Source of the DNA: Baaleninema simplex PCC 7105
Lineage (GTDB): Bacteria > Cyanobacteriota > Cyanobacteriia > Cyanobacteriales > Geitlerinemataceae
NCBI RefSeq assembly: GCF_000332355.1
Contig: NZ_KB235958.1
Coordinates: 2,615,065-2,654,396, forward strand
Reading direction: 5' to 3'
Length of the DNA stretch: 39,332 nucleotides
The notes under the pieces were generated by a model. The model was not told the origin of the DNA. It did not search any database and saw only the letters and a program-made list of their open reading frames with translations. Shown in pieces: positions 1-39,332 of this stretch. How positions within the stretch are numbered: position 1 is the stretch's first letter; the number at the start of each line of letters is the position of its first letter. A program made the translations under genes and the position numbers.

Positions 1-4
1 TCAA

Positions 5-39
5 AGGGGGGCGAAGGGGGGATAGGGGGCTAAGGGGGG
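5..39 (+). repeat. G-run tract (possible G-quadruplex)
   Basis: Four runs of five or six G lie at 6-11, 16-21, 25-29 and 34-39, separated by 3-4 bases. The spacing fits an intramolecular G-quadruplex. Similar G-rich spacers are common between cyanobacterial genes, and no function can be inferred here. Confidence 0.45.
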
Positions 40-55
40 ATGTGGTGAAGACTTC

Positions 56-382
56 TTGAAACCTAGCTTATCGGAAAAGAATGGAGTATTACAAAAGGTC
101 TGCAATGCCTACTCAGAGGTGAGCTTAATGTATCGGGGGCGCGGTCTGCCCATTTACATCACATGGCTGGACAACAAAGCTTTATCGTTATTTGCCGACT
201 ATCAAGTGGTGGTTTTAGGCGATCGAGAATTTTGCAGTGTTCAGTTAGCAGCATGGCTGCGTCGGGTTCATCTCACTTTTGTAAAAATACGAGTCTGGGG
301 TAGGTTGGGTCGAGCGATAACAATTATGGGGAGTCAGCCGAACCAAGCCGAACAAAACACGAGATCGTTAGAGCGGCGCTGA
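56..382 (+). pseudogene. IS4-type transposase remnant
   Basis: The frame carries a block, about residues 48-70, containing VVVLGDREFCSV and then AAWLRR. This matches the region around the second catalytic aspartate of cyanobacterial IS4-family DDE transposases, which are normally several times longer. The similarity stops at about base 266, exactly where a dispersed repeat (268-308, inverted relative to 8899 and 14644) begins, so the rest of the frame is not transposase. No first aspartate, glutamate motif or terminal repeats are visible. I read it as an internal fragment left by deletion or by insertion of the repeat. The ATG at 56 is probably not a real start. Confidence 0.55.
268..308 (-). 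repeat. Dispersed repeat, copy 1 (inverted)
   Basis: Read on the minus strand, this contains CCCCAGACTCGTATTTTTAC followed by AAAAGTGAGATG. It is nearly identical to 14644-14678 and clearly related to 8899-8935, both on the plus strand. It interrupts the transposase remnant, so it is younger than that remnant or marks a recombination point. Confidence 0.6.
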
Positions 383-573
383 GCGTACGTCAGGCTCTCA
401 AGCACTACGTTGAAGCGAACTCATCCCAACCTCCCGATGCGATCGCGGCGTTTTTGTCGGTGGTGGACAGGGTTCCGAGATGTCGCGCGCAGTTACGGGT
501 TTGGCGGGCGCTGTCGGCGAGGGAGTCTGATGCGATAGCAGAAACGGTCATCGTGTTCGATCGATGGGGCTGA
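304..573 (+). other. Open reading frame without start, possible gene remnant
   Basis: The frame stays open from 304 to the TGA at 571-573, about 89 codons, and its amino-acid usage resembles a soluble protein (segments such as ALSVRQALKHYVEA and SDAIAETVIVFDRWG). No ATG and no early GTG/TTG lies in frame, so it cannot be a complete gene as it stands. It overlaps the tail of the transposase remnant in another frame. It could be the 3' end of a gene that lost its start, or chance openness in GC-rich DNA. I do not recognise the sequence. Confidence 0.25.
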
Positions 574-895
574 ATCGTTGGATTACTCTTTCTTCAGTGT
601 ACCGTCTGAGGGAGTAGGGCGATGATGGGGTGGGATGACGATCGGGTGAGGCGATCGAGGATTTGTGAAACCTGCCGATTCTAAATCGATAATTAGGATT
701 CTTGATGCAGGAAGGAAATCTCTTGCGATCGCTCAACTTTGAGGGATAATTAGAATGAGGGGAATTGTCGATCGAGGAGCCTCGCGCTAGATAGATATTT
801 AGATTGACAATCGTTATCTTAACTTTAACGCAATCTTACACCCGATCTCGAATTTTAAATTTGAACTTTCTACACAGACTATTGAATTCAAAACA
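574..895. other. Intergenic region upstream of the ATPase gene
   Basis: No gene is supported here. The only promoter-like element is TTGACA at 804-809, followed by AT-rich DNA. The nearest -10-like hexamer, TTTAAC at 824-829, is spaced only 14 bases, so the promoter call is weak. The last 110 bases before the ATG at 896 are markedly AT-rich, consistent with a promoter/leader for the ATPase-TPR pair. Confidence 0.3.
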
Positions 896-2197
896 ATGAT
901 TAGTCCCCAAGAAATGGAAGATCTCCTTGATGAGATGTACAACGCTTTTACTCCTATGCCACTACAACCAGGAGATCCGGCTTACGTGGACTGTCGGGAA
1001 GTGCGGGGAGATGAGGATGTTGTGGAGGACTTGGGGCGCACGGTGCGGCGATCGAATGCCCTGACGTATCAGTTATATTCTGGATATCGGGGGTCTGGCA
1101 AAACCACGGAATTACTGCGGTTGAAAGAAGACTTAGAGAATCGGCATCATGTCGTAGTTTATTTTGCGGCTGACGAAGAAGATATCAGCGTCCAAGACGC
1201 ACAATATACGGATATTTTACTGGCTTGTACTCGTCATTTATTGCGAGAACTCAAAGACAAGGCAAACCCCGAACCAATTTTGAACTGGCTCAAAGCGAGA
1301 CTGCAAGATTTGCAAGATGTGATGTTGACTGAAATTAACATCGATAAAGTCAATTTAACGGTAGGATTGAAAGAATTTGCCAAGGTTGCGGCATCGATAC
1401 GGGCAGAGCCGGGACAACGCCAAAAAATTCGAGAGCGTATAGAACCCCACACAGAAACACTGATTCAAGCACTCAATACGTTTATTGAAGAGAGTAAAAA
1501 AAATCTCCCAGAAAAGACGAAATTACTGGTGGTTGCCGATAATCTCGATCGCATCGTTCCCATTTTTAGAGAGAACGGACGTAGCAATCACGAGGAAATT
1601 TTTCTCGATCGCCACGAACAATTAAAAGCTCTCAAGTGTCATATTATCTACACGGTTCCCATTTCCCTGATTTACTCGCGTTGGGCGACAGAACTTAAGG
1701 ATAACTATGGAATTCCTCAAGTGTTACCGTCAATTATGGTGCGTTGGGAAAATGGTGATTCTTACGATAAAGGATTAGAGATCCTCAAAACGATCGTTCG
1801 CCTGAGAGTTCCTGCGAGTTTGCGAGATTCGCTCGTTCCCGAAGTTTTTGAGTCTGAGGACGTTTTACAAGAACTCTGCTTGATGAGTGGGGGTTACGTG
1901 CGGGATTTGGTACAGTTGATGCAGGAGGCGATTACTAAAACGGACGTGCTACCGATTCGAGGGCGGGCGGTGCAACGAGCGGTTGATGCGTTGCGGGATG
2001 TATACCGACGAGCGGTAGAAGAGGATTGGTGGGAGGTGTTGCGGGAAGTGCATAAAGACAAGGAAATTGAAAACGACTCAGTACAGCGGAGTTTGTTGTT
2101 TAGTCGCTGCGTGCTGGAGTATCGCTATTTTGATGATAATGGTGATAAACGCACTTGGTATGATGTCCATCCTGTACTGTGGAAGGAGTTATCATGA
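896..2197 (+). CDS. P-loop ATPase of a paired ATPase/TPR system
   Basis: A 433-residue AAA/STAND-like ATPase. Walker A is GYRGSGKTT (residues 63-71). Walker B is LLVVADNLDR (about 210-219), followed by a sensor-like strand HIIYTVPISLIY (249-260). The C-terminal third (about 330-433) looks like a helical lid and winged-helix region ending DVHPVLWKELS. No transmembrane segment or nuclease/protease effector motif is seen, so it is probably a cytosolic NTP-dependent switch. Its stop codon overlaps the start of the next gene (ATGA at 2194-2197), so the two proteins are translationally coupled and probably form a complex. ATPases of this type are usually annotated only as 'ATP-binding protein' in cyanobacteria. 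A role in defence or conflict is inference. Confidence 0.8.
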   Translation: MISPQEMEDLLDEMYNAFTPMPLQPGDPAYVDCREVRGDEDVVEDLGRTVRRSNALTYQLYSGYRGSGKTTELLRLKEDLENRHHVVVYFAADEEDISVQDAQYTDILLACTRHLLRELKDKANPEPILNWLKARLQDLQDVMLTEINIDKVNLTVGLKEFAKVAASIRAEPGQRQKIRERIEPHTETLIQALNTFIEESKKNLPEKTKLLVVADNLDRIVPIFRENGRSNHEEIFLDRHEQLKALKCHIIYTVPISLIYSRWATELKDNYGIPQVLPSIMVRWENGDSYDKGLEILKTIVRLRVPASLRDSLVPEVFESEDVLQELCLMSGGYVRDLVQLMQEAITKTDVLPIRGRAVQRAVDALRDVYRRAVEEDWWEVLREVHKDKEIENDSVQRSLLFSRCVLEYRYFDDNGDKRTWYDVHPVLWKELS

Positions 2198-4353
2198 CAA
2201 AGCAAATTCGAGATGACGAGTTCGATCGCAGCGATCGCCAAAATTTAACATTTGAAAAATTCGGTTTTTGGAATTCAGAGGCAGCAGAAACGCTAAACGA
2301 GTTATTGCGGGCTTTACGACGCAAAAAAGGATTTGGCTTATTTTTTGTTCAATGTAATCCATCTCGTGGCGAACAAATTATAAAAGCAATTCGGGGGCAT
2401 TTTCCTGAAAAGCGGGTCGTTCAATTTGAATTAGATCGACAGAGCGAAACACTTTATGAAAATTTACTGGAATGTTACCGAGCAGAAAGGTTTGAAATTG
2501 CTTGTGTAACGGGAGTGGAACAGGCATTGTATGACTATGAAGATACAAAGCGCCTCGCCGGTTGGAGTTCGGAAGAAATTTATAACTATAGTTGGAAAGG
2601 TGTTCCGCCGCTTTTGAGTCATTTAAATCGGCAACGAGAGGCAATTGAGGAAAACTTGCCGATCTCATTAATTTTTTTAGTTCGTAGTTTCGCGATCGAT
2701 TACTTTATTCAACGAGCGCCAGATTTTTTTGATTGGAGATCGGGATTTTTTAAGTTTTTAGAGACTTACAAAAAAGCCCAAAAGGAGCCTGAAAAATTAT
2801 TGGAAAAATATTTTCAAGAATATCTTCATCTCACTTCAAATCAAAGAATAGAAAAAATATTAGAAATCAAAGATAAGATACGGCAGGTCGATCCATCAAA
2901 CTTCGATCGAAAATCTAGTTTACTTCTAGAACAGGGACGCTTGTTTGAGAGTAATAAAGATTTCCAAGAAGCACTAAATTGTTACGATCTTGCCTTAAGA
3001 GTGAATTTTAACAGTTATGATGCTTGGCACAGTAGAGGCGGATTACTTCATATTTTAGAACAATATGAGAAAGCTATTGAAAGTTACGATCGAGCGCTAG
3101 AAATTAAACCAGACCTTTACTTCGCCTGGACAAATCGAGGCAATGCACTCCGTAGTCTAGAGCGATATAAAGAAGCTATTGAAAGTTACTATCGAGCGCT
3201 AAAAATTAAACCAGACTTTCATTATGCATGGAACGGTCGAGGTAATGCATTTAACCATTTAGAGCGCTATGAAAAGGCAATTGAGAGCTACGATCGGGCT
3301 CTCGAACTAGAACCAAATAGCGTTTATGGTTGGACAGGAAGAGGAATTGCTCTTTGGAACAATCGAGGAAATACGTTAATTTATTTGTCAAAACAACCGA
3401 AGAAAAAAATTACTTCACTGCACGATCATGTCTTAGAAATTCAGCCTAATTTTCACGATAGTGAAAACAATCAAAACACTCAATTAAAAAAAGCAATACA
3501 TTACGAAAAAATCGTTAAAAACGATAATTTATCTTTGATAAAAAAAACACACGATCTCTGTGTGTGGTCTAAAAAAGAAATCGATCCATATAAATTTTAT
3601 GAATACGAAGAAGTTATTAAAAGTTATGATAAGGCTCTAGAGATTCAACCCAACTATTATCCCGCATATATGAATAAAGGGTTTGTACTTTATCAGCTAG
3701 GCAAACACGAAGAAGCTTCAAATTGCTTTGCTGAAGTTGCCAAGATACAAGATATACAATGTGTTACAGAAATGCAATATTTACGATATGCATTAAATAA
3801 CCAAGGTTATTTAGAGCTTGCTCAATACTCTTATGGCTTTCGACCGATTGTATTCAAGCCTTTATTGATTCGTAACTCTCAAATTCATATCGATCTAAGT
3901 AAAGACGATATTTTTTTGGTACGCTGCCAGAAAGCTTTGGAGTTATTCAATTCTGCTCTTAATGCAGACCCCGAGCAGACATTAGCTTGGGCAAATCAAA
4001 GTTTTCCTTCCTACTATTTGAAACAGTATCAAAATGCCCTTAAAAGTTGCAATAAAGCACTCGAAATCGACCCAGAAAATAAAGAGGAAATGAACGAGGT
4101 TGTCTATACAAATCGAGGTTGTATTCTCCTCAAGCTCGAGAACCCTACCGCAGCCCTCCAAGATTTTACCGCAGCACTCGCCATCGACCCTAAGCTCGAT
4201 GAAGCATGGAACGGTCATGGAACCGCCCTTTATCAACTGGGGCGTTATGTTGAAGCGATCGAGAGCTTCACTCGGGCAGCCGATCTCAATCATCCTCTCG
4301 CAAAAACTAATCTTAACCTTACTCAAAAACAGCTTGATGAGTCTGTAACTTGA
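2194..4353 (+). CDS. Degenerate STAND-like NTPase domain fused to TPRs
   Basis: I chose the ATG at 2194 because it overlaps the upstream stop as ATGA, giving 719 residues; an in-frame start at 2179 is less likely. The N-terminal ~200 residues have an NTPase-like strand order, but the P-loop position reads QCNPSRGEQ (about 54-61) with no GKT/GKS. Further on are FEIACVTGVE (100-109), LNRQRE (144-149) and APDFFDWRSGFF (175-186). The last motif recurs in TPR proteins described as inactive STAND ('iSTAND') sensors in NTP-dependent conflict systems. From about residue 240 there are TPRs, three with near-identical DNA in a 102-bp period (3073, 3175, 3277). The middle (3360-3600) is very AT-rich and poorly TPR-like. 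No effector domain is visible. It probably acts as sensor/scaffold for the upstream ATPase. Confidence 0.75.
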   Translation: MTKQIRDDEFDRSDRQNLTFEKFGFWNSEAAETLNELLRALRRKKGFGLFFVQCNPSRGEQIIKAIRGHFPEKRVVQFELDRQSETLYENLLECYRAERFEIACVTGVEQALYDYEDTKRLAGWSSEEIYNYSWKGVPPLLSHLNRQREAIEENLPISLIFLVRSFAIDYFIQRAPDFFDWRSGFFKFLETYKKAQKEPEKLLEKYFQEYLHLTSNQRIEKILEIKDKIRQVDPSNFDRKSSLLLEQGRLFESNKDFQEALNCYDLALRVNFNSYDAWHSRGGLLHILEQYEKAIESYDRALEIKPDLYFAWTNRGNALRSLERYKEAIESYYRALKIKPDFHYAWNGRGNAFNHLERYEKAIESYDRALELEPNSVYGWTGRGIALWNNRGNTLIYLSKQPKKKITSLHDHVLEIQPNFHDSENNQNTQLKKAIHYEKIVKNDNLSLIKKTHDLCVWSKKEIDPYKFYEYEEVIKSYDKALEIQPNYYPAYMNKGFVLYQLGKHEEASNCFAEVAKIQDIQCVTEMQYLRYALNNQGYLELAQYSYGFRPIVFKPLLIRNSQIHIDLSKDDIFLVRCQKALELFNSALNADPEQTLAWANQSFPSYYLKQYQNALKSCNKALEIDPENKEEMNEVVYTNRGCILLKLENPTAALQDFTAALAIDPKLDEAWNGHGTALYQLGRYVEAIESFTRAADLNHPLAKTNLNLTQKQLDESVT

Positions 4354-4635
4354 ATCAGTGAAGTCCTACTTTTTTATTATTTCTTAAATTGAAAATATTG
4401 GTAATTTTCACCGAAAGGTTGAGATAATTCAGTGAGGCGATCGCAAGTCTCCCGTTCCTCGACTCGGTACTGTCGTTTCCCCTTGTCCCCTTGTCTCGCC
4501 CTCTCCCTTTCTCCCCTTCTCGTAATAAGATCGGTGAACGTAGTCCTCTGCAAACAAACAATCGTGAAGCCCGTGAACTCCCAACCGTCCGCCGATCGCT
4601 CGCTGTGGTCGTGGCTCCGCCGCCTGTGGGGTGCG

Positions 4636-5397
4636 ATGTCTCGTTATCGAACCGTCATTGTCGCAGTGACGCTCGCGATCGCCTTATCGGGATGCGTGAA
4701 ATACGATGTCGATATTAACTTCCAAAGTCAAACCCACGGCGACATCGTCCAGCACGTCAATCTCTCGAAGCGGTTTGCCAGTCTCAGCAGCGTGACGGTG
4801 CAGGAATGGTTAGACAGCCTCGATCGCCGAGCGAGATCGCTGCAAGGCTACGTCAAACGGGACGGCGATCGCACCGCAACAGTCGTGATTCCCTTCAACA
4901 ACGGCGACGAACTCGTCAGTCGCTTCAACAAGTTTTTCAACCCCGTCGACAATCGCGCCGTCGCACCAGAAATGGCCGATCGAATTCCCCAACTGGCCAC
5001 TCGCCTCGACCTCCAGCAACGGAACTTCCTGTTTGCCATTCACAACCACCTCAGTCTCGACGTGGATTTACAAGCCCTCGGCGTCTTATCGACTGAAGGT
5101 AACGTCCTCGTCAGTCCTGGCGGATTGCTCGATTTACAATTTCGCCTCAATACCCCCTGGGGCGCAAAGTACGATACTGAAATCGAGGAGTTTTCTCTAC
5201 CTCACGAAACGTCAGGCAGTTCCCCGCTCGTTTGGACGCTAGAACCCGGAGAACTCCAACATCTCGAAGCCAACTTCTGGGTTCCGAGTCCCATCGGCAT
5301 CGGGGCGGCTTTAATTATCGCAGTCATGGCGATCGGTAGTTACTTAAAACACCAACTCCTCCCTGCATTGGGAATTGGCAAACGGACGACGGCGTGA
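4636..5397 (+). CDS. DUF3153 family membrane-anchored lipoprotein
   Basis: From the ATG at 4636 the protein has 253 residues. It starts with a lipoprotein signal whose lipobox ends LSGC (Cys20), has a mainly beta soluble region, and ends with one transmembrane helix (about 213-232) and a short basic tail. This architecture and the CVKYDVDINF opening fit the cyanobacterial DUF3153 family, whose function is unknown. It is expected on the outer face of the plasma or thylakoid membrane. In-frame GTG codons upstream (4564, 4573) could add about 20 residues. Farther upstream the frame runs into a CT-rich spacer repeat (4476-4525), so the longest version starting at 4432 is unlikely. Confidence 0.75.
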   Translation: MSRYRTVIVAVTLAIALSGCVKYDVDINFQSQTHGDIVQHVNLSKRFASLSSVTVQEWLDSLDRRARSLQGYVKRDGDRTATVVIPFNNGDELVSRFNKFFNPVDNRAVAPEMADRIPQLATRLDLQQRNFLFAIHNHLSLDVDLQALGVLSTEGNVLVSPGGLLDLQFRLNTPWGAKYDTEIEEFSLPHETSGSSPLVWTLEPGELQHLEANFWVPSPIGIGAALIIAVMAIGSYLKHQLLPALGIGKRTTA

Positions 5398-5400
5398 GGG

Positions 5401-5462
5401 GCAAGGGAGAACGGGAGAGGGGGAGAGGGGGAGAACGGGAGAGGGGGAGAAGGGGAGACAAG
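5401..5462 (+). repeat. GA-rich purine tract
   Basis: An almost pure purine stretch on the plus strand, built from variants of GGGAGAGGGGGAGAACG. It mirrors the CT-rich stretch at 4476-4525, and a looser purine tract lies at 23390-23430. Such slippage-prone spacers are common in cyanobacterial genomes. Confidence 0.5.
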
Positions 5463-5480
5463 GAATACCCTATGGAGTCG

Positions 5481-5537
5481 GTGCGTGACGAGTTGGCCGG
5501 TAAGACCGGATACTTTTCTTGTCTTTAGGTCACGCAC
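5481..5537. repeat. Palindromic repeat GTGCGTGAC...GTCACGCAC, copy A
   Basis: It begins with GTGCGTGAC (5481-5489) and ends with its exact inverse GTCACGCAC (5529-5537), with 39 bases between. The interior differs from copies B and C, so only the 9-bp ends are shared. Transcribed, it would form a hairpin; it lies 3' of the DUF3153 gene and 3' of the convergent chemoreceptor gene. Confidence 0.6.
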
Positions 5538-5565
5538 CCTTGTATGTTGGCGGTGTACATTGGCG

Positions 5566-5621
5566 GTGCGTGACAGATCGATCGGTCTGACGATCGACAC
5601 CCTATTTTTCAAGTCACGCAC
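5566..5621. repeat. Palindromic repeat GTGCGTGAC...GTCACGCAC, copy B
   Basis: It has the same 9-bp inverted ends as copy A (5566-5574 and 5613-5621). Its interior and the flank at 5549-5565 match, in reverse complement, the copy at 30983-31037 with its flank to about 31055. The shared part includes GATCGACACCC and TTTTTCAAGTCACGCACC. The homology therefore extends beyond a simple hairpin and marks a dispersed element about 76 bp long. Confidence 0.65.
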
Positions 5622-5681
5622 CCTACGATTGCTGTTCCCTGTTCCCTGTCTTCACTGGTGACTGGTGACTGGCGACTGTCT

Positions 5682-7139
5682 TCAAACCATTTCTTTTAGT
5701 GATAGTGCAGCGTCGTTGAGGCGTTGGGTTCCTTCCTTCACTTGAGCGATCCCCGAAGCGTTCTCCTGGGCGGCCGTGTTGAGGGAGTTCATGGCTTCGA
5801 TCACTTGTTGTACCGCACTGACCTGCTGTTTGAGCGTGAGGGAAATTTGCTGGTTGTTCAAGACCACCTCGTCGATCGCCTCGCGCACGCCTGCAAACGC
5901 GTCAGAGGTATCGTGGGTGATGTGAACCCCGGACTCGACGGTTTTCGTGCCTTCGTCGGTCACCATCACGGTGGAGTTGATGGCATTTTGAATGTCGGCT
6001 ACGAGGGCGTTGATTTTTTCGGCGGATTTTTTGCTTTGGTCGGCGAGTTTGCGAATTTCGCTGGCGACGACGGAGAAGCCTTTACCGTGTTCTCCGGCGC
6101 GAACGGCTTCGACAGCGGCGTTCAGGGCTAACATATTGGTTTGGTTGGCCAGATCGCTAACGAGTGTGGAAATGTTGCCGATTTGGTTGGTTTGTTCGCT
6201 CAGTCGTAAAATTTGTTGGGCGATCGCCCCGACTTTATCTTTGAGGGCGTTCATGGTTCCGAGGGTCTCGCCGACTGCGCGAGTTCCGTTGTCGGCGCGA
6301 TCGAGGGCTTGGCGAGCGTTACTCGTGGTTGCGTCCGCCTGTTCCATCACTTGACGCGCTGAGGCTCCGAGTTCGTCCATCGTGGTGGTCGTTTCGTTCA
6401 CTGAGGCCGCTTGCTGGGTCGCTGCTCGTTCTTGCTGTTCGACGGTTGCAGCGATTTCTGAGGAGGAACTGGCCACCCATCCGGCGGATTCGTTGATTCG
6501 ATTGGTAATCTTACTCACGATCCACAGGCTGATGGAGATCGATACGACGATGGTGAGTAAGGTAAACGCTAACGTAGAATTGGCGAGATCGTTCAGGGCG
6601 TTGTCTTGGTTGCTTTGGCTGTCGTCAACGAGTTGTTTTTCCCGTTGGCGTAACTCCTCTAATAAGGCTTCGACTCGTTCGGCTCGAGCGCGACCGTTGG
6701 CTTCTCTCCATTGGGCGATCGCGCGATCGCGCGCGCCACTATTGACTAAGGCGATGAGAGACTCGCTTAACGCCATTGATTGGTTGACTTCAGCCATCAG
6801 TGCGTCGAACGTATTGCGTTGTTCTTCGTTCAGAAGTCGGCCCTCGAGTTCGGCCACGTCCTCCTGAAATTTTTGTTTGGCTTGGTTGTAAGACTCTAAG
6901 GAGGCGCGATCGCCGTCGAGAAGGTAGCCTCGAGTCGTCCGCGACATCACTTGAACGTTGAGGGCGAGATCGCTGATGAGGGTGCTGTTATGGACGAAGG
7001 CTTCGACTTCTATTACTTCTTGTCTGATAATACCTACGTTTCGCCAAACGACGACAGACGACACGATCGACAACACGATCGGAACGAGGTATCCGAGAAT
7101 AATCCAATATCTAAGTTTTAGGGTGTTGGGCGATACCAT
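5682..7139 (-). CDS. Methyl-accepting chemotaxis protein
   Basis: A 485-residue transducer from the ATG at 7139; a GTG at 7160 would add 7 residues. TM1 lies at about residues 12-35 and TM2 at about 190-212. Between them is a ~150-residue helical extracytoplasmic sensor of the four-helix/CHASE3 kind. A coiled cytoplasmic domain follows with the conserved hairpin tip QTNMLALNAAVEAVRAGEHG, which contacts CheA and CheW. No HAMP domain is obvious between TM2 and the signalling helices. No che genes flank it, so it presumably feeds a distant phototaxis or pilus-type chemosensory array. The ligand is unknown. Confidence 0.92.
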   Translation of the reverse strand: MVSPNTLKLRYWIILGYLVPIVLSIVSSVVVWRNVGIIRQEVIEVEAFVHNSTLISDLALNVQVMSRTTRGYLLDGDRASLESYNQAKQKFQEDVAELEGRLLNEEQRNTFDALMAEVNQSMALSESLIALVNSGARDRAIAQWREANGRARAERVEALLEELRQREKQLVDDSQSNQDNALNDLANSTLAFTLLTIVVSISISLWIVSKITNRINESAGWVASSSSEIAATVEQQERAATQQAASVNETTTTMDELGASARQVMEQADATTSNARQALDRADNGTRAVGETLGTMNALKDKVGAIAQQILRLSEQTNQIGNISTLVSDLANQTNMLALNAAVEAVRAGEHGKGFSVVASEIRKLADQSKKSAEKINALVADIQNAINSTVMVTDEGTKTVESGVHITHDTSDAFAGVREAIDEVVLNNQQISLTLKQQVSAVQQVIEAMNSLNTAAQENASGIAQVKEGTQRLNDAALSLKEMV

Positions 7140-7362
7140 CGGGGGGACAACTCCTAACACAATTGCAATGCAGTCGGTCGGACGCTCTCGTCTGACGGGC
7201 GACGAAATCGTAGATCTGCTGTTGTTTATGATACCGCTCTGGGAAAACTCAACGATAAAGCTCGTATAAAAATTTTAATGAAATGACTGTCGAGCGATCG
7301 CAGTCCCATTTAATGTCGAGATCGATATTTCCTGATGAAGAAACTTAAATTCATCTAGTGGT
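7140..7362. other. Spacer between chemoreceptor and coiled-coil gene
   Basis: No gene is seen. It must hold the promoter of the chemoreceptor (read leftward) and the 3' end of the coiled-coil operon. No convincing -35/-10 pair stands out. An AGGAG-like element lies on the minus strand at about 7152-7157, upstream of the ATG at 7139. Confidence 0.3.
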
Positions 7363-7923
7363 TTATTGGGATTCTAATCGATCTAGTCGTGCTTGTATGA
7401 TTTCGAGCTTCAAGTCTAATTGCTTGATATTTTGAGATAGATCGGCAACAATTTCTTCTAAATTTAAAAGACGATCTTCAAGAGATGAGGGCAAAGATTT
7501 CTCTTCTCGAGCAGATTTATCTAAACGATTAAAGGCATCGACAACTATTTCCCAACTCCGCGTTTTAAGCGTAATTCCAGATGTCGATTTTAAATAGCGA
7601 TATGCCTCGTTCAATTTACCAAATTTGGCTTTTAATGTCTCTGGCGTCCAAACTGTTGGCGAGGCGAGCGTTCGATCGCTCTCGGATTGGGGAAATTGAG
7701 CTTCGGGACGTGAGGCTCGATCGCGATCGGTTTCGACACGGCTCTCGACGACTTCTCCTCCTTCGGCTTTCGCATAAGCATATCCGGCTCGTAAGGCTGT
7801 TTCGGCAACTCGAAGGGTATTGTCGGACAAATCGTCTCCGATTTCTTTCATGTTCTGGATGCCGTTTTTGATGGCCTCGAGTTTTTGGGTGGTAGACTTT
7901 AATGAATCGGTAAGTTTTCCCAT
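7363..7923 (-). CDS. Coiled-coil protein of unknown function (second of pair)
   Basis: A 186-residue soluble protein that I do not recognise. The N-terminal ~60 residues are helical (TDSLKSTTQKLEAIKNGIQN). A charged, probably disordered stretch follows (about 60-85, rich in E, R, D and S). A middle segment, WTPETLKAKFGKLNEAYRYL, comes next, and the C-terminal ~45 residues form a heptad coiled coil (LLNLEEIVADLSQNIKQLDL). There is no signal peptide or membrane helix. It starts 23 bases after the stop of the upstream coiled-coil gene, so the two are almost certainly one transcript and may form a hetero-oligomeric coiled coil. Confidence 0.65.
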   Translation of the reverse strand: MGKLTDSLKSTTQKLEAIKNGIQNMKEIGDDLSDNTLRVAETALRAGYAYAKAEGGEVVESRVETDRDRASRPEAQFPQSESDRTLASPTVWTPETLKAKFGKLNEAYRYLKSTSGITLKTRSWEIVVDAFNRLDKSAREEKSLPSSLEDRLLNLEEIVADLSQNIKQLDLKLEIIQARLDRLESQ

Positions 7924-7946
7924 AAGGCATTGATTTCCGAGTCTGT

Positions 7947-8534
7947 TTATCGATCGTCGAGTAGAGATTTATTCAGACTTGCCGGATCTTCTTTCGTCCA
8001 GTCTTCGGTCGGTTCTGGCAGTAGCGGCGTCGGCATAAACTCTCGAAGATCGGTGGTTAACAGCCGTTTTGCCGCTCGAAGGAGTTTTATGAATCGGTTG
8101 CCGACGGATAAAATATTGCTATCTTCACGAACGTCTTCGTAAACTGATTCAAATTCTTCAATGAGTCGTGTGGTTGCTTTCAGTCGAGCTGTCAGTGTAT
8201 CGACTTCTTTTTCAAGACGATGACTGTGTTCTTGTAAGTCAGATTTTTTATCAGTATTATATCGCAACGACTCTTGTAATTTTTGTCGTTCTTGCTGGAC
8301 GATATCTAAAGCTCGGACTGTTTTTTGAAGGTTAACGTTTAAGATTTTTAATCTGTCTTTAGATTCGACTTGACGTCGGACTAATTGTCCTCGACTCAAA
8401 ACTAAACTTTTATACTCTGTTCTTAGGTTTAAATAATGGGTTTCGAGTTCTTCTCGACTGAGTTTTTCAGTATGTTTAGGAAACGATCGCACGCTGGGAT
8501 ATTCTCGATAACCCGACAGTTTTAAATCAGACAT
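7947..8534 (-). CDS. Coiled-coil protein of unknown function (first of pair)
   Basis: The ATG at 8534 gives 195 residues (MSDLKLSGYREYP...); a TTG at 8546 would add four. Residues ~25-150 are nearly continuous coiled coil with Glu/Lys/Leu heptads, for example VDTLTARLKATTRLIEEFES. A compact helical tail follows (NRFIKLLRAAKRLLTTDL) and then an acidic/proline-rich end. There is no signal peptide, membrane segment or catalytic motif. Pairing with the downstream coiled-coil gene suggests a structural or scaffolding complex. Base composition is more AT-rich than in the nearby peptidase genes. The family is unknown to me. Confidence 0.65.
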   Translation of the reverse strand: MSDLKLSGYREYPSVRSFPKHTEKLSREELETHYLNLRTEYKSLVLSRGQLVRRQVESKDRLKILNVNLQKTVRALDIVQQERQKLQESLRYNTDKKSDLQEHSHRLEKEVDTLTARLKATTRLIEEFESVYEDVREDSNILSVGNRFIKLLRAAKRLLTTDLREFMPTPLLPEPTEDWTKEDPASLNKSLLDDR

Positions 8535-8621
8535 ACGACATTGCAACGGAGTTTTAGAGTTTCCATTGCCTCATAACACGACAATTCGATATAGAGCAGT
8601 CCCCAATGAGTCGTCAAAAAT

Positions 8622-8703
8622 TAAAACACCAAAAAAAATCCGATTTTCTGTTCCCTATTCTCTGTTCCCGATTTTGTTACACAACTGATTTAGGGTTGCT
8701 ATA
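8622..8703 (+). repeat. Dispersed repeat, copy 1 (second copy 15382-15476)
   Basis: The last 33 bases (8671-8703) are identical to 15444-15476 and include ACACAACTGATTTAGGGTTG. The upstream part, AAAACACC then A-rich, then a CCCTGTTCCC-like CT tract, is also shared but has diverged in length. Both copies lie upstream of minus-strand genes of unknown function. Confidence 0.7.
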
Positions 8704-8898
8704 GACAATTATTGTTTAGTTTAAATTATCCTGCGATCGCACTGCGTCCGTCAAGATTGCGTCACGATTGTTAACGCACTCCTCGATCGCGGTCGAGCAA
8801 CGATCGATACGATTCGATCGAGAGGCATCTCAACCCTTTCAATCGATCGAAAACGAGCTTTCGTACTCGATCGCGCTGCTATTGGGTTTCGCGATCGC

Positions 8899-8935
8899 TC
8901 ACCCCAAACTTATATTTTTACCCAAGTTGAGATGC
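8899..8935 (+). repeat. Dispersed repeat, diverged copy of CACCCCA element
   Basis: It reads CACCCCAAACTTATATTTTT and continues to GAGATG. It matches 14644-14678 with a few substitutions, and 268-308 in inverted orientation. Confidence 0.55.
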
Positions 8936-8964
8936 TCCCTTTTCGTTGCCGCGATCGCACCGAT

Positions 8965-10257
8965 TTAACAGACCGCCGAGGGTAAAATACCGCCGATGGC
9001 AGATGCCGGGCCGACGACACAAATATACGGTTCGATAAAATAGCGACTGGCAACGCGACGAGCTGTTTCTGCTGTCACCGCAGCGATCGCTTCGGGAAAC
9101 TGTTCGTCAAACTCGATGCCCAACCCGATAGTTTCGTACCATCCTAACACTTGTGCGATTTGGGAATTGGTTTGTTTCCCGAGAGCGTACTGTCCGAGTA
9201 ATTTATTTTTCGCCGTCTGTAGCTCTTCCTCCGTCAGCAACAACGCCGTCAGCCGTTCGACTTCCACGCGCAATCCCTCGATCGCTACCGCCGTATTTTG
9301 AGGTGCAGTCCCCATATACACGACAAATTGAGACGTGTCGATGCGCGTCGGATAAAACGCCGAGACATCATAGGCCAAACCGCGTTTTTCTCGCAGTTCC
9401 ACGAACAAACGACTCGATAAACCGTTTCCGAGATAAGTATTGAGCAGTTTCAGCGTGGCGTATTCTGAAGACACCCGCTCGTCGGATTTCGCGAGGACAG
9501 ACGGGACGAGATACCCCAGCATCACGATCGATTGTTGGGTATCTTGCGGCAATCCCGTAATTTGCGGACGGGAAGTAATCGGAGCTAAATCTAACGCTGG
9601 AATGGGATTGTCAGGAATTTCCCAATCGCCGAAGGTTCTTTCGATCGCCGCCACCGCTGCTTCTAAATCCCAACATCCCGCGAGGCTGACGACGAGGTTG
9701 TCGGGACGAAAGTACGTACGGTGAAACTGAAGTAAATCGGCTCGCGTCAAACTGGCGACGGTGGCTTCGGTTCCCAAGGTCGATCGCGCGTAAGGTCGAT
9801 CGCCGTACATCGCTTCTCGCAGGCGGGAAAACGCCATCGAAAACGGTTGTTCTTTTTGCGATCGAATCGCTTGTAACGTCGATCGCTGTTCGAGTTCGAC
9901 TTCAGCTTCGGGAAACGAGGGCGATCGCAGCAGTTGTCCGGCCAGAGACAAGACGTCTTCAAAGTCTGCCGAGACCGTTTTCAAACTCATCAAAAAATAA
10001 TCGCTGGTGGTTTCAGCCCCCAAACTCGCCCCCACCGATTCGACGCGTTCGGCAATTTCCATCGACGACAGCCCGTCCGTTCCTTTCGTCATCACGGCGG
10101 CTAACAGGTGGGAAATCCCCGCGCGATCGGGACGTTCGCAACGACTGCCCGCTTTGACGAACAGACGAGCCGTCATAATATCGGCTGTTGGGTTCTCGAC
10201 AGCCACGACAACGATACCGTTTTTGAGAACGACGCGATGGGCGATCCGTTGGGTCAT
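8965..10257 (-). CDS. M16 family peptidase-like protein, non-catalytic subunit
   Basis: A 430-residue protein with the two-lobed M16B fold: an N-terminal M16 domain and a C-terminal domain with ...RGLAYDVSAFYPT. At the zinc site, where active members have HxxEH, it reads GISHLLAAVMTKGT (His50, then Ala-Ala), so the glutamate base and second histidine ligand are missing. The C-terminal lobe keeps the family's substrate-binding R...Y pattern. It lies 196 bp downstream of a catalytic M16 gene on the same strand. The arrangement matches known active/inactive M16B heterodimers and mitochondrial processing peptidase. It probably assists peptide binding in the periplasm or cytosol; no signal peptide is seen. 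Confidence 0.88.
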   Translation of the reverse strand: MTQRIAHRVVLKNGIVVVAVENPTADIMTARLFVKAGSRCERPDRAGISHLLAAVMTKGTDGLSSMEIAERVESVGASLGAETTSDYFLMSLKTVSADFEDVLSLAGQLLRSPSFPEAEVELEQRSTLQAIRSQKEQPFSMAFSRLREAMYGDRPYARSTLGTEATVASLTRADLLQFHRTYFRPDNLVVSLAGCWDLEAAVAAIERTFGDWEIPDNPIPALDLAPITSRPQITGLPQDTQQSIVMLGYLVPSVLAKSDERVSSEYATLKLLNTYLGNGLSSRLFVELREKRGLAYDVSAFYPTRIDTSQFVVYMGTAPQNTAVAIEGLRVEVERLTALLLTEEELQTAKNKLLGQYALGKQTNSQIAQVLGWYETIGLGIEFDEQFPEAIAAVTAETARRVASRYFIEPYICVVGPASAIGGILPSAVC

Positions 10258-10453
10258 TGAGTTGCGCTCCGGTCAGGTGTAGTGAAGAGGTTAGAGTGAA
10301 GAGTCGAGAGTGAAGAGCAAGGCGAGGCTGCGACGCTGGCGTTGACGGATCTTCTGTTGAAAATACAGGAAGATTCCTGCCTCACGAACCGACGCCTCGA
10401 GACAATGGGCCGGGGAAAATGGGGCATCGAGCTGGCGAACTGCCCTCAATACG
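10258..10453. other. Spacer between the two M16 genes
   Basis: A 196-bp spacer with a short imperfect repeat of GAGTGAAGAG (10291-10322). No gene is supported. The spacer is long for two subunits of one complex, so a separate promoter for the second gene is possible. Confidence 0.3.
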
Positions 10454-11749
10454 TTACCATTCATCGCCGATGGCAACCGTGGCCACGTACCGATCGATCG
10501 TGAGGTATTGACGGGCGAGTTGACGTAAGGTTTCGGCGTCGAAGACTTGAATGCAATCGGGATATTTCACAGCAATTTCCGCTTGGGTCAGGGTTTGATA
10601 GTAGCCGTACAACCCAGCCAGTTGAGCGGGGGTTTCCGTTGAAAAGGCGTAGTCGTTTCGCAGTTGGCGTTTGGCGCGATCGAGTTCGGCTTCGGGAACG
10701 AGTTCGACGTGTAGTTGGTGGAGGCGATCGACGATCGTCCGTTCGACCACCTCGAGATACGCCGGATCGAGCCAGGCACTAATGGTAAACAGGCTCGAAT
10801 CTCGTTGTAGGGAAAAGTAACTCGTAATGCCTTGAACCCACTGGCGTCGCTCTCGCAGTTCTCGGACTAGCCGCGACGCTCGCCCGGCAGCCAAAACCAC
10901 CGAAAGCAAATCTAACCCGTAGGCGTCGGAAAGGCGATCGATACCCGGTCCGACCCACGCCAAGTTCAGCCGTGCCATTTCCAGTCGCGGCAACCGTAAC
11001 TCGCGGCGTCGCACGTTTAATAAGGGAGGTTCGGCTTCGATGCGGGCGTTGGGACAGTTCGTCGGAGTGGGGAAGTTCTGAAAACACTCGTCGACGCGAT
11101 CGAGAGCTTCGGCTTCGGAAACGCCACCGACCACAACGACCGTCATTTTATCCGGTTGGTAGTGGAAGCTGTGGAAGTTCCGCATCTCCTCGGGCGATCG
11201 TGCCATCAAGCTCTCTTCGGTTCCCAACACCGGACGACGATAAGGATGGCTTCGATAGAGTTCCTCCATCGTCGCCTCGAACAGTAAATCGTCGGGATTG
11301 TCGTAGCTTTGCAAAATCTCTTCGAGAACCACTTCCCGCTCTCGGCCGAACTCCTCCTCGGGAATCGCAGCCCGTAGCAGCAGTTCCGCTAGGTGAGGTA
11401 ACGTTTCGTGGAAATGCGTCGCGGCCGTAGTGATGAAGAAATGGGCGTAATCGTGACTGGTGGCAGCATTGGTCACGCCGCCACAGCTTTCGATCGCGCG
11501 ATCGAACGACCCCGGTGCCAGGCGTGCTGTCCCCTTAAATACCATGTGTTCGAGAAAATGCGCCATCCCCGACCACTCGTCCGGCTCGCTGGCCGCCCCT
11601 GCCCGAACCCAAACATCTGTAACGACGACCGGACTGGTCGAAACCTGTTGGTACACGACGGTCAAACCGTCGTCCCGTTGAAAGATACGGGCGGGACAAT
11701 TGGGCTGAGTGGGAACGCGGAGCAAGTGGGACTTTTTAATTTGGGGCAT
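10454..11749 (-). CDS. M16 family zinc metallopeptidase, catalytic subunit
   Basis: A 431-residue M16B peptidase. The inverted zinc motif HFLEH is at residues 64-68 (SGMAHFLEHMVFKGT), and the third metal ligand is a glutamate in REREVVLEEI, about residues 143-144. The second lobe contains RASRLVRELRERRQWV, the usual substrate-binding region. The length is typical. Activity is expected to be degradation or processing of short peptides. The protein is not obviously secreted. It is transcribed leftward and is followed by the non-catalytic paralogue at 8965-10257. Confidence 0.93.
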   Translation of the reverse strand: MPQIKKSHLLRVPTQPNCPARIFQRDDGLTVVYQQVSTSPVVVTDVWVRAGAASEPDEWSGMAHFLEHMVFKGTARLAPGSFDRAIESCGGVTNAATSHDYAHFFITTAATHFHETLPHLAELLLRAAIPEEEFGREREVVLEEILQSYDNPDDLLFEATMEELYRSHPYRRPVLGTEESLMARSPEEMRNFHSFHYQPDKMTVVVVGGVSEAEALDRVDECFQNFPTPTNCPNARIEAEPPLLNVRRRELRLPRLEMARLNLAWVGPGIDRLSDAYGLDLLSVVLAAGRASRLVRELRERRQWVQGITSYFSLQRDSSLFTISAWLDPAYLEVVERTIVDRLHQLHVELVPEAELDRAKRQLRNDYAFSTETPAQLAGLYGYYQTLTQAEIAVKYPDCIQVFDAETLRQLARQYLTIDRYVATVAIGDEW

Positions 11750-12021
11750 GAGGATTCATACTTTCCATCAAAGCGCGCGCCGGAAAAACGGGAATCGCGA
11801 TTTCCAACGGCAAACGAACCGACTCTGATGCTCGAGGGACGACTGTTTCCTGTAGCGAGCAGGTAACGCCCGACCTCTCAATTGGTCGTTGTCAATGGGT
11901 AATTGCCCGAGTCGGTCGGCGTTTTTTTCCAGCCTAGCGCCTTTGTTACCTCACATTGGACAATTTTGCTACAAACGATCGATTTCTTTACACGATCGCC
12001 GTCCGTCACTCGAGTTGACGA

Positions 12022-12687
12022 TTATAGGTTGTCCAGACAGTATTTAGCTCGCTCGGCCACCTGAGCGTCCGAATCTTTGGCTAGTTTTTCTAACGTCGGA
12101 CGCACGGCATCGCCGCCGATATGTCCTAACGCTTGGGCGACGCGCAGTCGAGTTTGGGGTTCTGGGTGGTTGACAAAGGGTTCGATCCAGGGAATCGCTT
12201 TCGGATCGCCAATTTCCCCTAACGCGCTGATGGCGGTGGTTTGCACGATCTCGGTTGGGTGTCCGACAGCTTCTTCGAGGAGTTCGAGCGCCCGAGGTTC
12301 GCCGAGTTCGGACAACGCCGCCACGACGCTCATTTGAACGATCCAATCGTCCGTACTGCGATAGAGCTTCACCAAATCGTCGTAAGCTTCTTTAAGTTGC
12401 AAGGCGCCCAAGGAATCGGCGGCGGCAGCTTTTACGTCCATTTCTGGGTCGTTGTACAGTCGCAAGCGCAACAGGTCTAATGACAGTGGTAAGTCTTGAC
12501 GTCCCAACGAGGCCATTTTACTGGTGGCGGTATAGCGAACCCGTGGATTTTCATCGTTGAGGGCGGGTTTGACGTACTCGAACGCCACCGCCGGATCGAT
12601 GCGATCGAGCTGGTTGAGACCCCGCAGGCGATCGCCGTAATCTTCAGATTCAACGAGTTGTTTGACAGATTCTGGTGTAATACTCAT
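12022..12687 (-). CDS. nblB: HEAT-repeat protein, NblB-type phycobilisome degradation protein
   Basis: A 221-residue protein of five or so HEAT repeats (for example ENPRVRYTATSKMASLG, TEIVQTTAISALGEIGDPKA, PQTRLRVAQALGHIGGDA). Length, the MSITPESVKQLVESEDYGDR opening and the LRGLNQLDRIDP segment match cyanobacterial NblB proteins. These are related to the CpcE/CpcF bilin lyases and act on chromophores during phycobilisome breakdown. The symbol rests on resemblance only; generic HEAT-repeat lyase-like proteins are close relatives. No neighbouring phycobilisome genes support the assignment. Confidence 0.7.
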   Translation of the reverse strand: MSITPESVKQLVESEDYGDRLRGLNQLDRIDPAVAFEYVKPALNDENPRVRYTATSKMASLGRQDLPLSLDLLRLRLYNDPEMDVKAAAADSLGALQLKEAYDDLVKLYRSTDDWIVQMSVVAALSELGEPRALELLEEAVGHPTEIVQTTAISALGEIGDPKAIPWIEPFVNHPEPQTRLRVAQALGHIGGDAVRPTLEKLAKDSDAQVAERAKYCLDNL

Positions 12688-13151
12688 TTTGAAAATTCAG
12701 TTTTGAGTCAAGGACAGTTATCAAAAAATATCAAAACTTCCGGGAACTCGCGTTGTTCGAGTCACGAGAAACTGTAAGAGATTTAAACAGTCGGTCAGCA
12801 ATGTTGTTTGAAAAAGGTCGATCTAAAAACAGTCACCATCGCGTGGGCGATCGAGTGTTCGGACTTTGAAATCGAGGCCGGTTTACACTCCAAGAGAAAG
12901 AGAACTCGAAGGCAAACAGAGCTTCGATTTAACTGCAATCCGAACGAGGTTTTGACGGGGGCAGCCAGCCGAGTTTTTCGACATTGCGAACGAACCAGAC
13001 TGACTCACCAAACCTCTTGACGACCGGACTTCCACAACGAAGGAAACTGCGAGCGCGATCCTCTTCCCAACGAGGAACGATGCGTAAGTTCGATCGGTGT
13101 TAGGGCGGTTTGAAAGCGAGAACGCAAAGGTTCGAGCGTTCGAGCGAACCT
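12688..13151. other. Intergenic region, nothing convincing
   Basis: 464 bases between nblB and the CBS gene, both read leftward. Only an open frame at 12808-13020 is present; its composition (VDLKTVTIAWAIECSDFE...) and lack of a ribosome binding site do not support a gene. No strong hairpin or promoter was noticed. Confidence 0.4.
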
Positions 13152-13628
13152 CTAAGATTCGCTGTCGTGGCTAGCCGCCATCGCCCGAACGATATCGCCC
13201 CGCGTCAAAATACCGACGACTTTTTTCGAGTCGTCTAGTACGGGAAGACGGTGAACTTTTTTCTCGTGCATCAGTCGGGCAGCGTCCTGTAACGGACAGT
13301 CTGGCGTCGTCGTTACGATATGCTGGGTCGTCATGACTTCCCCGACGGTTTGACCCAACACTTTATGCAATTCTTTTTCGTACCGTTTGGGGTTTTCCAA
13401 AAAAATTACACTGTCGAGAATCGTAATATAAGGAGGAGGCGTCGCTCCCGTTTCGCGCCACATTAAATCCGTTTCCGACAGAATCCCGACGAGTTTACCC
13501 GTCTCGTCTACGGTCGGCAGGCCGCTAATATGGCGTTCGGCGATAATCTGAATGGCCTCTTGAATCGGCGTATCCGGTCGGACGAGAATCGGATCGCGAC
13601 TCATCACGTCAGCAACGGTTTTGACCAT
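13152..13628 (-). CDS. CBS-pair domain protein
   Basis: 158 residues consisting of two CBS motifs (about 5-62 and 95-152) joined by a linker that carries YITILDSVIFLENPKRYEKE. Typical CBS signatures are visible: TVADVMSRDPILV...HISGLPTVDETGKLVGILSETDL, then VGEVMTTQHIVTTTPDC...VHRLPVLDDSKKVVGILTRGDI. CBS pairs bind adenosine nucleotides and regulate partner enzymes. Stand-alone cyanobacterial members of this length are common and may modulate thioredoxin or metabolic enzymes. It is divergent from the ferredoxin gene at 13780, with 151 bp between. Confidence 0.9.
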   Translation of the reverse strand: MVKTVADVMSRDPILVRPDTPIQEAIQIIAERHISGLPTVDETGKLVGILSETDLMWRETGATPPPYITILDSVIFLENPKRYEKELHKVLGQTVGEVMTTQHIVTTTPDCPLQDAARLMHEKKVHRLPVLDDSKKVVGILTRGDIVRAMAASHDSES

Positions 13629-13779
13629 AATTTCCAGTGTCGTTTCGTATCTGGTGTCTGTTGCCTATCATACCGTTCGACGCCCCGCGCGTTTGTAAAA
13701 AATCCAGAACGGCGCGATCGCTGCGACTCGAGCTGGAGTCGTTAACATAGAACTTGTAATCCAGCGTCTCGATCGCGTC

Positions 13780-14103
13780 ATGGCAAACTGTCCGACTTCC
13801 AACTCGTCCAACGCTCCCGAGGCATCTCGTATTTTCGTGTGTCAGAACCGCTCTTGTGCCAACAACGGTTCGGCACAAACCCTACAAGCGTTCCGCGAGG
13901 CGAATTTGGACGGGATCGAAATTGAAGGATGCGACTGTCTCGGACAGTGCAGTTCCGGGCCGACGGTGCGCGTGGCCGCCGACGAAACCTGGTACTGTCA
14001 GGTCAAACCTGAAGATGTCCCTCGCATCGTCGAACAGCACGTTCGAGGCGGACGACCGGTTGAAGATAAGCTCAATCCTCGCATTCACCTTCGCATCGGT
14101 TGA
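13780..14103 (+). CDS. (2Fe-2S) ferredoxin, thioredoxin-like fold
   Basis: A 107-residue protein with IFVCQNRSCANNGS near the start (Cys21, Cys26) and GCDCLGQCSSGPTV later (Cys51, Cys53, Cys57). This is the cysteine pattern of thioredoxin-like [2Fe-2S] ferredoxins, relatives of the NuoE C-terminal domain. The final residues (NPRIHLRIG) are unremarkable. It is probably a cytosolic electron carrier with an unknown partner. It starts at ATG 13780 and is divergently arranged with the CBS gene. Confidence 0.85.
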   Translation: MANCPTSNSSNAPEASRIFVCQNRSCANNGSAQTLQAFREANLDGIEIEGCDCLGQCSSGPTVRVAADETWYCQVKPEDVPRIVEQHVRGGRPVEDKLNPRIHLRIG

Positions 14104-14526
14104 ACGGGTTTGATGGCGAAATTTCGATTTCGGAAAGTTCGACTTGTTCGGCGATCGAAACCGAACGGGTCTGTGAAAAATTCTGGCATATATTAAAGGT
14201 AGCGAGACCCCTTGTCAGGATTTTGAGAACTCGTGTTCGATCGCACTTCACTGTCGAGTGTTAGAGAGGTCAGTGCTATGGGCGTTATTCGCCGAAGCCG
14301 CTACGTGTCTTGGAACAGTTTCGATCGCACCCCTTAAGTTGGAAAGAGGCGATCGGTCGCGTGTTTACATCACTTCGCCATCGAGTTACCCAGTTTGGGA
14401 AACGTTTTCGCAAGCAACATTTCGCGTGACGGTTGCCTGCTGCCAAAATTTAAGGCAAATTGATGCGAATGCGATCGATACTCGATCGTACAAAAAGCCA
14501 GGTTTTCGGGTGCATTTCAAAGAGGT

Positions 14527-14556
14527 CTTCACCACAGAGGCACAGAGGACACAGAG
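14527..14556 (+). repeat. Widespread ACCACAGAGGCACAGAGGA-type repeat
   Basis: It reads TTCACCACAGAGGCACAGAG and continues GACACAGAG. This phrase recurs in intergenic DNA of many cyanobacteria and other bacteria. Only one copy is seen in this window. Function unknown. Confidence 0.5.
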
Positions 14557-14643
14557 AGGGATTTGTCTGACTGGGGCAAACCAATGTTTGAGATAGTGTT
14601 TGAGATTCGGATTCTGTATAAATCCTTGATTTAGCTGCGACCC

Positions 14644-14678
14644 ACCCCAGACTTATATTTTTACAAAAGTGAGATGTA
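14644..14678 (+). repeat. Dispersed repeat, best copy of CACCCCA element
   Basis: It reads CACCCCAGACTTATATTTTT, then ACAAAAGTGAGATG. It matches 268-308 (inverted) almost perfectly and 8899-8935 with several changes. Confidence 0.6.
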
Positions 14679-14730
14679 CTCTAGATTTTGAATCAATGTA
14701 AAAAATCGTTTGTCAATTTTACGCCTATTC

Positions 14731-14772
14731 AACGATCGCCCTGAGATATCTTTTCTCTCGAGGGCGATCGTT
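14731..14772. terminator. Strong hairpin, 12-bp perfect stem
   Basis: AACGATCGCCCT (14731-14742) pairs perfectly with AGGGCGATCGTT (14761-14772), and GAGA/TCTC in the loop can extend it. It lies 19 bp past the stop of the leftward gene ending at 14792. The T-run follows it only on the plus strand, so for that gene it is an RNA-end-protecting hairpin rather than a classic terminator. Confidence 0.5.
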
Positions 14773-14791
14773 TTGCAGTCAAGCTTATTTT

Positions 14792-15121
14792 TTAGCTCCG
14801 GCTGGCTTTATATCGAAGTTCGTTAGCCTCGTCTATAGCCTGAAATAGAGCTGATTTGTCTGAATTTGAAATCGACATTTGCGAAGAAAACCAGTCGTGG
14901 AGCAGTCGATCTTCTTCTGCCTCATCTCCATAGTCCATATGCATGAAACGATAGAAGTAAGGAACGTCCCACTCGATATAGTGAATAAATACATCGTAAG
15001 GAGCAACTGTCCAGTCAATTCCCCACACTTGTTGAAGAAGACGGAGAAATATTTTAGCTTCTGGAGGACGATCTTGAGCAATTAAAGCGTCTAATTCTTT
15101 CATCAAGACATCTTTATTCAT
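14792..15121 (-). CDS. Small hypothetical protein
   Basis: A 109-residue acidic, aromatic-rich protein (KIFLRLLQQVWGIDWTVAPY, YIEWDVPYFYRFMHMDYGDE). I recognise no family. The ATG at 15121 is supported by AGGGA seven bases upstream on the minus strand. It has no signal peptide or membrane helix. It is AT-rich compared with the nearby genes and isolated between repeat-rich spacers, which fits an accessory gene. A copy of the 33-bp repeat (15444-15476) lies upstream, as it does for the coiled-coil pair at 7947-8534. Confidence 0.6.
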   Translation of the reverse strand: MNKDVLMKELDALIAQDRPPEAKIFLRLLQQVWGIDWTVAPYDVFIHYIEWDVPYFYRFMHMDYGDEAEEDRLLHDWFSSQMSISNSDKSALFQAIDEANELRYKASRS

Positions 15122-15381
15122 GTTGCAATCCCTGTAAATTCACTGTTATAAGTTTTACTTGCAAGACCGTTATATCATGATTTTTTTAAAGTCGCCACAA
15201 TTTATTATTTCTACAGATTTCAAGATGGGTTGTTGGGTTTGTCCATTTTAATGTAGCAATATAACGAACGACAAATAACAAGCTGATTCCTATAAGCGTT
15301 TAGATTGGCGATCCTACCAGAAATCGCCGAATTCTTTACGGGATAATAGACTCTCAACCATGTAAAAAACAAATCGTAAAA

Positions 15382-15476
15382 TCCTAAAACACCCGAAAAA
15401 ATCTGATTCCCCGTTCCCCGTTCCCGATTCCCTTTTTGTCTCAATTTTGTTACACAACTGATTTAGGGTTGCTATA
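15382..15476 (+). repeat. Dispersed repeat, copy 2 (first copy 8622-8703)
   Basis: Bases 15444-15476 are identical to 8671-8703. The preceding AAAACACCCGAAAAAATCTG and CCCCGTTCCC units match the other copy with length differences. Confidence 0.7.
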
Positions 15477-15634
15477 TCAGACTGATATACAAAACACCGA
15501 AGTTTCATCGACCCCATTTAACAGATCGTTGCGGAAATTCCGGTATCGAGTGTGTATTGTTAAGTATTGCCAGATCGCCTATCGAACACTTTGCTCAAGC
15601 TCGATAACGTAGTCTGCCAAGAGCTAAGCCTGAT

Positions 15635-15770
15635 TAACTGTCGGGCTTTTTCAAGCCCGCACCATAACCGGAACGGGTCGGCGTCGGGTGGTTGACTGAA
15701 ACTTTCGTAAGACGGGTGCGTCTAGAAACATGAACGGCTGTGGTTTTCACAGCTTGGGTTAACGTATGAA
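15635..15770 (+). mobile_element. Possible right-end remnant of a tnpB (IS200/IS605-type) element
   Basis: Two compact hairpins occur: GGGCTT-TTTC-AAGCCC (about 15644-15659) and GCTGTG (15737-15742) with CACAGC (15748-15753). Between them lies the phrase GGTGCGTCTAGAAACATGAA. I associate this phrase, from memory, with the 3' end (guide-RNA scaffold) of cyanobacterial tnpB elements. No tnpB coding sequence precedes it, so it would be a solo end. The assignment is inference. Confidence 0.3.
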
Positions 15771-15803
15771 TAGTTGATAACTCACCAAAACTCTTCACAG
15801 CAG

Positions 15804-16262
15804 ATGAATCACATCGTAAAACTTCTTGGAATCAGTGCGAGCGCCTTCTTACTCCTCTCAGCAACGCCGCTGCGTACCCTGGCTCGTCCTACTTCTCCCC
15901 TCGTCGCGTTCAAACAAGTTCAAACCCTAGACACGCAGACGTTATTCGCCCAAGTTAAAGAAATGCCCTTGTTTGCAGGCGTTCACATCACGCCCCAGCA
16001 AGAAGCTATGCTCCGTCCGATCCTCGAGCAAACCCGGACTCGCATCGAAAGAATTCTCAGCGTCGAACAGCAAAACCGCTTCCATCGCATGATGATAGAC
16101 GGACACTCTCTCGAACGTGCGATCGAAGCGATAGAACTCTCTTCAGAACAGGAATCCCAACTCGATAGCGTTCTGCAAATGACAGGGTTACAAGTCGCTC
16201 CAATTTTTACCCCCGAACAGCGCGATCGCCTCGAAGCCAATATCGAAGCCGCACAGCTTTGA
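15804..16262 (+). CDS. Spy/CpxP-like periplasmic protein
   Basis: From the ATG at 15804 the protein has 152 residues; a TTG at 15774 would add ten without improving the signal. Residues 1-28 form a signal peptide (LLGISASAFLLLSATPLRTL) that probably ends near Ala-Arg-Pro. The mature part is helical with two repeated units: ITPQQEAMLRPILEQTRTRI then LSVEQQNRF, and LSSEQESQLDSVL then FTPEQRDRLEANI. These resemble the LTxxQ/Spy-type repeats of small periplasmic chaperones that respond to envelope or metal stress. Exact function is unknown. It is followed by a CTGTTCACTGTT-type spacer. Confidence 0.65.
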   Translation: MNHIVKLLGISASAFLLLSATPLRTLARPTSPLVAFKQVQTLDTQTLFAQVKEMPLFAGVHITPQQEAMLRPILEQTRTRIERILSVEQQNRFHRMMIDGHSLERAIEAIELSSEQESQLDSVLQMTGLQVAPIFTPEQRDRLEANIEAAQL

Positions 16263-16416
16263 TGGGGAGACAAGGAGGACAAGGTAGGCAAGTTAGAAAC
16301 TGTTAACTGCTAACTGTTCACTGTTCACGGTAAAAGACTGGTGACTGTAAATCGTCTTGACGGCTGTTCGCAAGCACGACAAGATTGCCCTGTAGAGAGT
16401 TTTAGGGAGATCGATC

Positions 16417-17163
16417 GTGGCAGCTTTTGAGATCGAAGCCAAGTGGGTAAACGTTGCCAACGGCGACTTACAAATCGATGCGTATCTGGCGCAACCCCAG
16501 GGAGAGGGTTCGTTTCCGGGTATCGTAGTGTTTCAAGAAATCTTCGGCGTCAACGCGCACGTTCGCGATGTCACCGAACGCATTGCTCGAGAGGGTTACG
16601 TCGCCTTGGCACCTGCGTTGTACCAACGTCTCGAGCCGGGATTTGAAGTCGGATACAGCGAAGAAGAGTTAAAAAAAGGTCGCGAGTATAAGGTTCAGAC
16701 GAAAGCGTCGGAGTTGTTGAGCGATACCCAAGCTTCACTCGACTATCTCAAGCGTTTACCGAACACCACCGATCGCTTTGGCAATATTGGGTTTTGCTTT
16801 GGGGGTCACGTGGCGTATTTGACGGCGACGCTAGACGATTTTAAGGCAGTCGCATCGTTTTACGGAGCGGGAATTGCGACGCTGTGTCCTGGCGAAGAGA
16901 ACGGTGCCACGATCGATCGCACAAAGGACATTTCTGGAACCGTTTACGCCTTTTTCGGGACTGAAGATCCCTTAATTCCCCTCGCAGAGGTCGATCGCAT
17001 CGAAACGGCGTTAACCGAACAGGGAGTTTCTCACCAAATTTTCCGATACGAGGGAGCGACGCACGGCTTTTTCTGCGATCGGCGAGAGAGCTATAACGAA
17101 ACGGTTGCGCGTCAGGCGTGGGAGCGGGTGTTGGAGCTGTATAACGCGCAGTTGAAAGACTAG
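16417..17163 (+). CDS. Dienelactone hydrolase family protein
   Basis: A 248-residue alpha/beta hydrolase. The catalytic triad is visible: nucleophile Cys127 in GFCFGG, Asp184 in FFGTEDPLIP and His216 in GATHGFFCD, with Glu41 in FQEIFGV as in classical dienelactone hydrolase. It starts with GTG at 16417 (MAAFEIEAKW), the only sensible start before the conserved strand. It is cytosolic. The natural substrate in cyanobacteria is unknown; carboxymethylenebutenolidase activity is a family inference. It lies 50 bp from the convergent tRNA-Thr gene. Confidence 0.92.
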   Translation: MAAFEIEAKWVNVANGDLQIDAYLAQPQGEGSFPGIVVFQEIFGVNAHVRDVTERIAREGYVALAPALYQRLEPGFEVGYSEEELKKGREYKVQTKASELLSDTQASLDYLKRLPNTTDRFGNIGFCFGGHVAYLTATLDDFKAVASFYGAGIATLCPGEENGATIDRTKDISGTVYAFFGTEDPLIPLAEVDRIETALTEQGVSHQIFRYEGATHGFFCDRRESYNETVARQAWERVLELYNAQLKD

Positions 17164-17213
17164 GCGATCGCCGCCCTCTCACTCTAGCCGCGCGATCGAC
17201 AGGTGTAAGAAAA

Positions 17214-17284
17214 GCTGGTGACAAGATTTGAACTTGCGACCGGCTGATTACAAATCAGCTGCTCTACCACTGAGCTACACCAGC
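17214..17284 (-). tRNA. tRNA-Thr (anticodon UGU)
   Basis: The minus strand folds as a complete cloverleaf of 71 nt. The acceptor stem is GCTGGTG/CACCAGC, the D stem GCTC/GAGC, the anticodon stem GCTGA/TCAGC around loop TTTGTAA, and the T stem GCAAG/CTTGT with loop TTCAAAT. The anticodon TGT reads ACA (threonine). CCA is not encoded. The mature sequence is intact and there is no intron. Confidence 0.95.
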
Positions 17285-17516
17285 ACGCTATTTACTATAG
17301 CAAACTTCATCACCAATTTTCACGTCCAAGTTCGCCCCCACTGCGATCGCCTCCCTCAAGACAAAAATCCTGCCGAGATTTAGATGGCATGGGGAACCGA
17401 ATCGAGTAGAATTGGAGTGCGTTCTACCAGCGTCGAGACACTCAGGCGTTTCCCCAGCTCGGGCGATCCGCGCGAGAGTTGCAATTCTCTCAACGTCTCG
17501 CGAGCGATCCGACGAA
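17285..17516. other. Region upstream of tRNA-Thr, no assigned gene
   Basis: It should contain the promoter of the leftward tRNA. On the minus strand a frame continues past the stop of the 17517-17870 gene (VVRRIARETLRELQLSRGSP...) and ends at 17380. The continuation looks protein-like but is in a different frame and has no supported start. Confidence 0.35.
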
Positions 17517-17870
17517 CTACCCAACCTGTTCGAGATATCTTTCGACGTCTTCGATCGCGCGTGTCAGTTCCACTTCCGTACTTATCCGGAGGCGTTCGTC
17601 GCGCAAGGTTAACAAAATTTTCGCCGAAAACGGCGTCGGCCAGATATTGGGATTGCAAAACACTTCGAGGAAAACCTCACCGGTATACTGATACTCGATC
17701 GGTTTTTGTGGTGTCGGGCGTCCGCCCCCTCCAGTCGGATGGGTGGCGACGGCTTTTAACCGTTCGGCAAGCTGCACGAGAGTTGCTTTCAACTCGCGAG
17801 CTGCTTCTGGTGTGAAGTTAAAGGAAACTGACCCTTCCGTGAAGTTCAAAGTAAGTCGAGAACTAGACAT
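17517..17870 (-). CDS. Conserved-looking cyanobacterial hypothetical protein
   Basis: 117 residues from the ATG at 17870. The N-terminal half reads as alternating strand and helix (SRLTLNFTEGSVSFNFTPEA, then ARELKATLVQLAERLKAV). A Gly/Pro-rich hinge follows (HPTGGGGRPTPQKP), and a second alpha/beta half ends ISTEVELTRAIEDVERYLEQ. There is no signal peptide, metal site or catalytic motif. I recall similar short proteins in other cyanobacteria but no function. It is divergent from the response regulator at 18158. Confidence 0.65.
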   Translation of the reverse strand: MSSSRLTLNFTEGSVSFNFTPEAARELKATLVQLAERLKAVATHPTGGGGRPTPQKPIEYQYTGEVFLEVFCNPNIWPTPFSAKILLTLRDERLRISTEVELTRAIEDVERYLEQVG

Positions 17871-18157
17871 AGCGCGATCGCCTCTGGAACGATGTGCTAT
17901 ATCATGTTACCTACGATTGGGTCACTCGCTAGACTCCCATACCCGATTTAGAGTTCGCTCTCTCGAGATCGAACGATTAAAGCGGGCGAGAGCGATGGCG
18001 GCATCAGGTGAGTTGTGCGGCAAGCGAAACTTCGTCCGATAATAGATTCGAGTTGGATATTTGACAGCCTTCGGCAGTCGAGCCAACTCCAACGACCCAG
18101 TGTTCTGAGCGTCTCGCGCACTCAATTTCACCTAAATTTTAGAACGAAAGTGTGGTC

Positions 18158-18868
18158 ATGGCCCCTGCCAAAATTCTGGTCGTCGATGACGACATCGCAG
18201 TTCGGAATTTAATCCACCGCTTCCTAAGCAAGCAAGATGACTACGTCGTCGAATCGGCCGAGGATGGTAAAACAGCCCTCGCTCTATTCGAGCAACTCAA
18301 CCCGAACTTAGTAATCTTAGATGTGAACTTACCCGATACGACGGGGTATCAACTCTGCCAAGAAATGCAGGGTCGAACGGGGGTATTTATCATGATGCTC
18401 ACGAGTCGAAACGATGAAGAAGATGTCGTCAGAGGCTTTGAAAAAGGAGCGGACGACTATCTCACGAAACCCTTTAGTCTTGCCGAACTCGGCGCGCGCG
18501 TCGCGGCGGTGTTGAAGCGACAGCGTACTGTCACCCCCGCTCAACAGCAAGGGATCGTCCTCGGCGACCTCCTCATCGATCCCGGTAGTCGGGAAGTCAC
18601 CCTCAATAACGAACCCGTTCCCTTAACGGCGTTAGAATTCGATTTACTGCACTTCTTGGCGAGCCATCCCGGTCGGGTGTGGCGTCGCTCGGAGTTGTTA
18701 CAGGAGGTGTGGGATTACGATTACGTTGGCGACCAGCGAGTCGTAGACGTTCACATCGGCCAAATTCGCCGTAAAATCGAAGGCAATTCTAACAAACCCT
18801 CTATGATTCAAACGGTGCGGGGAGTCGGCTATAAATTCGAGATTCCGTCGTCGTCGGTGAGTGGATAA
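18158..18868 (+). CDS. OmpR/PhoB-family response regulator
   Basis: 236 residues from the ATG at 18158; a GTG two codons earlier is possible. The receiver domain (1-118) has Asp10, Asp11, phospho-acceptor Asp55 (LVILDVNLP), Thr82 and Lys104 (LTKPFSL). The winged-helix DNA-binding domain (about 138-232) carries the classic WDYDYVGDQRVVDVHIGQIR and TVRGVGYKFE. It should bind direct repeats as a dimer when phosphorylated. No histidine kinase is adjacent, so its partner is elsewhere. It is not close to RpaA, RpaB or SphR as I remember them, so no symbol is given. Confidence 0.93.
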   Translation: MAPAKILVVDDDIAVRNLIHRFLSKQDDYVVESAEDGKTALALFEQLNPNLVILDVNLPDTTGYQLCQEMQGRTGVFIMMLTSRNDEEDVVRGFEKGADDYLTKPFSLAELGARVAAVLKRQRTVTPAQQQGIVLGDLLIDPGSREVTLNNEPVPLTALEFDLLHFLASHPGRVWRRSELLQEVWDYDYVGDQRVVDVHIGQIRRKIEGNSNKPSMIQTVRGVGYKFEIPSSSVSG

Positions 18869-18997
18869 AGCATTCGATCGTCGAGGTTGGGAGACCGGCC
18901 GCTCTGGTAGATCTTCGAGCAATTTGCAGTGAGGAACGCGGCGCGAAACGTCCCCTGTCGGGGTTGAGAGACCATCGTAGTTGTCTCGGACAAAAAG

Positions 18998-19034
18998 ACA
19001 GACTCTTTGCACGCCGTTGGTGAAAAGAGTCTGT
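18998..19034. terminator. Hairpin, 11-bp perfect stem
   Basis: ACAGACTCTTT (18998-19008) pairs perfectly with AAAGAGTCTGT (19024-19034) across a 15-base loop. It lies 130 bp after the response regulator stop and between two convergent genes. There is no following T-run, so it may be an RNA-stabilising hairpin or a palindromic repeat. Confidence 0.45.
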
Positions 19035-19092
19035 TGTTGAAATCCATCGTGGTGAGTCGAGGCGGGGCTGGAAACGCAACGGCTTTGAGGGA

Positions 19093-19134
19093 TTTTCCCC
19101 GTCGGGACAACCCGGTCACTTCCCGACGGGAAAA
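19093..19134. terminator. Hairpin at the 3' end of the DUF2811 gene
   Basis: TTTTCCCCGTCGGGA (19093-19107) pairs with TCCCGACGGGAAAA (19121-19134) with one bulged C. The A/T ends of the stem give a T-run on either strand, as in bidirectional terminators. It begins 13 bp after the stop of the leftward DUF2811 gene. Confidence 0.6.
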
Positions 19135-19146
19135 CGAGATGCCACC

Positions 19147-19371
19147 TCAAACGGTACTTTGAAACAAGGTTTCCAAGTACACCCTGGCTGCACGGCGGTA
19201 GTTTTGAGACGATTCGGGGGTACTGCTATCTCCATTTTGCAGGAGAAATAGAGACAACGCTGCGGAGAAGACCCGATCTTGATCCCAGTCGGGATGGCTA
19301 TCTAGGTAACTTTTGAGAGATTGGTGTAAGTCTTCGGGAATTTCTGCCAGTATGCTGACGCTTGTATTCAT
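19147..19371 (-). CDS. DUF2811 family protein
   Basis: 74 residues: MNTSVSILAEIPEDLHQSL then KSYLDSHPDWDQDRVFSAAL. This is the characteristic cyanobacterial DUF2811 sequence of full family length. The fold suggests a ribbon-helix-helix-like small protein, but its function is unknown. A tnpB-type element is inserted with its left-end hairpin about 15-20 bp upstream of the ATG at 19371. The gene has therefore probably lost its native promoter or now depends on one inside the element. Confidence 0.85.
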   Translation of the reverse strand: MNTSVSILAEIPEDLHQSLKSYLDSHPDWDQDRVFSAALSLFLLQNGDSSTPESSQNYRRAARVYLETLFQSTV

Positions 19372-19389
19372 CTTTCTTCGGCGCCGAAC

Positions 19390-19421
19390 CCCCCGCTATA
19401 GCCGTTAGGCTTAGCGGCGGG
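19390..19421 (+). repeat. Left-end hairpin of the tnpB element
   Basis: An outer stem CCCCCGCTA/TAGCGGCGGG with one bulged C encloses an inner AGCC-GTTA-GGCT stem. It matches the right-end hairpin at 20637-20668. Confidence 0.75.
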
Positions 19422-19484
19422 AGGAAGCGCCGCCTCCAATGTTAGGTTTACACGTTCACTCCCTGGATGAGTTAGAATGGGAGC

Positions 19485-20591
19485 ATGACTCAAGCAATAA
19501 CGGTTAAATGCAGGCTGATAGTCCCTCCAGAGTTGACTGAAAAGGTCGATGAGACTCTGGAGGGCTTTGCTGAGGCTTGCAACCAGATCTTGCAAACAGC
19601 TAAAGAACACAACGTCTGGAACACGACGAAGCTGCATCACCTGACGTATAAGCCAGTTCGAGAAGCCACCGAACTCAAAGCCAATCACGTTTGTCAGGCA
19701 ATTCGCCGCGTTGTCAATCAACGAAAAGCCACCCAACAAATCCACAAGTTTCGCCCCACCAGCGTCGGTCTCGACGTTCGGACGTTCAGGTACATCGAAT
19801 CCAAACAACAGGTCGGTGTGACTCTGAAGTCGGGGCGAGTTAACTTCGATCTCAAGATTGGTGGCTATCAAATCGCACTGCTGCGGGGACAAAGTCCCAC
19901 CAGTGCAACGCTGAAGAAAACTCGGCAAGGGGATTACTACATCAACATCGTTGTTGAAGTCCCCACCCAACCGAAGGGGAGAACCCCCAAGGTCTTGGGA
20001 GTTGACCGGGGTTTGCGAGACATCGCGACTACCTCCACCGGGAAATCCTGGAATGGAGAACAACTGAGGGCAACTCGCGAAAAGTACGTTCGTGTACGTG
20101 CCTCGATTCAAGCCAAACGCACCAAGTCGGCTAAACGCTTGCTTAGAAGGCTCTCTGGGCGTGAATCGAGGTTTCAAAGTTGGGTCAACCACAACATCAG
20201 TCAGCAACTCGTTCGAGAAGCCAAAGCCACCAATGCTGTAATTGCCTTCGAGGATCTCACAGGGATTCGATTGAGTGTCAAGCTCAGGAAGAAAACTCGA
20301 ACCGAAATTCACCGATGGGCGTTCTACCAACTTCAATTGTTTACCGAGTATAAGGCAAACATTGCCGGGGTAGAAGTCGTCACCGTCGATCCTCGCTACA
20401 CTTCCCAAACTTGTTCTCGATGCCATCACGTTCCCCCCGAACGGGGTAAGTCCTATCGCCACGGTAAGCGGTTTAAGTGTGGTTTTTGTGGCTTCGAGCA
20501 TGATGCTGATGTAAACGGGGCATTAAATATCGCTCAACTGGGGGCTGTCGTAACTCAGCCTGAAATCTCGACCTATGCTTGCGTTCCTTGA
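19485..20591 (+). CDS. tnpB: TnpB RNA-guided endonuclease (IS200/IS605 accessory protein)
   Basis: 368 residues, full length for a compact TnpB. The split RuvC catalytic residues are Asp174 (GVDRGLRD), Glu256 (AFEDLTG) and Asp342 (HDADVNGALN). The zinc ribbon is Cys310/Cys313 (CSRCH) and Cys332/Cys335 (CGFCG). The N-terminal helix-turn-helix/wedge region spans 1-165. No stop or frameshift interrupts it, so it looks functional. TnpB proteins use an RNA made from the element's right end to cut DNA next to a target-adjacent motif; here that RNA would run through the 3' end of the gene to about 20680. GGGAG just before the ATG at 19485 supports the start. Confidence 0.93.
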   Translation: MTQAITVKCRLIVPPELTEKVDETLEGFAEACNQILQTAKEHNVWNTTKLHHLTYKPVREATELKANHVCQAIRRVVNQRKATQQIHKFRPTSVGLDVRTFRYIESKQQVGVTLKSGRVNFDLKIGGYQIALLRGQSPTSATLKKTRQGDYYINIVVEVPTQPKGRTPKVLGVDRGLRDIATTSTGKSWNGEQLRATREKYVRVRASIQAKRTKSAKRLLRRLSGRESRFQSWVNHNISQQLVREAKATNAVIAFEDLTGIRLSVKLRKKTRTEIHRWAFYQLQLFTEYKANIAGVEVVTVDPRYTSQTCSRCHHVPPERGKSYRHGKRFKCGFCGFEHDADVNGALNIAQLGAVVTQPEISTYACVP

Positions 20592-20680
20592 GGGGCAACT
20601 CAGTTTGTTCCCGGCAGGTACGGGTTAGGGATAAAGCCCCCGCTATACCTGTAAGGGTTAGCGGCGGGAATAGTTACAGC
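20592..20680 (+). ncRNA. Predicted TnpB guide-RNA (omega RNA) scaffold region
   Basis: The 3' end of the element contains nested hairpins at 20637-20668 (CCCCCGCTA/TAGCGGCGGG, inner ACC/GGT). By analogy with studied TnpB systems, the guide-RNA scaffold overlaps the end of tnpB and finishes at the right end, with the guide taken from flanking DNA after about 20670-20680. Boundaries are inferred. Confidence 0.45.
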
Positions 20681-21140
20681 TGTCTCCTAAGCTGGGGGAA
20701 TTACAGCGAGCCGCGAATTGCGATCGCGCCGGTGAGGAATCGCTGTAAAAGGGTCTGGATTTCTGACCTGTCGCATTATTTTGATCTGAGAAGGGGTGGG
20801 GTTGTCAATGTTGCAAAATATTAAAAACCTCCGAACACGACCGTTGCCCTCACGAGAGAATGCGGGTTTGAGGAGTATTTTTGTTACATTACTTCATCAA
20901 AAGAGGTTGGATCTGAGAGTAGACGAACGGCGATCGAGAAATCCCCAACAATTCCACCGAGTCCCGTTCTCTCGTCATACCCTGTGGAAAACTTTCTCAA
21001 ACCTGTGGAAAACTCGAGAAGAACTTGTGGAAAGTCTGTGGAATCGATGGGGAAAATCTCCAGCAATGATAAGAATTGCAAAGAGCGGCAAATCTTAAAA
21101 ATTGCCGTAATATGACAGATGCAGCCAACACTGAGCGTCT
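20681..21140. other. Intergenic region with TGTGGAAAA array
   Basis: 460 bases upstream of the cotransporter gene. An open frame at 20796-21098 runs through the DnaA-box-like array and looks non-coding. The array is listed separately. An AT-rich stretch at 20815-20830 (AAATATTAAAAA) and TAATAT at 21107-21112 are the only promoter- or unwinding-like spots. Confidence 0.5.
20983..21056 (-). promoter_or_regulatory. Phased cluster of DnaA-box-like motifs
   Basis: Two perfect TGTGGAAAA motifs (20983-20991, 21004-21012), which read TTTTCCACA on the minus strand, are followed by TGTGGAAAG (21026-21034), TGTGGAATC (21037-21045) and TGGGGAAAA (21048-21056). TTTTCCACA is the reported cyanobacterial DnaA box. 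Start-to-start distances are 21, 22, 11 and 11 bp, so all sites face the same side of the helix. It could be a replication origin element, a DnaA titration/regulatory site or a DnaA-controlled promoter for the cotransporter gene. No dnaA or dnaN gene is in the window. Confidence 0.55.
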
Positions 21141-23375
21141 ATGGTTCGCCTTCCCTGGCGTCGTCCGCCACAACCCGATCCCGATCCTTCGGAGTCTCCT
21201 AGCGGTTTAGGAACTTTCGGCGGCGTCTTTACCCCCTCGATTCTGACGATTCTTGGGGTAATTATGTATTTGCGGTTCGGTTGGGTCGTGGCCAACGTCG
21301 GTTGGGGAGGAAGTCTGGCGATCGTCACCCTTTCGACGGCGATCACGTTTCTAACCGGCTTGTCTATTTCTGCGATCGCCACCGATCGCGTGGTGCGTGT
21401 CGGCGGTGCCTACTACATGATCAGTCGCTCCCTCGGCATCGAAACCGGCGGTGCGGTGGGCATTCCCCTCTACTTCGCCCAAGCCCTCTCCGTCGCTCTC
21501 TACACCTTGGGTTTCGCCGAAAGCCTCATTAACACCTTTCCCGTCCTCAGCAACGTTCAAACCGTCGTCGCCCTCATCACCACCATCGCTGTGGCGGCCT
21601 TAGCCATCCAATCGGCCAACCTCGCCATCCGCGCTCAATACTTCATCATGGCGGCGATCGTCCTCTCGCTGCTGTCTTTCGCCTTCGGTCATCCCGTCGC
21701 CGAAAGCGACATCGGCGTGTGGAACGTTTCTGGACGCGTTGGCGAACCGTTCTGGGCAGTGTTTGCCGTATTTTTCCCCGCCGTCACGGGGATCATGTCC
21801 GGCGTGAATATGTCTGGCGACTTGCGCGATCCCTCGAAATCGATTCCCATCGGTACGCTTTCGGCCATTGGCGTTGGCTATCTCATCTACATGATTTTGC
21901 CGGTTTTCCTCTCCACCCGCGCCGACTTTACCGCCCTGACTGAAAATCCCCTCGTCATGCGCGATATCGCTCTATGGGGCGATGCTATCTTATTGGGCGT
22001 TTGGGGCGCGACGCTCTCGAGTGCGTTGGGCAGTATTCTCGGGGCGCCTCGGGTTCTGCAAGCTCTGGCGCGAGACGGCGTTTTACCGCGATCGCTCCGC
22101 TGGCTCGGACAAGGCCACGGCCCGGACGACGAACCGCGCTTGGGAACTTTCGTGACCTTGGGCGTCGCCGTGGCCGCCGTCTGCGTGGGAGATCTCAACC
22201 TCATCGCTCCCGTCTTGACCATGTTTTTCCTCTCGACGTACATGGTCTTGAACGTATCGGCGGCGATCGAAGGATTTCTGCAAAGTCCCTCCTTCCGTCC
22301 GACGTTTCGGGTGCATTGGTTTCTCTCCCTTATCGGGGCTTTGGGTTGCTTGTCCGTGATGGTTCTCATCAACGCCGCCGCCGCTGTCGTCGCGGCGATT
22401 CTGGTGGCGGGGATTTACATTTGGCTCGAACGGCGGGAACTTCAGTCGGCCTGGGGAGACGTGCGACGGGGATTGTGGATCGAGCTGGCGCGTTTGGCGA
22501 TTCTCAACCTCGGCGATACGCCCGATACGAAAAACTGGCGTCCGAATATTTTGGTTCTCTCGGGTGCGCCGATGCGCCGCTGGCCGCTGATCGAACTGGC
22601 GGCGGCCTTTACCCACAACCGAGGTCTGATTACAGTTGCCAGTATTTTACCGAGCGGTTCGCGAGATCTGGCTCAGCAAGCTTCTCTCGAAAGCAAGATT
22701 CGGGAGTATGTGGAGAAACGGGGCGTGCAAGCTCTGGTCCGCATCGTGACCGCCCCCGATCCGTTTGTCGGTGCCGAACGGCTGATCGAAGCCTACGGTC
22801 TCGGTCCGCTGGTTCCCAATACGGTGTTGCTCGGAGATAGCGAGCAGGAAGCGTTACGGCAGGATTATTGTAAGTCGATCGCCACGTTGCACCGATCGCG
22901 TCGCAGTGTCGTTATTTTTCGCGAAAATCCCGAACTGGGCTTTCGCAACCGCCGCCGCATCGATGTGTGGTGGGGAGGGTTGCAATCGAACGGCGGGTTG
23001 ATGCTGTTGTTGGCCTATCTCCTCCGCACGAGCGATCGCTGGCGCGGCGCGACGATTTATTTGAAATTGGTAGTACCTAACGAAACTGCCGCTCAAGCCG
23101 CCCGCGCGAACCTCGATAATTTGGCGCAACAACTCCGAATCGGGGCGGTATCGCAGGTGTTGGTCTCTGACGGACGACCGTTTCCTGAAATTTTGCGGGA
23201 GTCGTCTCGGGCGGCGGATTTGGTCTGTTTGGGGATGGCGACCCCCCGCGACGGTGAAGATTTTAGTGAATATTACGGTCGGTTACAGGCTATGGCCTCG
23301 GATCTTCCTACGACTCTCTTTGTTTTGGCGGCGTCCGATTTTGCCTTTGAAGAAGTCTTGCAGGGTAAAGATTAG
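21141..23375 (+). CDS. Cation-chloride cotransporter (SLC12/NKCC-like), APC superfamily
   Basis: 744 residues. The opening TFGGVFTPSILTILGVIMYL then RFGWVVANVG is the TM1 signature of Na-K-Cl and K-Cl cotransporters. TM6 has FFPAVTGIMSGVNMSGDLRD then PSKSIPIGTL, the ion-binding region of the same family. About 12 membrane helices fill residues 20-435. The C-terminal ~300 residues form a cytosolic SLC12-type regulatory domain (WRPNILVLSGAP..., later LVCLGMATPRDGEDFSEYYG). Electroneutral chloride-coupled cation transport is inferred from family; the ion specificity is unknown. The start at 21141 is an ATG. The DnaA-box-like array ends 85 bp upstream. Confidence 0.92.
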   Translation: MVRLPWRRPPQPDPDPSESPSGLGTFGGVFTPSILTILGVIMYLRFGWVVANVGWGGSLAIVTLSTAITFLTGLSISAIATDRVVRVGGAYYMISRSLGIETGGAVGIPLYFAQALSVALYTLGFAESLINTFPVLSNVQTVVALITTIAVAALAIQSANLAIRAQYFIMAAIVLSLLSFAFGHPVAESDIGVWNVSGRVGEPFWAVFAVFFPAVTGIMSGVNMSGDLRDPSKSIPIGTLSAIGVGYLIYMILPVFLSTRADFTALTENPLVMRDIALWGDAILLGVWGATLSSALGSILGAPRVLQALARDGVLPRSLRWLGQGHGPDDEPRLGTFVTLGVAVAAVCVGDLNLIAPVLTMFFLSTYMVLNVSAAIEGFLQSPSFRPTFRVHWFLSLIGALGCLSVMVLINAAAAVVAAILVAGIYIWLERRELQSAWGDVRRGLWIELARLAILNLGDTPDTKNWRPNILVLSGAPMRRWPLIELAAAFTHNRGLITVASILPSGSRDLAQQASLESKIREYVEKRGVQALVRIVTAPDPFVGAERLIEAYGLGPLVPNTVLLGDSEQEALRQDYCKSIATLHRSRRSVVIFRENPELGFRNRRRIDVWWGGLQSNGGLMLLLAYLLRTSDRWRGATIYLKLVVPNETAAQAARANLDNLAQQLRIGAVSQVLVSDGRPFPEILRESSRAADLVCLGMATPRDGEDFSEYYGRLQAMASDLPTTLFVLAASDFAFEEVLQGKD

Positions 23376-23462
23376 GGTCGTTTCATCAGGGAAGAGGTGC
23401 AGGAGAGTAAGGGAGCAGGGGAGACAAGGGGAAGACAAAATAAGAAGCGCTCGATTTTTTTA

Positions 23463-23491
23463 TTGACAAAATTTATGTTTTGTGATATAGA
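23463..23491 (+). promoter_or_regulatory. Consensus sigma-70-type promoter
   Basis: TTGACA at 23463-23468, a 17-bp spacer and TATAGA at 23486-23491 make the best promoter in the window. It lies 72 bp before the kinase start codon, so the kinase-receiver transcript probably begins at about 23498. Confidence 0.75.
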
Positions 23492-23562
23492 GGGAGAGTA
23501 TTCGAGGCGGAGTCAGAGAAATTGATTTGACGATCGCTTCTCGTAAAAAATTTGGATAGATC

Positions 23563-26500
23563 GTGGCCGATCGCACGTACCGCTTGTTGTTAGCTGAAGA
23601 CGATCGCGATCTTGTAGAGGAATTGCGCGAGCTGTTGCGATCGCTGCCAAACGGTCGTTACGAACTCGAGTGGCGTTCCGAGGTCAGTTTGACCACAGGA
23701 GAGCCGTTCGACGCCTATTTCGTCGAAGCTTGGCGCGTTCGCGAACTCCCGAGATCGCAGCAGCAAAAAGCGATCGCCCTCGTCGAAACGGTCGAAGCTG
23801 GACTGACCGCGATCGAAGCCGGAGCTAGCGATTATCTCTTGCGCGATCGCCTCGATCGCGCCGCCCTCGAAAAAACCCTGCGATCGCTGCGATCGCGAGA
23901 GCGAAACCATTTATACGAATCCCTTTTGAGCGACGTGGCCGAAACGATTCTCGTCACCGATCTCCAGGGAGACTTTATCTGGATTTGTCCCAACGTGAGG
24001 GTCATTTTTGGATACGCAGTCAGCGACGTCGCAGCCCTGAAAAACGTTAGCAGTTTGTTACCGAGGGATCTGTTCGAGTTCGAGGATCTCGCGCGAACCG
24101 GAGAACTGCTCGATCTCAATTGCACGATTCGCGATCGAGCGGGAAACGAACATCATCTACTCGTCAACGTCAAATATCTCGAGAAACAACACATCTCCTA
24201 CATCTGTCGAGACACGACCGAACGTCATCGCACCGCTCGACTGCAAACGCTCAACACCGCCCTAGAAGAAGAAATTCAGACTCGCAAGCAGGTCGAAACC
24301 GCTCTAGCTGAAAGCGAAGCCAAATTTCGCGGCATGGTCGAACGGGCGGGTGTGGGAATTTCGCAAGTCGATCTCGACGGACGATGGATTTTCGCCAACG
24401 ACAAACTGGTCGATTTCCTGGGCTATTCCCAAACCGAACTACAACAGATAAAGTGGCAGGATATCACGTACCCCGACGATCTCGAGGAAGATCTCGACCT
24501 CGTCCGACAGCTCTACGACGGTCGAATCGATCGCTACAGTCTCGAAAAACGCTACGTTTGCCAAGACGGAAAGGTGGTTTGGGCGCAAATCTTCATGACG
24601 CTCCTACGGGATGCAGCAGGAAATCCCGCCTCCTACATCGGCATTGTCGAAGACATCGGCGATCGCAAACAGACGGAAGCCACCTTAAAAGAGCGGGAAC
24701 GAGAATTTCGCACCTTAGCCGAAAACTTTCCCGAAATCATTACGCGCTTCGATCGCAACTTACGCCACGTCTACGTCAGTCCCAGGATCGAAAAACTCAC
24801 GGGAATGCCTCTCAAAGCCTTTATCGGGAAAACCAATCGCGAACTGCGAATGCCCGAAAGCCTGGTCGTTCGATGGGAACGCGCGATCGAAACCGTTTTT
24901 GAAACCCAACAGTCCCAAGACCTCGAGTTTTCCTGGCCGTCTCCCGACGGCGTGAAATGGTTTCAAACCCGACTCGTTCCCGAATATAGCGAAGACAGTT
25001 CCGTTCGCTTCGTCATGGGCGTGACCACTGACATCACAGCTCGCAAACAGGCCGAAGCAGACATCGAACAACTGGCCGAGCGCCTCGTAACCGTCATCAA
25101 CACTGTCGGCGAAGGGATTACCCTCAGCGATCGCCGGGGCAACTTCCTGATTTTCAACTCTCCCATGCAGGAAACAACCGGATATAGCCTCGAAGAAGCC
25201 AATCGCTCTCCAAATTTTTTCAAACTGCTCTATCCCGAACCGACTGCCTTTCAAGAGTTTGAAGCCCACTTCGATCGCGTCGTACAGTACGGACGAGCGC
25301 GCAACCGAGAAACCCAGATCCGCACCAAAGACGGAACCTGTAAAACGCTCCTCGTCTCGACGACACTCATGCAGTTCGGCGATCGCAACTGGTTTCTGAG
25401 TGCCTACCGCGACATCAGCGATCGTCGAGCCACCACCGAAGCGCTCGAACGGGAGCGCAACCGCCTCGCCGAAGCTCAAAAAATCGCCCACGTGGGCAGT
25501 TGGGAATTCGACCTCCTCACCCGCGAACTGTCTTGGTCTGACGAAACCTTTCGGATTTTCGGTGTCGATCTCGATCGACACCGGGAACCGACCCTCGAAG
25601 AACATATCCGACAACTTCACCCCGACGATCGCCAGATATGGGAATCCGAACTCTACCGAGCGATTCGCCAAGGTTGTCTCTACGAACTCGAACTCCGTAT
25701 CTTGCGACCCGATGGCGACACGCGCCACGTTTACGTGCGAGGCTATCCCGTTTACACCGACGATGGCGAACCGATGCACCTGTTCGGAACCGTTCTCGAC
25801 ATTACCGATCGCAAACGTCGCGAAGAAGAACTTCAACAAAGCCAACGCTTCGTCGAACGCATCGCCGACGCATCACCTCAACTGCTATACATTTACGATC
25901 TACAAGCTGGACGCTGTACCTACGTCAACCAACAAAGTCTCGAAATTTTGGGAGATTCCCCTGAAGACGTTCGAGAACTCGGATATCGCTTTATCGAAGA
26001 ACGCTTGCATCCAAACGACCTCAAAAACCTCCCCACCTTGCCCGATCGCTGGAGTCGCCTCACCGACGGCGAAGTATTCGAGTGGACGTTTCAAATCCGA
26101 GGCCGCGACGGTTCTTATCGCTGGCTGCGATCGCGTAACGTCGTTTACGATCGCGATGAGAACGGGGCGATCCGACAGATTTTAGGAACCGCCACCGACA
26201 TTACCGAACACCAGCAGGCTCAACTCGAACTCTGTCGCAGCGAAGCGCGCCTGCAAACCATCGTCAACAGTATCTCAGACAGTCTCGTTATCGTCGATCG
26301 CCAGGGAATCGTACGGTTTGCCAATCCCTCGGCGGCTCGGCTGTTCGGTCGTCCCCTCTCGCAACTCGTCGGCTGGGAGTTCGGACAGCCCATCGTCGTC
26401 GGCAGTGCCAGCGAACTCCACGCGATCCGTCCGGGGGGAAACCTGGTCGTTGCAGAAATGAACGTGGCGGAAACCCACTGGGACGACGAAGCGGTGTACG

Positions 26501-28797
26501 TGGTTGCATTACGGGACATTACCGAACGGCGACAGGCTGAGGAAGCGCTACGGGACAGCGAAGCCAAATTCCGGCAGATGGCAGAAAACATCCAAGATGT
26601 CTTTTGGCTGTTTTCTGCCCCGATGGGAAAACTGCTTTACGTCAGTCCGGCGTACGAACGTATCTGGCAGCGATCGCCGGCCGATCTTTACACCGATCCC
26701 GAATCTTGGCTCGAATCCGTTCATCCCGACGATCTCGCCCTGATGCGTACTGTCCTCGCTCGAGAGCGGCGAGGGCAGGGCAGTCGGCAAGAGTACCGCA
26801 TTTACCGACCCGACGGCGAACTGCGCTGGATTTCTGCCCGCACTTTTCCCATTTATGACGAACGGGGAGAGGTGGTGCGAATGGCGGGAATTGCTGAAGA
26901 CGTGACCGATCGCAAACGCGCTGAAGCCGAGTTAGAACGCTATCGCACTCAACTCGAAGCCTTAGTCGAACAGCGCACGGCACAACTGCAAGCCGCCAAC
27001 GATCGCTTACAAGAAGAAATGACGCGACGCCAACAAGCACAAGCGAGACTTCACTTTCAAGCACGATTGTTAGACGTGGTAGAACACGCGGTTATCGCGA
27101 CAGATTTGTCCGGGGCGATCGTGTATTGGAACCGCTTCGCCGAACGACTGTACGGATGGTCGGCCGAAGAGGCGATCGGAGGCAATGTCCTCGATATCCT
27201 CTCGACCCCTACCTCGCGCGATCGCGGGCGAGAATTGATGGGACAGTTGAGTCGAGGAGAAAGTTGGTCGGGAGAGTTTCAAGTCAAACGTCGCGACGGC
27301 ACGGCGTTTCCCGCCCTCGTGACCAACTCACCAATCGTTAACGAAAACGATCGGCTCGTGGGGATGGTGGGGGTATCCATCAACATCAGCGATCGCAAAC
27401 AGGCCGAAGAAGCGCTGAAAAAGGCTAACGCCGAACTCGGCATCGTCGTCGAACAGCAAACTCGGGATCTGGCCGAGGCCATCGAGCGCCTCCAGCAAGA
27501 ACTGGCCCAGCGCAAACAGGCTGAAAGGGCATTTCGATCGCAAGTCGAACGAGAACGCTTGTTGGCACAAGTGCAAGAACGGATGCGTCAGTCTCTCGAT
27601 CTCGACGAAATTTTAGAGACGACCGTGGCCGAAGTGCAACAACTTCTCGATGCCGATCGCGTGACGGTTTATCGCGCCGTCGGAAACGGACAGTTCGAGG
27701 TGGTTCACGAAGCCCTCAGAGGCGAGTTTTATTCGGTATTGGGACGCTCGATCTCGATCGAAACGGAAACTTTTATACCCATCCAAGCGGACGGTTACCG
27801 CTGCGATAACCTGTACGTTCGGGTGTTCGCGGTGCGAGATCCCCAAAGCCGAACCGAAGAAGAGTCCGTTTGGGGCATCTTGTGCGTGCAGCAATGTCGA
27901 GCGGTTGGCGAGGAAGGACAGCAACCTTTTCGCACCTGGACCGAGGGAGAGCGGGAGTTACTTCACCAAGTCAGCGATCGCTTGAGTATCGCGCTGTATC
28001 AAGCGCAACTCCTCGACAACCAGGTGCGTTATGCTCGGGAACTGGCGCGATCGAACCGAGAACTCGAACAGTTCGCCTATATCGCCTCTCACGACTTGCA
28101 AGAACCCCTGCGAGCGGTGACGGGATTTGCCGAACTGCTCGCAGACGAATATCGCGATCGCCTTGACGGGGAAGCCTTAGAATATCTCGATTTCATTATC
28201 GACGGCGCCCGACGGATGCAGCAGTTGATTCGCGATCTGCTGGCCTTCTCGCGGGTGGGAACTCGGGGGAAAGCGTTCGCCCTGACCGATTGCAATGCCG
28301 TCCTCGATCGCGCTTTATCTAACCTACACGCCGCGATCGCCGACAGTCAGGCGATCGTCGAACGAGACAACCTACCCGAAGTTTGGGCTGACGAGTCCCA
28401 GATGGTACAGCTATTTCAAAATCTCATCGGCAACGCCATTAAGTTTCGCGGCGATCGTCCCCCACAGATTCGCATTACGGTAAGATTACTATCGGATAGT
28501 TGGCAATTTTGCGTTTGCGATAACGGTATCGGCATCGATCCCAAATTTTCCGATCGCGTGTTCGAGGTGTTCCAACGTCTCCACACGCGACGCCAATACC
28601 CAGGGACGGGTATCGGATTGGCGATTTGCAAAAAAATTGTCGAACGACACGGAGGTAAAATGTGGGTCGAATCGTCTCTCGGTGAAGGTTCGGCATTTTA
28701 CTTTACGCTGCGGTGCAACCCCGAACCCCAAAAGGTGACGAGGGAACACGCCCCTGGAGATCCGTGTCCCCAGCCAGAGAACAGGTTGTTTTCGTAA
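23563..28797 (+). CDS. Multi-PAS/GAF sensor histidine kinase with N-terminal pseudo-receiver
   Basis: 1744 residues from a GTG start (MADRTYRLLLAEDD). Rough order: a receiver-like domain (1-115); nine PAS units spaced ~125 residues (about 118-1290), most closing with ITDRK/ITERR-type PAC ends; a coiled coil; a GAF domain (about 1345-1490, with the IPIQADGYRCDNLYV segment of phytochrome-like proteins); HisKA (His1510 in IASHDLQEPLRAV); and HATPase_c (N box NLIGNAIKF at 1620-1628, DNGIGI, GTGIGLAICKKI). The receiver keeps AEDD but has DAYFVEAW where the phospho-acceptor Asp should sit, so it is probably not phosphorylated. There are no membrane helices. The GAF domain lacks an obvious bilin-binding Cys-His pair. 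It probably signals to the receiver encoded 22 bp downstream. Confidence 0.93.
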   Translation: MADRTYRLLLAEDDRDLVEELRELLRSLPNGRYELEWRSEVSLTTGEPFDAYFVEAWRVRELPRSQQQKAIALVETVEAGLTAIEAGASDYLLRDRLDRAALEKTLRSLRSRERNHLYESLLSDVAETILVTDLQGDFIWICPNVRVIFGYAVSDVAALKNVSSLLPRDLFEFEDLARTGELLDLNCTIRDRAGNEHHLLVNVKYLEKQHISYICRDTTERHRTARLQTLNTALEEEIQTRKQVETALAESEAKFRGMVERAGVGISQVDLDGRWIFANDKLVDFLGYSQTELQQIKWQDITYPDDLEEDLDLVRQLYDGRIDRYSLEKRYVCQDGKVVWAQIFMTLLRDAAGNPASYIGIVEDIGDRKQTEATLKEREREFRTLAENFPEIITRFDRNLRHVYVSPRIEKLTGMPLKAFIGKTNRELRMPESLVVRWERAIETVFETQQSQDLEFSWPSPDGVKWFQTRLVPEYSEDSSVRFVMGVTTDITARKQAEADIEQLAERLVTVINTVGEGITLSDRRGNFLIFNSPMQETTGYSLEEANRSPNFFKLLYPEPTAFQEFEAHFDRVVQYGRARNRETQIRTKDGTCKTLLVSTTLMQFGDRNWFLSAYRDISDRRATTEALERERNRLAEAQKIAHVGSWEFDLLTRELSWSDETFRIFGVDLDRHREPTLEEHIRQLHPDDRQIWESELYRAIRQGCLYELELRILRPDGDTRHVYVRGYPVYTDDGEPMHLFGTVLDITDRKRREEELQQSQRFVERIADASPQLLYIYDLQAGRCTYVNQQSLEILGDSPEDVRELGYRFIEERLHPNDLKNLPTLPDRWSRLTDGEVFEWTFQIRGRDGSYRWLRSRNVVYDRDENGAIRQILGTATDITEHQQAQLELCRSEARLQTIVNSISDSLVIVDRQGIVRFANPSAARLFGRPLSQLVGWEFGQPIVVGSASELHAIRPGGNLVVAEMNVAETHWDDEAVYVVALRDITERRQAEEALRDSEAKFRQMAENIQDVFWLFSAPMGKLLYVSPAYERIWQRSPADLYTDPESWLESVHPDDLALMRTVLARERRGQGSRQEYRIYRPDGELRWISARTFPIYDERGEVVRMAGIAEDVTDRKRAEAELERYRTQLEALVEQRTAQLQAANDRLQEEMTRRQQAQARLHFQARLLDVVEHAVIATDLSGAIVYWNRFAERLYGWSAEEAIGGNVLDILSTPTSRDRGRELMGQLSRGESWSGEFQVKRRDGTAFPALVTNSPIVNENDRLVGMVGVSINISDRKQAEEALKKANAELGIVVEQQTRDLAEAIERLQQELAQRKQAERAFRSQVERERLLAQVQERMRQSLDLDEILETTVAEVQQLLDADRVTVYRAVGNGQFEVVHEALRGEFYSVLGRSISIETETFIPIQADGYRCDNLYVRVFAVRDPQSRTEEESVWGILCVQQCRAVGEEGQQPFRTWTEGERELLHQVSDRLSIALYQAQLLDNQVRYARELARSNRELEQFAYIASHDLQEPLRAVTGFAELLADEYRDRLDGEALEYLDFIIDGARRMQQLIRDLLAFSRVGTRGKAFALTDCNAVLDRALSNLHAAIADSQAIVERDNLPEVWADESQMVQLFQNLIGNAIKFRGDRPPQIRITVRLLSDSWQFCVCDNGIGIDPKFSDRVFEVFQRLHTRRQYPGTGIGLAICKKIVERHGGKMWVESSLGEGSAFYFTLRCNPEPQKVTREHAPGDPCPQPENRLFS

Positions 28798-28819
28798 ATT
28801 TTTGTTGTAAAACGTTTTA

Positions 28820-29275
28820 ATGTTGGAGCGAGCGGTTGAATCGGGGTCGCACAGCCAAATCTACGTATTAGTTGTCGAAGATTCTCCAGGGGATGCGAAG
28901 TTAATTGAAATGGCGTTCGATCGCGGACGAACGCGGCCGCGTCTCTACATCGTCGAAGACGGCGTCGAAGCCCTGGACTTTTTGCACCGAGAGGGAAAAT
29001 ACGCGAACTGTCCCCGCCCTCACCTAGTTCTACTCGACCTCAACCTCCCCCGTAAGTCGGGATTAGAAGTCTTATCGGAAATCAAGCGCGATCCCCACTT
29101 AAAAGTCATTCCCACCGTGGTTTTAACGACCTCAGACGACGAGTTAGAAATTTTACGCTGTTACCAACATCACGCCAACTGCTATCTCGTCAAACCCACG
29201 AGTTTCCAAAAATTCTGCCACGCGATCGCCTGTATCGAAGCCCTATGGCTAGATGCCGCCAAACTCCCCAATTAG
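28820..29275 (+). CDS. Single-domain response regulator, Rcp1-like
   Basis: 151 residues, one receiver domain. Acidic residues Glu20-Asp21, phospho-acceptor Asp73 (LVLLDLNLPRKSG), Thr103/104 and Lys125 (YLVKPTSFQKF) are all in place. The VLVVEDSPGDAKLIEMAF opening and the long loop before beta-3 (LHREGKYANCPRPHL) are typical of Rcp1 receivers that pair with phytochrome-type kinases. There is no output domain. It begins 22 bp after the kinase stop, so the two form an operon and almost certainly a phosphotransfer pair. Confidence 0.93.
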   Translation: MLERAVESGSHSQIYVLVVEDSPGDAKLIEMAFDRGRTRPRLYIVEDGVEALDFLHREGKYANCPRPHLVLLDLNLPRKSGLEVLSEIKRDPHLKVIPTVVLTTSDDELEILRCYQHHANCYLVKPTSFQKFCHAIACIEALWLDAAKLPN

Positions 29276-29510
29276 ATGAGGTAAAGACAGTCACCAGTCA
29301 CCAGTCACCAGTCACCAGTCACCAGTCACCACTCTTCCCTGAAAAAGCTCCCCTGCTCCTCTTCACTCTTCATTCTTCCCTCTTCACTCTTCCCTCTTCC
29401 CTGAAGAAGCTCCCTTGCCCGAGATCGATCGCACGGCGCGATCGCAGTTATAGTAAACTGGGGATTTGTTCGGTTTACCCTCCCCTTCAGAGTCGAGTAG
29501 AGGTTCGTGC
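29276..29510. other. Repetitive spacer before gatA
   Basis: It holds the CAGTCAC heptamer array (29288-29329), then CT-rich DNA in which TTCCCTGAAAAAGCTCCC (about 29335) is repeated as TTCCCTGAAGAAGCTCCC (about 29395). No gene is present. Confidence 0.6.
29288..29329 (+). repeat. Heptamer tandem repeat CAGTCAC x6
   Basis: Six perfect copies of CAGTCAC in 42 bases. Shorter related runs occur at 5655-5680 (inverted) and 16337-16350. Heptameric short tandemly repeated sequences are a known feature of cyanobacterial genomes. There are no unique spacers, so it is not a CRISPR. Confidence 0.9.
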
Positions 29511-30968
29511 ATGGCATCCATCCGTGAGTTGCACCAACAATTGGTGGAAAAAGAACGTTCTGCCGTCGAACTGACGACAGAAACCCTAAAACGCATTGAG
29601 GCGTTGGAACCGCAACTTCACAGCTTTCTTTACGTCACAGCCGACCTAGCCCTAGAGCAGGCGCGACGGGTCGATGCCAAAATTGCGGCCCGAGAGGAGA
29701 TCGGGCCGCTCGAGGGCATCCCGATCGCCATCAAAGACAATCTCTGTACGCGCGGCTTACCCACCACCTGCGCCTCGCGCATTCTCGAAAACTACGTTCC
29801 GCCTTACAACGCGACGGTTATCGACAAACTGCATGCAGCCGGGGCGGTCATCGTGGGGAAAACGAACCTCGATGAATTTGCGATGGGGAGTTCCACTGAA
29901 AACTCCGCGTTCCAAGTGACTGCCAACCCCTGGGATACGACGCGAGTTCCCGGCGGTTCCTCGGGAGGATCGGCGGCGGCGGTCGCGGCCAAAGAATGCG
30001 TGGTTTCTCTGGGATCGGATACCGGCGGCTCGATTCGTCAACCGGCCTCGTTCTGTGGCGTCGTCGGCTTGAAACCCACTTACGGCTTAGTCTCTCGCTA
30101 CGGCTTAGTCGCTTACGCTTCCTCTCTCGACCAAATCGGCCCCTTTGGGCGTACCGTTGACGATACGGCACTGCTGCTCGAGGCGATCGCCGGATACGAC
30201 GCCAAAGACTCCACCAGTTTGAAAACCGAAATCCCCAGATATTCCAAATTCATTCAACCGAACCTGAAATCGAAAGGACGGCTTCGGGTTGGTGTTATTC
30301 AAGAAACCTTCGGTAAAGGCTTAGACCCAGAAGTCGAAACCGCCGTCAAAACGGCTGTCGAAACCTTGCAAGAATTGGGAGCAGAAGTCCAAGTCGTCTC
30401 TTGTCCGACGTTCCGTTACGGCTTACCCACCTATTACATCCTCGCCCCCTCGGAAGCTTCCTCGAACTTGGCGCGATACGACGGCGTGAAATACGGAATG
30501 CGCGCGGACGAGACTGAAGACCTCATCGAAATGTACTCGAAAACCCGCGCTCGAGGCTTCGGCGCAGAGGTCAAACGCCGCATCGTCATCGGCACTTACG
30601 CTCTCTCGGCCGGATATTACGATGCGTACTATTTGAAAGCCCAAAAAGTCCGCACGCTGATCTGTCAAGATTTCCAAAAAGCCTTCGCTCAAGTCGATGT
30701 TTTGGTGACGCCGACCGCCCCGACGACGGCGTTTAAAGCTGGCGAAAAAACCAACGATCCCTTGAGTATGTATCTGTCGGACTTGATGACGATTCCCGTT
30801 AACTTGGCAGGGCTTCCAGCGCTGAGTATGCCTTGCGGTTTCGACCGTCAAGGACTGCCAGTCGGACTTCAACTCATCGGAAACGTCTTGCAGGAAGCTC
30901 GCTTGTTGGAAGTCGCCAACGCTTACGAAAAAGCCACGGACTGGAACCAACGCCATCCGAAGCTTTAA
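29511..30968 (+). CDS. gatA: Asp-tRNA(Asn)/Glu-tRNA(Gln) amidotransferase subunit A
   Basis: 485 residues, normal for GatA. The amidase triad is Lys75 (IAIKDNLCT), Ser150 (PGGSSGGS) and Ser174 (TGGSIRQP), aligned with Lys79/Ser154/Ser178 of studied enzymes. Conserved [18 protein letters not shown] and [13 protein letters not shown] are present. It hydrolyses glutamine and passes ammonia to GatB for misacylated Glu-tRNA(Gln) (and Asp-tRNA(Asn)). The ATG at 29511 begins [11 protein letters not shown], as in orthologues; a TTG 15 codons upstream is in spacer sequence. gatB and gatC are not nearby, which is usual in cyanobacteria. Confidence 0.97.
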
Positions 30969-30982
30969 CCCGAAGTCGTAGG

Positions 30983-31037
30983 GTGCGTGACTTGAAAAAT
31001 CGGGTGTCGATCGTGAGATCGATAAATCGTCACGCAC
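30983..31037. repeat. Palindromic repeat GTGCGTGAC...GTCACGCAC, copy C
   Basis: Ends GTGCGTGAC (30983-30991) and GTCACGCAC (31029-31037) are inverted copies. In reverse complement, the interior and the flank to about 31055 match 5549-5624. It lies 12 bp after the gatA stop, just before the terminator. Confidence 0.65.
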
Positions 31038-31070
31038 CGCCAATGTACACCGCCTACCAAAAGTTACCCG

Positions 31071-31102
31071 TAGAGACGTTGTCGGTAACGTCTCTATTTT
31101 TT
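31071..31102 (+). terminator. Intrinsic terminator after gatA
   Basis: TAGAGACGTT (31071-31080), loop GTCGGT, AACGTCTCTA (31087-31096), then six T. The perfect 10-bp stem with T-run is a textbook rho-independent terminator. Confidence 0.9.
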
Positions 31103-31182
31103 GATTTTTGATGGCCGTTTGGTCTTCCTTAAATGGTAGAATTGTCGATCGTCAAATTTGATTAGGGGAGTAAAACCGGACG

Positions 31183-32127
31183 ATGGCGGGCAGCGAAGTT
31201 AAAGCAGATCTGTGGATTACTGAATACATTACGCCCTGGGACGTCTACCTCCACGGGGCGACGCGCTTATTGGCATTTCAACAAACGGAATTTCAGGAAA
31301 TGTACATCGTCGAAACGGGGGCTTACGGAAAAGCTCTGGTTCTCGATGGAAAATGGCAGTCCTGCACGGGAGATGAGTTTCTCTACCACGAACCTCTGGT
31401 TCATCCGTCCTGCATCGGTCACGGCGCACCCCGCAACGTCTTGATTCTCGGTGGCGGCGAAGGGGCGACGCTGCGGGAAGTGCTGCGGTGGAACACGGTC
31501 GAACGGGCGGTGATGGTGGACATCGACAATGCGGTGGTCGAAGCCTGTCGCCAGCATCTGCCGGAAATGCACCAAAATGCGTTTGACGATCCTCGAAGCG
31601 AGCTAGTTATCGGTGACGCCCTGAAGTATCTCGACGATACGACGATCGCGTGGGACGTGGTTATTTCCGATCTCTCCGATCCCATTGAGGAAGGGCCGTC
31701 GTTCCAGTTATTTACGAAAGAGTATTTCGAGCAAATTCGCGGCGTTTTATCGCCCCGAGGTCATTTTGTGGTGCAGGCGGGGCCGGTAGCACCGGCGGAG
31801 TTACAACTTCACGCCCGCATTGTTAACACTCTCAAGGCGGTGTTTCCTCACGTTCAGTCTTACAGTTCTTACGTTCCCACCTATGCCGCGCCTTGGGGGT
31901 TTGCGTTGGCTTCGATGCAGGAGCTTTCAACGCGCCCCGATCCCGAGTCGATCGATCGCATCCTGGCGGAAAACACCACAGGCGGCTTGCGAATGTTCGA
32001 CGGAACGACGCTGTTGGGGATGACGAACCTTCCTCGCCACCTCCGCGATGCGATCGCTCGGGAAACGGAAGTCTACACGAAAGCCCATCCGCCCAAGTTC
32101 TTTGGAAAAGGGGTGGTGAAGCAGTAA
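31183..32127 (+). CDS. Polyamine aminopropyltransferase (spermidine/thermospermine synthase family)
   Basis: 314 residues with the SpeE fold: N-terminal beta domain (QTEFQEMYIVETGAYGKALV then LDGKWQSCTGDEFLYHEPLV) and a Rossmann domain. GGGEG is at 90-94, the aminopropyl-donor-binding acidic residue in MVDID at 113, IGDA at 143-146, and the catalytic segment ISDLSDPIEEGPSFQLFTKE at 161-180. The gate sequence DLSDP...EEGP with QLFTKE is closer to plant thermospermine synthase (DLADP...GGP, QLYT) than to bacterial SpeE (DSTDP), so the product may not be spermidine. It is cytosolic. It ends in a hairpin at 32140-32170. Confidence 0.9.
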   Translation: MAGSEVKADLWITEYITPWDVYLHGATRLLAFQQTEFQEMYIVETGAYGKALVLDGKWQSCTGDEFLYHEPLVHPSCIGHGAPRNVLILGGGEGATLREVLRWNTVERAVMVDIDNAVVEACRQHLPEMHQNAFDDPRSELVIGDALKYLDDTTIAWDVVISDLSDPIEEGPSFQLFTKEYFEQIRGVLSPRGHFVVQAGPVAPAELQLHARIVNTLKAVFPHVQSYSSYVPTYAAPWGFALASMQELSTRPDPESIDRILAENTTGGLRMFDGTTLLGMTNLPRHLRDAIARETEVYTKAHPPKFFGKGVVKQ

Positions 32128-32170
32128 TGAGGAGATGAGGAGATGAGGAGATGATGTGACTCCTCATCTC
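32127..32170. terminator. Repeat ATGAGGAG x3 and convergent hairpin
   Basis: Three copies of ATGAGGAG (32127-32150) follow the aminopropyltransferase stop. GAGATGAGGAG (32140-32150) pairs perfectly with CTCCTCATCTC (32160-32170), an 11-bp stem with a 9-base loop. It sits between two convergent genes, so it may terminate both. Confidence 0.55.
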
Positions 32171-32174
32171 TTCA

Positions 32175-32765
32175 TCACGATTTCTCTTTCACCTTGGGTG
32201 CGCCGTTGGTGATGTCTTGGGGGGAAACCACCTGAACGTCACCTTCGACGTCGGCTCGGATGATGTCGAGGACGAGTTTTGCGTCGCCGCTCGTGGACTC
32301 GCGACATCGCGTGAGTTCGGCGCAGGTGGACGCGACTTTTTGTAGGATTTTGGCGGTTTTGCGATCGCCTGCGATTTCGAGTTCTTCTGGGCTGAGGGGG
32401 CGCTGTTCTTCGAGAACGGCTCGCACGACAGAGACGAGAGGGCGAGCGTCGTGACAAGCTTGTTGGTGTGCCACTTGCAGGTTGAGCAGGTGACAGAGTT
32501 CTCGAGCGCCCCGTTCGACGGGGAGTAAGTCGGTGTTGGGGGTGGGTTCGGAAACTGCCATAATCGATTCCTCTGTGATTCCGTTGGCAAAGCGTTCGGC
32601 TGGAAGACGGTCTTCTTCCCACAGGCTGCGGACGAGATCGATCGCCGCTTCCCGAGTTCGGGGACTGTCTCGACGGGCGAACAACCGTACGATAACCCCT
32701 TCTCGCAACCGTGGAGGAGTTTCGAGATTATCGACGATCAGATAGCTGACGATTCCTTTGGACAC
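32175..32765 (-). CDS. Hypothetical protein
   Basis: 196 residues from a GTG at 32765 (MSKGIVSYLIVDNLETPPRL). The N-terminal half is alpha/beta (REGVIVRLFARRDSPRTREA, then AIDLVRSLWEEDRL). The C-terminal half is helical with three cysteines (CHLLNL, CHDARP, CAELTRC) and ends in a lysine-rich tail. I do not recognise the family and see no catalytic motif, signal peptide or membrane helix. It is convergent with the aminopropyltransferase gene. An IS5-family element lies 216 bp upstream of its start, so its promoter region may have been altered. Confidence 0.6.
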   Translation of the reverse strand: MSKGIVSYLIVDNLETPPRLREGVIVRLFARRDSPRTREAAIDLVRSLWEEDRLPAERFANGITEESIMAVSEPTPNTDLLPVERGARELCHLLNLQVAHQQACHDARPLVSVVRAVLEEQRPLSPEELEIAGDRKTAKILQKVASTCAELTRCRESTSGDAKLVLDIIRADVEGDVQVVSPQDITNGAPKVKEKS

Positions 32766-32981
32766 GGATCGGGGGGCGGTATTGGTTGATTTTTAGTTCA
32801 ATGTATCAATTTTAGCAGATTGGGGCGATCTCATCGATCTGGCGATCGCAAACTCGTCGAATTGAGATAGCCCACATCAGAATTTTGAGAAGGTCTGGAC
32901 AAATTAGCAAGGGCTGTCCTTCAGTCCCGACATCTCAACCCCAAAATAAATGAAATCCTGTGACGACCTTATGAGACAACC

Positions 32982-33881
32982 TAGAAGGTATCTATAAAGA
33001 AAAAATTAAGAGGTGAGGCGTTTGAGCATCAGAGCTGTCATGGCTTGATATACAAAGCACTCACTCATCTGAGGAAGACGCTCGTAATCCTTACTCAAAC
33101 GTCGGTGCTTTCCTAACCAAGCTAAGGTGCGTTCGACGACCCAGCGTCTTGGCAAAACGACAAAACCCGGTTCAGTCCGTTCGACGACCTCCAACTCCAA
33201 GTCACAGCCTTGAGCGACTCGCTGTAACCTCTCACCACGATAGCCTTGGTCAGCCCAGACCTGCCCCAGAGTTGGCTCACACCAGGTACTCTCCGTCAGC
33301 AGCATTCGGGCCGAGGTGGAATCGGCGAGATTCGCGGCATGAGCGAAGACTACAATTATCAATCCCAGGGTATCTACCAGGATGTGTCGCTTGCGGCCGT
33401 TGACTTTCTTTCCGCCGTCGTACCCTCGGTCTGTACCCCCCACGTCTGTCGTTTTGACCGATTGACTGTCAATGATGCCAGCGCTGGCTTTTGCCCCTCG
33501 CTGTTTTTTTTCGCAGCGCCTCTCTCAAGTGGTCGTGGATATACTGCCACACCCCTTTCTTCTCCCATTTACGCCAATATCCATAGACGGTTTTTGCGGG
33601 GGGGAAGTCATGGGGCAAGTATTCCCAGGCACAGCCCGTTCGACACACGTATCGGATGCCGTTGTAGACTGCCCTCATATCCACGGTTCTTTTTCTGCCT
33701 CGACCTGATTCTGACTTAGCTCGAGGCAGAAGGGGTTCCACGATTTTCCATTCGGCGTCACTCACGTCGCTGGGATATCCTTGTCGAGTCATGGCTCTGT
33801 CTAACTGGCTTCTTCTCTTTTATCCTTCCTCTCTTCCCTCTTCCTTCCCTCTCTTTATCTTTTCTTCACAGATATCCTCTA
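32982..33881 (-). mobile_element. IS5-family insertion sequence
   Basis: About 900 bp bounded by ~31-bp imperfect terminal inverted repeats. The left (32982-33012) starts TAGAAGGTATCTATAAAGAA. The right (33851-33881, minus strand) starts TAGAGGATATCTGTGAAGAA. Six mismatches separate them. The transposase runs right to left and its stop codon lies inside the left repeat. The repeats may extend a few bases further out; no clear target duplication was identified. Confidence 0.8.
33006..33792 (-). CDS. IS5-family transposase split by a frameshift at an A8 tract
   Basis: The first frame (33792-33469, 107 residues) holds the DNA-binding N-terminus (YPSDVSDAEWKIVEPLLPRA, then GCAWEYLPHDFPPAKTVYGY). 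The second (ending at 33006, 145 residues from 33443) holds the DDE core: Asp in IIDSQSVKTTDVGG, Asp in VWADQGYRGE and Glu in WVVERTLAW. Frame one reads through EALRKKTARGK then stops. Losing one A from the run of eight (plus-strand T8 at 33504-33511) would join the frames into one 261-residue transposase through RGAKASAGIIDSQS. So either transcript slippage makes the active protein, or the gene is inactivated by an added A. Confidence 0.85.
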
Positions 33882-34179
33882 AACGTGGGTTCTAAATAAC
33901 TCAATCGAGGCAGTCTCTCAGGCGCTTAAGGCGTTCTTTATCCTACCTAATGATAACTCTTCTTATTTAACTCAAGAGTAAAGTCTAATAGGAACTTGCC
34001 TCGAAATGCCTTTATAATCAAGACTTTACGTCTTTATGCGAATAGTTTTCAACAAACAAAAAGCTTAAAAAATATTACAAACTTATTTTTTTTGAACTAA
34101 AGAATTAAACTAAAGACAGAGAAAAGTTAACCTTGAATTAACCTCAGCAAAACGGCGTAGAGCTTAGGGGGAATCGATC
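33882..34179. other. AT-rich leader of the P-type ATPase gene
   Basis: 298 bases, AT-rich, with a short palindrome AAGAC-TTTAC-GTCTT (34020-34034) and the direct repeat TTAACCT at about 34127 and 34138. No recognisable metal-regulator operator was found. It should contain the promoter of the ATPase-DUF5132 operon. Confidence 0.35.
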
Positions 34180-36441
34180 GTGGTAGTCGCACTAAAACTC
34201 CATTCAACCGCTCGGCAGAAAACTGTTAAACCGAGCCAGCGATTCACCGTTGTCCAGCCAATTCACAACGATCGCGAGCTGTCCCCCCCGATCGCCCGAC
34301 GCTCAACGCACTCAAACGTCAACAACCGAGCGTTTGTCCCCTACGCGATCGTCCACAGTACACCGGGGCGGTTGCGGTTGCGGGTACCTCGCCTCGCCTG
34401 CGATTCCCACTACCTCCATCGCCTACAAGTGTTGCTCGAGGCTGACGAGTGCGTCGCTCGAGTCCGCATAAAAGCCGCAGCCATGTCGGTTTCCGTGAAC
34501 TATCACACCGACCGGGTATCCGACGATCGAATGCGCTTCTATACGATCGGTCTGATTCAGCTTGCCGCGACAGCCATTACGCCCGCCCCGAGTCCCAACG
34601 CCGAATCCGCCTCAGAAAGCGGTTGGTCTCAACTGAAGCTTCCTGCTTTTGCAACTCTCCTCGCCCTGCTGGCCGGTCCTGTTGGCTGGTCTGTTCCGAC
34701 TGCTGCCATCATCGGAACGATCGCCGCAGGCAGCCTTCCCATCGCCAAAAACGCCCTATCGAGTATTTGGCAAGACAAGCGGCTCAATATCGACTGCCTC
34801 GACTTAATGGCGTTGGTTCTGACAACCCTTCAGGGAAATCCGCTCACCCCATCGACAATCCTATTGCTGCACAAACTCGGAGATCTGATCCGCGATCGCA
34901 CCGCACGCACCTCGACCCGCCAAGCGTTAGAACTGATCGATTCGCTCGATCGCTTCGTCTGGGTCGAACGCGACGGTTCTAAAGACCAAATTCCTCTCGA
35001 TCGGGTCAACCCCGGCGACACGGTCATTGTTTATCCAGGGGAACAGATTCCCGTCGATGGCAAGATCCTGCGCGGTCGAGCTTCGATCGACCAACAAAAA
35101 CTCACCGGCGAATCGATGCCCGTCATGCGAGAGGTCGGTCAAACGGTCTATGCTTCGACCTTAGTGCGAGAAGGACAGTTATATATCCTCACCGAACAGA
35201 CAGGAGCCGATACCCGCGCCGGACAGAGCGTCAAACTCGTACAAAATGCCCCCGTCGGCGATACTCGCATGGAAGACCACGCGGCTCGCTTAGCGGAGAA
35301 GGCGATTTTACCGGCGTTGTGTGTCTCAACTGGCGTCTTGCTCGTAACGGGCAGTATGGCACGGGCGGCGGCTATCCTCACCCTCGACTTTATGACGGGT
35401 ATTCGCGTTTCCGTTCCCACAACCGTTCTCGCCTCGATGACCGCCGCCGCACGACGCGGTATCCTCATCCGCAGCGGACACAGTTTAGAACAGTTGGCCC
35501 GAGTGGATGCCGTCGTATTTGATAAGACTGGCACTCTCACGCAGGGAGACGCGATCGTCACGGGAGTCCGAACCGTAAACGGTGCCGATCCTCAACGATT
35601 GTTAGAATTGGCGGCAACCGCCGAGAAGCGTCTGACGCATCCGGTTGCCTCTGCTGTCGTGCGTTACGCCCGATCGCAAGATGTGGCAGATTTAGAACGC
35701 GGCGAATGGGAGTATCAAGTCGGTCTCGGCGTGCGGGCAGATATTGATGGCGAGGACGTGCGGGTCGGTAGCGATCGCTTCTTGCGAGGGGAGGGAATTA
35801 GCCTCGAATCGCTCGAACGAGAACATCCTGACATTCAAGGCACGTCTTCGATCTATGTTGCCAGTAACGGTCGGCTTCTCGGGGCGATTCAATACACCGA
35901 TCCCCTGCGTCCCGAAACCCAAGCCACGATCGAAGCTCTACAAGCTCGAGGGGTAGAAATTCATATTCTCACGGGCGATCGTCGCCACCGCGCCTTAACC
36001 GTTGCGAAAGAATTGGGCATCGACCCCGATAAGGTTCACGCCGACGCTTTCCCAGAGCAAAAGGCAACGGTTGTCCGCCAGTTGCACGAAGACGGTAAAA
36101 CGGTTGCGTTTGTCGGAGATGGGATTAACGACTCCGCAGCTCTGGCTTACGCGGACGTTTCCGTTTCCTTTGGTGACGGTTCGGAAGTGGCGCGGGAAAC
36201 GGCAGACGTGGTGTTGATGGAAAACGATCTCGAGAGCTTGGTCAAGGCGATCGCTCTGGCCAAACAAACCCAACAACTGATTGGGGAAAATACGCGCCTC
36301 TCGGTGATTCCCAACGTGGCCGCGCTTTCTTTCGCCACGACGGTTGGACTGCACCCCCTTCTGGCGGCGGTGGTTCACAACGGTTCGGCGATCGCTGCCG
36401 GAGTTAACGGACTTCGACCTTTAATGAGTAAGGCTGAGTAG
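34180..36441 (+). CDS. Heavy-metal-type P1B ATPase without CPC motif
   Basis: 753 residues from a GTG preceded by AGGGGG. The N-terminal ~120 residues include an HMA-like fold (IVHSTPGRLRLRVPRL) without the CxxC metal site. P-type hallmarks are TGES (309-312), phosphorylated Asp448 in DKTGTLT, the HP motif of P1B pumps (487-488), TGDRRHR and GDGIND (646-651). The metal-selecting TM6, usually CPC or SPC, reads DFMTGIRVSVPTTV (403-416), with no cysteine. The C-terminal helices keep NTRLSVIPN and HNGSAIAAGVNG. The transported metal therefore cannot be predicted as copper or zinc from sequence. It is followed 47 bp later by a DUF5132 gene. Confidence 0.9.
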   Translation: MVVALKLHSTARQKTVKPSQRFTVVQPIHNDRELSPPIARRSTHSNVNNRAFVPYAIVHSTPGRLRLRVPRLACDSHYLHRLQVLLEADECVARVRIKAAAMSVSVNYHTDRVSDDRMRFYTIGLIQLAATAITPAPSPNAESASESGWSQLKLPAFATLLALLAGPVGWSVPTAAIIGTIAAGSLPIAKNALSSIWQDKRLNIDCLDLMALVLTTLQGNPLTPSTILLLHKLGDLIRDRTARTSTRQALELIDSLDRFVWVERDGSKDQIPLDRVNPGDTVIVYPGEQIPVDGKILRGRASIDQQKLTGESMPVMREVGQTVYASTLVREGQLYILTEQTGADTRAGQSVKLVQNAPVGDTRMEDHAARLAEKAILPALCVSTGVLLVTGSMARAAAILTLDFMTGIRVSVPTTVLASMTAAARRGILIRSGHSLEQLARVDAVVFDKTGTLTQGDAIVTGVRTVNGADPQRLLELAATAEKRLTHPVASAVVRYARSQDVADLERGEWEYQVGLGVRADIDGEDVRVGSDRFLRGEGISLESLEREHPDIQGTSSIYVASNGRLLGAIQYTDPLRPETQATIEALQARGVEIHILTGDRRHRALTVAKELGIDPDKVHADAFPEQKATVVRQLHEDGKTVAFVGDGINDSAALAYADVSVSFGDGSEVARETADVVLMENDLESLVKAIALAKQTQQLIGENTRLSVIPNVAALSFATTVGLHPLLAAVVHNGSAIAAGVNGLRPLMSKAE

Positions 36442-36488
36442 CACTCAGGACTAACGGGTCAAAATGCCATCCATTCAGGAGGAAATCG

Positions 36489-36755
36489 ATGATGAAGTTG
36501 GAATACGAAATCGGTAAAGAAATTGCGAAAAACTGTCCGTTTGGTTTTCGCTGTCTTCTACCCAGTACGGCCGTTTTGCTTCTCGGGACGGCTGGCGCTC
36601 TACTGCTCGCTCCCGTGGTGGTTCCCGCCGTTAAGAAAGTTGGTAAATCGGTTGCCAAAGCGACGATTAAGGGAGGCATGACGGTTTATGAAGGCAGCAA
36701 GGCACTCGTGTCTGAAGCGAAAGCCGAACTGGTGGAAGCTCCCCCCGAAGCCTGA
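36489..36755 (+). CDS. DUF5132-type small membrane protein
   Basis: 88 residues. One hydrophobic segment (about 26-48, LLPSTAVLLLGTAGALLLAP) is followed by VVVPAVKKVGKSVAKATIKG then GMTVYEGSK, the pattern I know from DUF5132 proteins encoded beside P1B ATPases. The ribosome binding site is a perfect AGGAGG (36477-36482), six bases before the ATG at 36489; a second ATG at 36492 is also possible. Operon position suggests an accessory membrane subunit or stabiliser of the upstream pump. Function unproven. Confidence 0.75.
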   Translation: MMKLEYEIGKEIAKNCPFGFRCLLPSTAVLLLGTAGALLLAPVVVPAVKKVGKSVAKATIKGGMTVYEGSKALVSEAKAELVEAPPEA

Positions 36756-36812
36756 AAAATCGGGCGCTTGCGGCTGAGCGAGTCGCGATCGCCCCGATGC
36801 AGACGACTATGG

Positions 36813-36853
36813 CAGGGACGAATCCTGACTCGTCCCTGTCGCGAGTATTTTTT
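36813..36853 (+). terminator. Terminator-like hairpin after the P1B ATPase operon
   Basis: CAGGGACGA (36813-36821) pairs perfectly with TCGTCCCTG (36830-36838). A T6 run (36848-36853) follows after nine bases. It is probably the 3' end of the ATPase-DUF5132 transcript. Confidence 0.6.
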
Positions 36854-37021
36854 CACGCTCGCTATGGTGCAGAAAACTTATTTCAATTTTGGGTTGACAA
36901 AAATTGCAAAATATGTATTGACTGCGATCGGTGTCTTTTCGTCTCTCAAACCCCTTTTCACGAAAACTGTTGCTGGTTGGACTTACGCAATTAAGCCTTA
37001 CCCACACTAAATGTAGAGGTC

Positions 37022-37038
37022 GGTGGGCAATGCCCACC
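37022..37038. repeat. Palindrome GGTGGGCAATGCCCACC
   Basis: A 7-bp perfect stem with a 3-base loop. The sequence (often TAGGTGGGCAATGCCCACCCTA) is a familiar interspersed palindrome in cyanobacterial genomes. One copy is seen here. Confidence 0.7.
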
Positions 37039-37248
37039 CTACACATGGAGTGAATGCGTAAGCTCCGGCTGGATAAGGGTTAGCTTCGCCGAAGCTGCAA
37101 CTGACCCGAGAGGCGATCGCGTGAGTGAGTTCGTCCGCCTCCACTCTAGCGCTTGCCAGATCGAAAAAATAAAATACAATAAAAATAGTCAATTTGGCGT
37201 GTCTAAACGTCTATGTATAAATGCTGAGCCTTTCCATTATCTAAGGCA

Positions 37249-37866
37249 ATGGAAAATCTATTTTCTCCCGTTTATAATTTGCATTGTCTCGCCGTTATTT
37301 TAGGGCGATCGCTAATTATTTTTAGCGTCGTTTTTTTATCCACAAAATCTGCATTGGCCGGAATTCTGAATCCTCTTTCCTCTCCCTTTAAACTCGCCTC
37401 GCCCCTGTCTCCCATCTCCGAAACCGGCGATCTTACCCCTTGTTCGTCAGAACCAAGTGGGTTTGGATTTCCTGGCTTTCAACCCGGAACGCTGCGATCG
37501 CACGTCGAAGAAATGGTCGGCGCACCCATGCAAGTGCAGCCGGGGTATTGGGGCAACACGACCGCCTTAATCTATAATTTAATTCCCAAAAAAGTGAGTT
37601 TGGGATTTCTGTTCGATAACACCTCAGATCGCTTGCGTCAAACTGAAGCCTCTTTCGCCCAATCTGTCGATCGCCATCTCATTCTCTCAACGCTCGATAG
37701 TATGCTCGGCTGTCAATTAGACACCTCGATTCGCCAGGGATTCGATCGCGTTTGGACTCGAGAAATCTCAGCGTACTCGTTTTCCCTTCCCTCCCTCGAA
37801 GGGACGATCGCGTGGGAAAATGAAACCCGTGTCTACATTGGCATTTGGCAAGACGACTTACATTGA
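37249..37866 (+). CDS. Secreted hypothetical protein
   Basis: 205 residues. An N-terminal hydrophobic stretch (about 14-37, LAVILGRSLIIFSVVFLSTK then SALAG) looks like a signal peptide cleaved after Ala-Leu-Ala. The mature part includes GTLRSHVEEMVGAPMQVQPG then YWGNTTALIYNLIPKKVSLG, then a region with cysteines at about 87 and 155. I do not know the family. Six bases separate it from the downstream reductase gene, so they are probably co-transcribed, though no shared function is evident. Confidence 0.6.
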   Translation: MENLFSPVYNLHCLAVILGRSLIIFSVVFLSTKSALAGILNPLSSPFKLASPLSPISETGDLTPCSSEPSGFGFPGFQPGTLRSHVEEMVGAPMQVQPGYWGNTTALIYNLIPKKVSLGFLFDNTSDRLRQTEASFAQSVDRHLILSTLDSMLGCQLDTSIRQGFDRVWTREISAYSFSLPSLEGTIAWENETRVYIGIWQDDLH

Positions 37867-37872
37867 GCAGAT

Positions 37873-38829
37873 ATGGCCGGACGACGCTACGCCATTTTAG
37901 GAACCGGAGCAATCGGAGGATTTTACGGGGCGTGTTTGCAACGAGCGGGAGCGGAGGTGCATTTCCTCCTCAGAAGCGATTACGAGACGGTTCGCCGCGA
38001 CGGACTCACCATCGATTCGGTGGGGGGAGACTTCCGACTTCCCCACGTTAACGCCTATCGTGACGTGTCGGAAATGCCGAAGTGCGACGTGGTGGTTCTC
38101 GCCCTCAAAACGACCCAAAACTACCGTTTACCGAAGCTGTTACCCTCAGTGTTGGCGGACGACGGCGTGGTGTTAGTGTTGCAAAACGGGTTGGGGGTTG
38201 AAGACGAGGTGGCCGAAATCGTCGGCGGCGATCGCGTCGTGGGGGGACTGTGTTTTATTTGCTCGAATAAAGTCGGCCCCGGTCATATCCGACATCTCGA
38301 CTACGGACCGATCGCCTTAGCCGATTATACGCCCGGTTACGAACCCCTCGGCGTCACGTCGCGACTCGAGGCGATCGGGACGGATTTCAAACAGGCTGGA
38401 ATCGAGATTCAATTTCACAAAGATTTGCTGTTAGCTCGGTGGAAAAAGCTGGTTTGGAATATTCCGTTTAACGGGTTATCGGTCGTGTTGGACGCCAAAA
38501 CCGATCGCTTGATTTTCGATGCAGACTGTCGCCAAGCTGTAGAATCGTTGATGGCGGAAGTGGTTCGGGGAGCGGCGGCGTGCGATCGCACCGTTCCCGA
38601 GTCGTTCGTGTCGAATATGTTAACGACGACGGAGAAAATGAATCCCTATTTGACCAGTATGAAGCTCGATTACGACGCGGGGCGATCGTTGGAAGTCGAA
38701 GCGATCGTCGGGAATCCTTTGAGAATCGCCGATCGAGCGGGGGTGCGTTTGCCTCAAATCGAGCTACTATACCGTCAGTTAAAATTTCTCGATCGCACGA
38801 AGCAAAATGTGAAAAAATCGAAATCTTGA
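37873..38829 (+). CDS. Ketopantoate reductase family protein (2-dehydropantoate 2-reductase)
   Basis: 318 residues. The NADPH-binding motif GTGAIGGFYG is at 10-19. LALKTTQN contains the conserved Lys79, and LVLQNGLG is at 101-108. The catalytic Lys192 with Asn196 and Asn200 (KKLVWNIPFNGL) matches the K-x3-N-x3-N pattern of PanE. The C-terminal helical domain ends with LEVEAIVGNPLRIADRAGVR. The reaction would be NADPH reduction of 2-dehydropantoate to pantoate in coenzyme A synthesis. The family also includes reductases for other 2-oxoacids, so panE is not asserted. It lies six bases after the secreted-protein gene. Confidence 0.85.
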   Translation: MAGRRYAILGTGAIGGFYGACLQRAGAEVHFLLRSDYETVRRDGLTIDSVGGDFRLPHVNAYRDVSEMPKCDVVVLALKTTQNYRLPKLLPSVLADDGVVLVLQNGLGVEDEVAEIVGGDRVVGGLCFICSNKVGPGHIRHLDYGPIALADYTPGYEPLGVTSRLEAIGTDFKQAGIEIQFHKDLLLARWKKLVWNIPFNGLSVVLDAKTDRLIFDADCRQAVESLMAEVVRGAAACDRTVPESFVSNMLTTTEKMNPYLTSMKLDYDAGRSLEVEAIVGNPLRIADRAGVRLPQIELLYRQLKFLDRTKQNVKKSKS

Positions 38830-38887
38830 TACCTCAAATTCAAGAATCGAGGGTGCATTTCATTTTTGAACAAGATCGCGACGCACT

Positions 38888-38915
38888 CCCCCACCTCGCG
38901 GGACGCAGGTGGGGG
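38888..38915 (+). repeat. Left-end hairpin of an IS200/IS605-type element
   Basis: CCCCCACCT (38888-38896) pairs perfectly with AGGTGGGGG (38907-38915) around a 10-base loop. It lies 44 bp before a tnpB start, matching the layout of the element at 19385. Confidence 0.65.
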
Positions 38916-38958
38916 TCAAGGAGCCGCACCACTCAAAGCCTTGAGTTATCATACCGTT

Positions 38959-39195
38959 ATGGTAATCCAGAAACCTGGCCAGATCGTTCGCACCGATAAA
39001 TGGAGTCTTAACCCCACAAAAGAACAGCGACGACTGTTTCACGAGACGGTTAAGGTCTATCGTCGTGTGTGTCGGCACTTGGTCGGAATTCTGTTTACCC
39101 ATTGGTCTTCTCTGGCGGGGTTGTCCAGCCAAAAACGAGTACTGGCGGTTGAAAAACTGATTCACCAAACCGCACAGAATCCCCAACCTAAATAG
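38959..39195 (+). pseudogene. tnpB: TnpB N-terminal fragment, truncated by IS insertion
   Basis: The ATG at 38959 begins MVIQKPGQIVRTDKWSLNPT then KEQRRLFHETVKVYRRVCRH, the N-terminal helix-turn-helix domain of TnpB proteins. The subfamily differs from the copy at 19485. Only 78 codons remain before the TAG at 39193-39195. TnpB proteins normally exceed 350 residues and need RuvC motifs, which are absent. At 39196 the DNA changes to sequence resembling the end of another IS. The gene is therefore probably interrupted, and its 3' part may lie beyond the window. Confidence 0.7.
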
Positions 39196-39332
39196 GGCTT
39201 GCTGAAAAGAAGTGAAAAGCTTACGACGTAAGGCTTAGAGGAGTCTTGACGTGGCTTCGAGAACCCGAAAAAGAGGTAAAATTGGAAATTCCCGTGCATC
39301 CGGCAAGAAAAAATGTATCGAAAATCACAAAA
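39196..39332 (+). mobile_element. Left end of a second IS, running off the window
   Basis: It begins GGGCTTGCTGAAAAGAAGTG, which resembles terminal repeats of cyanobacterial IS elements. An open frame starts at ATG 39313 (MYRKSQ...), an opening I associate with IS5/IS1182-like transposases. Only six or seven codons are present, so the family is tentative. Confidence 0.45.

Follow-up and report, generated by a model that had tools for sequence, protein, structure and literature searches.

The cluster of DnaA boxes at 20983 to 21056 of the window (the whole 39,332-nucleotide stretch of the Baaleninema simplex PCC 7105 genome analysed here) is probably a DnaA-responsive regulatory element of a divergent DUF2811 gene and not the main replication origin. 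Judging from sequence comparisons, we put the probability of this reading at roughly 0.6. The array itself is a genuine, conserved cluster, and it belongs to an element of about 110 bp that lies divergently upstream of DUF2811 in many cyanobacteria, with the window holding one copy. The array, the DUF2811 gene and dnaA also tend to go missing together. The conserved array, the gene and their joint loss point to a putative DnaA-linked control circuit that was previously undescribed.

All boxes of the array share one orientation and read on the minus strand. Boxes 1 (20983..20991) and 2 (21004..21012) are perfect copies of TTTTCCACA (plus-strand letters TGTGGAAAA), and box 3 (21026..21034) is CTTTCCACA (plus-strand letters TGTGGAAAG), each identified from sequence and conservation. 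Box 4 (21037..21045) is GATTCCACA, with plus-strand letters TGTGGAATC, where many relatives have TGGGGAAT on the plus strand. The fifth motif (21048..21056) is TTTTCCCCA (plus-strand letters TGGGGAAAA), a variant box whose TGGGG is kept in nine close loci; the conservation claim covers those nine, later loci having been picked on this feature.

A preliminary description of this DNA had reported five boxes, two of them perfect, at spacings of 21, 22, 11 and 11 bp. Direct reading of the window gives the same positions, the same spacings and the same two perfect boxes, and boxes 1 to 4 stand, but the fifth is a conserved variant and not a canonical box. Such order had also been judged improbable by chance, and our counts agree. 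TGTGGAA occurs four times on one strand within 61 bp of the window, while 300 dinucleotide-preserving shuffles of the window reached a maximum of two (in one shuffle), and the array is the sole site in the 6.15-Mb genome (G000, contig 4) with three same-strand TGTGGAA at gaps of 2–30 bp. The 11-bp steps with weakening boxes resemble the low-affinity DnaA arrays of E. coli oriC.

Across genomes, the element keeps its place beside one gene. A three-box pattern is present in 165 of the 243 genomes of the order, a count that includes tandem repeats of another kind. Twenty three-box places were read, and 15 of these were of the window type (L072-L079, L082, L084, L086, L088-L091), every one with a divergent DUF2811 gene adjoining the array. 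Four were clusters of the dnaA/dnaN type, a known kind of origin (L080, L081, L083, L085), and one was of a third kind (L087). Large genomes of family f14 (G093, G164, G188, G215) carry many tandem TGTGGAATGGGCATCTTGCC-like repeats, which mimic DnaA boxes in pattern searches.

A scan of genome contigs from 84,980 species with the pattern of boxes 3–5 gave 84 stretches, 80 of which were taken as loci (L112-L191), and DUF2811 was divergently upstream in 70 of them. Arthrospira PCC 9108 (L140) carries array and gene alike, and S. elongatus gave a DUF2811 match. The ten loci without it comprise four that are truncated near the locus edge (L125, L126, L153, L156), three labelled non-cyanobacterial (L154, L162, L188) and three other matches (L168, L172, L177). 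The last six were dropped to leave 74 loci, and in 64 of these, all chosen on boxes 3–5, boxes 1 and 2 are also at the expected position (within 2 bp, with at most one mismatch). We built a model, R1, from an alignment of 55 of these 64 loci plus the window, omitting nine that were mostly near-duplicates or cut loci.

R1 matches 129 of 386 genomes of the phylum. Its place relative to DUF2811 was counted in genomes with both positions listed, those with one of the two unlisted being left out. For best matches with E values up to 3.6e-9, every one of the 84 genomes has the match in the divergent position upstream of DUF2811, at a median of 499 bp between first coordinates. Three of the five weaker best matches are also at DUF2811 (G270, G070, G185); G360 has its best match away from DUF2811 and its second match there, and G495 has none listed there. 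Relative to the promoter of a single gene, the boxes hold a conserved place, with G360, G495 and family f41 as the exceptions. The small genomes of f41 retain dnaA along with two to five DUF2811 matches each, but R1 matches just five of these genomes, all weakly, so DUF2811 does not need the array everywhere. Phylum members outside the class mostly have dnaA, with a single DUF2811 match among them (G307, E 9.7e-4). Because of these members and f41, we assign the pairing of array, DUF2811 and dnaA to part of the class.

Within the element, the spacing between the array, an HLR1-like (RpaB) site and a TTGACA promoter is nearly constant in most cases, as seen in a sample of 60 loci with a readable DUF2811 start. 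The predicted DUF2811 promoter of the window (20778..20808, minus strand) consists of TTGACA, a 19-bp spacer and CAAAAT, the -10 being the best fit, taken without a control. TTGTCAA (TTGACA on the minus strand) occurs in 54 of the 60 relatives; 30 of those 54 have it between -222 and -225 relative to box 3, and its distance to the DUF2811 ATG varies from 54 to 388 bp. The best -10-like hexamer is at 18–19 bp in 50 of the 54, again picked by fit and without a control. The window's candidate HLR1-like site, GTTACATTACTTCATCAA (20883..20900, plus strand), is degenerate. With up to two mismatches (the window copy has three, counted by eye), the HLR1 consensus (PMC11633204, in excerpt) is found anywhere in 41 of 60 relatives vs 3 of 300 shuffles and 6 of 60 reversed sequences, and at -166 to -128 from box 3 in 39 of the 60. 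Common offsets are about -131, -142, -154 and -164 for the HLR1-like site and -214, -224, -233 to -236 and -245 for the promoter. These commonest listed values appear to shift by near-whole helical turns, which is suggestive only, because related loci may share one change.

Conserved sequence also borders the boxes. The nine close loci, from genera g1, g3 and g6, all have GAAATCCCCAA on one side of the array (20938..20948 in the window, plus strand) and AATGATAAGAATTGCAA on the other (21065..21081, plus strand). More widely, 28 of 60 loci contain AATCCCCA at some point of the region, and 48 of 60 carry AAGAATT at box 3 + 45 or 46. The AAGAATTGC part of the 21065–21081 motif persists even in G024 and G123, which lack dnaA, and in loci from Moorena and Symploca (L146, L160) the motif is nearly palindromic, with the sequence AAGAATTCTTAC.

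Loss of dnaA has occurred in some cyanobacteria (PMC7198777, in excerpt), and the loss of DUF2811 is correlated with it. Among the 243 genomes of the order, 189 have both genes, 36 have neither, nine have DUF2811 without dnaA and nine have dnaA without DUF2811 (Fisher 4e-26, phylogeny ignored). At a completeness of at least 90% (n = 217), the corresponding numbers are 176, 29, 6 and 6. A draw from the whole phylum, which overlaps with the 243 genomes, contained 105 order genomes at least 90% complete: 86 with both genes, 13 with neither, six with DUF2811 only and none with dnaA only. R1 matches in that draw follow dnaA as well, with 86 of 86 order genomes that have dnaA vs 5 of 19 that do not, bearing in mind that a match in a genome with dnaA need not be the DUF2811 copy and that second matches are partly at dnaA. 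The five matches without dnaA have E values of 1.4e-10 to 3.2e-4, and the weakest noted with dnaA are about 1e-7 to 6e-7, so the two ranges overlap.

Genera g57, g21 and g76 each contain members with both genes and members with neither, and further losses of both are in families f13, f31, f7 and f23 and genus g81. Several genomes without either gene are large (G099 at 6.8 Mb, G115 at 6.1 Mb and G133 at 5.7 Mb), which argues against mere genome reduction. Genomes at least 90% complete with dnaA and no DUF2811 match are G030 (whose dnaA match is weak), G109, G132, G200, G219 and G230, with G109 and G230 belonging to one genus.

The boxes themselves are erased or decayed in seven of the nine order genomes that have a DUF2811 match and no dnaA. 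Three of these (G024, G123, G162) have zero boxes, with TTGTCAATG kept and a degenerate block at the HLR1 place. G039 has one box left, and G195 and G229 keep box 1, the others being lost or mutated; all five are present in G173, which belongs to the same genus and has dnaA. On the array strand of G185 TGTGGA is nowhere intact, and the DUF2811 gene of this genome is a pseudogene with two in-frame stops. If DnaA was the user of the boxes, their disappearance beside a retained promoter is as expected. Boxes are kept in the other two, G034 (95% complete) and G206 (88%), where dnaA may be absent from the assembly only. A tenth such genome, G473 from the phylum draw, gave no R1 match. Among genomes with dnaA, G091 has two intact boxes, and degenerate arrays occur in genus g4 (G003, G006) and in part in G091. 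The preliminary description had called the motifs helically phased DnaA boxes; that identification gains from the conservation and from box loss in most genomes without dnaA, while the cooperative binding that it suggested is something we infer. The small dnaA-less genomes of genus g89 (2.8–3.1 Mb; G185 L259, G195 L258, G229 L249) present successive stages of element decay.

We infer a mechanism that takes in binding by DnaA and RpaB, the direction of regulation and the role of DUF2811. A DnaA oligomer would assemble on one helix face, over two or three strong boxes (TTTTCCACA) and the two weaker ones next in line, which are 11 bp apart, so that the filling of the boxes would reflect how much DnaA there is or its ATP state. 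In concert with RpaB at the HLR1-like site, which is closer to the gene by about 100 bp, this oligomer would set transcription from the TTGACA promoter, some 180 bp away from box 1. DUF2811 may act in turn in DnaA biology (e.g., as a regulator of DnaA or of initiation). One feature counts against this reading: the array sits about 180–250 bp beyond the -35 region, which is far for a simple activator.

If the array is a DnaA-responsive element of DUF2811, then DUF2811 is a candidate DnaA partner, and in several lineages it has tended to disappear along with dnaA. More tentatively, DUF2811 could be a cyanobacterial regulator of DnaA or of initiation under joint control by DnaA (through the five boxes) and the light/redox regulator RpaB (through HLR1), although we regard this as the less likely case. 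If true, replication initiation would be tied to photosynthesis through a feedback circuit, and a lineage that abandons DnaA would discard this circuit as a whole.

Chance, a dnaN-type origin and a transporter promoter all fit poorly as explanations of the array. The preliminary description had offered an origin element, a titration site or a regulated promoter, and we favour the last, as a promoter element of DUF2811 and not of the SLC12-type (K-Cl cotransporter-like) permease gene at 21141..23375 (plus strand), which adjoins the array in part of the family only. That the array controls this transporter is extremely improbable. The SLC12-type gene was found in 21 of 39 genomes searched. The array does stop 85 bp before the SLC12 start, and conservation, which had been named as a check on the array, is seen ahead of the SLC12 orthologue, where all nine genomes of genera g1, g3 and g6 have the same layout. 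However, an intact array is absent from all other SLC12 loci in the DNA examined, and elsewhere the array has different neighbours on the SLC12 side. We therefore dropped an SLC12 promoter as a general function, since in that DNA no SLC12 locus outside g1, g3 and g6 has an intact array. At the loci of genus g4, of the window's family (G003 L013, G006 L028), dnaA is present in the genome, DUF2811 lies beside, and the array is reduced to one intact box plus degenerate ones. A chance cluster, or a conserved site for a protein other than DnaA, is very improbable too. The box sequence is short, and boxes are kept in some genomes without dnaA and lost in some with it, but the shuffles, the conservation and the box loss in seven of nine dnaA-less genomes all count against this reading. 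Titration is a more serious alternative. The datA and DARS loci of E. coli are non-origin DnaA clusters with a phased accessory motif, IHF/Fis sites and a part in DnaA nucleotide switching. The element could be a titration or nucleotide-switching locus like these, with DUF2811 as a helper or bystander: it is likewise a non-origin cluster with a phased accessory motif, compact, conserved and away from dnaN, it is correlated with dnaA, and its fixed flanking motif AAGAATTGCAA could bind a nucleoid protein. However, such a locus would require neither a close association with a single gene and promoter (84 of 84 strong matches) nor the co-loss of that gene, so we consider it quite unlikely.

The other alternative, also unlikely, is that replication starts at the element, as the only origin or a secondary one, with DUF2811 as an origin-proximal gene that possibly encodes an origin-binding protein. 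Five boxes at 11-bp steps would suit an origin, as would the two AT-rich conserved stretches that flank them (29% and 30% GC in 30-bp bins, 60 loci). Runs of at least three DnaA-trio-like triplets are also commoner in the flanks (36 of 120) than in mononucleotide shuffles (57 of 600), which are a weak control. Furthermore, the window genome yielded no box cluster besides the array: dnaN (L032) has no box in the 1.5 kb to either side, and dnaA (L004) has only two single TGTGGA nearby. Against this, G153, G177 and G199, from other families, contain both the element and a dnaA/dnaN-type cluster, 0.6–1.5 Mb apart, the boxes have a single orientation, near-fixed promoter distances are not expected of an origin, and in S. 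elongatus the origin determined by experiment lies close to dnaN (PMC7198777, in excerpt). The absence of dnaA and dnaN beside the array, as originally described, is borne out: in the window genome dnaN is 87 kb away and dnaA 1.33 Mb away on the same contig, and in three relatives dnaN is about 1.7–2.0 Mb from the array. Given the distant dnaN and the coexisting dnaA/dnaN-type cluster, a main-origin role is not favoured. GC skew in 20 stretches of 20 kb from a complete relative (G007) is irregular, with alternating signs; it is +0.064 at 2.40 Mb, -0.065 at 2.49 Mb and -0.052 at 2.515 Mb, near the array (2.512 Mb), and the sign alternates elsewhere too. Same-family G001 (L039) keeps a box cluster beside dnaN and the window genome is without one, so the dnaN-type cluster varies within the family.

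Our reading of the array as a DnaA-responsive DUF2811 element can be set beside systems already described. Cyanobacterial oriC lies beside dnaN in S. elongatus PCC 7942, Anabaena PCC 7120 and Cyanothece ATCC 51142 (PMC4674748 and PMC7198777, both in excerpt); it shares clustered TTTTCCACA-type boxes with the element, which differs in having no dnaN or dnaA beside it, one box orientation and a tie to the DUF2811 promoter, and in occurring alongside a dnaA/dnaN-type cluster in the three genomes named above. DnaA-box regions that control transcription are known in B. subtilis and Caulobacter (PMC7198777, in excerpt). As here, those boxes are upstream of a gene and away from oriC, but DUF2811, the five-box 21/22/11/11 layout, the HLR1-like site and the spread over many cyanobacterial families set the present element apart. 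With RpaB/HLR1 promoters (PMC11633204, in excerpt) it has in common tandem TTACA repeats upstream of a promoter, to which it adds a DnaA array, the HLR1-like copy of the window being degenerate.

A DnaA-box regulatory cluster is thus a known kind of element, while its layout, its link to DUF2811 and its co-loss with dnaA appear new within the open-licence literature. Full-text searches of that literature (subscription papers were outside the scope) found no paper on DUF2811 and none joining HLR1, RpaB and DnaA. The function of DnaA remains unclear in cyanobacteria with dispensable dnaA (PMC7198777, in excerpt), and DnaA binding to oriC depends on photosynthesis, with as-yet-unknown factors regulating DnaA activity (PMC6478999, in excerpt). 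The element is a concrete, conserved candidate DnaA target, and it may shed light on the role of DnaA in cyanobacteria that can do without it.

The window's DUF2811 gene (PF10929), with which the array is conserved, is at 19147..19371 (minus strand) and encodes 74 aa with a profile match of E 4.4e-29. The DUF2811 protein begins MNATVSILAEIPEDLHESL in array-type loci. A ribbon-helix-helix fold was considered on hints in the sequence pattern; profile searches gave no relative and no ribbon-helix-helix match, and the AlphaFold2 model is poor (pLDDT 57.9), so no fold is claimed.

Between the DUF2811 start and its promoter, the window has a TnpB gene (OrfB_IS605 / Cas12f1-like TNB; 19485..20591, plus strand), and homology between the window and its relatives restarts at about 20767, past the insertion. 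The insertion moved the DUF2811 gene 1.6 kb from the array and may uncouple it from its promoter in this strain. With DUF2811 displaced in this way, the gene seen next to the array was the SLC12 transporter, and the preliminary description missed DUF2811. The IS200/605-like element with TnpB spans 19375–20766, in the predicted DUF2811 leader, and has similar GC-rich hairpin-like sequence near both ends (at about 19390 and 20637).
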